Shown here in pieces: positions 1 to 55,751 of a stretch of 55,751 bases of DNA. The stretch lies in the NCBI RefSeq assembly GCF_014697195.1, contig NZ_JACJRJ010000043.1, positions 1 through 55,751 on the forward strand. The letters run 5' to 3'. A program made the translations under genes and the position numbers. This stretch comes from Cylindrospermum sp. FACHB-282 (GTDB taxonomy: Bacteria; Cyanobacteriota; Cyanobacteriia; Cyanobacteriales; Nostocaceae). Below the pieces are notes generated by a model, which did no database searches, was not told the origin of the DNA, and saw only the letters and a list, made by a program, of their open reading frames with translations. The first letter of the stretch is position 1, and each line of letters opens with the position of its first letter.

Positions 1-672
1 TTAGGAGTTAATAACTTAATGGCTGTAACTACAAATCAAACAGGCATAGCACCTATTTTGATTAAAGGCAGACCAATAAAAGCGATTAACACCTTTTATA
101 ACAAACAACGTTCCTGGTTACAATCTCAGCTAAAAATCCCACATAATCAAACCAATTGCCAAAGGTTAAAAAATCTCACTCATAAACGAAACTGTCGAGT
201 AGAGAATTATCTACATACAGCAAGTAAAAGAGTAATAGATTGGTGTGTGCAGCATCAAATAGGAATCCTGGTTATTGGACATAATGTTACTTGGAAACAA
301 CAAATTAATTTGGGCAGAAAAAACAATCAACAATTTGTGAACATTCCACATTATAGGTTAATAGAAATGTTAACGTATAAAGCCCAATTAAAAGGAATCA
401 AAGTAATCATTACGGAAGAATCCTATACATCTCAAGCCAGTGCTTTAGATGGAGATAAGTTGCCTAAATATGGGGATAAAAAACCTGTTTTTCAGGGAAA
501 GAGAATAGCGAGAGGATTGTATAAAACCGGGGATAGTAGGTTATTAAATGCCGATATCAATGGGTCATTTAATATTATCAGAAAAGTAATTCCTGATGTC
601 TTTGACCAAGGAATAAAGGGTTTGCCGTTTAACCCTGTGGTGGTTGATCCACTACGAATGACTAGACTTTAA
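1..672 (+). mobile_element. tnpB: TnpB (IS200/IS605-type OrfB), 3' part, cut by the left window edge
   Basis: C-terminal part of an RNA-guided nuclease of the TnpB family. The open frame runs to base 1 and begins LGVNNL, the segment just after the first RuvC aspartate, so the gene starts outside the window and Met at base 19 is internal. Visible motifs are the RuvC-II glutamate in ITEESYTS and the RuvC-III aspartate in NADINGSFNI. The zinc-ribbon position reads SQASALDGD and carries no cysteines, unlike classical TnpB; this Cys-less form is, as far as I recall, common in a cyanobacterial subfamily. No tnpA is visible. I see no clear right-end hairpin in the 100 bases after the stop, so the right end may be eroded or different. 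Family call is firm; activity is unknown. Confidence 0.88.
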
Positions 673-774
673 GACTTTGAGTAAGTTTGAGTAGGTTTGG
701 TTGAGCGGTTTTCCAGGGATTTCTATATACAAGTATTCCCAACTACTACCATATTCCCCCCGCTGCTTCTGGCC

Positions 775-1155
775 TTATTGCTGTTCAGAGCTATAAGTAT
801 AAAAATTACCAAATGCTCCCACTGTCTCAAATCTGTAAGAAGGTATCCAAGAGTTGAGTTTTAAGTCTGTACTATAAACGCTAAAAATCATGTAATTTTG
901 CCTTACTGTAGTTGCAGCAATCAGTTCCCGGATTTGTGGGTTAGCCGAATCAACCAATTTATTGCAATTTATTTTGATTAAATTCTCTAAAAGGTTGGGT
1001 GTCTTTTTACAAACATCAGACTTTAAATACTTTGTCAACCCTTGCACTGCATACTCTTCATATTTAGGCTGATCGGGATTTGTCTGAGCCATTGTTATTG
1101 CCAAGGCGGCTAGTCCGGCTGCTCCCACATATGTAATAATGGTTAAGGCTTTCAT
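775..1155 (-). CDS. DUF4359 family protein
   Basis: Small exported or membrane-anchored protein of unknown function. Translated from the ATG at 1155 it has 126 residues: a short N-terminal hydrophobic segment (TIITYVGAAGLAALAITMA) followed by a TNP..YEEYA motif typical of DUF4359, then a soluble domain with two cysteines (DVCKK and INCNK) that could form a disulfide. An upstream in-frame ATG at 1185 would add ten polar residues ahead of the hydrophobic segment, which is less usual for the family. Neither start has a strong ribosome binding site. It stands alone, divergent from the tRNA-His gene. Family assignment is from memory of the motif. Confidence 0.7.
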   Translation of the reverse strand: MKALTIITYVGAAGLAALAITMAQTNPDQPKYEEYAVQGLTKYLKSDVCKKTPNLLENLIKINCNKLVDSANPQIRELIAATTVRQNYMIFSVYSTDLKLNSWIPSYRFETVGAFGNFYTYSSEQQ

Positions 1156-1267
1156 ATTTCCCAAATTTGATCCGCTATAGTCCAAGACTCTAGATTAACT
1201 GAGTCCGTTCCTTGGAAAAAAGCTCTTGATCAATTTCCCAAATACGTGCTATACTCCAAGAGTGAAT

Positions 1268-1341
1268 GGCGAGCGTAGCCAAGTGGTTAAGGCAGTGGTT
1301 TGTGGTACCACCATTCGTGGGTTCAAGTCCCATCGTTCGCC
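1268..1341 (+). tRNA. trnH: tRNA-His (GTG anticodon)
   Basis: The sequence folds into a cloverleaf. The acceptor stem starting at 1268 pairs with the segment ending at 1341, counting an encoded extra 5' G paired with C73, the hallmark of tRNA-His. The D arm is GCC/GGC, the anticodon stem is GTGGT/ACCAC with loop TTGTGGT (anticodon GTG), and the T arm is GTGGG-TTCAAGT-CCCAT. CCA is not encoded. Open frames crossing this stretch are spurious. Confidence 0.95.
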
Positions 1342-1510
1342 CTGTATTACATATTACAAAAATGTTATCCTGTGGGATAATATTTTTCAGAAATCAATTA
1401 ACCGAGTTAACAGCGCGAATCCCTTCCCACTGCAAAATAGCTCAAGCGCTAGGTCACAATTTACCCTTTTGAGTTTTGGTAATTTAATTGTGGGAAGGGG
1501 TAGTTTTGAT

Positions 1511-2062
1511 TTAGATTGTCAACTTGCGCCAGGTTTTTTGACCAACTATTCCATCTACTCCTAAATTGTGATAATTTTGAAATGCTTCCACAGCTATCTC
1601 TGTCAGTGGGCCAAAAACTCCATCAACTCGAATTCCGTAGCCGTTAGATACTAACAAGCGTTGCAAGACTCTAACGGAAATACCTGAATTACCAAATTTT
1701 AGAATTGGCAAGGGTTGATTATTAAAGTTTTGGGATCGTTTTGTGATCTTTACACCGTCTTTGTCTGTCTTTTGGACTATTTGACCATCGGCTAAGGTAG
1801 ACGAATCTGGGGACAGATACTTTTTACTAATTTTCTGAAGTATTTTGTTCTTTTTTAGTGTCAGTGCTGATAGTCTAGTTTGGGAAGTTCCGTTTATCTG
1901 CATGAATTCAGGTGCTGTGATTTGAACAGCAGGAACTGAGTGAGGTAACTGACTATTTGTTAACTTTTGCACGCCATTTTCTTGCTGAAATGATCGCTGC
2001 TCTGGCAAATATGGTTGTTTTGTATTTAAAGCGCCTGTCATCAGCAAGCCAATTTCAGTCAT
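1511..2062 (-). CDS. Peptidoglycan-binding domain 1 protein
   Basis: A 183-residue protein with a C-terminal PG_binding_1 domain (about residues 118-183): PILKFGNSGISVRVLQRLL, then YGIRVDGVFGPLTEIAVEAF, then GVDGIVGQKTW, the usual three-helix repeat that binds cell-wall peptide stems. The first 110 residues are polar, low in recognisable motifs and look like a linker. No signal peptide or catalytic domain is visible, so it is probably an accessory cell-wall protein. Convergent with the tRNA-His transcript. Confidence 0.82.
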   Translation of the reverse strand: MTEIGLLMTGALNTKQPYLPEQRSFQQENGVQKLTNSQLPHSVPAVQITAPEFMQINGTSQTRLSALTLKKNKILQKISKKYLSPDSSTLADGQIVQKTDKDGVKITKRSQNFNNQPLPILKFGNSGISVRVLQRLLVSNGYGIRVDGVFGPLTEIAVEAFQNYHNLGVDGIVGQKTWRKLTI

Positions 2063-2439
2063 TGTAGTTCATTTTGCTAAAGCCAATATTTATTCTGACA
2101 TTTAAAATTGAACTATTCCGGAATAGTAGATACTGATAATTATCAAAATAATCATGTAATGGTTTGCCTCTAGAGAAATTATCCCCTAGTCAAATCAGCA
2201 TTATTTTAGCTGATTGTGGGCTATTTTTCTCTGTCATTGCGGCGTTGGATGTAAAATACAACACTTAAATTAACTGTTGCCGTCAGAGCAAATTGTCTAA
2301 ATAATTGACAATTTTTTGGATCAGAGATATTAGTGCTTGTTTGAAACAGTTTGAGAGCAATAAATTATTAATTTAGAAAAAGCGATCGCGCTGGGCTAAA
2401 CAAACCGCAAGCGATCGCATCTCGTCTAATTGCTAATTC

Positions 2440-2590
2440 AGTGGATAGAACGCATCAGTTTGACATTCTCAGGTCTAAAGACGCCCTCGTTTTACGCTTA
2501 CCGAGTAATCCTATTTGGCAGGGAAGAAAAGCACGTAGTGCCTCTTCCTCCGGGGTTTTTAGCCAGCCTTCCTGATAACTACCCCATGCC
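2440..2590 (-). mobile_element. IS200/IS605-like right-end (omega-RNA-like) remnant
   Basis: On the minus strand this gap carries CCCCGGAGGAAGAGGC (2540-2555), ACTCGGTAAGC (2496-2506), a short GTC-TTTA-GAC hairpin and then TGTCAA, ending near 2460. A hairpin with a TTTA loop followed by a TCAA-type end resembles the 3' scaffold of TnpB omega-RNAs. The first two blocks recur in the same order at 55413-55482 next to another tnpB. No transposase frame remains here. The call is an inference from motif layout. The rest of the gap 2063-2595 holds two HIP1 sites and nothing else I recognise. Confidence 0.4.
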
Positions 2591-2595
2591 ATCGA

Positions 2596-3675
2596 TTAAG
2601 GGACTGGAAAGAAATAGAAGGCGAACCCCAAGACTGTATAGGTAGCCAAGAGTAAAGTTCCTTCCAGCCAATTTGACCTACCATCGGAACTAATGGTGTT
2701 AGCAATCAATACCGACACAGCCACAGCTACTAATTCAAAGGGGTTGAAATCCAAGTCCATAGGTTGGCCAATTACCCGCCCGGCGATAACTAAAACAGGA
2801 GCGACAAATAAGGCAATCTGCATACTCGAGCCCACAGCTACAGAAACAGAAAGATCCATTTTGTCTTTCATGGCTACTGTGACTGCTGTAGCGTGTTCAG
2901 CGGCATTACCTACGATGGGAACTAGAATCACCCCTGTAAACAATGCCGTTAAACCTAGCTGAGATGTAGCTACTTCCAAAGCACTGACCAGTAATTCTGA
3001 TTCAATTGCTACTAGCAGGGTACATACTAGCAAGACACCACTCCACAACAAAACATTGGGTTTTTCATGGGGGATTCCCTCGGCTTCTATCTCTGCTACA
3101 CCCAATTCATAGAGATAGGCGTGGGTTTTCATAGAAAATAGCAGGGTCAGACCGTAGACCAAAATTAAGACTACAGCAACGGCAAGAGAGAGATTTTGCA
3201 GCGTTTTTTCGGGAATGCCTTGAGAGGAAAAATTCATTGCTGTGGGCAGCAGAATGGCTATGACTGCTAAGTTCATAGAAGCAGCATTCACCCGCGCCAC
3301 AATTGGCTGAAATGTCTGTTCTTTGTAGCGCAGTCCGCCCAACAGCATGGAAAGACCCATCACTAATAATAAGTTGCCAATAATGGAACCGGTGATACTG
3401 GCTTTGACTACATCTACTAACCCAGCGTTGAGGGCAACTAGGGCAATGATTAGTTCTGTAGCGTTACCAAAGGTGGCGTTCAACAATCCCCCCAAGGTGG
3501 GCCCTACTACTACAGCAATTTCTTCTGTGGCTGTACCCATCCAAGCTGCTAGGGGCAGAATTGCTAATCCTGCTGTGATGAAAACTATTAAGTCACCCCA
3601 CTGCAAAAAGTGGGCAGCTAAGGAAACTGGTATAAAGAGTAACAGAACGAATAAAATAATGCTTTTACCTGACAT
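2596..3675 (-). CDS. cax: Ca2+/H+ antiporter (CaCA superfamily)
   Basis: A 359-residue integral membrane protein with about eleven hydrophobic segments. It has the paired alpha-repeat motifs of cation/H+ exchangers: GNATELIIA at residues 70-78 and GNAAEHAT at residues 256-263, whose acidic residues bind Ca2+. It should export Ca2+ using the proton gradient across the plasma or thylakoid membrane. Length matches bacterial ChaA/Cax proteins. Single gene with a long leader (see 3693-3749). Downstream lies an IS remnant rather than a clear terminator. Confidence 0.92.
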   Translation of the reverse strand: MSGKSIILFVLLLFIPVSLAAHFLQWGDLIVFITAGLAILPLAAWMGTATEEIAVVVGPTLGGLLNATFGNATELIIALVALNAGLVDVVKASITGSIIGNLLLVMGLSMLLGGLRYKEQTFQPIVARVNAASMNLAVIAILLPTAMNFSSQGIPEKTLQNLSLAVAVVLILVYGLTLLFSMKTHAYLYELGVAEIEAEGIPHEKPNVLLWSGVLLVCTLLVAIESELLVSALEVATSQLGLTALFTGVILVPIVGNAAEHATAVTVAMKDKMDLSVSVAVGSSMQIALFVAPVLVIAGRVIGQPMDLDFNPFELVAVAVSVLIANTISSDGRSNWLEGTLLLATYTVLGFAFYFFPVP

Positions 3676-3692
3676 GTATCACCTTGAGTTGA

Positions 3693-3749
3693 GGGATTAA
3701 CCCATTCGACATCGGGGCTTTCATTTCATTGGCGGTTCCGTATCCGATG
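3693..3749 (-). promoter_or_regulatory. Possible structured leader of the cax gene
   Basis: In the minus-strand leader, CATCGG (complement of 3744-3749) can pair with CCGATG (complement of 3710-3715), enclosing a 28-base loop. It is followed by GGGTTAATCCC (3693-3703), ending about 18 bases before the start codon. I could not match it to yybP-ykoY, fluoride or NiCo riboswitch consensus sequences. The rest of the gap (3750-4287) shows no gene and no other feature I can support. Confidence 0.2.
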
Positions 3750-4287
3750 GTTGAGAACCAGTATTTCACAGTTTTGGCGATCGCATAAGCATAAGATCAG
3801 ATCCGACCCAAAGCGGTAAACCCTATCTTCGTGGGCAACGACAACAGATCAGACATCATTGCTCAACAGTCTGTGGAGCCAGTGAGAATTTTTACTGTTT
3901 GCAATCGGGAAGAAGATATGTAAAATAGGATTGCGATTTACTGAGCTGTTGCAATCTTTTGTTGCAAAACTATGAACTTAAGCCAGAATTTTTAGCCAAA
4001 AATGGGGTTTAATAGTTTAAAAGACCATTCAAATGAATAGCTTCTTGGCGCTGCCAACGAGAAAACCCTCCCTAACTAAATCTGTTGTTTAATTACTGTT
4101 TGTTTTGTACCTCCGGGGAACGGGCTGTGCGATAACGCAGATTTCCCGCAAGACTAAAACCACTTTCGCAAAAATATTAGTTGTATCCCATAGTTGTATA
4201 TACCGGAATTTGTGTTCTAGAGACTGTAAACAGGTATACATACAATATTTTTGGCACAACTGCAAGTTTTTTTTGGATAAATATATT

Positions 4288-6999
4288 ATGACTTCAGCTG
4301 CTGAAATGCCAGTGAGTACTGGCTCAACATTTACATTTCACCAAGATTCTCAACACAGTCCTGATAGCGATCCCCTGAAAACAGCTACGGGTGTTTATGT
4401 GACGGTTCATGGTCATTTTTACCAGCCACCACGAGAAAACCCTTATCTGGACGCGATTGAACGCCAACCGAGTGCAACACCTTTCCATGACTGGAATGAG
4501 CGCATTCACTGGGAATGCTATCGTCCCAATGCCTTTGCCAGGGTGTTAAATGACCGAGGCGAGGTTGTGGGGATTGTGAATAATTATGAGTACATGAGCT
4601 TTAATATTGGGCCAACGCTGATGTCGTGGTTGGAACGCCATGATGTGGAAGTGTATCAGCGAATTTTGGAGGCAGATGAGGCGAGTTCGCTACGTTTGCA
4701 AGGTCATGGGAATGCGATCGCCCAAGTATATAATCACATCATCATGCCTTTGGCGAACGAACGGGATAAATATACTCAAATTCGCTGGGGTAAGGAAGAC
4801 TTCAAATCCCGCTTTGGACGTGATCCCGAAGGGATGTGGCTGGCTGAAACCGCTGTAGATTATGCCACCTTAGAAGCTTTGGTGGCGGAAGGGATTCGCT
4901 TTATTGTGTTAGCACCATCTCAAGCACAGCGTTGTCGTCTCCTAGCAACGAAGAATGATCCCCACCCCGAATGGCATGAAGTTGGTGGTAATCAGATTGA
5001 TCCCACCCGTCCCTATCGTTGTTATTTGAAGCCCAGCCTCAGTTGTCCATCTTCACCTCTGAATGTCAGCGCTACCAGTAACGGCAGAGCCTCAAACCAG
5101 GAAAGTACAGAGGGATTACCTTATATTGATATCTTCTTCTACGATGGCCCGATATCGCGGGATATGGGTTTTAGTGATGTTGTTTATAATTCTAGTCACT
5201 TTGCTGGACGCATCGGTTCCGCAATCCGTGGGGATCATCGTCCAGCACAATTAATTTCTGTAGCGACGGATGGAGAAACCTTTGGGCATCACAAAAAGGG
5301 GACTGAGAAAACTTTAGCCTATGCCTTTACAGGTGAGTTTCCTAACCACCGTTGGACGGTGACGAACTTTGCCCACTACCTGAGCTTAAATACTCCTGCT
5401 TGGGAAGTAGAGTTAAAGTCAATCACGGCTTGGAGTTGCGCCCACGGTGTAGACAGATGGCAAGAAGATTGCGGTTGCGGTGGTGAAGGGGGCGTTTGGC
5501 ATCAAAAATGGCGTCGTCCTTTGCGGAATGCCCTGAATTGGCTGCGGGATCAGCTAGTAGCGGTGTATGAGGAACAAGGTAAGCAGTTATTTCGTGATCC
5601 CTGGCAAGCAAGGGATGAATATATTCACGTAATGCGCGATCGCACACCTGCCAATGTTAACCGTTTTCTCGGACGCCATCAAAACCACAAACTGACAGCA
5701 GCCGAACAGGTAGACGCATTGCGGCTATTGGAAATGCAACGTCATGCTTTGTTGATGTACACCAGTTGCGGCTGGTTTTTTGAAGAAATTTCTCGCCCAG
5801 AGGGAACACAAATTTTGCGTTACGCCTCCCGTGCTTTAGAACTGGCGGGAGATGTGGCGGGTGTACAGTTAGAAAAAGGCTTTTTGAAACGCCTAGGTTT
5901 AGCTCCTAGTAATGTTGAACATTTTAAGCATGGTGCAGAGATTTATCGTCAACTGGTGCTAACTGCCCAAATTGGTTTTAAGCAAGTTGCTGCCCATTAC
6001 GCGATTACTTCTCTATTTACCAATCATAAAAATTCTTCGCCACAAGATGGGGCTCAAAAAACTCCTCATGCTTTGCAAAATCGTGTTTATTGCTACAATG
6101 CCAACGAGTTAGATTACCAAATGCAACGCATGGGATCGTTGACTATGGTTGTCGGTAATTTAAAGCTAGTGTCAGAAATTACCTGGGAAAGTGAACATTT
6201 GGTGTTTGCTGTACTCCATTTAGGAGGCTGGGATTTCCATTGCTGTATTCAACAATTTACCGGCAGGCGTGACTACAGCCAATTGAAAGAAAAGCTGTTT
6301 GGGGCGTTGCAACAGGCAAGTGCGGCTCAATGCATTTTGGTAATGACGCAGGTTTTTGGGGATGAAACTTTTAGTTTGCAGAATCTATTTGCGGAAGAAC
6401 GCCACCGGATTATGCGGCTGTTAAGTCAGGAAACACTGTCACGCTTAGACCAACTATATACCCAAGCATACCGTGAAAATTACGGTGTGATTATGGCGTT
6501 TCATCGGGATGAGCTAGAAGTGCCGCAAGAATTGCAGGTAGCAGCGGAGATTGCTTTAGGCTATCGCTGTATGACAACATTGCGATCGCTAGAGCAAGAC
6601 ATCACCGAAGCGCAATTAAGTTCTAATCACATAGCAGAACTAGAGGCGATCGCCACCGAAGCCAAACATCTGCGTTGCCGGCTAAATATTCCCGAAGGTA
6701 GGCAGATATTAGAACAGTTAATTGTGCGATCGCTCTGGAATTTGTTGCATGAAGCCAACGGTAGCTTTGATGCAGATATCCACAGGTTAGAAAGGCTAAT
6801 TGATGTTGGATATCAGCTAAATCTGGGCATCTCCTTACAGCGATCCCAGGAACTTTACTTCAGTCGTTTACACAATCAAATCTTACCACTGTGTCTGAGC
6901 ACCCTAGCGAAAGGATCTGATGCTACTCAATCTCGTCAATTGCTGAAGTTGGGACAAAAGTTAGCCGTTGATGTCAGCATGATTCTGAGCAAATTGTGA
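4288..6999 (+). CDS. Glycoside hydrolase family 57 protein (DUF3536)
   Basis: A 903-residue GH57 enzyme, probably an alpha-glucan hydrolase or branching-type enzyme acting on glycogen-like polymers in the cytoplasm. Motif 1 is VHGHFYQPPRENPYL near the N-terminus. The predicted nucleophile is Glu187 in WLAETA, and the acid/base is Asp328 in ATDGETFGHH. The long C-terminal half is the DUF3536 module. The frame is open upstream to 4105, but the added 61 residues are unlike the family and the ATG at 4288 places the conserved block at a normal distance. Exact substrate cannot be read from sequence. Confidence 0.88.
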   Translation: MTSAAEMPVSTGSTFTFHQDSQHSPDSDPLKTATGVYVTVHGHFYQPPRENPYLDAIERQPSATPFHDWNERIHWECYRPNAFARVLNDRGEVVGIVNNYEYMSFNIGPTLMSWLERHDVEVYQRILEADEASSLRLQGHGNAIAQVYNHIIMPLANERDKYTQIRWGKEDFKSRFGRDPEGMWLAETAVDYATLEALVAEGIRFIVLAPSQAQRCRLLATKNDPHPEWHEVGGNQIDPTRPYRCYLKPSLSCPSSPLNVSATSNGRASNQESTEGLPYIDIFFYDGPISRDMGFSDVVYNSSHFAGRIGSAIRGDHRPAQLISVATDGETFGHHKKGTEKTLAYAFTGEFPNHRWTVTNFAHYLSLNTPAWEVELKSITAWSCAHGVDRWQEDCGCGGEGGVWHQKWRRPLRNALNWLRDQLVAVYEEQGKQLFRDPWQARDEYIHVMRDRTPANVNRFLGRHQNHKLTAAEQVDALRLLEMQRHALLMYTSCGWFFEEISRPEGTQILRYASRALELAGDVAGVQLEKGFLKRLGLAPSNVEHFKHGAEIYRQLVLTAQIGFKQVAAHYAITSLFTNHKNSSPQDGAQKTPHALQNRVYCYNANELDYQMQRMGSLTMVVGNLKLVSEITWESEHLVFAVLHLGGWDFHCCIQQFTGRRDYSQLKEKLFGALQQASAAQCILVMTQVFGDETFSLQNLFAEERHRIMRLLSQETLSRLDQLYTQAYRENYGVIMAFHRDELEVPQELQVAAEIALGYRCMTTLRSLEQDITEAQLSSNHIAELEAIATEAKHLRCRLNIPEGRQILEQLIVRSLWNLLHEANGSFDADIHRLERLIDVGYQLNLGISLQRSQELYFSRLHNQILPLCLSTLAKGSDATQSRQLLKLGQKLAVDVSMILSKL

Positions 7000-7016
7000 T
7001 TTCAGTAGTCCACAAT

Positions 7017-7044
7017 GTAGAGACGTTGTATACAACGTCTCCAC
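7017..7044. repeat. Palindromic intergenic repeat
   Basis: GAGACGTTGTATACAACGTC plus a closing TC (7020-7041) is a perfect 22-base palindrome, extended by G-C and T-A pairs outside one mismatch. It lies between the convergent GH57 and HNH genes. It has no T-run, so it is more likely a dispersed Nostoc-type palindromic repeat than a terminator. Confidence 0.6.
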
Positions 7045-7074
7045 CGGAAAGGGGGTTAGGGGGAATCTTCAAGG

Positions 7075-7320
7075 TTAACCCTGAAAATGTCGCCGGAAGC
7101 GGGGATCAATTTTATCCGTTTTTTCTTGGTTACAGGTAAAGCAGAGACTTTGTAAATTGCTAATATCATTTTGACCACCACGAGCCAAAGGGATAATATG
7201 ATCAATAGAAAGACTAGCCTCTAAAGTTGTTTTACCACAGCTTTGACATTGGTATTTATCACGTTGAAAGACATATTTCCTTACTTCTGGCGGGATGGGA
7301 ATACGGGGGGTTTTGCTCAT
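7075..7320 (-). CDS. HNH endonuclease family protein
   Basis: A small HNH nuclease-like protein of 81 residues: CQSCGK...SIDHIIPLARGG..DISNLQSLCFTCNQEK, with the two CxxC zinc pairs and the DH of the beta-beta-alpha-metal core. The ATG at 7320 overlaps the stop of the upstream DUF2252 gene as ATGA, which favours this start over the ATG four codons upstream and implies translational coupling. Such small HNH proteins occur in many cyanobacterial loci. The in vivo target is unknown. Confidence 0.82.
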   Translation of the reverse strand: MSKTPRIPIPPEVRKYVFQRDKYQCQSCGKTTLEASLSIDHIIPLARGGQNDISNLQSLCFTCNQEKTDKIDPRFRRHFQG

Positions 7321-8504
7321 GGTTGTTGACAAAACTCCTGATAATCTTGTTTTACACGTTGAGAATAGCTGCTGGCGTACTTCAGAAGTTCATCGCGCCA
7401 ATCAGACGAGTGAGCAAAATTAATTAAATCATCTGCTGTAGCTGAACCTTGTCTACCACCACTACGCAATTGATCCCAAGCCGTCACCTCACCCATTGTT
7501 TGCATCAACTTTTCTAAACGTCCCAACTTTCCATCCCAAGCCAGCAAATTCACCTTATCTTGTGTTGGTTGCAACTCCCGCAAAGCATAGGATTTATCAC
7601 CGTCAACTATCGCCTCCAACAGCGCCGGCGAGGTTCCTTGCACCCGTTTTTGAATCGCTACTACCCGCGCTGCTGGACTCTCCCACTGCGGCTGAGGGAC
7701 TGTTAAATGTTGTTGCAATGAGCTTTTTTGTGTTTCCTTAAAATCTAATAGATAATTTTGGTCAGGAGAACCTTTACCTTCCACCAAAATTACATAACGT
7801 TCTAACCCTAAACTACCCGTACCAGCTATTCGCTGTTGCACATCCAAAACTTGGTAAAAATCTCCATCTTGTTGTGAAGATTTATGCCAAGCAGCGATTA
7901 GTTCTTTTACCTTGTGCTGCTGTTCTTCCGTGGCTTCAGCAGTCCGTTTATTGTCAATAATTAAGCGAAGCTTGCCTTTTTTTTCTTTTGTGTGTTTATC
8001 TAAAAATTCTGTGCGATCGCGTTTCTTCAGACTTTCTAATAAATCTTTAACTAAACCTTTAGCAGTTTCCTTTTCCACACTCCTAGCCTTTCCTTTTACT
8101 AAGGCATTAGTATAAGCATCAAGAAAGTGATTGCTTAAATGCAGTGCTTCTGATTCATTGACTCCCAGCGTGTGATAACCAACTATGATACTCGTGAGAA
8201 GTCTTACCACATCCCAGGTACAGGGTGCAAGACAAGATTCATCAAAATCATTAATATCAAAATAAACTAATCGGTTATCACCCTTATAACTGCCAAAAAT
8301 TTCTAAATGCAAATCGCCACAAATCCAGGCTAGCGGCGCTGCATTTAAAGGAGAATCTTTAGGGAAGTCTTCATAAAATAAATGACAAGTACCGCGATAA
8401 AAAGTAAATATATCAGAACGCATATTCTTATATTTTAACTTCAGCAGTTCTGGGTGACGTCCTTTGTTAAATTCGTCAATTCTCTCAATGATATTATTTG
8501 TCAT
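7317..8504 (-). CDS. DUF2252 family protein
   Basis: A 395-residue protein with the DUF2252 signature, including FYRGTCHLFY, WICGDLHLEIFGSYKG, YFDINDFDE and a later KG.GSLGLERY motif. The family has a kinase-like (aminoglycoside phosphotransferase-like) fold: GDLHLENFG..D.NDFDE recalls an APH catalytic loop and metal site. Substrate is unknown. Likely cytoplasmic. It overlaps the HNH gene by four bases and follows the KGK gene by 72 bases, so the three could be cotranscribed. Confidence 0.82.
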   Translation of the reverse strand: MTNNIIERIDEFNKGRHPELLKLKYKNMRSDIFTFYRGTCHLFYEDFPKDSPLNAAPLAWICGDLHLEIFGSYKGDNRLVYFDINDFDESCLAPCTWDVVRLLTSIIVGYHTLGVNESEALHLSNHFLDAYTNALVKGKARSVEKETAKGLVKDLLESLKKRDRTEFLDKHTKEKKGKLRLIIDNKRTAEATEEQQHKVKELIAAWHKSSQQDGDFYQVLDVQQRIAGTGSLGLERYVILVEGKGSPDQNYLLDFKETQKSSLQQHLTVPQPQWESPAARVVAIQKRVQGTSPALLEAIVDGDKSYALRELQPTQDKVNLLAWDGKLGRLEKLMQTMGEVTAWDQLRSGGRQGSATADDLINFAHSSDWRDELLKYASSYSQRVKQDYQEFCQQP

Positions 8505-8576
8505 TTTTTATTAATGCGTTAGTTTTATGGAAATTCTCTCACCTTTGCACGAATAAAAAATGTAAATTTTTGTTGA

Positions 8577-8945
8577 TTAACCTTCCTCATTCATCATTCG
8601 CCTTAGATCGTCAAGTGGTGATTCTGGTTCAGTGATTTCTGTTTCTTGTTCAATTTCTGGTTCATCAGGAATAAACTCTAGAGTTACTTTGATTCTCAAT
8701 TTTCCTTTTTGCCAGCCTTGTGAAGCAATCTTTAAAACTTCACAATCTAACCCATCACCTAATAATTCTTGAGTATTAGGTACTGGCAAATTTCTTTCTT
8801 CAAATGTTCCGTTTAGTGTATGTCCGAATTCCTGTATAAATGCATGATTCACAGTATCTCTAAATCTACCCAGTTTAAACAATTTATCCTTGAATGAAAT
8901 AACATCATCATCACCACATTTTTCTAAAGACAAATTATCTTCCAT
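8577..8945 (-). CDS. KGK domain protein
   Basis: A 122-residue protein with the cyanobacterial KGK domain: an N-terminal DDDVISFKDKLFKLGRF block and a C-terminal GWQKGKLRIKVTLEFIPDEP block that gives the family its name, then an acidic tail. The start at 8945 has GAGG placed seven bases upstream. A longer frame to 9002 would translate a dispersed repeat (SHAEAQRRRARKE) and is very probably wrong. Function unknown. Confidence 0.8.
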   Translation of the reverse strand: MEDNLSLEKCGDDDVISFKDKLFKLGRFRDTVNHAFIQEFGHTLNGTFEERNLPVPNTQELLGDGLDCEVLKIASQGWQKGKLRIKVTLEFIPDEPEIEQETEITEPESPLDDLRRMMNEEG

Positions 8946-8971
8946 ATCAACCTCATTCTTCTCTTTTCTTG

Positions 8972-8999
8972 CTCTGCGCCTCTGCGCCTCTGCGTGAGA
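8972..8999. repeat. Short interspersed repeat of (CTCTGCGC) units
   Basis: Three near-identical CTCTGCGC/G units occur in a row, a motif dispersed through Nostocales intergenic DNA. Here it sits in the leader of the KGK gene and creates a false upstream reading-frame extension. Confidence 0.7.
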
Positions 9000-9060
9000 C
9001 AAATATTTATTAAACCACAGATAAACACAGATAATTGTCTATGTTTACCTGCGATAACTC

Positions 9061-11520
9061 CTAAACCTCTTTTACTTCCTCAGAAATAAGTACCTCATTC
9101 AAAAGTATCACATCAGCATCACTAATTATCGGCAAAAAATGCTCATATAACTGCATCGCCTGGAAACAACTATTAATACTTGCAACCGCCGAATTATACG
9201 TCTCAATCTTCTGTTCCACAACACTCAACAACCGACGATTATTAGCAATTTTTTCCTCAGCTTCTTGTTCCAGAGTCTTCTCCAAATAAGCACGTGCATG
9301 GGAGTACTGCTGCAAAATATGATCAGCTTGCTTTTCCGCCATTGGTAACAACTGAGTTTTCAAAATTTGGTTGATAGTTTGGCGGAAAGATTTGCGAATA
9401 GTTTGAGAAACTTTCGGCTCAAAATCTAACTTTAATAACTGTCTAATTGCCGGTTCAGCTTCCACTATACTTTCGGCGTCGTAACCTTGAGAAGTTTGTT
9501 GCAAAGTCTGCCGAAATTGATATATAGAAAAAGTACCTTCATCATAAAATCTAGGACTTTCCCGCACAAAGCGATCGCACTCTACACTAGCAGCACTCAC
9601 CAACCCATAAGAAACCTGTCTTTCTACCGCTTTCACCTCTTGTTCTATCCCGCCATCATTACCTAATAAGCGATATAACTGACGATAATATTCTGACTGG
9701 CGAACATTTTCAATTAGCCGTTGGAATAGATTAGAAATTACTTGCTGAGTAGAGTCAATCAAAATATCTTCCAACTGATTTGCTAAGTAATAAAAAGCCT
9801 CCACTAAAATCGCCAATAAAGGTGCAGTAGCATTGCGAGGGTGACTGAGAGTTGCACGTCGATAAGCCTCAGCCACAGAAAAGGTATCTAGCAACTCATC
9901 CAATCGGCGAATCATCCGTGATTGTAATTGCCGAAAATCTGCTTCAAATTCATCACAAGTATTGTTAATTAATTTGTTAACTTCCATTGTGATATGCTGA
10001 CTAAAGTCTTTGCCAACTTGCTGGAGTTGCTGGTTGAGGCGTTGTAACTCCTGCGCCTTCATTGCCTCAATTTCTCGTGGTTGACTGTCTAAATCTCGTT
10101 GGAAACCCTGATAATTTTTCTTCAGCTTAATACAAATATCTTCTAAATCATCAGCAAGATTTTTAAACAATTGCGGACGCTTTTCTTCGGTAAGATAGCG
10201 AGTAATCGCCGTGCGGAATTCCTCAATGCCACTATCTTGAATTAGTTGATTAATTAAAGGCATTCCCTGTTCAGCTAAAATCCGCACATAGTTTTCATTT
10301 GCTGTTTCAAAGCTGTTGACAGAAATGCGAAATTTACTAGGGGATAACTTACCAGAGTTACCACAGTAGCGATTAAATTCATTAACAAATTGTGGCGTTT
10401 CTTCTCCACCACCTAAACCTTTGACACTTTCTGCAAATACCGAGTCTAAGCCAAACCGAGTAAGTCCGTTTGTCTGCTTAATCTGACTACCATAAAATCC
10501 GAGTAATCCACTAGTTTTATAAACCCTGGTACTGTCGCGAAACTGTCCATTAATTAAATTTTCTAATCGTTGTCTTAGCTGGGGGTTATACCAAGTTTCA
10601 TCAATGCGGTTGAAAATATAGAAAACGCGATCGCCTATACCGCTATTTTCCCGCATCAATTCCAAAAGTTCTGTTTCTTCCTTTGTCATGTCACCCGCAG
10701 CCGCAGGTTTGAGTACGCAGACAACCGCCGAAGTATCTGGATGTTGAATTTTCGCGTAGGTTAGTTGTGCATCCTTCTCTACTGGCGCATCAATTCCCGG
10801 CGTGTCAATAATCACATTGCCATCTTGTAACAAAAGATGGTTGCAGTAATATTCAATCCGTTTCAAAACCGCGCTGTTACTACCCCGACGCGCATATCCA
10901 GCAGCTTCCTTGACATTAGAAAAGTTAAATTGCTCCATTGAATATGTAGCATTGTTAACCGTGTGGATGCGATCGCGGTTGATCTCATATCCTTCTAACA
11001 ACAGCATTAAAGCATTTGCTTGTTTTGCACGTTCTGATTTACTCTCACCACCCTCTTGTTGAATAATCGCTGCACAACCTTGACGAAGCAAGTTAATTAC
11101 TTCAGCTTCATTAATATTAGCGACTGTGTTAAACCCCAACCCATGACACAAAGAAACTGCTTGTTCTCGAATCTCCGCTTCACTTAAAAAAGTCAAAACA
11201 ACTCGTTCTTGATCTGGTTCTGCATACTCAATTTTGCATTCTGTTCCTGTAGCGTGTCCCTCGGCGCTATATAGCAATTCTCTTTCTAGCAGCGCATTGA
11301 TTAGCATCGACTTACCCGCACTAAATGCACCTGCAAACACAATTTCAAACTTTGGCGAAATTGCTTTACCCAGAGACATTTGCACGGGTGTAATATCTTG
11401 AGAACGCAAAGAAGGTTCTTGCTGTACAAGTTGTAATATAGACTCAACTTGTGATTTCAAATTTTGACACTGAGGCGGCAAGGCTGGCATAATTAAGTAG
11501 CTAGAATTATTAAAATGCAT
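9061..11520 (-). CDS. Bacterial dynamin-like GTPase
   Basis: An 819-residue large GTPase of the dynamin family. The P-loop is GAFSAGKS at residues 64-71, a switch threonine lies in ATGTECKI, G3 is DTPGID at 239-244 and G4 is NRID at 304-307. The remaining 500 residues are predicted helical with heptad-like glutamine and leucine stretches, fitting the stalk of bacterial dynamin-like proteins that remodel membranes. No obvious transmembrane paddle is visible. Start may be Met1 or Met11 (11490). It lies upstream of the KGK, DUF2252 and HNH genes on the same strand. Confidence 0.87.
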   Translation of the reverse strand: MHFNNSSYLIMPALPPQCQNLKSQVESILQLVQQEPSLRSQDITPVQMSLGKAISPKFEIVFAGAFSAGKSMLINALLERELLYSAEGHATGTECKIEYAEPDQERVVLTFLSEAEIREQAVSLCHGLGFNTVANINEAEVINLLRQGCAAIIQQEGGESKSERAKQANALMLLLEGYEINRDRIHTVNNATYSMEQFNFSNVKEAAGYARRGSNSAVLKRIEYYCNHLLLQDGNVIIDTPGIDAPVEKDAQLTYAKIQHPDTSAVVCVLKPAAAGDMTKEETELLELMRENSGIGDRVFYIFNRIDETWYNPQLRQRLENLINGQFRDSTRVYKTSGLLGFYGSQIKQTNGLTRFGLDSVFAESVKGLGGGEETPQFVNEFNRYCGNSGKLSPSKFRISVNSFETANENYVRILAEQGMPLINQLIQDSGIEEFRTAITRYLTEEKRPQLFKNLADDLEDICIKLKKNYQGFQRDLDSQPREIEAMKAQELQRLNQQLQQVGKDFSQHITMEVNKLINNTCDEFEADFRQLQSRMIRRLDELLDTFSVAEAYRRATLSHPRNATAPLLAILVEAFYYLANQLEDILIDSTQQVISNLFQRLIENVRQSEYYRQLYRLLGNDGGIEQEVKAVERQVSYGLVSAASVECDRFVRESPRFYDEGTFSIYQFRQTLQQTSQGYDAESIVEAEPAIRQLLKLDFEPKVSQTIRKSFRQTINQILKTQLLPMAEKQADHILQQYSHARAYLEKTLEQEAEEKIANNRRLLSVVEQKIETYNSAVASINSCFQAMQLYEHFLPIISDADVILLNEVLISEEVKEV

Positions 11521-11755
11521 TTTAATAATCTTTGCCTTGAATAGGACACAGTAGAATTACTGAGCATTGCTAAATTGTCTGATCTTACCCAGCTTTGACA
11601 AATTTAACTTATTGATTAGATAATGAAAATTATCGATAGCGATTTATTACTCTACACTAAAATCTTGACTACACAAAGTAGGGTATTTTATCCTAACTGT
11701 ATTTTAAATGAGGCGTGAGATTATGCTTCAAAAAAGCATTTACAAAAAAAATAAC

Positions 11756-11781
11756 CTCCAGAGAAGGGAAATCGCCGGAGG
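11756..11781 (-). terminator. Possible minus-strand stem-loop in the 11.5-12.4 kb gap
   Basis: CCTCC (11756-11760) pairs with GGAGG (11777-11781). Read on the minus strand, the stem is followed by TTATTTTTTTT, as in an intrinsic terminator. No minus-strand gene lies directly upstream, so either a short non-coding transcript ends here or the match is fortuitous. Confidence 0.3.
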
Positions 11782-12133
11782 CTTTGAACAAAGACATTGA
11801 AATAGTGGACTAGTCTATATATAACTAAATCTTTTTTCTAAACATCTGCCCTCTATCTAAAGAATGGGTCAAATTAAGTTTGTAAATCATTCTGAAGATA
11901 TAGATAATAATAATTTTCAACTTCCTAGAGATTAATTTGCTGTTTCTGGATTAAACACATAGCAATTCCCTTTTCATATAGCACTCGCTTAATCTAGTTC
12001 ATCATGGCATTAAGGCTGGAATACAACTATCGAAGAGTCTGTTTTTTAGTCACTTAACTTTCTCTGAAAATTTTTGCAAGTTCTTTGTAACGAAATCTTT
12101 CCGGATAGTCTCGAAGTTGATTGAATAGGGTTA

Positions 12134-12237
12134 TATACTGAACGAGCTATACAGAAAGTAGGGCATCACATAGATGTACCCTTTCAGATATAACGCCTTC
12201 TAACAAAGCCGCTTTAGGACTATCCTAGAGCGGTTTT
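12134..12237 (+). ncRNA. Candidate small RNA with its own terminator
   Basis: In an 857-base gap (11521-12377) without genes, a -10-like TATACT (12134-12139) is followed by a bulged hairpin (GAAA..GGG at 12154-12163 with CCCTTTC at 12179-12185). It is then followed by a strong stem CCGCTTTAGGA/TCCTAGAGCGG (12209-12233) and TTTT. This would give an RNA of about 90 bases starting near 12146. No clear -35 box and no NtcA site were found. It could instead be the leader of the pip gene. No long reading frame is present here. Confidence 0.35.
12209..12237 (+). terminator. Rho-independent terminator
   Basis: An 11-bp stem (one G-T pair) with a CTA loop is followed by TTTTG. It lies 140 bases before the pip gene and ends the candidate small RNA. 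Confidence 0.6.
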
Positions 12238-12377
12238 GTATTGCAAACCTGTTGCTATAGCAATTTTAGCTAATTTGGGAAAATTAATTTTAAAGAAACC
12301 GCCAAGGAGGCTAAGAGAAGAGATAATTTCACAAATGATTTAGAATTGGTAGATATGATTTTTAGTTAGTTCCCAGA

Positions 12378-13325
12378 ATGCGAGAACTTTATCCATTGAT
12401 TGAACCTTACCGAGAAGGTAATTTACAGGTTTCTGACCTCCATACTATTCATTTTGAAGAATCTGGTAATCCCCAAGGACAGCCAATTGTGTTACTACAT
12501 GGGGGGCCCGGTGGTGGATGTCCACCCTTTTATCGGCAATATTTCCACCCAAAAAAATGGCGTTTGATCATGTTTGATCAGCGTGGTTGTGGTCAAAGTA
12601 AACCCCATGCTGAATTGCGGGAAAATACCACCTGGGATTTAGTCAGTGATATCGAAAAATTGCGGGAATATTTAGGTATAGAAAAGTGGGTTGTATTTGG
12701 TGGTAGTTGGGGGAGTACTCTGTCATTAGCTTATAGTCAAACCCATCCCTCTCGCTGCACAGGTTTAATTCTCCGTGGCATTTTTATGTTAAGACAAAAA
12801 GAGTTGCGTTGGTTCTATCAAGAGGGTGCTAGCTATATTTTTCCTGATGCTTGGGAAGAATATCTCAAACCAATTCCCATTGATGAACGGGAGGATATGA
12901 TCACAGCTTATTATCAACGCTTGACTAGTCCAGATTTGCAAATTCAACTAGAAGCAGCGCGTGCTTGGTCGATTTGGGAAGGGAGTACAAGTAAGCTTTT
13001 TGTAGATCCAGAACTCAAGCAACATTTTGGTGATGATAAATTTGCAGCAGCTTTTGCGCGGATTGAATGCCATTATTTTATGAATAAGGGATTTTTAGAA
13101 TCAGAAAATCAATTACTTTTGAATGTATCCCGTATTCGTCATATTCCGGCTGTGATTGTTCAGGGACGCTATGATGTGGTTTGTCCGATGATATCGGCTT
13201 GGGAATTACACCAAGCGTGGACAGAGGCTGAATTTATTGTGGTTCCTGATGCTGGACATTCGATGAGTGAACCAGGGATACGCAGCACTTTGATTGAGTC
13301 TACAGATAAGTTTGCTCTTCTGTAA
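12378..13325 (+). CDS. pip: Proline iminopeptidase
   Basis: A 315-residue alpha/beta hydrolase of peptidase family S33 that removes N-terminal proline from peptides in the cytoplasm. The oxyanion motif LHGGPGGG lies near residue 40. The nucleophile Ser110 is in GGSWGS, the acid Asp266 in QGRYDVVCP, and His294 in DAGHS, so the catalytic triad is complete. Length and start (MRELYPLIEPY) match the family closely. Single gene, convergent with the PEP-CTERM gene. Confidence 0.93.
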   Translation: MRELYPLIEPYREGNLQVSDLHTIHFEESGNPQGQPIVLLHGGPGGGCPPFYRQYFHPKKWRLIMFDQRGCGQSKPHAELRENTTWDLVSDIEKLREYLGIEKWVVFGGSWGSTLSLAYSQTHPSRCTGLILRGIFMLRQKELRWFYQEGASYIFPDAWEEYLKPIPIDEREDMITAYYQRLTSPDLQIQLEAARAWSIWEGSTSKLFVDPELKQHFGDDKFAAAFARIECHYFMNKGFLESENQLLLNVSRIRHIPAVIVQGRYDVVCPMISAWELHQAWTEAEFIVVPDAGHSMSEPGIRSTLIESTDKFALL

Positions 13326-13357
13326 GTTGTCTCTTTAAACGCAGACATAAAAAGCAA

Positions 13358-13396
13358 GCGATCGCCTCCCACAACTCACACCAGGAGAGCGATCGC
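13358..13396. terminator. HIP1-containing stem-loop between convergent genes
   Basis: GCGATCGCCTCC pairs with GGAGAGCGATCGC with one bulged base. Two HIP1 octamers form the base of the stem. It lies between the ends of pip and the PEP-CTERM gene and may stop transcription from both sides, although there is no strong T-run. Confidence 0.4.
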
Positions 13397-13448
13397 TAGA
13401 ACAGCTAATGACACAGCATCGTCTATGTTAACTTAATATCTTGTCAAG

Positions 13449-14066
13449 CTAAAGCTTGGTAGCATTCCTCATCAGGTGCTTGTATTTCTGGCATAAACCT
13501 ACACCATAAATACTCCCTATCAATACACCTAAAATGCTCACAGGTTCAGGAACTTCCGTTACATTATCCGAACTAGTAATACTGAATGTAAAAGTACCGA
13601 AATCGTTGTTAGTGAATCCTGTATTTACGAAAAAGTATTGTGTCCCCGCTGTTAAAAACACGTTATTAAAACCAGATTGACCGATTATATTTGATAAATT
13701 ATCATTCCCAATCAGAACGTTAACCAATGGGGTAGTTGAGTTAAAGCTGTTTTGATATAGGAACGTAGCGTTATCCCAGCCACTAGGAGAAATAGACGTA
13801 CTCAAGAAGTTGTATAAGCCACTGGTATCGACAGAAAACCCTTGGAAGCTATATGGAGTAGCAGTTGCAAATACGCTAAGACTCGTAGGAGGGTTGCTCC
13901 CATCAAATTCGGGACGATTCCAGGTTTGACCTGTTGTTGTAGCAGTATCGAAGTTAATTGTAACAGCCATTGATGGCATAGCAGATCCCACTGCAATAAA
14001 TGCAGTTCCTGCAACAGTCATCGATACTTTTTTGATCACAGTTGAAATAGACATTAAATTCTTCAT
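13449..14066 (-). CDS. PEP-CTERM sorting domain protein
   Basis: A 205-residue secreted protein. The N-terminus has a signal peptide ending near MPSMAVT. The middle is rich in Ser, Thr, Asn and aromatic residues without known motifs. The C-terminus has the PEP-CTERM tripartite signal: VPEPVSILGVLIG, a hydrophobic stretch, and a basic tail. Proteins of this kind are processed by an exosortase and linked to exopolysaccharide surfaces. No exosortase gene lies in this window. The Ala/Val start region MKNLMSIST is reasonable as the start. Confidence 0.8.
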   Translation of the reverse strand: MKNLMSISTVIKKVSMTVAGTAFIAVGSAMPSMAVTINFDTATTTGQTWNRPEFDGSNPPTSLSVFATATPYSFQGFSVDTSGLYNFLSTSISPSGWDNATFLYQNSFNSTTPLVNVLIGNDNLSNIIGQSGFNNVFLTAGTQYFFVNTGFTNNDFGTFTFSITSSDNVTEVPEPVSILGVLIGSIYGVGLCQKYKHLMRNATKL

Positions 14067-14121
14067 CTCAAACGGTTTAGTATTGACAGTAGTGATAGGT
14101 CATCAATAAGCACAGCAAAAT

Positions 14122-14146
14122 AGAGTATTTTATAGATAAATACTCT
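14122..14146. other. AT-rich stem-loop in the PEP-CTERM upstream region
   Basis: AGAGTATTT/AAATACTCT forms a 9-bp perfect stem with a 7-base loop, 56 bases upstream of the PEP-CTERM start. It could be a regulatory or transcript-end structure. Otherwise the gap 14067-14579 shows no gene. Confidence 0.35.
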
Positions 14147-14579
14147 GTAATTCATAAGTGACTAAAAAATGAACATTAACCTATATTTCCAAAAAAATAT
14201 TCGCCAAACATCTGGCTTGTAAACCTAGCTCAAGATGTTTCGCTTAATTATTATTTTGGTAGGTGTTATTTGTTTTATATCATGTCAAATGATAGCGATT
14301 ATAGCCGCTATTCCGCAGTCTCAACTGTCACATACTTACATAAGTTAGTTATAGATATTACTTCTATAGCAAATCAACTCGATTGAGGACTTTGATGTAT
14401 GATCATTAATCATCAGCTAATTTGGTGTATAAATTTATATCTAATACCATTTCTTTTTGAAGATGCGCTTATAGAACTTACGCAAAAGTACAGGCTTTCT
14501 GGGGCAATTCATGAATTACTCCAGAGTGAATAAAGCGACACCTTACATAGAATTGATCTAACTCTCAATAAATACTTTT

Positions 14580-15539
14580 TTATTGTGAAATAGCCGAGTA
14601 TTTACACATAGAAATTAGAGTATCTAAATTTACTTTTAACTCCTCAGATTCTGAGGTATTTTTAAATAGCGCTGTAAATGCACCAGCGCCTAACCTATCT
14701 TGAGGAAACACTCGGTAACAAGGCATGGTAGTTAAATGGGATTGATATTTTGATAAATGACTAACTTCCACCGCTTGAAATTGAGGGAAGCGTTCTAAAA
14801 ACCATGCACAAACCTGCTCGTTTTCTTCAGGTGAATAGGTGCAAGTCATATAAGCTAAATATCCTTGTGGTGCAACAATTTGCGCTGAATTAGCAATAAT
14901 CCTTTTTTGGCGATTGGCACTTTTATTAATCGCAGTGTGGTGAAAACATCCAGGGGCTTTTTCCCCTTTAGCTAGTAAAGATTGCCCAGTGCAAGGAGCG
15001 TCTACTATGACTAAATTACTAGATGCGGGAAACATTTCTGCAAAAATGCTGGAATCTCGATTGACTACGCCACTAGGTTTAATTTGGCAACGCTTCAAGT
15101 TAGAAATTAGCATTCCTAGGCGTTTGCCAATTACTTCATTACTGATGAGTAATTCCGGTTTTAATGCTTTCCAAGCAAAGACACTCTTGCCTCCGGGTGC
15201 GGCACACATATCAAAAACTAAAGGTACTGGCTGAGGAATTGTTAATAAAATACTAGCGGCAAATACTGAAGAAAAATCTAAACAGTAAAAATATCCCTGT
15301 TGATGTAGGGGATGTTGACCTGGTTTTTCTCCCAGGTATAAACGGTCTACAAAATCTGGTTGCCAAAGAGTTGGTATTTCTACACCAAAGGGCGAAATAT
15401 CTGGCTTTTCTTGACACCAAAGTATACAGGGAGGGAAAGGCTGGGGATTCATTAAGGCATCAATAAAGCTTGCTTGTTCATCTAGATTGGTAAACAAACG
15501 GCGCGAGACTTTAAGTAATAAATTTGATGGTTTTTCCAT
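14580..15539 (-). CDS. RsmB/NOP2-family RNA cytosine-C5 methyltransferase
   Basis: A 319-residue SAM-dependent methyltransferase of the NSUN/RsmB family. The SAM site is DMCAAPGGKS at residues 110-119. The family's two cysteines are present: Cys183 in DAPCTGQS and Cys233 in MTCTYSPEEN, the latter the catalytic nucleophile. The substrate is probably rRNA or tRNA cytosine. There is no N-terminal NusB-like domain, so it is shorter than RsmB, closer to YebU/TrmB-like stand-alone forms. Confidence 0.88.
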   Translation of the reverse strand: MEKPSNLLLKVSRRLFTNLDEQASFIDALMNPQPFPPCILWCQEKPDISPFGVEIPTLWQPDFVDRLYLGEKPGQHPLHQQGYFYCLDFSSVFAASILLTIPQPVPLVFDMCAAPGGKSVFAWKALKPELLISNEVIGKRLGMLISNLKRCQIKPSGVVNRDSSIFAEMFPASSNLVIVDAPCTGQSLLAKGEKAPGCFHHTAINKSANRQKRIIANSAQIVAPQGYLAYMTCTYSPEENEQVCAWFLERFPQFQAVEVSHLSKYQSHLTTMPCYRVFPQDRLGAGAFTALFKNTSESEELKVNLDTLISMCKYSAISQ

Positions 15540-15740
15540 ATAATTTTTTCAAGAAAAATGTTGGATTAGAACAGTAATGAAACTGTTACAGCAGAACAAT
15601 GCAATCAATAGTTTTGGCATCATACTAAAAATCTAATGACCGTCATTCAGATTGCGTTCCATTCGCGGCTTCTAGTTTTTGACTGGAAGCTAACTGTGTT
15701 TGAACGCTAGCCAAACTACCATATTGCACCGGAGAAGGTC

Positions 15741-17174
15741 ATGATATTAGACAATTTTCAGCGAAAGTTACGCCAAGAAGCGCAACTCTGGCGGGATGAA
15801 GGACTTATTAGTTCTTCACAGCACCAACAAATAGCAGACCGCTATCAATTTAATAAACTGGAAGCTGTTACCCGCGAACGGTTCGTATTTATTGTGATTG
15901 GTATTGGCGGCATACTTTTAGGGTTAGGTGTAATTACTTTTGTAGCAGCAAATTGGCAGACATGGACAAGAGAAGTCAAGTTTATCTTGTTAATGAGTTT
16001 GTTTATGTCTACTGCTATCACTGGTTTTTATACCTGGAGAGAACCTACACTAGCTAAAGCTGAAGCAAAGAAGTCACAAGAAGGTAAACGCATACTGGGA
16101 GAGTCGTTGCTTATTCTCAGCGCTTTTATTTTAGGGGCAAATTTATTGCTGATGTCCCAAATTTTCAATATTAGCGGTTCAGCTTCTGAGCTTTTTTTGG
16201 CTTGGGGGTTGGGTGTGTTAGTTATGGCTTATGGGTTGTCGTTAAATTCTTTGGGAGTTCTGGCAATTGTCCTGGTGCAAATCGGCTATTGGATCGGATG
16301 GGGGGACTTGTGGAACTCTCCTGGGGAATTAACTTGGGCGAGGTTTATGGTGCAACATATGCCGCTGCTGTCTTGGTTGTTGTTTGTCCCCTTAGCTTAT
16401 TTTTGCCGATCGCGCTGGATTTTTGGACTAGGGGCGATCGCCTTTGCGACTTCTTTGCAATTCAACCTCACACCGCTACCACTTTTAAGTTCTAGTGATC
16501 TGGCGCCTTGGGTGGCGTCTTTTGCTTTTGCACTGCCATCTGCATTATTTTGGAGTTATGATGATTTGCTGTTCCCGACGGTTAATTACAGGTTGTTTCA
16601 ACCCCTAGCCCGTAGTTTATCGTTGGTGTGTTTTAGCATATTCTTTTATTTCCTGTCCTTCCGTGGGCAATGGCAATCTCTAGATTATGGTTATGATCAG
16701 GCAAACAACTTGCGGTATGTGCCGATCATTGATTTAGGGATTCTCAGCGGTTTGGCGGTGTTGCAATGGTTGTATCTGCTGCGTCAGAGAAATAACCCCC
16801 CCCGTCGGGAAGTAGTTTTTACCCTGGTGGTGATTACTACCTATCTTGCCTTCCTGACTGTAGTACCTTTTTGGCATCAAGCTATCACCCGGATTGCTGA
16901 TTTGGGCATTTTTATTTTCAATGTCCTTTTAGGACTATTCTCTTGGGGATTGATTCAAGAAGGCTTGAAGTTGCGCGACAGACGCCCTTTTTGGGGCGGG
17001 ATGCTGTTGTTAACGCTGCAAATTATCAGTCGGGTGTTGGAGTACAATACCGATTTACTATTTAAGTCTCTGGTATTTGTCTTGTGCGGTTCGGCGTTGA
17101 TTAGTTCCGGACTCTGGTTTGAACGTCGTTTATCTGCTGCATCTAGTTCTGCTAATAAGAATATAGCAAAGTAG
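15741..17174 (+). CDS. DUF2157 multi-pass membrane protein
   Basis: A 477-residue membrane protein. The N-terminal cytoplasmic DUF2157 segment contains LWRDEGLISSSQHQQIADRY. Around ten or more hydrophobic helices follow from residue 50 onward. Function is unknown. It is followed after 86 bases by a GDYXXLXY-domain gene, a pairing that recurs in bacteria and suggests that the two proteins act together in the membrane. The ATG has GGAGAAGG a few bases upstream. Confidence 0.85.
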   Translation: MILDNFQRKLRQEAQLWRDEGLISSSQHQQIADRYQFNKLEAVTRERFVFIVIGIGGILLGLGVITFVAANWQTWTREVKFILLMSLFMSTAITGFYTWREPTLAKAEAKKSQEGKRILGESLLILSAFILGANLLLMSQIFNISGSASELFLAWGLGVLVMAYGLSLNSLGVLAIVLVQIGYWIGWGDLWNSPGELTWARFMVQHMPLLSWLLFVPLAYFCRSRWIFGLGAIAFATSLQFNLTPLPLLSSSDLAPWVASFAFALPSALFWSYDDLLFPTVNYRLFQPLARSLSLVCFSIFFYFLSFRGQWQSLDYGYDQANNLRYVPIIDLGILSGLAVLQWLYLLRQRNNPPRREVVFTLVVITTYLAFLTVVPFWHQAITRIADLGIFIFNVLLGLFSWGLIQEGLKLRDRRPFWGGMLLLTLQIISRVLEYNTDLLFKSLVFVLCGSALISSGLWFERRLSAASSSANKNIAK

Positions 17175-17260
17175 CAACTGGCAATTTTATATGATACTGA
17201 ATCTCTGCGTATATCTGCGTTTCTATTTCCCAATTCCTCCTCCTGTTTCGGACTACCTCC

Positions 17261-17971
17261 ATGAAAAGTAATTCCCCTGAACCGAATAAATCCTTATCTC
17301 CAGAAAAGGAATTTTCCGAAAAATTGACTTTTCGGGATTACCTGATAGCGACTGAACAAAAAGCAAATAAGCCTTTACCACTGTATCGATTAGTTGTTCC
17401 CCTATTGCTGCAAGTAGGGCTAATTCTTGCCGTACCAGCCCAAGCGCTGTATACAGATTTAACTGGCAAGACAGTAATTTTGCAAACATTGCCCGTAAAC
17501 CCTAATGATGTGCTGCGGGGCTATGCTTTAAACCTTGATTATAATATTTCTCGGATCACCACTTTGAGAAGGCTGCCTGGGTGGCAGGAGTGGGTACGGA
17601 GAAATTCTGTGAGGAATAGACAAGTGGTTGCTGGTAGCAGCTTATATTTGATTTTGCAAGAGCAACAATCCTTTGGTCGTGGTATTCCCAGGGCTTGGAG
17701 ACCGATACGGGTGAGTAGCGATCGCCCCAATTCTCTGCCAAACAATCAAGTAGCGTTAAAAGGTGCTTATGAAGATGGCACCATCAACTACGGTTTGGAA
17801 AACTATTACATCCCAGAAGACCAACGGCAGCAAATTAATAATGATGTGATGGGGGCACAGCAAACCAGAGAGGGGAAGCTACCACCAATAGTGGTGAAAG
17901 TGAAGGTAGATCCCCAAGGTAAAGCCGTGCCTGTGAGTATGTGGGTGCGCGATCGCAACTATCGCTTTTAA
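17261..17971 (+). CDS. GDYXXLXY domain membrane protein
   Basis: A 236-residue protein with one N-terminal transmembrane helix (about residues 46-66) and an external GDYXXLXY domain. The signature here is VLRGYALNLDY, in which the usual GDY is reduced to GY, followed later by IPEDQ and VKVKVDPQGKAVP. It is probably the partner of the upstream DUF2157 protein, as in other bacteria. The last four bases overlap the end of the minus-strand small gene. Confidence 0.8.
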   Translation: MKSNSPEPNKSLSPEKEFSEKLTFRDYLIATEQKANKPLPLYRLVVPLLLQVGLILAVPAQALYTDLTGKTVILQTLPVNPNDVLRGYALNLDYNISRITTLRRLPGWQEWVRRNSVRNRQVVAGSSLYLILQEQQSFGRGIPRAWRPIRVSSDRPNSLPNNQVALKGAYEDGTINYGLENYYIPEDQRQQINNDVMGAQQTREGKLPPIVVKVKVDPQGKAVPVSMWVRDRNYRF

Positions 17972-18207
17972 TGTTCCTGGCGTAAATTCCATGCTGCGCC
18001 GCAAGCCGCCCCAGCCCCAGCTAACAATCCGGTACTCATGCCTTGGAAAGTTTTTTGTACTGGGTCTTGGGTCAGGCACTCACTTGTAACTTGACTGGCT
18101 TGCAAGCAGATGGTGCTTTCTGCCCAACTGGCAGTACCGCCTAAAATTACACCAGTGACACTACAAGAAACAATCAGCAACAATAGGCGTTTAGTTTTTC
18201 TATCCAT
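17968..18207 (-). CDS. Small secreted or membrane-anchored hypothetical protein
   Basis: About 79 residues from the ATG at 18207. A basic start (MDRKTKRLLLL) is followed by a hydrophobic signal ending near TASWAEST, two cysteines, and a glycine/alanine-rich tail that might be a second helix. No family recognised. An in-frame codon at 18261 would add 18 residues before the signal, which is unlikely. Convergent, with a 4-base overlap, with the GDYXXLXY gene. Confidence 0.55.
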   Translation of the reverse strand: MDRKTKRLLLLIVSCSVTGVILGGTASWAESTICLQASQVTSECLTQDPVQKTFQGMSTGLLAGAGAACGAAWNLRQEH

Positions 18208-18371
18208 AGGTGGATGCGTTAAATAGAGGAGAGGTAATTGGTTCTCAACTACTGTACACATCTAGGAGCTTTCTGTCAGCTGATATGCAATTTTAGCAGC
18301 GGGCTGATAATAGTTTCCTCCAAATTTAGAGAGGTTATATTTAATGTTTTTACCGTTTTTTTGGCAAAAAT

Positions 18372-20201
18372 CTAGTCAATTTTCAAGTTAAAAGGTAAAC
18401 GGGCGTAAATTCCTTGGGGGTCGTTCATTTTTTGGAGCATCTCCATTTCTTGTAGTAGTTTCTGAAATTCAGCGGTGAGAGGGTTGGCTGGTTTGAGTTG
18501 GGACTGGGATAGCCCGAAAGCTGTCCGCGTTTCTTCAGCAGACCGCCCGAAAAAGCGCTGTCCCAGGCTGCTAGGGCGCGGATACTCTTGCAATTCCCAG
18601 TTATTGCCCAGTTTGGCTTGCTTGGCTGTGTAGGCGATCGCAGTATTCAAACCGCCAATTTCATCCACCAAACCAATTTCTTTAGCGGCACTACCTGACC
18701 AAACCCGTCCTTGGGCAATCTCTGCTACCTTACTAGTTGGCAGTTTCCGACCTTGAGAAACTTTATTCAAAAACATATAGTAAATACGGTTGACACTGCG
18801 CTGGTAAATCGCCAACTCTTCGGGTGATTTGGGACGGGAAACCGTTTGTGTGTCAGCATAGCGCCCGGTCTTGACTGTATCCCAAGTGATGCCATTGTCA
18901 TTCGCCAGCTTTTGACCATTAAACAGCAAGCCAAACACGCCTATAGAACCTGTAATTGTGTTGGGTTGGGCAAAAATTCGGTTGGAGTCGCTAGCAATCC
19001 AATAACCACCAGAAGCGGCGACATCACCCATTGACACAACAACCGGTTTTACCTGACGAGTTAATTTTACTTCTCGCTGCATGATTTCAGCGGCGGTAGC
19101 GCTACCACCGGGACTGTTAATTCGCAACACAACTGCTTTTACATCATTATCTTGCCGCAGTTTGTTGAAGATTTTGGCAAAGCGATCGCCACCGATTTCT
19201 CCCTCATCACCTTTACCATCAACAATTTCGCCTTCAGCATAAACAACGGCCACTTTATTTTCTGATTTCTGTTCTCTATTCTGATCGGGAACTTGGGCGT
19301 AGTTACTCAGGTCTATTTGCCGGAATGTTTTGTCTTTTTTATCGCTATCTGTTAACTTCTTGAGGTCTGCGACTACTTGATCGATGTATGCTACTTGATC
19401 CACCAAGCCTTTGTTTTTAGCTTCCCCTGCTTCTAATAATGACTGATTATCTGCGATCGCCTGCAACTGTGCTGGTTTGAGTTGGCGACTTTTTCCCACA
19501 GCAGAACGCCACTCTCCCCAGACATCATTCAATAACTTCTGAGTTTGTTCGCGGTTCTCTGGACTCAGTTTGTCGAGAATAAACGGTTCTACTGCTCCCT
19601 TAAATTTCCCCACCCGCACAACCTGAACACCAACGCCATACTTCTCCAATGCTCCCGTCAAAAACATCGATTGTGAACTCAATCCGTTGACTTCCATCAC
19701 TCCCACAGGGTTAAGGGCGATGTTATTGGCTACCGAACTCAGGTAATATTCTCGTTCACTCCAGTCTTGGCTGTATGCGACAATCTTTTTGCCAGATGCA
19801 CGAAACTTTTCTAGGGCTTGACGGATTTCTTTGAGGGATGCATAGCCGACGTTACTAGTTTGGCTGGAGTTGGCGCCATCTAGGTAAATACCCACAATTC
19901 GCGGATCACGACTAGCTTTTTCTAAGGTTTCCACAACTTTGCGGAGTGTGATTCTATCTTCATCTACACCTGATAGTGCCCGCTGAAGCAATCTGCTAGA
20001 ACTGGGTGTACTATCGGTGATTTTCATCGACAAGTCAAAAACCAGCACTGATTTATCTTTGACTACTGGCCCGGTATCTTTAGAGGACACAGCCGCTAGC
20101 AGCAGGATAAATAATCCAGTAGTACCAATACCGGCAAAAATAGTCAGTCCTAGTAAGCTGCCAACTAAGCTAGCAAAAGTTTGTTTAAGAAAATTATTCA
20201 T
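18372..20201 (-). CDS. sppA: Signal peptide peptidase SppA, long (67K) form
   Basis: A 609-residue membrane serine protease of family S49 that degrades cleaved signal peptides. An N-terminal transmembrane helix (residues 10-35) is followed by two ClpP-like halves. The catalytic dyad is complete: Lys201 in GKFKGAVEPF from the first half and Ser397 in AASGGYWIAS from the second. The motif VVLRINSPGGS is also conserved. In cyanobacteria SppA homologues have been linked to thylakoid and phycobilisome turnover in strong light. The gene stands alone, with a heptanucleotide repeat array just upstream. Confidence 0.93.
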   Translation of the reverse strand: MNNFLKQTFASLVGSLLGLTIFAGIGTTGLFILLLAAVSSKDTGPVVKDKSVLVFDLSMKITDSTPSSSRLLQRALSGVDEDRITLRKVVETLEKASRDPRIVGIYLDGANSSQTSNVGYASLKEIRQALEKFRASGKKIVAYSQDWSEREYYLSSVANNIALNPVGVMEVNGLSSQSMFLTGALEKYGVGVQVVRVGKFKGAVEPFILDKLSPENREQTQKLLNDVWGEWRSAVGKSRQLKPAQLQAIADNQSLLEAGEAKNKGLVDQVAYIDQVVADLKKLTDSDKKDKTFRQIDLSNYAQVPDQNREQKSENKVAVVYAEGEIVDGKGDEGEIGGDRFAKIFNKLRQDNDVKAVVLRINSPGGSATAAEIMQREVKLTRQVKPVVVSMGDVAASGGYWIASDSNRIFAQPNTITGSIGVFGLLFNGQKLANDNGITWDTVKTGRYADTQTVSRPKSPEELAIYQRSVNRIYYMFLNKVSQGRKLPTSKVAEIAQGRVWSGSAAKEIGLVDEIGGLNTAIAYTAKQAKLGNNWELQEYPRPSSLGQRFFGRSAEETRTAFGLSQSQLKPANPLTAEFQKLLQEMEMLQKMNDPQGIYARLPFNLKID

Positions 20202-20205
20202 TAGT

Positions 20206-20273
20206 TATTAGTCATTGGTCATTAGTCATTAGTCATTAGTCATTAGTCATTAGTCATTAGTCATTAGTCATTG
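20206..20273. repeat. STRR tandem array (ATTAGTC)n
   Basis: Seven perfect ATTAGTC units run from 20221 to 20269, flanked by degenerate ATTGGTC units. This is the short tandemly repeated repetitive (STRR) class known from heterocystous cyanobacteria. It lies between sppA and fni. A short related array occurs at 47579. Confidence 0.92.
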
Positions 20274-20312
20274 AGACAAAACAAATGACTAACTGTCATA
20301 TGACCTCTTTAC

Positions 20313-21362
20313 CTATTGTAGGCTTTGTAAACTGCCAGAGTGCTTTAACTGATACAAGCTGATGTTGCCTGTGCAAAATAATACTGTGCTGATTTCGGCG
20401 ATTAATACCTCAGCTAATTCGTAAACTGCGGCTTCTGAGTCTGCTGCTGCTTGTAAGAAAGGCATTGCTAAACCAGCAATATCTGCTCCTAAGGCGATGG
20501 CCTTGGCTGCATCAAGTCCATGACGCAAACCCCCGGAAGCGATTAACGGCGTATCTGGTGCGATCGCCCGAATCCCTGTAATACAATCTGCTGTTGGTAA
20601 ACCCCAATCAGCAAAAGTCTTGCCCAAACGACGTTGCAAGGCATTTTCTGCTCTTTCGCTTTCTACCTTTGCCCAAGATGTACCACCGGCACCAGCCACA
20701 TCAATTGCTGCTACTCCCACAGCAATTAGTTTCTCTGCCATTGCTGCGGAAATACCATTACCTACTTCCTTGGCAATTACAGGCACTGGCAATTGGTTGC
20801 ATAATTTAGCTATTTTGTCAAATAATCCCCGGAAATTAGTATCACCTTTAGTTTGAATGCACTCTTGTAGGGGGTTGAGGTGCAAAATTAAGGCATCAGC
20901 TTGGAGGATATCGATGACTCGCAGACATTCATCTACACCATATTGATAATTCAGTTGCACAGCGCCCAAATTGGCAAATAACAGCACATCAGGGGCATAT
21001 TTGCGGACAGCGAAGGTATCAGCTACTTGGGGTTTTTCTACCGCTACACGCTGAGAACCAACGCCCATGGCTAATTTGTAGTGTTGCGCGACTTGTGCTA
21101 GACGCTGGTTAATGATTCCCGCTTGTGCTGTCCCCCCAGTCATGGAAGAGATTAACAGGGGTGCTAAGAGGTTTTTGCCTAAAAAATCGGTGCTAATATC
21201 GATGTCGTGGCGATCGCATTCGGGTAAACAACAGTGAGTAAAGCGATAGCGTTCTAGTCCATTGGTGACCTGCTGACACTGTACATCTTCTTCTAAACAG
21301 ATGCGGATGTGATCAGCTTTGCGGTTCTGAGTTGGCGCCCAAGTGCTGGTTGGAAGGTTCAC
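20313..21362 (-). CDS. fni: Isopentenyl-diphosphate delta-isomerase, type 2
   Basis: A 349-residue FMN/NADPH-dependent enzyme that interconverts IPP and DMAPP, precursors of carotenoids, phytol and quinones. The start block [15 protein letters not shown], the phosphate-binding MTGGT motif, GVGSQR, and the FMN-binding [10 protein letters not shown] plus [13 protein letters not shown] segments are all present. Length is typical. A short gap separates it from the fibrillin gene on the same strand (62 bases), so cotranscription is possible. Confidence 0.93.
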
Positions 21363-21424
21363 AGGTAATCACTCCAAGCTTTTACCTTATTGTTACAGTC
21401 CCTAGAAAATTCTCACAAAAATTT

Positions 21425-22060
21425 TTACATAGGTAGATCATTAGCTTTATTCAGAATAAATAAACTTTCATCTCCACCACGCCCAATTCGTAAAAATTCA
21501 TCTAAATAAGTAATATCGAGAGTAGCAATTCTACCTTGAGGATTATTAGCCGCTACAACTTTAAATGGATTTAGTTTAGGCGTATCTATGCCGAGAATCT
21601 TTTCAATTGCTAAATAACGTTTATCAAAATCAACATTAATCCGTTTATCCGCTAAACCTGATATATCACTTATAGCAGGCTCAAAACTAGCTGTCACCTT
21701 AACATACCCCGATACTAGCCCTAGAGGATGAGTAACTTGAGCTAAATTAAAAAACAGTTTATCTGCAATATTAATCACTTGATAAACCTTACCCACCCGT
21801 AAACCCAATGGCAGAGAATCTAAAGAACGGATTTCTCTAGCTGTGGAGTATTGCAGTTGCCAAGCCCCCTCTAACAAAGCAGTAGCATGGAGGAGAGGTT
21901 GAGGATGAGGATTGAGACTTTCTAGTTCGGTTGTCAATTGTTCAATTTCTTTGGCTAAAGCTTTATCTAGCTTCAAGTTAGTAACAGGAGAACCATCACT
22001 GTTAGTTTGAATCTTCTTGAGTGTCCCTTGTAATTTTTCCTTTAAGATTTGATTATTCAT
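21425..22060 (-). CDS. PAP/fibrillin family protein
   Basis: A 211-residue plastid-lipid-associated (fibrillin) family protein. Conserved blocks include LEGAWQLQYSTAREIRSL, GYVKVTASFEPA and TLDITYLDEFLRIGRGGD. Family members bind lipids or carotenoids at thylakoid membranes and plastoglobules and protect photosystems under stress. No signal peptide. It sits upstream of fni on the same strand, consistent with an isoprenoid or pigment role. Confidence 0.87.
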   Translation of the reverse strand: MNNQILKEKLQGTLKKIQTNSDGSPVTNLKLDKALAKEIEQLTTELESLNPHPQPLLHATALLEGAWQLQYSTAREIRSLDSLPLGLRVGKVYQVINIADKLFFNLAQVTHPLGLVSGYVKVTASFEPAISDISGLADKRINVDFDKRYLAIEKILGIDTPKLNPFKVVAANNPQGRIATLDITYLDEFLRIGRGGDESLFILNKANDLPM

Positions 22061-22310
22061 CAGATAAAATACTTGTAGTTGTGGAATACGAAAGAAAACT
22101 GTAACCCAAAAACGTCACAGTATCCTTTGAGTATAGCAATGGGAAACGAGTCCCGCTATTCGCGCTAACTCTAATAAAATTGCACTTTTCACCAGCTTTT
22201 ATAATTTCGATTTCAGACACGGGAGTAGATGCAAAAAGCTAGAATTTGCACTGCATTTTACCATATTGCGTCCAGATTTAGAATGAAATAGCCCTTTTAG
22301 GCGACAAAAA

Positions 22311-22757
22311 TTAGTGCTTATGTTTAGGGAAATTTTGCAATAAATACCAAAGTACTGCCACATTCACCGCAAATATGATTAATTTTATGATGGATATACC
22401 CCGAACTAATTCATAAATTTCTGGCGGAATACTGAAACCAACTAATCCCACCACTAGAATATGCGCCCAGCGCTTTTCATACCATAAGCCAATCGCTTCA
22501 ATGGCGGTAACAATCGCATAAATTCCGGCGCCAATGCCGCTAAAAGCCAAGGTTTTGCGATTGGAATTGAGGATTTTTTCTACCAGCCAATTAATCATTA
22601 CTCCTTTACCTTCTAAGACATAATTGCTAGAAAGGTTTTCAAGTACTTGATAATTTTTTAATGCCAATAATAAGGCTATAGAAGTAACCATAAGCAGTGC
22701 GGCAACAAAGGATTTATAACTAACAATTGCTACTAAACCAAATGGACGCTTTTTCAC
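22311..22757 (-). CDS. DUF2127 membrane protein
   Basis: A 148-residue integral membrane protein with four hydrophobic helices and the DUF2127 features RPFGLVAIVSYKSF, AIGLWYEKRWAHI and PPEIYEL. Function unknown. The start is a GTG at 22757 preceded by AAGGAGG with a 4-base spacer. An overlapping out-of-frame ATG is followed at once by TGA. Confidence 0.82.
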   Translation of the reverse strand: MKKRPFGLVAIVSYKSFVAALLMVTSIALLLALKNYQVLENLSSNYVLEGKGVMINWLVEKILNSNRKTLAFSGIGAGIYAIVTAIEAIGLWYEKRWAHILVVGLVGFSIPPEIYELVRGISIIKLIIFAVNVAVLWYLLQNFPKHKH

Positions 22758-22819
22758 ATAACCTCCTTGGGGGGGTGAAAAAACTATAGTAATCCTAAAT
22801 CATTCATATACAAGAAGAA

Positions 22820-22852
22820 AGATCCCCGACATCTCTAAGAAGTTGGGGATCT
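22820..22852 (-). terminator. Stem-loop after the DUF937 gene
   Basis: On the minus strand AGATCCCCAAC pairs with GTCGGGGATCT (one G-T pair) and is followed by TTCTTCTT. It lies 20 bases after the DUF937 stop. A related GATCCCCGA...TCGGG sequence occurs at 44033-44056, so this is also a dispersed repeat family. Confidence 0.6.
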
Positions 22853-22871
22853 GAAGCCCTTAAATTAAAGA

Positions 22872-23357
22872 CTACCGTCCCAAAAACCGACTAGCTAACT
22901 TGATAGCGTCAGCGATATCAACATCACCATCAAGGAAAGAAGTTATGGCTGAATTTCCACCAGCTTGCAAGAAATTTAGCACTACGGGCACTATTGAAGG
23001 TAGTAATTGTTGAATCATGCCAGCATCTAAGCCAGTGTGCTGGGCCGCAATCTCAGCTACTTGTTGTTGGATGGCTGGAGAAAATAGCGACTCAACGGCT
23101 TGGGTGTCAGGAGATGTACCAGCAAATTGATTAACAAAATCTTGCGCTGCACCATCTCCATCTGTAGCTTGCTTATCTTGTAAAGACGATCGCACTTGAC
23201 CACCGACCACTGTTAAAATCGTTTGGATAGTGGCGGAGTCTGCACCAGTAGTATTTTTCAGCTGCTCTACAGTGTTGAGAAGAGTGCCGATTTGACCTAA
23301 ACCGCCTTGTTGATTAGAGTTAGAGACGGCACCGAGAATTTGATCAAAAAGTCCCAT
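22872..23357 (-). CDS. DUF937 family protein
   Basis: A 161-residue protein from the ATG at 23357 (MGLFDQILGAVSN). It has the DUF937 pattern of Gly/Gln-rich helices, including LLPSIVPVVLNFL and a C-terminal LDGDVDIADAIKLASRFL. Proteins of this family are soluble and of unknown function. A GTG 15 codons upstream would add a short region unlike the family. Divergent from the DUF697 GTPase gene. Confidence 0.8.
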   Translation of the reverse strand: MGLFDQILGAVSNSNQQGGLGQIGTLLNTVEQLKNTTGADSATIQTILTVVGGQVRSSLQDKQATDGDGAAQDFVNQFAGTSPDTQAVESLFSPAIQQQVAEIAAQHTGLDAGMIQQLLPSIVPVVLNFLQAGGNSAITSFLDGDVDIADAIKLASRFLGR

Positions 23358-23557
23358 AAATTGATTTCTGCCTTGGTTCTGATTGCAATCAAATTCTTGC
23401 ACAAGCTGCCACTTGCTGCTGACTCTGTACCTTGAGCCAACTGAGATTGAACTTTTACAGCAGGCAGGTTTAGAGTAAACTTCCTCTGGAGAAAAACGCT
23501 GAACCCATTAAGATGAGAAGCATATGCGTACTTCATACTTACTAAACCTTGCCATTC

Positions 23558-25111
23558 ATGCCTCTCTCGCGCATAGTTACCCTGATTGTTGGTTTAATCG
23601 TCATTTTGGGGCTAACCCTGTGGCTGATTGATTCCCTCTCACGACTCTACTGGCAGCTGTCTTATTCTCCGCTGCTCGGTAATCTGCTGCTATTGTTGCT
23701 GATAGTCCTTGTCGGCGGCTTAGTTGCAGCCTTTATCTATTATGTCTTAGTGCTTCAAGCTGGTGAACAGCGATCGCACCGTGGACGTAAGCGAGTGACA
23801 CCCGCCCAAATTCCTGCGGCTAAATCTGACGCAGCTTCTACCACTCTCCAAGCTGTCAAACAACAGGTGGCGCAAATTCAAGATGAAGTGACTCGCCAAG
23901 CTTTACTCAGTCGCACGCGAGAAATTGAGGCTAATTTAGCACGGGGGGAGATTCAAGTAGTTGTGTTTGGTACGGGGAGCGCTGGCAAAACTTCCTTGGT
24001 AAATGCGATTATGGGCAGGATGGTGGGGCAGGTAGATGCACCCATGGGCACAACCCAAGTAGGGGAAACCTATTGTCTGCGGTTGAAGGGATTAGAACGG
24101 AAAATTTTAATTACAGATACGCCAGGAATTTTAGAAGCGGGTGTTGCTGGTACCGAACGGGAACAGTTAGCAAGGGCTTTGGCGACGGAAGCCAATTTAC
24201 TGTTGTTTGTTGTGGATAATGACTTGCGACGCTCAGAATATGAGCCATTACGGGGTTTGGCAGAAATCGGCAAGCGATCGCTTTTAGTTCTCAACAAAAC
24301 TGACTTATATACAGAAGCTGATCAGGAATCCATTCTCGCCCGCTTGCGTCAACGGGTGTTAGGGTTTATTGCCCCTAATGATGTGGTGGCGATCGCCGCT
24401 AATCCCCAAAGTGCACAATTAGAAACTGGGGAAATCTTCGAGCCAGAACCAGATATTATCCCCTTATTGCGGCGGATGGCGGCTGTTTTACGCGCTGAGG
24501 GTGAAGATTTAGTTGCAGATAACATTCTCTTACAGTCTCTGCGATTGGGAGAAGAAGCGCGAAAACTCATTGATTCCCAGCGTCGTCGTCAAGCTGATAA
24601 AATCGTCGAGCGGTTTCAGTGGATTGGTGCTGGGGTGGTATCTGTTACTCCTCTACCAGTAGTAGATTTATTAGCAACAGCCGCCGTTAATGCCCAAATG
24701 GTTGTGGAAATTGGTAGAGTTTACGGTTGCGAATTAAACATGGAACGGGGGCGAGAGTTAGCCCTTTCTTTAGGCAAAACCATCGCCGGTTTAGGCATTG
24801 TCAAGGGAGCAATTGAATTACTTTCTACCGCTTTGCAACTCAATGTTGCCACTTTTATGATCGGTAGAGCAATTCAAGGGGTGACAGCAGCTTATTTAAC
24901 AAGGATTGCTGGTAAGAGTTTTATTGAGTATTTTCGTCATGACCAAGATTGGGGTGATGGTGGGATGACTGAGGTAGTGCAGCAACAGTTTCAGATCAAT
25001 CGCCGGGATGAGTTTATCAAAGTATTTATCCAAGAAGCGATCGCTAAAGTGGTCAAGCCTTTAACAGACACCTTTGAAGATCAAGAAGAAAACACCAAAG
25101 AATCTCAGTGA
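23558..25111 (+). CDS. Era-like GTPase with DUF697 domain
   Basis: A 517-residue membrane GTPase. Two N-terminal transmembrane helices (residues 5-65) anchor it. The GTPase domain has GTGSAGKTS at 138-146, a switch threonine in MGTTQVGE, DTPG at 187-190 and NKTD at 246-249. A C-terminal DUF697 domain follows, with amphipathic helices (TPLPVVDLLATAAVNAQMV). The ATG at 23558 is preferred over the TTG three codons upstream. Such proteins are conserved in cyanobacteria and plastids. Role not established. Confidence 0.87.
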   Translation: MPLSRIVTLIVGLIVILGLTLWLIDSLSRLYWQLSYSPLLGNLLLLLLIVLVGGLVAAFIYYVLVLQAGEQRSHRGRKRVTPAQIPAAKSDAASTTLQAVKQQVAQIQDEVTRQALLSRTREIEANLARGEIQVVVFGTGSAGKTSLVNAIMGRMVGQVDAPMGTTQVGETYCLRLKGLERKILITDTPGILEAGVAGTEREQLARALATEANLLLFVVDNDLRRSEYEPLRGLAEIGKRSLLVLNKTDLYTEADQESILARLRQRVLGFIAPNDVVAIAANPQSAQLETGEIFEPEPDIIPLLRRMAAVLRAEGEDLVADNILLQSLRLGEEARKLIDSQRRRQADKIVERFQWIGAGVVSVTPLPVVDLLATAAVNAQMVVEIGRVYGCELNMERGRELALSLGKTIAGLGIVKGAIELLSTALQLNVATFMIGRAIQGVTAAYLTRIAGKSFIEYFRHDQDWGDGGMTEVVQQQFQINRRDEFIKVFIQEAIAKVVKPLTDTFEDQEENTKESQ

Positions 25112-25248
25112 CTTACAATTTATCAAAAGGGTTTTGCTATTCCAGTAATTAACGCTATAGTGATTTATTCCTCAGGGTTCCGGAAACAAGTAGCAATGTC
25201 AGAAAAAATATATATGGATCTGTAAGTAACCAGCTACTGAATCAGCAC

Positions 25249-27024
25249 ATGATTGGTAAAATACTACAAGCACGTTACAAAATTGTCCAAAGTCTAGGTG
25301 CAGGGGTATTTGGACAAACATATATCGCCGCAGATATAGATTGTCCAGAAAACTCCAAATGCGTTGTTAAACAGCTAAAGGTGAACAGTTGCCAATCTAG
25401 CTACTTAGATTACTTAAGATTGCGCTTTCTCACAGAAACTGAAACCCTTAAGCATCTAGGATGCCATCACCAAATTCCTAAACTCATCACTTGCTTTGAA
25501 GAAAACGAGCGCTTTTACTTAATACAAGAGTATATTGTAGGACATTCTTTAACTGTGGAGTTGCCGTCCAATCAACAGTGGCGTCAACTGTGGACTGAAA
25601 GCAAAGTTGTAGAATTTCTCCAAGATGTTTTAGGTATCTTAGAATTTGTTCACTCTCAAGGTTTTATTCATTGCGATATCAAACCAGAAAACATCATCAG
25701 ACGTGCCTCTGACGGCAAGTTAGTTCTAATTGATTTTGGCTCAATTCAGCCAATTGACTTTAGTTTTGATAGCGAAATACCTATTTCTAAAATTCCTGTT
25801 ACCTCATTGGGTTACATACCACCAGAACAATTTATTGGTCAAAGCAAGCCCAATAGTGACCTTTATGCTTTGGGGATGATCGCCATTCAAGCTTTAACAG
25901 GAATAACTCCTCTACAATTAAACCTCAATCCTCATGGCAATGAAATTATCTGGCGTTCGGAAAACACCCCAGTTAATAATTATTTAGCTGCTGTTCTCAG
26001 CCGAATGATCCGCTATAATTTCCTAGAGCGTTTTCAGTCTGCAACTGAGGTAATACGGGTACTCCAAGAAATGTTTCGCGGAACTCAGCTACCACAAATC
26101 ACACAACCACAATCTCAAGTCTCTCAACCGTCAGAGGTTGAGGATAATAATTCTCACCAGCCATCTCCATTCAGTAGATCATCTCCACTCTTAACAGGGA
26201 TTAAAGTCGGACTAACTGTTAATACTTTGTTGATGGGATTGGGAACCTATTCTTTAGTTAATAATTCTTCGGTTCAATCAGAGACAGAAACTTTATATAA
26301 AGCAGCAAAAGAATATCAAGCAGGGGATTTGCAAGAGGCGATCGCACTGGCTAAATCAATCCCTTCTCACAGCAACGTTTATCCAGAAGCTCAAGCCACA
26401 ATTGAAGCATGGCACCAGCAATGGCAAATTGCTACAGAACACTATCTAGTCACAGAAGAAGCCTTTAATCAGGGTAGATGGTCAGATGTATTACAGACGG
26501 CTTCAAAAGTGCCAAAGATTGCATATTGGCAATTTAAAATTAGCAAATTACTTGAGCAAGCACAAGCAAACATCGAAACACAGACGCAAGACTTACTAGG
26601 TAAAGCTTACGAAAGAGCAGAAAACAGAGATTTTTCTGCTGCTTTAGGATATCTGCGTCAAATTCCCCAAGAAAGCACTGCTGGTGCTATAGTTCAACGA
26701 AAGTTGGCTGAATACAGTCAAAAACGGCAAATCAGAGCAAACTACTTTTTTCATAAAGCCCATAAAAAAGCATCTGCTGGTGAATTTAGCAGTGCAATAC
26801 AATTCCTCAGCATGATTCCCAAAGATACTTCAGTATATGCTCAAGCTCAAATTAAATTGAATGAGTATACCCAGCAGCGTCTACTTGCTGAAGCAGAAAG
26901 TATAGCTAGATTTAAAATGATTCCTACTCCACCAAAATCCAATTCATTTGTTCCCAGTAATTCAGATAGTATGAATGATAATTTCCCGATGGAAAATTCT
27001 CTACAAGAGGTAAACATTCGCTAG
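25249..27024 (+). CDS. Ser/Thr protein kinase with C-terminal helical repeats
   Basis: A 591-residue membrane kinase. Kinase domain at residues 10-275: G-loop LGAGVFGQT, ATP lysine in CVVKQL, catalytic loop HCDIKPEN (141-148) and IDFGS. The usual Arg of HRD is Cys142 here, so activation-loop control differs from RD kinases. One transmembrane helix near residue 325 is followed by about four TPR-like helical repeats (for example GDLQEAIALAKSIP, RDFSAALGYLRQIP, GEFSSAIQFLSMIP). Stands alone, convergent with a second kinase gene. Confidence 0.88.
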   Translation: MIGKILQARYKIVQSLGAGVFGQTYIAADIDCPENSKCVVKQLKVNSCQSSYLDYLRLRFLTETETLKHLGCHHQIPKLITCFEENERFYLIQEYIVGHSLTVELPSNQQWRQLWTESKVVEFLQDVLGILEFVHSQGFIHCDIKPENIIRRASDGKLVLIDFGSIQPIDFSFDSEIPISKIPVTSLGYIPPEQFIGQSKPNSDLYALGMIAIQALTGITPLQLNLNPHGNEIIWRSENTPVNNYLAAVLSRMIRYNFLERFQSATEVIRVLQEMFRGTQLPQITQPQSQVSQPSEVEDNNSHQPSPFSRSSPLLTGIKVGLTVNTLLMGLGTYSLVNNSSVQSETETLYKAAKEYQAGDLQEAIALAKSIPSHSNVYPEAQATIEAWHQQWQIATEHYLVTEEAFNQGRWSDVLQTASKVPKIAYWQFKISKLLEQAQANIETQTQDLLGKAYERAENRDFSAALGYLRQIPQESTAGAIVQRKLAEYSQKRQIRANYFFHKAHKKASAGEFSSAIQFLSMIPKDTSVYAQAQIKLNEYTQQRLLAEAESIARFKMIPTPPKSNSFVPSNSDSMNDNFPMENSLQEVNIR

Positions 27025-27141
27025 TTATACCATTTGAGATTTTCAAATTTTGTGATATCAAACTATCTCCGTCATTGCTCAAATTGGTTTTATGAGTAAA
27101 TTGCTGGCCAAAATTTCGGGTTAGGGGCTTAATTTCGCTGT

Positions 27142-29256
27142 TTAAGGTGTCAAAGCAGGAGTTGGTAGGGTTGGTACGATGAGAGAGTTTGATGTTGCGG
27201 CTTCTAATTGAGCTTGTGCTTGGTTACGGGAGTCTTTTGCTTGTTGGTAATCGGGTTTGTATTTAATCGCTTGATCATAGGATGCGATCGCCTCTTGATA
27301 CCGCTGCAAATTCAAAAAGGCATTACCCCTACTATACCAAGTTTCGTAATGGTCAACTTTGTAACGAATTACCTTATTATAGGATGCGATCGCATCTTCA
27401 TATTTCTGCAAATTATATTGTGAGTTTCCCAGTGCATACCACAATAGATAATCATTTCGTTTTAAGGCTATCGCTTTATTATAAGATGCGATCGCTTCTT
27501 GATAACGTTGGATTTGATGTAGCGACCAGCCCCGACTATACCAGGCTTGATAGTTGCTGGGATTGTATTTAATTACTTGATTGAAAGACTCAATTGCTTC
27601 TGGATAGCGCCGCAAGTTAATCAGCATATTACCTCTTGATGACCAAGCTTGGTAATAATTTGCCTTGTATTGCACTGCTTTATCGTAAGCTGTAAATGCA
27701 TCTTGGTAGCGGTTTAAATTGACTAATGCATTTCCGCTATTATACCATGCTGAGTGATAATCTGGTTTTATTTCTATTACTTTATCATAGGCGCTAAGTG
27801 CCTCATCATACTGTTTTAAATCATGTAAAGTTAACCCTTTTTTATACCAAGCTTCATAATATTCTGGGTTGAATTCAATTGCTTTGTTATAAGCTTTAAT
27901 AGCGTTGTCATATTGATTTAAGTTTCTAAAAGCATCACCCTTAGCATTCCATACTTCTGGGTAGTCATTTTTCAGTTGTATTGCTCTGTCAAAAGAGGCT
28001 ATCGCTTCTGAATATCGCTGTAAATTTGCCAAACAAAAGCCCCTACCGCTCCAAGCTTCTAAATAATCCGGCTGGATTTGAATGGCTTTATCATAAGCTA
28101 CCAGCGCTTCTGGATATTTTTTTAATTCAAATAGTGCTTTACCTTGCCCATTCCATCCTTGAACATAATTTGGTTTGAGATTAACTGCTTTTTCATAAAC
28201 TGCCAGGGCGTCTTGATAGCGCTGTAAGTCTAAGAATGTATTTCCTTGTTTATATAATTCTGTAGCATTATTATTATTGATGTGCTTAACAATAAAGACT
28301 GAGGCTATGCCACTAACACCAACTAAAAATATTGCTAATAAAAACTTTAAAAATATCTCTTTTTTATTAAATGGGCGAGTTTTGATATGATTGAGTGGAG
28401 CAGCAGGAGCCAAAGCTATTGTCCCAGAGGGGAGAGTTGTGAACTCTCCCAGCGCTTGTAATGCCAACTTTGCCGAAGGGTAACGTTGCCGGAAGTCATA
28501 ACACACCATCTTGTCTAAAAATTGGGCAAATTCTGGTGAGACGGTGGCATAATTTCGCCAGACAATTTCATTAGTTTCGGCATCTTTTTCTATTTGTTCA
28601 GGGTTTATTCCCGTGAGAAATTGAATAGCAACTATCCCTAAAGCATAGATATCGCTGCTAAATTTTGGTGTTCCCTGGGCTTGCTCCCCAGGAATATAAC
28701 CGGGAGTACCGATAGCCACAGTAGATTTAGTTTGACCACCGGGAGTAATCATTTGGGTAGTAATTTGTTTAACTGCACCAAAATCTATTAAGATTAACTT
28801 GCCATCTTGTTGGCGTCTGAGAATATTTCGCGGATTGACATCACGGTGAATTACTTTTTGTTGATGGACAAATTCTAAGATTTGCAAAATTTCTCGCAGC
28901 AGGGAAATAACCTCATCTTGACTGAGGGTTTTTCCTGGTGTTAATTCTTTACTCAGGTCATCACCTGCAATAAATTCCTGTACAAGATAGAATTCTGCAT
29001 TCTCCTCAAAATAAGCTAAAAGTTGGGGAATGCGATCGTGAGTACCTAACTGATACAGAACTTGGGCTTCCGTAGCAAATAACCGCCTAGCAGTCTCCAA
29101 AGTTACCGGATCAGTTGACTGAGGCTTGAGTTGTTTGACAACACATTGAGGTGTTCCAGGCAATTGGGTATCATAAGCGATAAAGGTTTCACCAAATCCC
29201 CCTCCTCCCAAGTGGCTAATAATTTGGTATCTTCCAACAAGTGTGTTTCCCAGCAT
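27142..29256 (-). CDS. Ser/Thr protein kinase with ten TPR repeats
   Basis: A 704-residue kinase. The kinase domain (10-275) has GGGGFGETF, CVVKQL and LIDFGAVKQ. The catalytic loop is HRDVNPRN (137-144), so the loop Lys that contacts the ATP gamma phosphate in most Ser/Thr kinases is Asn141. A transmembrane helix lies near residue 310. It is followed by ten canonical TPR repeats of 34 residues with the W/Y..G..L...Y.EA...Y..A pattern. The TPR array probably binds partner proteins outside the membrane. Confidence 0.9.
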   Translation of the reverse strand: MLGNTLVGRYQIISHLGGGGFGETFIAYDTQLPGTPQCVVKQLKPQSTDPVTLETARRLFATEAQVLYQLGTHDRIPQLLAYFEENAEFYLVQEFIAGDDLSKELTPGKTLSQDEVISLLREILQILEFVHQQKVIHRDVNPRNILRRQQDGKLILIDFGAVKQITTQMITPGGQTKSTVAIGTPGYIPGEQAQGTPKFSSDIYALGIVAIQFLTGINPEQIEKDAETNEIVWRNYATVSPEFAQFLDKMVCYDFRQRYPSAKLALQALGEFTTLPSGTIALAPAAPLNHIKTRPFNKKEIFLKFLLAIFLVGVSGIASVFIVKHINNNNATELYKQGNTFLDLQRYQDALAVYEKAVNLKPNYVQGWNGQGKALFELKKYPEALVAYDKAIQIQPDYLEAWSGRGFCLANLQRYSEAIASFDRAIQLKNDYPEVWNAKGDAFRNLNQYDNAIKAYNKAIEFNPEYYEAWYKKGLTLHDLKQYDEALSAYDKVIEIKPDYHSAWYNSGNALVNLNRYQDAFTAYDKAVQYKANYYQAWSSRGNMLINLRRYPEAIESFNQVIKYNPSNYQAWYSRGWSLHQIQRYQEAIASYNKAIALKRNDYLLWYALGNSQYNLQKYEDAIASYNKVIRYKVDHYETWYSRGNAFLNLQRYQEAIASYDQAIKYKPDYQQAKDSRNQAQAQLEAATSNSLIVPTLPTPALTP

Positions 29257-29377
29257 CTGGTTTGCCTAGTTGAGTGAAATACTACCTAATTCCAATATTG
29301 CCACAGGCTAACCGGAAACTGGAAAACTGGAGATAGGAGGAGAACTATTCATCTAAAATCCAAATGTCAAAATACAG

Positions 29378-30079
29378 ATGATTCCTATAAGTGATAATAT
29401 TCGCAGTCAAAGCAAGCCGATTATTAACTATTGGCTAATTGGTATTAACCTGGTCATGTTCCTCTGGGAACTAAAACTAGAATTTAGTGGTGAACTAAGC
29501 TATTTTGTCAAAAGTTGGGGTCTGATTCCCGCGCAAATAAACGAGGCAATTACAAATGCCATATTTGTCAACCCAGCAGCTTGGGTAGTTGTATTTTGGC
29601 GTTTATTATCCGTAGCTTTATCGATGTTTATTCACGGTAGTTTTAGTCAAATATTGGGCAATTTGCTATTTTTGTGGGTTTTTGGCAAGACTGTAGAAAA
29701 TATTTTTGGGACTAGACGCTATTTAGGACTTTACTTGACTGCTGGTATGGTAACAGGGGTGGTGCAAATTCTAGCGCAACCAAGTTTAACAGTGCCATTG
29801 ATTGGAGCAAATGGGGCGATTTCAGCTATTTTAGGGGCTTATGTGATGAAATTCCCTCAAGCCAAAATTGACACAATTTTGCCGCTGATAATTTTGTATA
29901 TCCCCATTGAATTACCAGCTTTTTATTATTTATTTTGGTGGTTTGTGCAACAGTTTTTTTATGGAATTGGCAGTTTAAATATTTCTGGTGGTGTGAATCA
30001 ATCTAGCTTTAGCTATTCGGCACAGATTGCGGGTTTAGTTATTGGTGCAGGTGCGATGCGATTGGTGCAAAAACGTTAA
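29378..30079 (+). CDS. Rhomboid-fold membrane protein lacking catalytic residues
   Basis: A 233-residue membrane protein with rhomboid topology. FIHGSFSQILGN (H86, N95) matches the rhomboid HxxxxHxxxN segment, but the second His is Gln91. The GxSG catalytic motif reads GANG, with Asn145 replacing the serine, and the last-helix histidine is Gln216 in SAQIAG. All three differences are clear in the DNA. It is therefore likely a pseudoprotease of the rhomboid superfamily that binds or chaperones membrane clients. Divergent from the TPR kinase gene. Confidence 0.82.
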   Translation: MIPISDNIRSQSKPIINYWLIGINLVMFLWELKLEFSGELSYFVKSWGLIPAQINEAITNAIFVNPAAWVVVFWRLLSVALSMFIHGSFSQILGNLLFLWVFGKTVENIFGTRRYLGLYLTAGMVTGVVQILAQPSLTVPLIGANGAISAILGAYVMKFPQAKIDTILPLIILYIPIELPAFYYLFWWFVQQFFYGIGSLNISGGVNQSSFSYSAQIAGLVIGAGAMRLVQKR

Positions 30080-30123
30080 ATTTTAATAAAATAAAAGTAT
30101 CAACCAATTCCCACGCTACAGCC

Positions 30124-30942
30124 ATGACAGAAATTAGCCTCGCGGAAACTAGCGTGAAACTGCCCCCAACTCAGGCAGAATTACCCTGTGATGATGGTAT
30201 ACCAATGGAAACCCAACGGCATAAATATCAAATGGATCTGCTGATTGATACCTTATTACCTTGGCTAGAACAAAGGTCTGATGGATATGTGGGGGGCAAT
30301 ATGTTTGTCTACTTCAGCTTGGCACAGTTGAGAAACCAAGACTTTCGGGGGCCAGATTTCTTTGCTGTTTTGGGAGTACCGAAAAAAGAGCGTCTTTCTT
30401 GGGTGGTTTGGGAAGAAGGTAAATCTCCTGATGTGGTGATTGAGTTGCTTTCTGAAAGCACTGCTGCTCAAGATAAGAATGAGAAAAAGTTAATTTATCA
30501 AAATCTGTTGCGTGTCCCGGAATATTTTTGGTTTAATCCTTTTGACCCGCAAGATTTAGCGGGGTTTTATTTAAATCATGGAGTTTACCAATCCATTACA
30601 CAAAATCCTGAAAATCAACTTGTGAGTCAATCATTAGGTTTAGCATTGGTATGCTGGCAAGGTAACTATAAAGGTGTTGATGCTACTTGGTTACGCTGGG
30701 CAAATTTGGAGGGGGAATTATTGCCAACTCCCCAAGAAATGGTAGATGAGGAACGCCGAAATGCTGACCAAGCGAGGCAACAGGCTGACCAAGCACAGCA
30801 ACGCGCTGACCAAGCAGAAGCTCAACTTAGAGAAGTAGCTGTAAATTTGTTGCAGAGTGGGATGTCTTTAGAACAGGTGGCGAAGTTAACAGGTCTTGCA
30901 GAATCTGAGGTAGAAAAACTAGTCAAATGGAAACTGGCGTAA
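30124..30942 (+). CDS. Uma2 (DUF820) nuclease-fold protein with coiled-coil tail
   Basis: A 272-residue protein with the Uma2 PD-(D/E)XK nuclease-like fold. Active-site-like residues are Asp in GPDFFAVLG, Glu in VVIELLSEST and the Lys in DKNEKKLIYQ. The C-terminus has a repeated ADQARQQADQAQQRADQA coiled coil and a helix-turn-helix-like tail MSLEQVAKLTGLAESEVEKL. Uma2 genes are strongly expanded in cyanobacteria. Cellular role unknown. 44 bases after the rhomboid-like gene, so possibly cotranscribed. Confidence 0.85.
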   Translation: MTEISLAETSVKLPPTQAELPCDDGIPMETQRHKYQMDLLIDTLLPWLEQRSDGYVGGNMFVYFSLAQLRNQDFRGPDFFAVLGVPKKERLSWVVWEEGKSPDVVIELLSESTAAQDKNEKKLIYQNLLRVPEYFWFNPFDPQDLAGFYLNHGVYQSITQNPENQLVSQSLGLALVCWQGNYKGVDATWLRWANLEGELLPTPQEMVDEERRNADQARQQADQAQQRADQAEAQLREVAVNLLQSGMSLEQVAKLTGLAESEVEKLVKWKLA

Positions 30943-30973
30943 TTGCCGCGATCCAAATTTTTGTGTTTCATCC

Positions 30974-30999
30974 AAAAAAAAGCCCCCCAAGTGGGAGGC
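30974..30999 (-). terminator. Rho-independent terminator of the 1034-residue protein gene
   Basis: On the minus strand GCCTCCC pairs with GGGGGGC (one G-T pair) around an ACTT loop and is followed by eight T. It lies 30 bases after the stop of the large minus-strand gene. It may also end the convergent Uma2 transcript. Confidence 0.85.
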
Positions 31000-31028
31000 G
31001 CAAAACTTAGCAGAGACAACTTATTAAA

Positions 31029-34000
31029 CTACACAACTACAACGGCGATCGCACCGCCTAATGCTGAGAAAATAGCAGAGACGATTGCCGTGGCAAATAG
31101 CCACCAAGCCGCGGTTGCTGCTGCTTTTCTCGTTTCCTCAGCTTGCCGCTGGGCTTGGTGCTTCACCTCTTCTAGACGGCGTTGTGTTTCCTGTTGTATG
31201 CGTTCTGCCCGTTGCAAAACGCTGTTGCGGGCGTGTTCAATTTGGTCAATAATTCGGTTGACATCTTCCTCAGAGATATCCTCACGGGAACTTAAAACTG
31301 CTACTAAGGTATTACGGTCAAAATGGGATAGGCGATCGCGCAATGCATCAAATCCCGCATGGGGATCTTCCAACAACGTGCGAATATCGCGCTTGATACT
31401 ATCATAGTTAAGTTCCGGGCGATCTAAAGAGTTGAGATAGTTACGAATCCGGGCAAAAACATCCTCAACTGCATCTTGAATCCGCCGTTGAATACCCCGC
31501 ACCTGTTCCACAAATTGATCCCGCACTGAGACGATATTATCTGCAATTTTAGCCGCTTCTACATCAGAAATATCTTCCCGAATTTTCAGCAGGGCGATAA
31601 TTGTCGAACGGTCAAAATGAGATAGGCGATCGCTAAAACTTTCGATTCCCACCTGTGGATCATGCAACAACAGTTGCACATCGCGCTTGATACTTTCTGG
31701 GTTCAATTCTTCCTTCCCAGTCTGGCGCAAATACTCTTCCAGATAAGCTTGGAAATTTTGCACCCTTTGCTGTGTCCGGGTAGCTAGACGGCGGGGCGAT
31801 CGCACAATGTTGCGAATCGAAGTTTGCACACCATCAATAATCTGATTGACTTGCTGCTCACTCAAGTCTTGCCGCTGACTCAGCAACTTCACCAAGGTAT
31901 CCCGGTCTATATGTGACAACCGCCGACGTAGTGCCACAGCCCCTTCTTGAGGATTTTCAAACAGTCTAGTGAAATCCCGCTGAATCCCTTCTGGGTTGAG
32001 TTCTTCCTTACCAGTTTTCCGGAGGTAATCTGCAATGGTCGTAGTCACAGAGTCATATTGCTCCTTAGCTTTATCTGCGACAATTTGCGGTGTATGGCGG
32101 ATGCTATGCCAAGACTCTTCAACCACATCAATAATTTGATTAGCTTGTTCTGGGGTTAAGTCTTGGCGCTGACTCAACAACTTCACCAAGGTATCCCGGT
32201 CAAAGCGAGACAATCGCCAGCGAATTGCCGCAATTCCCCCTTGGGGATCTTCCAGCAGTCTTTTGAAATCGGCGCGGATGGCATCAGGGTTTAATTCTTC
32301 TTTCCTAGTGTTACGCAGATATGACTCGACATTCAACCACAGGGTTTCGGTTTGATATTGTGCCTGTTCTACCAGTCCTAGAGATTCCACCAAAACGAGA
32401 TCGCGCTGTGCTTCCAATTCATCTAAAATCGGGTCTATTTCTGCTGGCTGAATATCATTGCGCTCTCGCAATATCTCCCTCAACTCCTGACGCTCAACTA
32501 GGGCCATTCGCCGGGACAGGGTTTCATGATCTGCTTCTGAATCTGCCAACAGCGGTTTGAAATTCTGCTCAATTCCTTCTGGCGTTAAATCTGCTTTACT
32601 ACTAACAAGTAGATAAGTTTCCACTCGCCGTTGCAAGTCTTGTACAATCTCTCTTTCTTCAACAGCAGTAACTGTCACCAACACGTTTTGGCGCACAGCT
32701 TCCAGTTGGTCAGCAACTCGCTGAATTTGGGATTGAGTCAGCAGTCCCCGTTGTTGGAGAATGTTGACAAAATCGTTGCGGGAAAGTCGCTCTAGTTCTC
32801 TTCGCACCATTCCAGGGTCAGCAGCTGGATCGTAGATCACATCGCGAAATTCCTGGGCGATTTTTTCCTGACTCAGTTGCCAAGCATAGGTGTTGAGCAG
32901 GTAGTTTTCCACATCAGCGCGAATTGGGCTGTAGGGTTGTGCTCCTGTGGGTAATCCTAGCTTGTTTGCTTGTGTAGCCACTTTTTGTCTAGCAGAGGAA
33001 AGCGATCGCCAAATTTGCTCTACATCCAAATCTGACAAATCCGCTCTTCCCAAAACAACGCCGGTAAGTGCCGATATTGCCTGTTGTATGAAACCAGCAG
33101 GTTTTGCTTCCCCTTCCTTTGAAGTATGGGTTTCGGCAATTAGCCGATCCAGTTTGGCATTGAGTTCATCTGTCTTAGCTTGTCCAGGGGGCAGTGATTT
33201 GAGATATTCAACCAATTCACCCACATGATTTTGGGTGGGACGTTGCTGACTTACCACTTGTTGCCAAACCTTGTACAAGGTATCTGCTATGCGGTTAACC
33301 TCCTTTTTGGAGAGGTTAGTGCGATTACTAACTAAATCAATAAACCGCTGACGGTCGATGTTGCCGAGGTCTGGATGATTGGCAATCTCCTTAAATTGCG
33401 GTTCATTGAGTATTTTTTCAAACTCAGCCCGCATCCTGGAGACATCTATTTCTGGAGGACGTAGCTTTTCTATGTAATCTTCTATGTTCTCCCGGATAGT
33501 CGTAGGGTCAATAGCGTTGCCAATTTCCCGACCCATAGCAGAGACAGCTGCTTCAGCCGTCGCTACCACTTGCTGATTTACAGCCTTTGCCCCTAGTGCA
33601 GCGGTAGCTGTCCCCATAATTGCCTGAAAGCCATAAGTTGCTGTGTTCACCACTGAGCCAATTAAGGAACCCACAGTTGTAGAACTCACCCAGACTAAAA
33701 GCAAAAAGTATGCACCCCAAATCACCAAACCGAGAATTGCTCCCAGTCTGGGATCTAAAATCAACAAGCTCAATTTCACAGCCAAGAAACAAGCGATTAA
33801 TAGGGCGATCGTTACTGTAACTAATGTCCAAACTCCTAGCGCTGTGCCAATTTTGCGAACAGTACTGCCCAAACTGTTGACTTCCCCAATACCTGAATCT
33901 GATTCAGATGAACGCCCCAGATAGGAAATACCAGCAGCAAAAGAGAGGTTTGTTAAAACTAATTGGAAAGCAAAAGCGAGAATCACACCAGAGATTAAAG

Positions 34001-34133
34001 CAACAAAAAATTGCGGTCCAGAAGTCAGAACCGATGCCTGTGCTGGTGTGACGGTTGATGATCCTACTGGAATCTGTCCCACCCACAATAGTGGTTTGTA
34101 GATTTCCAGTATGATTTCCGTACTTTGAATCAT
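31029..34133 (-). CDS. Large membrane protein with about seven internal repeats
   Basis: A 1034-residue protein I do not recognise as a named family. The N-terminus has about four transmembrane helices (residues 38-190) and the C-terminus ends in a coiled coil and one more helix (WWLFATAIVSAIFSALGGAI). Between them lie about seven repeats of 75-100 residues. The repeat consensus is YL..TGKEELNPE.I..D...LL.DP..G...L..RLS.FDRDTLV.LLSQR.D...E..N.IID.IE. The last four repeats are closest to one another. It looks like an elongated solenoid anchored at both ends. Clear terminator downstream. Confidence 0.75.
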   Translation of the reverse strand: MIQSTEIILEIYKPLLWVGQIPVGSSTVTPAQASVLTSGPQFFVALISGVILAFAFQLVLTNLSFAAGISYLGRSSESDSGIGEVNSLGSTVRKIGTALGVWTLVTVTIALLIACFLAVKLSLLILDPRLGAILGLVIWGAYFLLLVWVSSTTVGSLIGSVVNTATYGFQAIMGTATAALGAKAVNQQVVATAEAAVSAMGREIGNAIDPTTIRENIEDYIEKLRPPEIDVSRMRAEFEKILNEPQFKEIANHPDLGNIDRQRFIDLVSNRTNLSKKEVNRIADTLYKVWQQVVSQQRPTQNHVGELVEYLKSLPPGQAKTDELNAKLDRLIAETHTSKEGEAKPAGFIQQAISALTGVVLGRADLSDLDVEQIWRSLSSARQKVATQANKLGLPTGAQPYSPIRADVENYLLNTYAWQLSQEKIAQEFRDVIYDPAADPGMVRRELERLSRNDFVNILQQRGLLTQSQIQRVADQLEAVRQNVLVTVTAVEEREIVQDLQRRVETYLLVSSKADLTPEGIEQNFKPLLADSEADHETLSRRMALVERQELREILRERNDIQPAEIDPILDELEAQRDLVLVESLGLVEQAQYQTETLWLNVESYLRNTRKEELNPDAIRADFKRLLEDPQGGIAAIRWRLSRFDRDTLVKLLSQRQDLTPEQANQIIDVVEESWHSIRHTPQIVADKAKEQYDSVTTTIADYLRKTGKEELNPEGIQRDFTRLFENPQEGAVALRRRLSHIDRDTLVKLLSQRQDLSEQQVNQIIDGVQTSIRNIVRSPRRLATRTQQRVQNFQAYLEEYLRQTGKEELNPESIKRDVQLLLHDPQVGIESFSDRLSHFDRSTIIALLKIREDISDVEAAKIADNIVSVRDQFVEQVRGIQRRIQDAVEDVFARIRNYLNSLDRPELNYDSIKRDIRTLLEDPHAGFDALRDRLSHFDRNTLVAVLSSREDISEEDVNRIIDQIEHARNSVLQRAERIQQETQRRLEEVKHQAQRQAEETRKAAATAAWWLFATAIVSAIFSALGGAIAVVVV

Positions 34134-34541
34134 TGTATTGCCTGCCTCTAAGTTTAAATTTGGAGAATTAAAGATTTCACTGTATCTATGGCAATATTTA
34201 ACTCTTACATTTCACAGAATCCAGGAATTAAGGTACTCAATGCATCCCCCCAAAGTTTGAAAACATTATCTAGCGCTAGGTAGAACTTTAGGAAATTATT
34301 ACTAATAACCTGCATTGAATTGACCCAATTATGAATGAAAATTCTCAGCAGAATCTGGTTTCAAAATATTAACAACCATAGACATACACAGATACTTCTG
34401 GGCGGTTATATCTGTGGCTATCTGACTCATCCCTTCTCTACGAGACGCTGCGCTGACGCTCCAATTGAAAATTAATTAAATATTTTCCATCGCCAAAACA
34501 CAGCAAATTTATTTAGCTGAACTATGTCTCAGCAATGATAG

Positions 34542-34559
34542 TTTACATTTATTTATAAT
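34542..34559 (+). promoter_or_regulatory. HLR1-like RpaB site overlapping a -10 box
   Basis: TTTACATT-TA-TTTATAAT is a direct repeat that matches the HLR1 consensus (two TTTACA units two bases apart beyond their AT ends) with one mismatch. It contains TATAAT (34554-34559). It lies 164 bases before the first hli start. RpaB is known to bind HLR1 in promoters of hli genes. The rest of the gap 34134-34722 has dispersed repeats and no gene. Confidence 0.45.
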
Positions 34560-34722
34560 TATGATTTTTGTCACCATCTCAAGGTGGATTTGTCTCCACC
34601 GATAGGTTTTTGATTATCTTCCACAAGAAGTGCCTTTAGTTTGTACCCACAGGCAGAAAGCAACTGTGTGTGCAAAAGCTAAATTAAAGTTAAGCACCAA
34701 CAAGTTGTTAAAGACCAAAAAA

Positions 34723-34923
34723 ATGGAAACTCGCTCTACAACTAATTTGCCAGTTGCCACAGAATATAACGGCAGAGATCGCAATGAATTTTTGTTTGGC
34801 TCAACTCCCCAAGCCGAACTCTGGAACGGTCGTTTGGCAATGATTGGCTTTCTGGCTTATTTACTTTGGGACTTAGCTGGCTATAGTGTCCTGCGGGACG
34901 TGTTGCACCTGATTGGCTACTAA
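34723..34923 (+). CDS. High-light-inducible protein (Hli/Scp), first copy
   Basis: A 66-residue one-helix chlorophyll-binding protein of the thylakoid membrane. The CAB motif AELWNGRLAMIGFLAYLLWDL has the chlorophyll-binding Glu, Asn and Arg. Hli proteins quench excess energy and help chlorophyll recycling under light stress. The ATG at 34723 is preferred over an upstream in-frame start at 34630, whose basic extension is atypical. It is followed at once by a second copy. Confidence 0.93.
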   Translation: METRSTTNLPVATEYNGRDRNEFLFGSTPQAELWNGRLAMIGFLAYLLWDLAGYSVLRDVLHLIGY

Positions 34924-34964
34924 TAAAATTCAACTAAAAAGCCCTTGATTTTGGAGACAAAAAA

Positions 34965-35168
34965 ATGGAAACTCGCTCTTCTACCGATTTACCACCTGTT
35001 GCTAAAGCCTACAATGGTATAGATCGGAACGCCTTTATTTTTGGCTGGAATCCCCAAGCTGAATTGTGGAACGGTCGCTTGGCAATGATTGGCTTCATAG
35101 CCTACTTACTTTGGGATTTACTAGGGTATAGTGTCCTACGTGACGTGTTGCACTTCATCAGATATTAG
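34965..35168 (+). CDS. High-light-inducible protein (Hli/Scp), second copy
   Basis: A 67-residue Hli protein, a tandem duplicate of the gene ending 41 bases upstream. It shares METRS at the start, AELWNGRLAMIGF in the helix and GYSVLRDVLH at the end. Chlorophyll-binding residues are conserved. The two are probably one transcript, ending at the hairpin at 35226-35256. Confidence 0.93.
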   Translation: METRSSTDLPPVAKAYNGIDRNAFIFGWNPQAELWNGRLAMIGFIAYLLWDLLGYSVLRDVLHFIRY

Positions 35169-35225
35169 TGAGAAAAATTTGTACAGACTTATTGCAGTCT
35201 TATTAACTACATAATAGCAAAAAAA

Positions 35226-35256
35226 GTCACCTATATATAATATAGGTGACTTTTTT
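35226..35256 (+). terminator. Bidirectional terminator after the hli pair
   Basis: GTCACCTATA/TATAGGTGAC is a perfect 10-bp stem with a TATAA loop, preceded by an A-run and followed by TTTTTT. It can stop the hli transcript and the convergent universal stress protein transcript. Confidence 0.88.
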
Positions 35257-35307
35257 ACAGCATTTTGCAGTGTTAGATATTTGTGCCAGCAGTCTAATCA
35301 GTGAAAT

Positions 35308-35952
35308 TTATTCATCAATAGCGCTGGGAATACCCAAGACAGCGCAGGGGAAATTAGCCCCTAATCTCTCAATCATCGAATGATTAACAGATTTACATCC
35401 TAAAAACAGGATATCCGCAGCTTCTGATTCAACAACTTTTCTAACTTCTGTCGTTATACAGCCAAACCGCAAATGAGATTGGAAGCCACCCTGCCATTCT
35501 TCAGCTAAAGTTCTTGCTTGCCAGAGAATTTTATCAGCTTGTTTGATAGGAGTTAAGGATTCCCGTTGTTGGTGCAGTGCAATTGCTGTTAGTTTTGGCT
35601 GAGTTAAAACTAGTGTTACCGACTTGGAAACATCACTAACAGGACACTCTAATGGCATCTGATTTTTGGACAAGCTGAAGATATCTGGATACTGATTGCT
35701 AGGATTTTGTTCAACTACATAAACGGCTTGAACTGTAACCTGAGCATTGGTAGCTAAACGGGTTTGGTGAGCAATCCAAAAGGCAATATCCAGGGCTGTA
35801 TGACTGTTGGGTGAAGCATCATAGGCAACAATTAAGTTGACTGATTTCGCTTTTGAAGCTCTTTTAGAAAAGGGTTTCTTTGGCTCAGGCAGCAATACCA
35901 TTTGTTCAATTAAGTCATATCGACCTATGGCACTTTGCAAGCGCGCTAACAT
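35308..35952 (-). CDS. Universal stress protein (UspA) family
   Basis: About 214 residues from the ATG at 35952. The Usp fold begins at NLIVAYDASPNSHTALDIA, with a middle block VTVQAVYVVEQ and an end block ADILFLGCKS..MIERLGANFPCAVLGIP that resembles the ATP-binding G..G..S/N motif in changed form. Usp proteins bind ATP or other nucleotides and act in stress responses. Its leader contains a c-di-AMP riboswitch-like element (36119-36246). An upstream TTG at 35985 is less likely as the start. Confidence 0.8.
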   Translation of the reverse strand: MLARLQSAIGRYDLIEQMVLLPEPKKPFSKRASKAKSVNLIVAYDASPNSHTALDIAFWIAHQTRLATNAQVTVQAVYVVEQNPSNQYPDIFSLSKNQMPLECPVSDVSKSVTLVLTQPKLTAIALHQQRESLTPIKQADKILWQARTLAEEWQGGFQSHLRFGCITTEVRKVVESEAADILFLGCKSVNHSMIERLGANFPCAVLGIPSAIDE

Positions 35953-36118
35953 TGGCTTAATTTTCACAGCTTTAACTTCTCTCAATAAAATGAATAACGA
36001 ACGAGAAGTAGGCCAACCAATTTACGATTTTGGATTAAACGAATAAAATCTTAATCTAAAATCTCAAATTGATCAAGGAAACCCCAATAAAAACTGATAT
36101 TACAGCCACTATTTTGGG

Positions 36119-36246
36119 GGTTCCTTCCATTGCCGACGGAGTTAGCTGACGGGCTAAGACTGGAAGGTGTCTCTCATTACGATTAGCCCCATATTTTGGT
36201 TCCTCCGCTTCAAATTTAGATTTGATAAATTTGAATTAGGCTACCC
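36119..36246 (-). promoter_or_regulatory. c-di-AMP riboswitch (ydaO-yuaA class), upstream of the usp gene
   Basis: Read on the minus strand the element has AGCGGAGGAACC, TGGGGC, a variable stem, then TAGCCCGTCAGCTAACT (complement of 36140-36156) and CCGTCGGC. These blocks and their order match the ydaO-yuaA class and the second copy at 39702-39898, with which it shares a 17-nt identical core. It begins about 22 bases after the ATPase stop and ends 166 bases before the usp start. An alternative hairpin AAGGAACCCCC/GGGGTTTCCTT (36075-36126) overlaps its 3' end and could be the switch. Confidence 0.75.
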
Positions 36247-36267
36247 ACATAAAAATGATAATCTATT

Positions 36268-37107
36268 TTACTCGTCTTGAGTAAAATATCGGTCAAGAAA
36301 ATTTAAGGCGTGGTTACGGAGTTCAAAATATTCTTTTGAATTTCGCATGGCACTACGATCACGTGGACGATCAAAAGGAACTTCTAAAATTTCTCCTATG
36401 TTAGCAGCTGGCCCATTGGTCATCAAAACGATGCGATCGGACATATAAATTGCTTCGTCTACATCGTGAGTAATCATCATCACTGCTTGACGATGATTTT
36501 CCCAAATATCCAATACCTGGCGCTGCAATTTAGAACGAGTTAGTGCATCCAGTGCCCCAAAAGGTTCATCCATCAATAACATTTTTGGGCGAATTGCCAA
36601 GGCTCTAGCAATACCCACCCGTTGTTTCATACCTCCAGAAATTTCATCGGGATACTTATCGGCTGCCGCTGTTAAGTTTACCATTGCCAAGTGTTCATTT
36701 ACAAGGCTAACTTTTTCAGCACGACTAGCTTTTTTTAGCACTTCATCTACAGCTAATCGGATATTTTCTCGCACAGTTAACCAAGGTAGCAGCGAATAAT
36801 TCTGAAATACCATCATCCTGTCTGCGCCTGGCTTGCGGATTTCTTTTCCATCTAGCCTTACTGAGCCAGAAGTAGATTTTTCAAAACCGCCAATTATTTT
36901 CAGTAGTGTTGACTTGCCACAGCCAGAGTGACCAATGACAGAAATATACTCATCTTCACTAATCGTCAGATTTACACCATTGAGAACGACAAAATCATCT
37001 TTGTCTGGTGTCGGATATGACTTGATCAAATCTTCAATTTCTAAAAATCCATTACGGGTCGTAACTTCTTGATAAGTATCTTCTGTAAATGAGGTATACT
37101 TCATCAT
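36268..37107 (-). CDS. ABC transporter ATPase, NrtD/SsuB/TauB type
   Basis: A 279-residue ATPase of a nitrate/sulfonate/taurine-type importer. Walker A is GHSGCGKST, the Q-loop is VFQNYSLLPW, the signature is ISGGMKQR, Walker B is MLLMDEPFGALD and the H-loop is THD. The ATG at 37107 has GGAG six bases upstream. It is the third gene after the permease and the binding protein, 50 bases downstream of the latter. It energises uptake at the inner membrane. Confidence 0.92.
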   Translation of the reverse strand: MMKYTSFTEDTYQEVTTRNGFLEIEDLIKSYPTPDKDDFVVLNGVNLTISEDEYISVIGHSGCGKSTLLKIIGGFEKSTSGSVRLDGKEIRKPGADRMMVFQNYSLLPWLTVRENIRLAVDEVLKKASRAEKVSLVNEHLAMVNLTAAADKYPDEISGGMKQRVGIARALAIRPKMLLMDEPFGALDALTRSKLQRQVLDIWENHRQAVMMITHDVDEAIYMSDRIVLMTNGPAANIGEILEVPFDRPRDRSAMRNSKEYFELRNHALNFLDRYFTQDE

Positions 37108-37157
37108 CAAATGCTCCGGAAATAAGTTATTTATTAGTCACTATTGGTACTTAACAC

Positions 37158-38600
37158 TTAAGACATGAAGAAGGGAGTAGGCGCATTAGCCCTGATGGTA
37201 AAACTATTGAGATATCCCACTGGATCACTGGGGTCAAATCCTTTCTTATCGATGAATGCTTCTGGATGTTCGACTTTATAATCATTCTTGGGACACTGAA
37301 TTCCCATTTCAGCGGCTATTTCCCGATATAAATCTGTTCTCCAGCCTTTTTCAGCTACTTCATTGGCATTTTTGGGAACAGTCTTGATCTGTCCCCAGCG
37401 AGCTGCTTGGGTCATCAGCCAGATACTTCTGGATCTCCATAAAAATGTCGAGTGTTCTCCTGGCTCTTGGGCAATGTTGCTAGGTATGTCAAAGAAAATT
37501 GTCGTGTCAGCGGCGTTGATAGTGCGGTCTTTGCCATCGAACCCACCATAGTTGTAATTACCAATAATTCCGGGAGCGGTAAACTTGGTCATGGGTGCGC
37601 CTGGCTTTTTGGGTTTTGCACCGGTAAAGGAGCGGCCTGTAATCAGTTCGGCTACTTCTTGGCGGTTTTCCGGTTTGCTGCAATACTGGCAAGCTTCAAT
37701 CATCGCCTTGACTAGGGAACGATAGGTTTTGGGATAGTTGTCGATGAAAGATTCCATCACCGCTAGCAGTCGATCTGGGTGTCCTTCCCAGACTTCTTTT
37801 CCTTGGGCAAAGGTGAAACCAATACCTTCATTACCTGTAATTGCTCTGGTGTTCCAAGGTTCCGCCACCATGTAAGCTTGCATCGCGTCGATTCTCATGT
37901 TGGTGAGCATTTGCGGTGGAGAAACGATGATCACCCGAAATTCCTTCAAGGGATCGACACCAGCGGCGGCGGCTACGTAGCGGACAAAGTATTCGTAAAT
38001 GGCAGAACTCAGCACTACTGCCCAGATTTTCCGTTCTGGGGGTTGCTTGTCAAAGTAGTTCCGAAAATCCCGCCCAAAGGCTTCCAGCGCTCCATCACCA
38101 TACTTTTGTTGGTATTCGTACCAGGGACGTATGCCAAAATTCCACATATCTTTGTTCATCGTCATGGCGTTACCGTGGCGATGAATTACCATAGCTGCAC
38201 ACAGGGGGGCATGGCGTGCGCCTTCAGCACCTACTCTGGCGTTGGTGACGGCACCGGATACTACAGGTGCAGCATCCAGACGACCAAAAATCAGCCCGTC
38301 GCGGGATGTGGCCCAACTGGCTTCTCGACTGAGTTGGACGTTTAAACCATATTTGCGGAAAAAGCCTTTTTTCCAGGCGATCGCAAATGGCGCACAATCA
38401 TTAACAGGCACATAACCAACACTAATGTTGGGTTTTTCTAAGTCTTGGGGTCTAACTACTGGTTCCACAGCTAAGGCTTGTTCAGTTAGTCCTTTAACAG
38501 ACTTATCTCCTGAAATTCCACAGGAAGAGAGAGCCATTCCCGCTGTCGCTACTCCTATTCCCTGAATAAAATCTCGTCGAGTCCAATTATTTTCATTCAT
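37158..38600 (-). CDS. ABC transporter substrate-binding protein, NrtA/CmpA-like
   Basis: A 480-residue binding protein. It has a twin-arginine start TRRDFIQG (Arg8, Arg9) and a lipobox LSSC (Cys27), so it is probably exported folded and anchored as a lipoprotein. The mature part follows the NrtA/CmpA/SsuA fold (VGYVPVNDCAPFAIAWKKGFF, then SAVVSG-like and PWNTRAI motifs). The nitrate- or bicarbonate-binding residues cannot be confirmed by eye. Its setting under a c-di-AMP riboswitch argues for an osmolyte or other small ligand. 150 bases after the permease. Confidence 0.87.
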   Translation of the reverse strand: MNENNWTRRDFIQGIGVATAGMALSSCGISGDKSVKGLTEQALAVEPVVRPQDLEKPNISVGYVPVNDCAPFAIAWKKGFFRKYGLNVQLSREASWATSRDGLIFGRLDAAPVVSGAVTNARVGAEGARHAPLCAAMVIHRHGNAMTMNKDMWNFGIRPWYEYQQKYGDGALEAFGRDFRNYFDKQPPERKIWAVVLSSAIYEYFVRYVAAAAGVDPLKEFRVIIVSPPQMLTNMRIDAMQAYMVAEPWNTRAITGNEGIGFTFAQGKEVWEGHPDRLLAVMESFIDNYPKTYRSLVKAMIEACQYCSKPENRQEVAELITGRSFTGAKPKKPGAPMTKFTAPGIIGNYNYGGFDGKDRTINAADTTIFFDIPSNIAQEPGEHSTFLWRSRSIWLMTQAARWGQIKTVPKNANEVAEKGWRTDLYREIAAEMGIQCPKNDYKVEHPEAFIDKKGFDPSDPVGYLNSFTIRANAPTPFFMS

Positions 38601-38750
38601 GGTTATAGCTATTGTTTATTGATAAATAGGCTCGCGCCCAATATGGTTCGGATAAGATACCCCACGGGTTGACCCCCTTTTAAAGGAGGCAATTGAAGCA
38701 TATAGCCCCCCAAGCCTTGGAGGGATTATCTTGCCATCAGGCAAATTTTG

Positions 38751-39602
38751 TTAGTTAGAAGTTTTCGGACGGTGGGTAACTAATTCTTCAATTTTCCCCA
38801 CAGCAAAATCCAGAATTAACCCTGTTACGCCAATTATCAACACAGCAAGAAAGACTGAACTAAGATTTAAACGGCTCCATTCATCCCAGACAAAAAAGCC
38901 GATTCCCACACCGCCGGTGAGCATTTCTACGGCGACGATTACCAACCAAGCAATTCCTAAACTAATTCGCAAACCTGTAAAAATATATGGCAAACTCGCT
39001 GGCCAAATAATTTTAGTAATCCGTCGCCAACGGGGCATTTCTAACACCCGTGCCACATCTAAATAATCTTGAGAAACGCTAGAAACTCCCAAAGCAGTAT
39101 TAATAATTGTCGGCCAAAGGGAAGTAATGAAGATCACAAAAATAGCTGAAGGGTCTGCTAAATTGAAAATGGCTAAAGATATCGGCAACCAAGCTAGGGG
39201 CGATACGGGTTTAAAAATCTGAATAATTGGATTGAAAGCTAGCATTGCCTGTCTAGACATACCAATGCAGAATCCCAGGGGAATAGCAACTACTGCACCC
39301 AACAGAAACCCCACCAATACCCGCCGCAAACTTGCTATTAATAACCAACCAATTCCCAAGTCTCCCGGGCCTCGTTCGTAAAACGGGTTTAAAATGTAGT
39401 CCAGATTAGCAATTAGAGCTTCTGGTGGAGTGGGCATTACATCGTGGTTAACAAGTGCTACCACCCACCACAACAAAATTATTCCCAAAAATCCTAAGAC
39501 AGGCAATAAGAAGACATCCCGGAAAATCACAGGTTTTGCCTTTTTCCATGCAAACTGCCCAGCAACCGCCACGATTGCAGCTAAATTTAGTTGAAATACC
39601 AT
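38751..39602 (-). CDS. ABC transporter permease, NrtB/SsuC-like
   Basis: A 283-residue permease with six or so transmembrane helices and the EAA-like loop SVSQDYLDVARVLEMPRW facing the ATPase. First gene of the permease, binding protein, ATPase cluster, and GAGG lies about seven bases before the start. The leader upstream contains a c-di-AMP riboswitch-like element. The 150-base gap that follows contains two GC-rich hairpins made of CCTCC/GGAGG-type dispersed repeats. Confidence 0.9.
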   Translation of the reverse strand: MVFQLNLAAIVAVAGQFAWKKAKPVIFRDVFLLPVLGFLGIILLWWVVALVNHDVMPTPPEALIANLDYILNPFYERGPGDLGIGWLLIASLRRVLVGFLLGAVVAIPLGFCIGMSRQAMLAFNPIIQIFKPVSPLAWLPISLAIFNLADPSAIFVIFITSLWPTIINTALGVSSVSQDYLDVARVLEMPRWRRITKIIWPASLPYIFTGLRISLGIAWLVIVAVEMLTGGVGIGFFVWDEWSRLNLSSVFLAVLIIGVTGLILDFAVGKIEELVTHRPKTSN

Positions 39603-39701
39603 TTACAACCTCAACAGATCTAAGCGCGGGTACAAAAAAGCCTAACAGTACGAGCGTTGGACACTGATGAGATCGGAATATTTAAAAAATACCGTCTCTT
39701 C

Positions 39702-39898
39702 AGTCTCCCCTCAATGCTTACGAAGTTAGCTGACGGGCTAGGGCTGAGAGATGCCCCTCTCTTGAGAATGGTGAGTCTGATACTTCCTAACTCCTCAATC
39801 TTGACTCTTAACTTGCCACTTTCTGAGAGATACGCCCCACACACAATTGGGTTCCTCCGCTCCAGTGCTACGCAATGCACTGGATTAAGCTGACTAAC
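39702..39898 (-). promoter_or_regulatory. c-di-AMP riboswitch (ydaO-yuaA class), upstream of the ABC operon
   Basis: On the minus strand: GTCAGCTTAATC, a stem-loop arm, AGCGGAGGAACCC, TGGGGCGTATCTCTCAGA, a second arm, then GAGGGGCATCTCTCAGCC, TAGCCCGTCAGCTAACT (complement of 39724-39740) and CGTAAGC. The GGAGGAACCC, GUCAGCUAAC..CGUAAGC and pseudo-twofold repeat layout is that of c-di-AMP riboswitches. About 100 bases separate it from the permease start. That space holds a weak hairpin (CCAAC..GTTAGG) and TTTTTT, compatible with an intrinsic terminator. These RNAs usually turn genes off when c-di-AMP binds. Confidence 0.82.
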
Positions 39899-40327
39899 TC
39901 TAAAGATGGATAATAACACACAAACTATAACATTATATAAGCTGTAAAAACATCTGCATCAATGATAATTTTTATTTACTTCAATACCATAACTTAGTAA
40001 TTATTGTAAGTTTTCGGTAATCAGTAAAGGCTATACATCCGGTTGTCCTGTGAGTGAATCTCTAGTCATAGTATAGATACATATACTCTATATACATAGA
40101 GAGCAAGCAAGCATTAAATAAATTTACCTAAGTATGATTTTTAACTATATAATCTGTATTATCTAAGAATACTTAATTCGTGGCTAGTCAGTTCAGCAGG
40201 CTGATCTATAGATACAATCTATTTCGTTCGGTGAAATATCTCAATAGTTTTGGGAGTAAATTCCAGTACTTGCTAAACTAATTACATATACAATCTGATT
40301 CAGATACTACTCAGCAAAGTTAAGATA
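39899..40327. other. Divergent intergenic region, no gene seen
   Basis: 429 bases between the riboswitch leader and the histidine kinase. It is AT-rich and holds the promoters of both directions. The only structure I see is CTCTATATACATAGAG near 40090-40105, a 6-bp perfect stem. No reading frame with coding character. Confidence 0.5.
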
Positions 40328-41515
40328 ATGGATTTTAGTCACCTACTGGCTGAAAAAATTGATACCATTCTAGATAAATGGGTGGTAGCAGTTCGCAAAG
40401 ATCGGCGGATTGAAAGTGCTGATGACCTATCCTACGGCGCGATTAAAGATCACATTCCTGATGTGTTGAAAGCAATGGTCACTGTGCTTTCAACAACTCA
40501 GGGTAATGATATTCGTTCGATAGTGACCGCCAGCTGGGAACATGGAGCTATTCGAGCTATACAAGGCTTTGACCCAGAAGAAATTGCTAGGGAATATCAT
40601 CAGTTACGAATGGTAATATTTGACGCTATTGAAGTAGATTTATTGCAGGGAACACCAACAGAAATCATTCGTGCTACGAGATTGATTAATGCTGTGGTCG
40701 ATGAAGCGATCGCTCTGTGTTTTAATAGTTATGTTAAAGAACGTTTAAGAGAATTAGAGCATCTGCATTCCTCACTGACGCTGCACAATGAGGAACTGAC
40801 TCGCTTAATTAACGCTAATCGAGAGCATCTTTCTTACCTAGCTCATGATTTGAAACATCCTCTATCTTCAATTATTGGTTACTCCGATTTGTTTTTACGG
40901 GAACAACGCAAAAAAGTCGGAGGAAAAGAAAACTATGCCAATGTAGAACATATTGAGCGTGTACTACGCAATGGTAGACACTTACTCCACCTGATCAATG
41001 ATTTACTAGAAATGTCACGTTTTGATACGGGGAAGATCAAACTCGAACTAGTACCGACAGATGTATGTGAATTAATAAATAATGTATATCAAATTTTGGA
41101 GCCTTTAGCCACGGAGAAAAATTTACAAATCGTGGTGGATTGTGTCCGTACTCCCAAACCGATAATCACAGATTCTTTTCAATTACAACAAATTGTTACA
41201 AATCTTGTGAGTAATGCGATTCGCTATACAGAATCGGGAACTATTAAGATAGTATCTCAAGTGTTGGATAATGACAAATGGGCGATCGCAGTTTCTGACA
41301 CCGGCATTGGTATTGTACCAGAAGACCAAGAGCAGATTTTTGAACCCTACTTTCGCGCCAAGTCTTACCTTCCTGACAGCACTGGCTTAGGTTTGGCGAT
41401 AGTTTCGCGATTGGTAAAACTCTTGCAAGGAGAAGTTAAACTGGTGTCTCAGGTGGGGGTTGGTTCTAGTTTCACCGTGATTTTGCCTTTGCAATTGGAG
41501 ATAACCGAAAGTTGA
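40328..41515 (+). CDS. Sensor histidine kinase with RsbRD-like N-terminal domain
   Basis: A 395-residue soluble kinase. Residues 1-145 form an all-helical RsbRD_N-like domain (LAEKIDTILDKWVVAVR start), and a coiled coil links it to HisKA with His173 in LAHDLKHPLS. The HATPase domain has the N box QIVTNLVSNAIRYTES, the G1 box DTGIGI and the G2 box GLGLAIV. No transmembrane segment, so it senses an internal signal. No response regulator lies next to it. Its targets are unknown. Confidence 0.88.
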   Translation: MDFSHLLAEKIDTILDKWVVAVRKDRRIESADDLSYGAIKDHIPDVLKAMVTVLSTTQGNDIRSIVTASWEHGAIRAIQGFDPEEIAREYHQLRMVIFDAIEVDLLQGTPTEIIRATRLINAVVDEAIALCFNSYVKERLRELEHLHSSLTLHNEELTRLINANREHLSYLAHDLKHPLSSIIGYSDLFLREQRKKVGGKENYANVEHIERVLRNGRHLLHLINDLLEMSRFDTGKIKLELVPTDVCELINNVYQILEPLATEKNLQIVVDCVRTPKPIITDSFQLQQIVTNLVSNAIRYTESGTIKIVSQVLDNDKWAIAVSDTGIGIVPEDQEQIFEPYFRAKSYLPDSTGLGLAIVSRLVKLLQGEVKLVSQVGVGSSFTVILPLQLEITES

Positions 41516-41640
41516 TTTCGCGCACCAGCGAAGCGTATCCCTTCGGGACACTATGGCTAACGCCACGCTCCGCGAACGTGAACGCGGAGCGTGCCGGAGG
41601 CTCTAGCACGAAGTGCGTTAGGCGCAAAGACACGAAGAAG
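41516..41640. repeat. GC-rich dispersed repeat with stem-loop
   Basis: Nostoc-type repeat cluster between the kinase and rnc. CACGCTCCGCG/CGCGGAGCGTG (41564-41593) is a perfect 11-bp stem with an 8-base loop, followed by GCACGAAGTGC (4-bp stem). Fragments of the same family lie near 34440-34460. The stem may also end the kinase transcript. Confidence 0.7.
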
Positions 41641-41675
41641 AACTTTACACCTTTGCGTGAGATGCAACATCATCT

Positions 41676-42359
41676 CTACAACAAACCTTTCTTTTTTAAT
41701 TTAGCTAGCGCATCTTCAGCAGCGGCTTTTTCAGCTTCTTTTTTATTGCGTCCTTTACCTTCACCGTATTCTTTTCCATCTACCACAACTTTAGCTACGA
41801 ATTCTGGCGCGTGAGAAGGGCCACCTATTTGTTCTGTCTCATATATTGGGGGATTTGGGGTAACATTACGTTGCACCCATTCTTGAAAGCGGTTTTTTGA
41901 GTCTACATTAGAGCGAGACACAACAATTTTTTCTGATATGGAATCAAATAGCGGTTCTATAATTGCGCGAACTGCTTCAATATTGGAATTGTTATCTAAA
42001 TAGTAAGCACCGAGAACTGCTTCAAAGGTGCTGCTGAGTAAATTAGGATTTTGATATCCTCCATCTCGAATTGCGCCTTGTCCTAAACGCATCCGAAAGT
42101 CTAAACCCACCTCAATAGCAAACCTTGCTAATTGCTTTTCATCTACTAATGCAGAACGGCGACGAGTTAATTCATCTTCTCCCTTTTCCGGGTGACGTTT
42201 ATAGAGATATTCACCGCTTAAGAAATTTAGGATAGCATCACCAAGAAACTCTAGGCGTTCGTTGTGTTCCCCTTCTCCTGGGTGTTCGTTGACATAAGAA
42301 CGGTGGGTGAGTGCTTGGCGGAGAAGTTTTTCATTTTTGAATGTGAGAAGTTTGTGCAT
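41676..42359 (-). CDS. rnc: Ribonuclease III
   Basis: A 227-residue double-stranded RNA endonuclease. The catalytic signature ERLEFLGDA (34-42) is intact, as is the later GxxFEA.LGAYYLD region with its acidic residues. A double-stranded RNA binding domain covers roughly residues 150-227 (NRFQEWVQR, GEGKGRNKKEAEKAAAEDALAKL). It processes rRNA and structured mRNA. Cyanobacteria often have more than one homologue. Downstream of the NYN gene on the same strand with a 136-base gap. Confidence 0.92.
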   Translation of the reverse strand: MHKLLTFKNEKLLRQALTHRSYVNEHPGEGEHNERLEFLGDAILNFLSGEYLYKRHPEKGEDELTRRRSALVDEKQLARFAIEVGLDFRMRLGQGAIRDGGYQNPNLLSSTFEAVLGAYYLDNNSNIEAVRAIIEPLFDSISEKIVVSRSNVDSKNRFQEWVQRNVTPNPPIYETEQIGGPSHAPEFVAKVVVDGKEYGEGKGRNKKEAEKAAAEDALAKLKKKGLL

Positions 42360-42495
42360 TTTTATCTTTTGTCTTGTAGCGGAAATTAACTATTATCATC
42401 AAAAATCAAAAAACCGCAAGGTGCGGTAGTTTTGTTAAATCCCAGTTAATTAATATAACTGGATTTTATAAGCAAATTCAGGCAGCTAGTTTATG

Positions 42496-43266
42496 TTACT
42501 CTATTAAACGCAATTCCTGATTTTGCCTTTGGATTCTACCTAAATTTATAGCAGAATCAACAAACTTACCAAAGCTCTTAAATTTCTTCCCATCAGGTGT
42601 AGAGATAGAAAAAACACCCTGATATTTGGGAAATAGTTGACGCATCAATGTGTTAATGTAGCCTAATCCTGTACGCTTGCCTAGTTTCAGAGCAGTTGTA
42701 ATAGCTTCAATTAGATATCCCACAGCCTCATTGTAACTAATTTGCATCTCGTTGACAGTGGTTTGAGGTTGAGTTTTTCCCCCAACTAATTTTGGTAAAT
42801 CGTCTATAAAGTAAAACTCATCAGCACGTTCTTTCAGCTTTTGTTTTACTTGACCTATTTGACTAAAGATTATGAAAATCTTACCCAGCTTTTGCCCATT
42901 ATTAACTAATTTTACAAAGTCTCCATCTCCTGATACTAGAATAACTATATCTGGAGATACGTTACTGTCAATATCCTCTAGATAATCAGCCATCAATTGA
43001 TTATCTGCGCTATTTTTGAGAGAACAGGGAACATCAATACATTTACAACCAATACTATCTAGATAATCCATTGCAGCAGATTGATCTTTGCAATGCGAAT
43101 TATAGTAGACCTTTATGCTAATTAAATCGCCCTTGGATTTGGCAAATTCCAGTAATAGCTTGGCTGTCTCTATATCTAATCTAGCATTCTGATAATCAAC
43201 ATAGATGAAAACCTTTAGTTGCTGTTGGCTGGTGTGTTCGTTTGAGGATTGATTAAGGTCTGACAT
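42496..43266 (-). CDS. NYN-domain protein with OST-HTH/LOTUS-like C-terminus
   Basis: A 256-residue protein. The NYN (PIN-like) nuclease domain spans residues 15-150: the first Asp lies in FIYVDYQN, others in DNQLMADYLED, and the last pair in VSGDGDF, all consistent with a metal-dependent RNase core. The C-terminal 85 residues (LIEAITTALKLGKRTGLGYINTLM..) resemble the OST-HTH/LOTUS fold that accompanies NYN domains. Presumably acts on RNA. Adjacent to rnc, same strand. Confidence 0.82.
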   Translation of the reverse strand: MSDLNQSSNEHTSQQQLKVFIYVDYQNARLDIETAKLLLEFAKSKGDLISIKVYYNSHCKDQSAAMDYLDSIGCKCIDVPCSLKNSADNQLMADYLEDIDSNVSPDIVILVSGDGDFVKLVNNGQKLGKIFIIFSQIGQVKQKLKERADEFYFIDDLPKLVGGKTQPQTTVNEMQISYNEAVGYLIEAITTALKLGKRTGLGYINTLMRQLFPKYQGVFSISTPDGKKFKSFGKFVDSAINLGRIQRQNQELRLIE

Positions 43267-43411
43267 TTTAATGCATCCAGTTTTTTTTTGAACTGGACAG
43301 CTTCAACAAATCACACATCTAGCAGCAGCCTAGATTTATCAAAGGGATTTATACTCAAAAAGTATTTCCCTTTTCGCTAGGCTCTCTTTTTGCAAATCTA
43401 ATTGATTTCTA

Positions 43412-43690
43412 GTCTAAGAACGTAGAATCCACGGCTTACTGCTAAGTATCGCGTTATTCATTCCCCTGAACATTCACCTAAATATCTAGTCTTCCCGCTG
43501 ATAAGCTGACGCGCATCTAAATTTAATATTTTGCAGCCTAAAGTCCTTGCAGCAAGGCTTTTGGGCAAAAGAATTAAGTGCGTAACAGCTTAGTCTAGTC
43601 AATGATTTGACGCGACATCAGGCTGAATGTTCAGCCGAAGGAATAACGCGATACCTGGTAGTAAGCCGGGGATTCTACGTCGTCTTAGAC
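43412..43690. mobile_element. MITE-like inverted repeat element
   Basis: GTCTAAGA..CGTAGAATCC...CGGCTTACT...GTATCGCGTTATTC at the left (43412-43459) recurs inverted at the right (43640-43690) with few mismatches, and the similarity runs about 65 bases inward (CTGAACATTCA). An inner hairpin (43535-43566) lies between. It carries no transposase frame, so it would need a helper in trans. The target-site duplication is not obvious. The family is not identified. Confidence 0.65.
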
Positions 43691-43840
43691 AACAATCAAT
43701 TTTTGCACTTGTCGAGTTTTGCTTTAGAGTGCAGTTATCTCGCTGTCCTTAAATATACACTGGCATAGCTTAAAATATATGTCAAGCATTTTGTTTATTA
43801 ATAACTGTAAAGCAGATGCCCTCATACCGATAAATTTTCA

Positions 43841-43939
43841 GGGACTTCCAATTAAAAAATATCCAATAGGTAGGGACACAGCAATGCTGTGTCCCTACAA
43901 GTCTATGATTACTGGATAATTTATTTTTTGGTATTCCCT
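43841..43939. mobile_element. Palindromic MITE-like repeat with GTAGGGACACAGCA core
   Basis: The core GTAGGGACACAGCA (43870-43883) pairs perfectly with TGCTGTGTCCCTAC (43885-43898) around one base. Outer arms GGGA.T.CCAA..AAATATCCA (43841-) and the inverted TGGATAATTTATTTTTTGG (-43939) also match imperfectly. This cyanobacterial interspersed repeat type is common. The rest of the 800-base gap 43267-44067 holds the larger MITE and a GATCCCCGA/TCGGG stem at 44033-44056. Confidence 0.72.
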
Positions 43940-44067
43940 AAGAATTTAGCTTTGGTGGAAACACCTGACTCAAATCAAGGGACAAATTAGGGAAACGAGG
44001 TAAAACAATCCTAAGTGATTCGTGACAAACTAGATCCCCGATTTTTTTGAGAAGTCGGGTTTCTCGC

Positions 44068-44763
44068 TCACAGATTATTGATATCAATGCCTTTGGCTTG
44101 CAATTTCGCTAATAAGTCTTGATAATTTTGATGTTCTTGTTCCGCACGTTGATATTCCTGTTCTGCACGTTGATGTTCTTGTTCTGCGCGTTGGTTTAAT
44201 TCTAGAGAGGTGAGAAACTTTCGTTCATCAGGATAATAAATTTCTAATGTATCTGATGTTAACTCAAAACGTATATTTAAACGCGGACTTACCCAACAAT
44301 TAATTTCTTCAATTTCTTCTAACCATTCTTGTTCACGAATAAATCCGGTTAACTCAATTGTTTCTGGATTATATATATAATATTCTTCTACTCCATAACG
44401 TTGATAAAAAAGCATTTTTTTAGCCATTTCCTGGCTGCGATTCCCTGGAGATAGGATTTCAAATACTACCTGTGGAGGAATATTATTTTCTTGCCATTGT
44501 TTGTAAGAACCTCGTCTACCTTTCGGTCTACCAAATATGACCATTACATCAGGTGCTTGGCGGATTTTTGCACTTCCTTCTACAGGATACCAAAGTAAAT
44601 CACCTGCTATAAATACATCATTGGCGGATGCAAATAATATTTCTAAGTTTTCTTTAATTTTGACTATCCATTCATAGTGTTCTGTATTATCTGCCATTGG
44701 GTTTCCATCACTATCAGGATAGATGATTTCTGGTTTGGTTTCTGGTGTAAGTTGCTGTACCAT
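44068..44763 (-). CDS. Uma2 family protein with EYQRAEQEH repeats
   Basis: A 231-residue Uma2 (DUF820) nuclease-fold protein. Active-site-like residues: Asp in APDVMVIFG, Glu in VVFEILSPGNRS, Lys in AKKMLFYQRYG. The tail carries three near-identical QRAEQEHQRAEQEYQ units predicted to form a coiled coil. The ATG at 44763 has GGAGG eight bases upstream and beats an in-frame ATG ten codons earlier. Paired with another Uma2 gene 112 bases upstream on the same strand. Confidence 0.87.
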   Translation of the reverse strand: MVQQLTPETKPEIIYPDSDGNPMADNTEHYEWIVKIKENLEILFASANDVFIAGDLLWYPVEGSAKIRQAPDVMVIFGRPKGRRGSYKQWQENNIPPQVVFEILSPGNRSQEMAKKMLFYQRYGVEEYYIYNPETIELTGFIREQEWLEEIEEINCWVSPRLNIRFELTSDTLEIYYPDERKFLTSLELNQRAEQEHQRAEQEYQRAEQEHQNYQDLLAKLQAKGIDINNL

Positions 44764-44875
44764 ATATGTACCTCCAATTTTGGGGAGTGGCACTGATGAA
44801 CCTATTAATAATTATCTAGAAGTTCCAAATTATGGGTGAGAGGTTATATCCCGATTTATTTGATAACTTGAGAAT

Positions 44876-45451
44876 TTATGTAGGCAAAATTCTCCTCAAA
44901 TCAAGTAGTAAATCTGAGAAAACAGGTAAAGATATAATCTGGTTATATAAGACAATTCGCTTATTTAAATAGCCATGTTTACCTTGATGATTTTGATATG
45001 GTGTACTGTAACATTCCAGATGGTTATCAATTAAATTAAATATCCAATAATCAGCAATACCTGCTTGAGCATACAGGGAGATTTTTACATTTTGGTCATA
45101 ATCTAAAGATGAATCTGCAACTTCGATCACTAACAACACATCAGCGGCTTGAGGATGAGATGATAAATAATCATCATCTCGGTTTTTTACAATTGCAAAA
45201 TCTGGTTCAGGTTCGCTTTTAGGTGGTAGCGTAATTGGGGCTTGAGATTGTAAAGTTGCCCTGTCTCCTACAAGTTTTGGTAGTTCCTTCCATAATTTTC
45301 GTAAACAAGTTTCGTGTGCTTTACCTTTTGCTACCATTTCAATAATTTCTCCATTGACTAACTCAATATGGTCATCTTCATGAAAAAAGCCTAATTCTGT
45401 GAGTTTGTGATATTCAGCTAGGGTGAAGCGTTTAGCCTGAGTCATGGTCAT
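44876..45451 (-). CDS. Uma2 family protein
   Basis: A 191-residue Uma2 protein without a coiled-coil tail. Conserved residues: EDDHIELVNGEIIEM near the start, Asp in EPDFAIVK, Glu in LLVIEVADSS and Lys in QNVKISLYAQAGIADYW. The ATG at 45451 has AGGAG upstream with an 8-base spacer. A further ATG two codons in, and one nine codons upstream, are less well placed. Divergent from chlD. Confidence 0.87.
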   Translation of the reverse strand: MTMTQAKRFTLAEYHKLTELGFFHEDDHIELVNGEIIEMVAKGKAHETCLRKLWKELPKLVGDRATLQSQAPITLPPKSEPEPDFAIVKNRDDDYLSSHPQAADVLLVIEVADSSLDYDQNVKISLYAQAGIADYWIFNLIDNHLECYSTPYQNHQGKHGYLNKRIVLYNQIISLPVFSDLLLDLRRILPT

Positions 45452-45540
45452 AAATCTCGCTCCTAGAGGAGTTGTCATAATACTTATTCTAAATGTGCCA
45501 GAAGTTGATATGCTAAGAGTTGAGAACTATTAAAGAAACA

Positions 45541-47577
45541 ATGCCTGCGCCTACTATCTCCCCTACTATCACTGCCTTTCCCCTGACAGCCGTAGTCGGT
45601 CAAGAAGCGATAAAATTAGCCTTGCTATTAACAGCGGTAGATCCGGGGTTGGGGGGAGTTGTGATTGCAGGCCGTCGCGGTACGGCAAAATCGGTGATGG
45701 CCCGCGCTATCCATGCTCTACTACCACCTATTGAAGTTGTCAAAGGCTCCATTAGCAACTGTGACCCCAACCACCCAGAAGACTGGGATGACTTACTTTT
45801 GGCGGAGTTCGCAGATCAAGATATTCAAGATATCCCGACAGAAATCATCCCTGCGCCTTTTTTGCAAATACCGTTAGGGATCACAGAAGATCGGCTTTTG
45901 GGTTCTGTGGATGTGGAGAAGTCGGTAAAACAAGGGGATACGGTTTTTCAGCCTGGGTTACTCGCTACAGCTAACCGGGGTGTGTTGTATGTGGATGAAA
46001 TTAATTTATTAGATGACCAAATATCAAATCAACTTTTAACTGTATTATCTGAGGGAAGGAACCAGATTGAGCGGGAGGGTATTAGTTTTCAGCATCCCTG
46101 TAAATCTTTGTTTATTGCTACCTACAACCCAGAAGAAGGTGGTTTGCGGGAGCATTTGATGGATAGAATTGCGATCGCCCTCTCAGCAGACGGTGTTCTC
46201 GGTCTAGATCAAAGAGTACACGCAGTAGAAGTGGCGATCGCCTATTCCCAGTCTCCCACAGAATTCCTCCAGCAGTACAGCGAAGACTTAGACGGACTCA
46301 AAACTCAAATTATCCTTGCACGGGAATGGCTCAAGGATGTCTGCATTACCCAAGAACAAATTGCCTACCTCGTAAATGAAGCAATTCGCGGTGGAGTTCA
46401 GGGACATCGCGCTGAGTTATTTGCAGTCCGCGTCGCTAAAGCTGCAGCAGCCTTGGAAGGACGCAACACTGTAAGTGCTGAAGATTTACGCCGTGCCGTT
46501 GAATTGGTAATTGTACCACGGGCAACCATCGTCCAAACACCACCACCCGAACAACAACCACCACCACCTCCCCCCCCTCCCCAAAATCAAGACGAGTCTG
46601 AGCAGGAAGAACAAGAAGAAGAGGAAGAAGATAAAGAGGAGCAAGAAGAAGAACAGCAAGAGCAAGAACCCCCCAGCCTCCCAGAAGAGTTTATATTTGA
46701 CCCGGAAGGAGTAATCCTTGACCCTACTGTGCTTTATTTTACCCAAATTGCGAAACGCCAGGGTAAATCAGGCAGTCGCAGCATTATCTTCTCCGACGAC
46801 CGGGGACGTTATATCAAGCCAATGTTGCCCAAAGGTAAGGCGCGGCGTATAGCCGTAGATGCCACACTCAGAGCGGCTGCCCCGTATCAAAAAGCACGGC
46901 GCGAGAGGAACCCAGGCAAAAAAGTAATTGTGGAACAGGCAGATATTCGCTCCAAGCGCTTGGTACGCAAAGCTGGGGCCTTAGTCATATTTGTCGTTGA
47001 TGCTTCCGGCTCTATGGCCCTAAACCGAATGCAGTCGGCTAAAGGTGCGGTAATGCAACTTTTGACAGAAGCTTACCAAAACCGCGACCAAGTGTCTTTA
47101 ATTCCCTTCCGGGGAGAACAGGCAGAGGTATTATTACCCCCAACACGTTCTATTGCTTTAGCACGTAATCGTTTGGAACGGTTGCCTTGTGGTGGCGGTT
47201 CACCTCTAGCACATGGTTTAACTCAAGCTGTCCGTGTCGGTATGAATGCTCAGATGAGTGGTGATATTGGGCAAGTCGTGGTTGTAGCAATTACTGATGG
47301 GCGGGGCAATATTCCCTTGTCCCGTTCTTTGGGTGAACCTCAAGAACCAGGAGAAAAACCAGATATCAAAGCAGAATTGCTAGAAATTGCTGCCAGAATC
47401 CGGGCGTTGGGGATACAACTTTTGGTAATTGATACGGAAAGTAAATTTGTATCAACTGGTTTTGCTAAGGAATTAGCCCAAACAGCAGGAGGCAAATATT
47501 ATCATTTACCAAAAGCGACAGAACAGGCTATTGCTGCTATGACTAGAGGTGCGATCGCTGATTTAAAAGCTAGATAA
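45541..47577 (+). CDS. chlD: Magnesium chelatase subunit D
   Basis: A 678-residue subunit of Mg-protoporphyrin IX chelatase, the first committed step of chlorophyll synthesis. An AAA+ domain (residues 10-350) carries a Walker A-like GRRGTAKS. A Pro-rich and Glu-rich linker (PPPPPPPP then acidic runs) follows, and then a C-terminal integrin-like vWA domain with MIDAS DASGSM. It forms the double ring with ChlI and activates ChlH. The ATG at 45541 is preferred over a TTG seven codons earlier. ChlH and ChlI genes are elsewhere. Confidence 0.95.
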
Positions 47578-47578
47578 A

Positions 47579-47618
47579 TTAGTCATTAGTCATTGGTGAT
47601 TAGTCATTGGTGATTAAC
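47579..47618. repeat. Short STRR array (TTAGTCA family)
   Basis: Degenerate AGTCATT and TTGGTGATTAGTC units sit directly after chlD. They are of the same family as the long array at 20206-20273. Confidence 0.75.
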
Positions 47619-47946
47619 TAATTTCCTGCATATGATATTCCCATAGATAGATTAATACAAAGTTGCATTCAGAGATATTACTCGTAAAGCGGTTAATAGT
47701 TAACGGTCAATGGTTTAAAATTACCTGTTTGAATGCAATTTGGTATAACTATTGCCTTGGCTCTGGGCGCATATCTGCTGCTCAAAGGCAGGGTAAGTGC
47801 ATTTTAAGAATTATTATCAATAGTATTTGAGGTGCGCTTGTTTGGATGACGGGGGTGGTTTGGGAAGCGATAGCTGCGATCGCTGTAGGCATCGCTCACC
47901 CACCAACTACCTTTGACCACACCCAGTATCAACCATTTTAAATCCA
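47619..47946. other. Intergenic region, possible tiny membrane peptide only
   Basis: No long gene here. A 24-codon frame at 47733-47807 (+) encodes a hydrophobic peptide MQFGITIALALGAYLLLKGR plus four residues, but there is no ribosome binding site and no match to a photosystem small subunit that I recognise. Two HIP1-type sites occur near 47875-47885. Confidence 0.25.
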
Positions 47947-48801
47947 ATGCACCATCCTTTACTGCTGATTTTTGTTAAAATCACTATTTTTTCTCTGATG
48001 TTAGCCCTAGGGAGCAACCTCTCTTTTGAGAAAATGCTCTCCCTCTGCCGAAAACCTGTCTTACTATTCCGCGGGCTTGTAGCCGTTGTTGTGCTAGTTC
48101 CTCTAGTGGTTATCCTCTTGCTGAAACTGTTTAACTTACCGGCAGAAGTGATGATAGGATTGGTCTTGTTGGCAGCTTCTCCAGGTGCGCCTCTAACTAC
48201 AAAGCGAGCGTATAAGGCTGGAGGAAGATTCTGCTACTCAGCAAGTCTTCAGCTAACTCTCGCAATACTTGCGGTCTTCGTTACTCCCTTCACCTTGGCT
48301 ATTTTCGTCACTCTATTTGAGAATCTTTCACAAAAGGTGACAATTTTAGAAGTTGCCCGGCAAGTGTTGATAGTACAGTTATTGCCTGTTAGTCTCGGTC
48401 TTTTGCTGCAAAAGTTTGCTCCTAAATTTGCCGAAAATATCGCCAAACCCTTAAGCTTTATTGCTAATAGCCTCTTTTTAGTGCTGGTTGTTTTGGCGTG
48501 TATTTTAGGGATTCCACTGTTTTTTAAACTTTGGGGATTACCAATGGTTGTTATTACGATCATGGTAATCGCTTCTTTAGGCATGGGACACGCTTTAGGA
48601 GGTCACAATGATCATACAAGGCCAATTATAGCGATTTCTTGTATTGCTCGCAATGTCGGGTTAGCTTTGTTTATCGCTATTTTGAATAACGTACAGCAGC
48701 AGGTGATTCCTACGCTAGTGGCTTATGTAATTTTGGGAGCAGTTCTGGGTGGTCTTTACTCAATCTGGAATCAGCGCAAATTAGCCGAATTCCCCTTATG
48801 A
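47947..48801 (+). CDS. BASS-family (bile acid:Na+ symporter-like) transporter
   Basis: A 284-residue membrane protein with about nine hydrophobic segments. The fold has the SASPGAPLTTKRAYKAGG motif (an LAASPGAP-type loop of the BASS/ACR3-like superfamily) and GHALGGHNDHTRPIIAISCIARNVGLA, the crossover helix region. Probably Na+-coupled transport of an organic anion. Its stop overlaps the ATG of the DUF202 gene by four bases, and an arylsulfatase follows, suggesting a shared organic or sulfated substrate. Confidence 0.82.
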   Translation: MHHPLLLIFVKITIFSLMLALGSNLSFEKMLSLCRKPVLLFRGLVAVVVLVPLVVILLLKLFNLPAEVMIGLVLLAASPGAPLTTKRAYKAGGRFCYSASLQLTLAILAVFVTPFTLAIFVTLFENLSQKVTILEVARQVLIVQLLPVSLGLLLQKFAPKFAENIAKPLSFIANSLFLVLVVLACILGIPLFFKLWGLPMVVITIMVIASLGMGHALGGHNDHTRPIIAISCIARNVGLALFIAILNNVQQQVIPTLVAYVILGAVLGGLYSIWNQRKLAEFPL

Positions 48802-49235
48802 GTGAACCATCCATAAACTCAGAAACGCCTGAACAGCTTTCTACCAATGATTTAGCGGCAGATCGGACAGAACTAGCTAAATACCGCAGTCGGGCAGCAG
48901 CAGACCGCACCTTAATGGCGTGGATACGCACCTGTCTTTCCTTAATTGGTTTTGGCTTTGGTATCCCCACCATTGTCAGAGCGATTGAAAATACTCGTCT
49001 TGGTCATCACCTGAACCCAGTCAGATTTTCGGTCATTGTGGGACTCTCTTTTATTGGCACGGGAATGTTGGGAATGGTTTTAGGGTTAAGAGAACACCGT
49101 CGGTTACTCCAACAAATCCAAAGCGATCGCTATACCTACGAAACCTCTCACAGTGGGGAAATTATCGGGGTTGCTTTACTCGTGATTGGCTTAGTTAGTT
49201 TTATGGGCGTAGTAATTCGGGCAATGAATTTTTAA
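48798..49235 (+). CDS. DUF202 (YidH-like) membrane protein
   Basis: A 145-residue protein with the DUF202 signature RTLMAWIRTCLSLIGFGFGI and three transmembrane helices. The start overlaps the transporter stop (ATGA), which indicates translational coupling. Function unknown. DUF202 proteins are small membrane proteins often next to transporters or sulfatases. Confidence 0.87.
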   Translation: MSEPSINSETPEQLSTNDLAADRTELAKYRSRAAADRTLMAWIRTCLSLIGFGFGIPTIVRAIENTRLGHHLNPVRFSVIVGLSFIGTGMLGMVLGLREHRRLLQQIQSDRYTYETSHSGEIIGVALLVIGLVSFMGVVIRAMNF

Positions 49236-49264
49236 AGCTCACATATTCTCAAGAGGTCAGATTT

Positions 49265-51619
49265 ATGTCTCTGCGTGAATACAAACCCGGAAACACTTTC
49301 CCCGGTGTCATAGGACGGACAGTTGATCGCTCCAGCCCTGCTTGGCCAGCACCTTTGCGAGCCAAAGAAGGTACACCAAACGTCCTATTTATCGTCTTTG
49401 ATGATACGGGTTTTGGGCAATTTGGGAATTACGGAAGTCCTATCAAAACACCCAACCTAGACGCATTAGCCGCCAATGGGTTGCGCTACAACAATTTACA
49501 TACAACGGCGTTGTGTTCACCCACCCGTTCTTGTCTGCTCACTGGGCGCAATCACCATTCCAACGCCATGTCCTGCATTACAGAAGGGTCTACGGGTTAT
49601 CCCGGTGGTAATGGGAATATTCCTTTTGAAAATGGGTTTCTCTCAGAAATATTACTACAAAAGGGTTATAACACCTATGCCCTGGGAAAATGGCATTTAA
49701 CCCCCTCAGACCAGTTGTCTGCCGCTGGCCCCTATGATCGCTGGCCTCTCGGTCGCGGTTTTGAACGTTTTTATGGCTTTTTGGGCGGAGAAACCCACCA
49801 GTATTATCCAGATTTGGTTTATGATAACCACACCGTCAAGCCAGAAAAGACCCCCGCAGAAGGCTACCATTTGACCGAAGACTTGGCAGACAAAGCAATT
49901 AGCTTCATCGCTGATGCCAAGCAGGTTGCCCCAAATAAGCCTTTTTTCATGTATTTTTGTCCTGGGGCAATGCACGCCCCCCATCATGTGCCGAAAGAAT
50001 GGGCTGATGCCTACGCCGGACAGTTTGATGATGGTTGGGAAGCTTACAGGCAGAAGGTTTTTGCCCGTCAGCAGGAAATGGGGATTGTCCCCGCAGATGC
50101 CGAACTCTCCCGCCATGATCCCGATGTCCCTCACTGGGACACTCTCTCAGCCCCAGAAAAACGGCTTTATGCCCGGATGATGGAAGTATATGCTGGGTTT
50201 TTAACCCATACTGACTACCATATCGGTCGTTTACTCGATTTCCTCAAATCTATCGGTGAGTTCGAGAATACTGTAATTATGGTGATCTCGGACAATGGCG
50301 CCAGTTCGGAAGGGGGACCGACTGGTTCAGTGAATGAAAACCTGTTTTTTAACAATGTACCAGAATCCCTAGAGGAAAATCTCAAAGCATTGGATAAACT
50401 AGGCAGTGCAGAAACCTTTAACCATTATGCTTGGGGCTGGACTTGGGCAGGGAATACGCCTTTCCGTCGTTGGAAACGGGAAACCTATCGGGGGGGAATC
50501 AGCGATCCTTTAATCGTTCATTGGAATCAAGGCATTGAGGCAAAAGGGGAAATTCGTACTCAGTACGCTCATGCTATTGACCTTGTGCCGACGGTGCTTG
50601 AGTTGCTAGAAATTGAACCACCAACAACGATTAAGGGTGTGACTCAATCCCCTATTGAAGGTGTCAGTTTTGCCCATACTTTTAATCATAGTAACGCACC
50701 TACTAAGCATCTTACCCAATATTTCGAGATGATGGGACATCGTTCTCTTTACTATGATGGTTGGCGGGCGGTGTGTCCTTGGCCTGGTACCTCATTTACA
50801 GAAGCAGGGCAGTTTTTTGGTGCGGCAATTTCGGCGGAAACTCTGACGGACTTGGATACCCATCATTGGGAACTGTATCACGTCGCGTCAGATTTTGCGG
50901 AAAATCACAATATTGCTGCTGATAATCGCCCTAAGTTGATTGAGATGATTGCCACTTGGTATGTTGAGGCGGGTAAATACAATGTGTTGCCTGTGGATGG
51001 ACGTGGCACGCAACGACTAGCGGAAGAACGCCCCCAGATTGCTGTCAATCGTAGCCGCTATACTTACTATCCTCATACTCAAGCAATTCCAGCCAATAGT
51101 GCCGTCAGAGTTTTAAATCGTCCCCACAGTATTACGGCTGATGTGGAGATTCCCACAGGTGGCGCAGAAGGAGTATTACTTGCTCACGGGGGTAATGATA
51201 GTGGCTACTCTTTCTATGTCAAAGATGGCAAACTGCACTGGGTTCATAACTATGTTGGGCGATCGCTCTATCATGTCGAGTCTGTAGAGTCAGTCCCAGA
51301 GGGTCGTCACCAGTTGCGTTTTGAGTTTAAAGTGACTGGTCAGCCAGATTTAGCGAAGGGGAAAGGAGCGCCCGGTCGTGCCCAACTTTATATCAATGAG
51401 AAATTGGTCGGGCAAGCTGATGTCCCTGTCACCACTGCCTTAGCACTAGGTCTAACAAGTGGCGTGACCTGTGGGATAGCCTCTGGTGCGCCTGTAACAC
51501 CCGATTATGAACCGCCTTTCAAGTTTACAGGCAAGATTCATAGCGTGATAGTGGATGTTAGTGGAGATTTGATTCAAGACAGAGAAGCCGAAATGCGTAC
51601 CATTATGGCACGACAGTAG
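49265..51619 (+). CDS. Arylsulfatase
   Basis: A 784-residue sulfatase. The FGly site CSPTRS has Cys84 followed by SPTR, matching CxPxR; Cys84 must be oxidised to formylglycine by a generating enzyme not found in this window. Metal-binding FDDTGFGQFG and DNGA blocks are present. The C-terminal part (from about residue 560) looks like a jelly-roll domain typical of large bacterial arylsulfatases. No clear signal peptide. 29 bases after the DUF202 gene, so it is likely in the same operon. Confidence 0.92.
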   Translation: MSLREYKPGNTFPGVIGRTVDRSSPAWPAPLRAKEGTPNVLFIVFDDTGFGQFGNYGSPIKTPNLDALAANGLRYNNLHTTALCSPTRSCLLTGRNHHSNAMSCITEGSTGYPGGNGNIPFENGFLSEILLQKGYNTYALGKWHLTPSDQLSAAGPYDRWPLGRGFERFYGFLGGETHQYYPDLVYDNHTVKPEKTPAEGYHLTEDLADKAISFIADAKQVAPNKPFFMYFCPGAMHAPHHVPKEWADAYAGQFDDGWEAYRQKVFARQQEMGIVPADAELSRHDPDVPHWDTLSAPEKRLYARMMEVYAGFLTHTDYHIGRLLDFLKSIGEFENTVIMVISDNGASSEGGPTGSVNENLFFNNVPESLEENLKALDKLGSAETFNHYAWGWTWAGNTPFRRWKRETYRGGISDPLIVHWNQGIEAKGEIRTQYAHAIDLVPTVLELLEIEPPTTIKGVTQSPIEGVSFAHTFNHSNAPTKHLTQYFEMMGHRSLYYDGWRAVCPWPGTSFTEAGQFFGAAISAETLTDLDTHHWELYHVASDFAENHNIAADNRPKLIEMIATWYVEAGKYNVLPVDGRGTQRLAEERPQIAVNRSRYTYYPHTQAIPANSAVRVLNRPHSITADVEIPTGGAEGVLLAHGGNDSGYSFYVKDGKLHWVHNYVGRSLYHVESVESVPEGRHQLRFEFKVTGQPDLAKGKGAPGRAQLYINEKLVGQADVPVTTALALGLTSGVTCGIASGAPVTPDYEPPFKFTGKIHSVIVDVSGDLIQDREAEMRTIMARQ

Positions 51620-51977
51620 GTGAATGGTATTAATTACCCCTCTTTTGTCACTTTCCGGGAGGGCAATCTCTGAAAGCTTTATCAACCAATCAATCCAACC
51701 TATCCTATTAGAAAAAAATGGGTGTTGTATTTGTTATTAGAAAGAAATTGTGCAATCGCTTGGTAGATAAAAGCTCTAGAATTCAGAAATGGCAAATGTT
51801 TTCGGAGGGTGACAGAACAGGGTTACAGCAGATTGCAGGTAAATGAGGTACAGATATAAATAATAAAACTACTGGTGCATTTTTTTGTTTTAATTTTGGA
51901 CTTCCTCGTGAGCAGTTACGTTGAGGTCACCGAACGCGCTCAGTCGAAGGATTTTGAATGAGAGAATTGTGAATTGC
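51620..51977. other. Intergenic region after the arylsulfatase
   Basis: 358 bases between the convergent arylsulfatase and sigma factor genes. It has one dispersed Nostoc repeat fragment (CACCGAACGCGCTCAGTCGA near 51930). No gene or clear terminator seen. Confidence 0.5.
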
Positions 51978-52763
51978 CTATGATCCTGTTGGCATCACTT
52001 GTGGGTGTAAATAGCAAATCAGATCCTGAATGCCTTTTTGCAGATACCGCGTTACAGTCATGGGGCTGGTGCCAATCTTTTTAGCAGCATCCTTACGAGA
52101 AAACTCCTTCAAAAATACCAACTCAACTGCTATGCGGGGCTTGTCTTCTAATAAACTGATTGCCCCTTGGAGTTGTTGGCGTTCTTCTTCTTCTTGCTGG
52201 AGAATATGAGAACGGGGGCAAGGAAGTGCTTCACCCAAAGTTATTTGGCAGTCAACATAGTGAACTGCTGTAGCATCTAAACTCAAAGGCATACGATTTT
52301 GAGCTGCTAACTTAGTTTCTTGCCATTCTGGTAGAGATATTTGCAGCCTTTTGGCAATTTCAGCATCTCTAGGCGCACGTCCCAAAGATATTGCCAATTC
52401 TTTGCGAACCTTTTGCCCCTCATTGTAAAGTTCTTGCCAACGACGGGGAATTTTTAATAGCGTACTGCGATCGCGCAAAAAATGCAGCATCTCACCACGA
52501 ATATATGGCACAGCAAAGGAACTAAAAGCATATCCTTGGCTGGGGTCAAAGCGCTCAATAGCTCTAATCAAACCAAAATAACCGATTTGTTCTAAATCTT
52601 CATAAGGTTCATTACATTGATGGCTGAATTTATGCGCCATCTTCCGCACTAAGCCAGTATGTAACTGTACTAGTTGGTTACGAAGTTTAATAGAAGGATT
52701 TTGGTGGTATAAGTGTAATAGCTCCATACCATCAGATCGCACAGAGGACTCACTCGCAGCCAT
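51978..52763 (-). CDS. sigF: Group 3 RNA polymerase sigma factor (SigF type)
   Basis: A 261-residue sigma factor of the SigB/F/G type. Region 2 includes YEDLEQIGYFGLIRAIERF and SFAVPYIRGEMLHFLRD. Region 3 is KIPRRWQELYN and region 4 is FLKEFSRKDAAKKIGTSPMTVTRYL, a helix-turn-helix. In cyanobacteria SigF controls motility, pili and exopolysaccharide genes. The ATG at 52763 with AAGGA upstream is the chosen start; a longer frame to 52832 is less likely. No anti-sigma gene is adjacent. Gap 52764-53316 holds no gene. Confidence 0.9.
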   Translation of the reverse strand: MAASESSVRSDGMELLHLYHQNPSIKLRNQLVQLHTGLVRKMAHKFSHQCNEPYEDLEQIGYFGLIRAIERFDPSQGYAFSSFAVPYIRGEMLHFLRDRSTLLKIPRRWQELYNEGQKVRKELAISLGRAPRDAEIAKRLQISLPEWQETKLAAQNRMPLSLDATAVHYVDCQITLGEALPCPRSHILQQEEEERQQLQGAISLLEDKPRIAVELVFLKEFSRKDAAKKIGTSPMTVTRYLQKGIQDLICYLHPQVMPTGS

Positions 52764-53316
52764 ATAAATTCCTTTGTAGTAACTCCTTTTCCTGAAGAAT
52801 GGAGTTGCGTATAGTCTCTTCAAAGCTGTCATTATTTTCCTTAGTCAGCGCTGAATAAGCCATCGTCGTTTTACTGAACTTATGAGGGGTTTCAGTACTT
52901 AATTCAGTAATTACACGTATAATTTGCCAACCCAGCCTATTTCAGGTTGTTTTTGTTTTCTAAGCAACAATTTTTTATTGTAAATAATCGCTGTTTGCGT
53001 TACCAAACTTAGCTATTTATGCTGAACAATGCTGAGTTTTATGCTACCTTGATCTGCTAAGTAAAAGTCAACACAGCCCAGGGTTGCTTTCAGACTCAGA
53101 AAAACTAGATAACTTCAGAAGAATTGTGGAATTCTCGGAAGCCAATAACTCAGATTTTGCGTAATACAACTGTCTTTGACATTTAGCGATCGCCTCCGGT
53201 GGGCACTCCGTACCATCCCAACCATAAATATCCAGATATCCCCCCTCCCTTCCAGCCGCAAAAATCGGTAAGAATGATAATGATCAGGAAGTTTCCGTGA
53301 ATAACTAGTTTTATAT

Positions 53317-54045
53317 ATGAGCAATACCAGCAATTTTCGTCAAGCTTTCCGTGAGGCTCAATCTCAGTCCCTCGTTGGCCCCAATGTGATTGCCAACGCC
53401 CTCCCCTACGTCGGTGGTGGGCTAGTGCTAACAGCATTGGGAACCTATGGTGGTTTAGGAGTTATCCGTACTAACCCAGGGCTATTCTTCCCCACCTTCA
53501 TTGGTGCGGTGATTCTTGAGTTAATTCTGTTCTTTGTTGCCCAAAATGTAGCCTCAAAAGGTAACAAAGCCGTCGCCTTACCCCTACTGGGAATTTACAG
53601 CCTTTTATCCGGCTACACACTCAGCGGCTTAGTATTTCTCGCCTTGAGAACCCAAGGGGTTGGCATTCAAGGTATTGCTATAGCTGCCCTTGGTTGTGGC
53701 GTCACCTTTATTATTGCCCGTCAAATTGGTTCCAATCTCTCGGAATCAGACGGTATGGCTTTGACAAAAACCATCTCTCTCGGCATGATTGCCCTAGTGG
53801 TTGTCTGCCTGACCCAATTTGTGTTTGCCTTATTTGGTGTTTACAGCCCCAGTTGGTTAGAAATTGGCATCTCCGGCTTAGGAGTTTTTCTGTTCGTGGG
53901 AGTCTCAGTCGTCGATTTCTACATCCTGCCTCGCACTTACCGCAATGATGAGTATCTGCCAGCGGCTTTATCGATGTACCTGACCTACATCAACCTATTC
54001 ATCTTTATCTTGCGTTTGCTAATTGCCATCAACAGTCGTGATTAA
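53317..54045 (+). CDS. Bax inhibitor-1 / YccA family membrane protein
   Basis: A 242-residue protein with seven hydrophobic segments, of the TMBIM/BI-1 family (LLGIYSLLSGYTLSGL, SVVDFYILPRTYRNDEYLPAALSMYLTYINLFIFILRLL). Family members can be Ca2+ leak channels or pH-sensitive pores. The DxxxxxxxxN-D end pair seen in Ca2+-leak BI-1 proteins is partly visible near VVDFYIL...NDEYLPAAL. Length and start are typical. Terminator follows. Confidence 0.9.
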   Translation: MSNTSNFRQAFREAQSQSLVGPNVIANALPYVGGGLVLTALGTYGGLGVIRTNPGLFFPTFIGAVILELILFFVAQNVASKGNKAVALPLLGIYSLLSGYTLSGLVFLALRTQGVGIQGIAIAALGCGVTFIIARQIGSNLSESDGMALTKTISLGMIALVVVCLTQFVFALFGVYSPSWLEIGISGLGVFLFVGVSVVDFYILPRTYRNDEYLPAALSMYLTYINLFIFILRLLIAINSRD

Positions 54046-54079
54046 ACACAGATAATCCGAACAAAAAGCACGATTTTCT

Positions 54080-54111
54080 CCGTGGTTATACGGAAGGAAC
54101 CACGGTTTTTT
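54080..54111 (+). terminator. Rho-independent terminator after the BI-1 gene
   Basis: CCGTGGTT pairs with AACCACGG around a 10-base loop and is followed by six T. It ends 66 bases after the BI-1 stop. Confidence 0.85.
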
Positions 54112-54261
54112 ATTGGCTGAGACGGAAACACAATTTTAGTACTACAATATGTAGTAAGTGATCAAAGCAAGTGAGAATTTGCCAAACTACGGCTAAAATC
54201 AAAAATACAAATAAACAGCAATCTCTTAAAATCAAAAGCGCTCCATACCTGAGCAAGTAAT

Positions 54262-55384
54262 ATGGATGTAATAGAACTCAAACGCGAAATCGAAACGTTG
54301 TCTGGCCGCCTGGGTAAAACCCAGGACTATCTTTGACATACCCGCACTAAAAGCCAAAATTCAAGATTTAGAACAAATATCAGCCCAGCCAGAATTTTGG
54401 GGCGACCAAAACCAAGCCCAAGAAATTCTGCAAGAACTTGACAGGCTCAAAGACCATCTCCAGCAATATTATCAATGGCTTGCCAATCTGGAAGATACTA
54501 GGGCAGTTGTTGAGTTATTAGAGCTAGAAACCGATGAAGCATTATTGCAAGAAGCGGAATCTACCATCACCAAACTCAATCACGAGCTCGACCAGTGGGA
54601 ATTACAACAGTTACTCTCCGGCCCCTACGACGACAAAGGCGCAGTACTAACCATTAACGCTGGTGCTGGTGGCACAGATGCCCAAGATTGGGCATTTATG
54701 CTGATGCGGATGTACACCCGTTGGGCCGAAGATCACGGCTACAAAGTAACTTTAGCTGAAGAGTCAGAGGGTGATGAAGCAGGGATTAAATCAGCAACGC
54801 TGGAAATAACTGGTCGCTATGCCTATGGTTATTTGCGGTCGGAGATGGGTACACATCGCTTAGTGCGGATTTCACCCTTTAATGCCAATGGCAAGCGGCA
54901 AACCAGTTTTGCTGGGGTGGAAGTGATGCCCCAAATAGATAACTCCGTAAAACTGGAAATTCCAGAAAAGGATTTGGAAATCACCACAACCAGGTCTGGC
55001 GGTAAAGGTGGGCAGAATGTCAATAAAGTAGAAACAGCAGTACGAATTGTTCACCTACCCACTGGTCTTGCAGTGCGGTGTACAGAAGAACGCTCTCAGC
55101 TGCAAAATAAAGAAAAAGCCCTCGCCCGCCTCAAGGCAAAACTGCTGGTCATCGCCCAAGCGCAACGTGCCCAAGAAATTGCCGAAATCCGAGGTGATAT
55201 GGTGGAAGCTTCTTGGGGCAACCAAATCCGTAACTATGTGTTTCACCCCTACCAAATGGTGAAAGACTTACGAACAAATACGGAAACTATGAACATTATT
55301 GATGTAATGAACGGTGAACTTGATACTTTTATCCAAGCCTATCTACGGCAAGAGAACCAACTCGTAGATAGTACTCCAGCGTAA
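54262..55384 (+). CDS. prfB: Peptide chain release factor 2, joined by programmed +1 frameshift
   Basis: Class I release factor for UAA and UGA. Zero frame 54262-54333 encodes 24 residues and meets TGA at 54334-54336; skipping base 54334 reads on from 54335 to 55384, giving about 373 residues, close to the usual RF2 length. The SPF anticodon-like tripeptide is in RISPFNANG and GGQ in [10 protein letters not shown]. Reading only the downstream frame would give a false, shorter gene. The gene ends before a structured IS-like segment at 55413. Confidence 0.95.
54322..54337 (+). promoter_or_regulatory. prfB autoregulatory +1 frameshift site
   Basis: CAGGACTATCTTTGAC combines a Shine-Dalgarno-like AGGA, the slippery CTT and the in-frame TGA followed by C, as in the E. 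coli site AGGGGGTATCTTTGAC. Low RF2 lets the ribosome slip to GAC. Confidence 0.95.
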
Positions 55385-55412
55385 TTACAAGAAACAGACG
55401 GGAGTTTGAAAG

Positions 55413-55510
55413 CCCCGGAGGAACAGGCGCACAGCGCCATACTCCGTACATCAGACCGGGGATGAAAAACGACTCGGTAGGCTTTAGCCTACCTGTAATA
55501 TATCTGTAAT
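55413..55510 (+). ncRNA. Structured IS-end or omega-RNA-like segment
   Basis: CCCCGG (55413-55418) can pair with CCGGGG, GGAG with CTCC, and GGCGC with GCGCC inside. A perfect hairpin GTAGGC-TTTA-GCCTAC follows at 55478-55493. The blocks CCCCGGAGGAACAGGC and ACTCGGTAGGC recur in the same order at 2555-2496 on the minus strand. This looks like a scaffold of a TnpB omega-RNA or an IS end, about 180 bases before a tnpB start. Which end it represents cannot be decided here. Confidence 0.45.
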
Positions 55511-55636
55511 TTCAGGTAGAGTATCAAGCAATTCCTCTACAACTTGGGTAATAGTTGTATCTTTTTTTGCAGCATACAACCGCAGTTTATTCATTCTGCG
55601 TTCGGTAATTCTAATGTGTAATTCTTTTTTTGTCAT
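55484..55636 (-). CDS. Small putative ribbon-helix-helix DNA-binding protein
   Basis: A 50-residue protein, divergent from the tnpB start by 55 bases. It begins MTKKELHIRITERRMNKLRL, a pattern of beta strand followed by two helices as in CopG/Arc-type RHH proteins, and continues TITQVVEELLDTL. Too short to appear as a long frame. It is probably a regulator that travels with this TnpB element. Its stop overlaps the hairpin segment listed above. RHH fold is inferred from pattern. Confidence 0.6.
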   Translation of the reverse strand: MTKKELHIRITERRMNKLRLYAAKKDTTITQVVEELLDTLPEITDILQVG

Positions 55637-55691
55637 ATATGACACAATGACGACACACTTATGTTAGCATACAGGTAAGGAGGCAAAACAA

Positions 55692-55751
55692 ATGTATGGA
55701 TGCCAGCAAAATTTAATTAATCCAAATGAAGAGTTAAAAGCAGTACTTGAG
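55692..55751 (+). mobile_element. tnpB: TnpB, 5' end, cut by the right window edge
   Basis: The first 20 codons of a TnpB-type protein, MYGCQQNLINPNEELKAVLE, preceded by AAGGAGG (55677-55683) at an 8-base spacing. The start matches the N-terminus of cyanobacterial TnpB proteins of the same kind as the fragment at base 1. Only the start is in the window, so integrity is unknown. Confidence 0.8.

Follow-up and report, generated by a model that had tools for sequence, protein, structure and literature searches.

Two adjacent modules, each headed by its own leader of the c-di-AMP riboswitch family, are found on the minus strand of the window, the 55,751-nt stretch of Cylindrospermum sp. FACHB-282 analysed here. 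A type-A leader probably controls an ABC importer and a type-B leader the gene for a universal stress protein (usp), both as OFF switches within an osmotic and ion regulon. The order on this strand is riboswitch, permease, TAT-signal binding protein, ATPase, riboswitch and usp, as a sequence-only reading of the same DNA had proposed. That reading had also assigned both leaders to the ydaO-yuaA class, and a cmscan search of the whole window bears this out, with full-length matches to RF00379 (c-di-AMP, ydaO/yuaA) at 39700-39901 (68.4 bits, E 8.1e-14) for the first, type-A leader and 36119-36237 (55.8 bits, E 2.6e-10) for the second, type-B leader, against a gathering score of 38 bits. The only other window match at the gathering threshold was one tRNA, and a permissive rescan of 35900-40300, run up to E = 1, brought up no further RNA family. 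Searching all 6.1 Mb of the genome returned these two RF00379 matches only and extended the second element to 36119-36251 (55.8-56.5 bits across searches). A protein with a diadenylate cyclase domain is also encoded in the genome. The identical 17-nt core reported earlier, TAGCCCGTCAGCTAACT, is present in both leaders; because it overlaps the Rfam consensus core, it is expected in any RF00379 member and indicates no special kinship between the two.

The structure of the leaders was compared in 37 importer leaders and 37 usp leaders, and the window coordinates of both pseudoknots were read off the sequence. The type-A pseudoknot (39708-39750) joins the loop CUCUCA (39745-39750) to the tail UGAGGG (39708-39713) in a helix that is 100% paired. 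It is followed by an expression-platform hairpin, X:Y (39659-39708), whose first base is also the final base of the pseudoknot tail, by a second small conserved stem (39630-39651), which reads GUAC/GUAC here and GGUAC/GUACC in most relatives, and by the Shine-Dalgarno region of the permease gene (39608-39617), which is complementary to the 3' strand of X:Y. In the 37-leader alignment the type-A structure is 98.1% paired with 8 pairs changed on both sides (0/500 shuffles). Within it, X:Y is paired in 97-98% of cells and shows two-sided changes at 4 of 11 pairs. The small stem is paired in 95.1% of cells with 0 pairs so changed, and the Shine-Dalgarno pairing in 91.8% of cells without compensatory change, a percentage reached by 149/500 shuffles. 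The type-B pseudoknot (36123-36167), between the loop CCUUCCA (36161-36167) and the tail UGGAAGG (36123-36129), is 99.2% paired, and the type-B platform hairpin AAGGAACCCCCAA/UUGGGGUUUCCUU (36075-36126) is a 12-pair stem with 93.6% of cells paired and weak covariation (44/500 shuffles). CUUCUC...GAGAAG (35976-36008) was read from the sequence as a stem that may cover the Shine-Dalgarno sequence of usp, and it is mostly paired in equilibrium folding. The stability of the first window leader does not exceed that of its shuffles (z -0.45); the value for the second is z -3.66.

The loop and tail match over 6/6 positions in 108 of 109 leaders, and cross-type combinations do so in 76/1369 and 5/1369 cases. 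The loop-tail pairing, a mark of RF00379 membership, is therefore conserved with compensating change, and it is kept across related genera. Leader type tracks the gene, with one pseudoknot tail and platform hairpin kept by importer genes and another by usp genes, so the cluster reads, from its sequence, as two adjacent modules rather than one duplicated switch. Descent of both riboswitches from a single duplicated element was considered and is unsupported, since loops and tails mostly mismatch across types.

Binding of c-di-AMP would, in either leader, lock the aptamer and the 3' pseudoknot tail in place. This tail leads directly into the platform hairpin, with one base common to both in type A and the outer four pairs in type B, and because of this sharing the ligand should weaken the hairpin and release the strand on its 3' side. 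That strand could, in type A, mask the ribosome-binding site of the permease gene, and the importer would be turned down at high c-di-AMP; type B is assumed to switch in the same direction. The OFF direction follows precedent, as the c-di-AMP riboswitches described in parts of PMC6488665 and PMC9337991 turn expression off; the pseudoknot-tail logic also comes from these papers. Folding with and without the aptamer gave no consistent change in Shine-Dalgarno exposure in the 37 type-A leaders (0.21 unpaired on average in either state; 7 up, 5 down) or in 35 of the 37 type-B leaders (0.12 and 0.07; 2 up, 8 down), G013 and G022 being left out as the GAGAAG pattern is missing from them. As the folding does not favour OFF and the importer and usp platform hairpins differ, one or both leaders might be ON switches in these cyanobacteria, but this is unlikely given the precedent and given that the ligand would weaken the base of the type-A hairpin and favour the Shine-Dalgarno pairing. 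No terminator-like site was found on the minus strand. A candidate terminator in the first window leader (core GUCAGCUAAC with GUUAGGC before a U-run) was dropped because it is not kept in relatives. By eye, a perfect CCGAG/CUCGG stem with a U-run is present only in G010 and G025.

The panel used to assess conservation comprised 57 Nostocaceae genomes. A riboswitch lies upstream of 35 of the 36 full-length importer orthologs, 991-1301 nt before the binding-protein gene, and every usp ortholog (44/44) belongs to a unit headed by a riboswitch, 37 of them having a leader of their own. Over 80 named loci the first riboswitch is present in 79 and the second in 62, and outside the Nostocaceae a riboswitch precedes the importer in 17 of 20 genomes; in relatives the cluster is nearly always located behind RF00379 riboswitches. 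A CitMHS-type carrier, presumably an slr0753 ortholog, follows usp in 21/44 panel loci; no close homologue of it was found in the window genome. Elsewhere in the Nostocaceae, other riboswitches of the RF00379 class are placed upstream of GT4 glycosyltransferase and ion-carrier genes.

The earlier suggestion that two sensors allow the importer and usp to be tuned separately holds in part. Importer and usp differ in leader type and platform, and the modules also occur apart, usp with its leader standing away from the importer in 13/44 orthologs; common control of importer and usp is nevertheless as likely. Alternatively, the second riboswitch would be a checkpoint inside a single long transcript, with serial switches gating usp twice and the importer once. 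The spacing agrees with this, as the second leader begins 16 nt after the ATPase stop in the window and at most 51 nt after it in 18 of the 23 tandem loci with a binding-protein match. However, in 14 of those 18 loci a TATNAT is seen by eye directly before the leader and hints at a promoter at this point, the other 5 of the 23 have a gap of 125-360 nt, and usp lies with its leader away from the importer in the 13/44 orthologs mentioned, so that we regard a checkpoint as improbable.

The importer consists of an NrtB-like ABC permease (38751-39602; PF00528), a substrate-binding protein of NrtA/CmpA type with a TAT signal (37158-38600; PF13379, TIGR01409) and an ABC ATPase of NrtC/D type (36268-37110; PF00005). 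The permease and ATPase exceed the cut-offs of the NrtABC(D) nitrate-importer models (TIGR01183, 237.7 against 209.05; TIGR01184, 370.1 against 291.8), and the nearest solved relatives of the binding protein are the NrtC/CmpC regulatory domains, NrtA and CmpA. The signature residues are His196 and Lys269 in NrtA (PMC8786288, in part) and Gln198 in CmpA (PMC11349869, in part). The binding protein has Tyr202 at the position of NrtA His196 and CmpA Gln198, and Arg277 at that of NrtA Lys269; in two sets of orthologs, of 11 and 21 members, neither residue varies. CmpA has an acidic residue at the Lys269 position, presumably with a role in bicarbonate import. With Tyr and Arg in place of His196 and Lys269, and of Gln198 and the acidic residue, the pocket departs from both the nitrate and the bicarbonate signatures. 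Numbering was counted along the chains at an offset of 29, by which His196 and Lys269 fall on matching NrtA letters, as do Trp102 and Gln155, which we assume to be pocket positions. The AlphaFold model of the binding protein is too poor (mean pLDDT 37.2) to be used, so the pocket argument is based on sequence alignment.

The link from c-di-AMP to an uncharacterised NrtA-like importer drawn in the sequence-only reading is supported. The importer's components are related to those of NrtABCD and CmpABCD (BCT1), and with the two models above cut-off and the closest solved structures those of Nrt and Cmp proteins, it could be a transporter of nitrate/nitrite, cyanate or bicarbonate, in which case c-di-AMP control would reflect carbon or nitrogen rather than osmotic status. 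This is a rather doubtful alternative, because the invariant Tyr202 and Arg277 replace the pocket residues, two longer NrtC/CmpC-like frames are encoded elsewhere in the genome, and the riboswitch partners in relatives are the GT4 enzyme and ion carriers. Unlike NrtABCD and CmpABCD, the cluster has one ATPase, without a binding-protein-like C-terminal domain.

The Usp (35308-35967, 219 aa) matches PF00582 (33.8 against 24 bits) and is modelled with a Usp-like fold (pLDDT 69.9, poorly modelled at 88-137); of its 44 Foldseek matches at E <=0.001 the top ranks are Usp, and no solved structure was similar to it in sequence up to E 0.1. ATP-binding Usps such as TeaD carry the nucleotide motif G-2x-G-9x-G(S/T); inspection by eye suggests a degenerate form of it in the C-terminal stretch LGCKSVNHSMIERLGANF. 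The start is most likely the GTG at 35967, behind GAGAAG, and not the TTG of the longest ORF; this fits the stop codons found somewhere within the region aligned to the longer version in 3/44 orthologs (G003, G010, G033). The best fold match is TeaD of Halomonas elongata (PDB 3hgm; Foldseek E 2.8e-7), at 16% identity and a TM-score of 0.45 on the query. TeaD is a Usp encoded with the importer TeaABC and is described as regulatory in part of PMC5231179. The Usp of the cluster is likewise encoded alongside an importer, here an ABC system, whereas TeaABC is a TRAP transporter for ectoine, and it perhaps adjusts a transporter post-translationally.

No paper describing the cluster was found by full-text searches, judged by title and start of abstract, with the tables of Nelson 2013, Block 2010 and Mantovani 2022 outside this scope. 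The aptamer, core and loop-tail pairing of both leaders are those of known RF00379 riboswitches, but in this case they stand before genes for an NrtA-like importer and for a stand-alone Usp, and two riboswitches with gene-specific platforms occur in one small cluster. Few c-di-AMP targets are known in cyanobacteria: the part of PMC10117731 consulted names one verified riboswitch-controlled gene, the carrier gene slr0753 of Synechocystis, and a survey cited in the literature points to osmoprotectant genes. The present case again involves cyanobacterial c-di-AMP riboswitches and, in many panel loci, a carrier gene, that of CitMHS type behind usp; the window genome differs in having no close homologue of it. 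The recurrent pairing in relatives points to an undescribed branch of salt and osmotic control. More tentatively, the cluster may represent an undescribed c-di-AMP-controlled osmotic import system of heterocyst-forming cyanobacteria and their relatives, in which an NrtA-like ABC importer, taking up a small anion or osmolyte new to this type, has its own TeaD-like Usp acting on it, with a CitMHS-type carrier in many species, and in which c-di-AMP sets the amounts of importer and Usp through two separate riboswitches with different platforms. The cluster carries the only two RF00379 riboswitches found in the genome. It offers a concrete set of genes, together with a binding protein whose pocket follows neither known signature, for probing the role of c-di-AMP in filamentous cyanobacteria. 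Two riboswitches on osmotic genes, with pseudoknot and P1 bases in alternative pairing, also form the Na+/c-di-AMP tandem of Dehalobacter described in part of PMC9337991; there two ligands gate one gene from one leader, whereas here one ligand class would be sensed twice, each sensor standing before a different gene.

The two-riboswitch cluster is real, well conserved and makes biological sense. An Rfam scan of all 55,751 bases matched the first leader to the c-di-AMP (ydaO/yuaA) riboswitch model RF00379 at 39700-39901 (-) with 68.4 bits and the second at 36119-36237 (-) with 55.8 bits, against a cut-off of 38 bits, and this sequence-and-structure model places both leaders in the family. These scores bear out the two ydaO-yuaA leaders proposed in the sequence-only reading, whose gene order (riboswitch, permease, binding protein, ATPase, riboswitch, usp) also agrees with the sequence. 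Besides these matches the scan yielded one tRNA only, a permissive rescan of the region added no further Rfam families around the cluster, and a whole-genome search for RF00379 returned the two window copies only. A protein with a diadenylate cyclase domain is encoded in the genome. Domain and profile models describe the permease as NrtB-like, the ATPase as NrtC/D-like and the binding protein as NMT1_2 type with a TAT signal; a Usp domain was found in the usp product, whose start is most likely the GTG at 35967.

RF00379 was present in 177 of the 192 Nostocaceae genomes searched. A panel of 57 genomes from 55 genera, three of them from the genus of the window, gave 110 riboswitch matches, one of them below the cut-off; the strict filters may miss weak matches. 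Among the panel matches listed for the binding protein, which reach below the strong ones, were 36 full-length orthologs (at least 71% identity) and 2 partial ones, and a riboswitch lay 991-1301 nt upstream on the same strand in 35 of the 36, the sole exception being G027. All 44 usp orthologs of the panel were inside a riboswitch-led unit: 37 had a riboswitch of their own 79-419 nt upstream, and the other 7 came after an importer unit headed by a riboswitch (G047, one of these, has a degraded importer). By architecture, 24/44 were riboswitch-importer-riboswitch-usp (23 with a binding-protein match, and G002 without), 13/44 were riboswitch-usp apart from the importer, and 7/44 were riboswitch-importer-usp. 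In the 80 named loci, which are the top-ranking 80 of 272 retrieved with the binding protein and share several genomes with the panel, the first riboswitch was present in 79, the second in 62 and usp in 66, and these counts are minima because some loci stop at contig edges. In G001 the usp leader stands behind an ATPase gene of the cluster type and the binding-protein ortholog was not found there, which suggests that importer genes were lost from the tandem arrangement. At three loci (L064 in G020, L035 in G002 and L102 in G047) a riboswitch is followed by an importer with short or absent parts, which we read as cluster decay in some lineages.

The binding protein was found at E 1e-120 or better in 42 of 291 genomes sampled across the phylum, 20 of them outside the family, and a riboswitch lay 0.9-1.3 kb upstream of it in 17 of these 20. 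The riboswitch matches of G199, G224 and G251 sit on contigs other than that of the binding protein, and in G062, inside the family, the match upstream of the binding protein scored 29.5 bits, below the cut-off. A usp match was present in 9 of the 21 genomes tested (the 20 and G062): 4 directly behind the importer, 3 apart with their own riboswitch, and 2 elsewhere with no riboswitch match adjoining. The pairing of riboswitch and importer is therefore the more widespread one, with riboswitch-usp as a second module adjacent to it in many genomes of the family. That the cluster is a set of targets for a riboswitch class already known, and not a novel kind of switch, is well supported; what is unusual is two riboswitches of one class with gene-specific expression platforms in a single small cluster, and also, on account of its ligand, the importer.

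The pseudoknot tail was UGAGAG or a close form in 37/37 importer leaders (type A) and UGGAAGG or a close form in 37/37 usp leaders (type B). In the named loci, upstream cores were type A in 76/80, with 4 not classed, and downstream cores were type B in 62/62. Loop and tail agreed at all 6 positions compared in 108 of the 109 leaders, but in only 76/1369 and 5/1369 of the cross-type combinations. The type-A hairpin starts at the last base of the tail and is 97-98% paired, with 98.1% of cells paired over the whole type-A structure tested, in which 8 pairs were changed on both sides, 4 of them within the platform hairpin; none of 500 shuffles matched this. The 3' strand of the hairpin is complementary to the Shine-Dalgarno region of the permease in 91.8% of cells (slid versions reach 35-58%) and may pair with it; compensatory changes are absent and 149 of 500 shuffles did equally well, which leaves this pairing only suggestive. 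By eye, the type-A platform looks common to leaders of GT4 glycosyltransferase genes. The type-B platform is a 12-pair stem (AAGGAACCCCCAA/UUGGGGUUUCCUU), its hairpin is paired in 94.6% of cells over its whole length, and its outer four pairs draw on bases that also form the pseudoknot; covariation is weak, the number of doubly changed pairs being reached in 44 of 500 shuffles. Between this hairpin and the usp start (36009-36074 (-)), hairpin-forming or repeat-like stretches of varying length differ among relatives, and G036 has almost no sequence there; the region resembles a hot spot at which small palindromic elements insert.

In two papers, c-di-AMP riboswitches are described as turning genes off (PMC6488665; PMC9337991), and in the latter, pairing is possible between the terminator's left shoulder and bases from P1 and the aptamer pseudoknot as long as ligand is absent. 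Since this pairing logic fits the cluster, OFF was chosen for the importer leader, which by analogy would be an OFF switch (moderate confidence); the usp leader is assumed to be OFF too. With the tail drawn into the pseudoknot by ligand, the base of the platform hairpin would be lost and the hairpin's 3' strand would be freed; in type A this strand could then mask the Shine-Dalgarno sequence. Counting against the OFF mechanism, folding with and without the aptamer gave no consistent shift in Shine-Dalgarno exposure, the first window leader does not exceed its shuffles in stability (z -0.45), and no terminator-like sites were found on the minus strand, all five being on the plus strand. The second leader had a z of -3.66 against shuffles. 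It begins 16 nt after the ATPase stop in the window and at most 51 nt after it in 18 of the 23 tandem loci with a binding-protein match, and in 14 of those 18 a TATNAT was seen by eye just ahead of it, a possible sign that usp may have a promoter of its own.

Another 36 panel riboswitches fell in neither the importer nor the usp class. Downstream of them were a GGQNVYV-type GT4 glycosyltransferase (16), a 445-residue CitMHS-family carrier (4), a 433-residue membrane protein (3), a small protein of 81-100 residues (3) and importer remnants (2), and 8 were unsorted; these include a fusion of a CPA2 cation antiporter with a Usp domain, and also another, different Usp. At L103 (G047; minus strand, 394-2577) the fusion stands behind a c-di-AMP riboswitch, so that a single protein governed by this signal contains both transporter and Usp. 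The GT4 is a possible sucrose-phosphate synthase; no family model for its identity attains its cut-off. In L047 and L071 (G010 and G025) the GT4 and importer riboswitches stand divergently, with 526 and 290 nt between them, which connects the importer with possible sucrose synthesis. The CitMHS carrier, a putative slr0753 ortholog, lies downstream on the same strand in 21 of 44 panel usp loci (window counted, 3 kb fetched), beginning within 575 nt in 20 of the 21, and is found in 41 of the 80 named loci. The window genome has a distant match only (26%, E 6.7e-11), and its genus-mate G028 gave none in a search that returned 1e-207 for G074 and G052. A verified c-di-AMP riboswitch has been reported for slr0753, which encodes a putative chloride carrier in Synechocystis (PMC10117731). 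The reported responses of c-di-AMP to salt and sorbitol vary: salt raises it in Anabaena and sorbitol does not, and in Fremyella it goes down under salt and up under sorbitol (PMC5986932).

The nearest solved structures to the binding protein were the CmpC and NrtC regulatory domains, followed by NrtA and CmpA (nitrate and bicarbonate binding proteins). Trp96 and Gly143-Asn144 of the pocket region are retained, and in the alignment Tyr202 takes the position of NrtA His196 and CmpA Gln198, and Arg277 that of NrtA Lys269; all are invariant across 11 orthologs, and a set of 21 likewise shows no variation at Tyr202 and Arg277. These two replacements therefore set the protein apart from standard nitrate and standard bicarbonate proteins, and, with a basic residue present and the CmpA acid missing, it may bind an anion directly. 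The Usp model (pLDDT 69.9) matched Usp folds, the best being TeaD of Halomonas elongata (E 2.8e-7, TM 0.45 on query, 16% identity). TeaD is encoded together with an osmotic importer and is described as regulatory (PMC5231179), which makes a regulatory role for the cluster Usp plausible by analogy.

Divergent from the first riboswitch is a histidine kinase with an RsbRD_N domain (40328-41515 (+)), a homologue of which occurs in 26 of 96 fetched loci, mostly upstream and divergent. Convergent with usp are two similar small tandem ORFs (34630-34923 (+) and 34965-35168 (+)), presumably high-light-inducible (HLIP) proteins.
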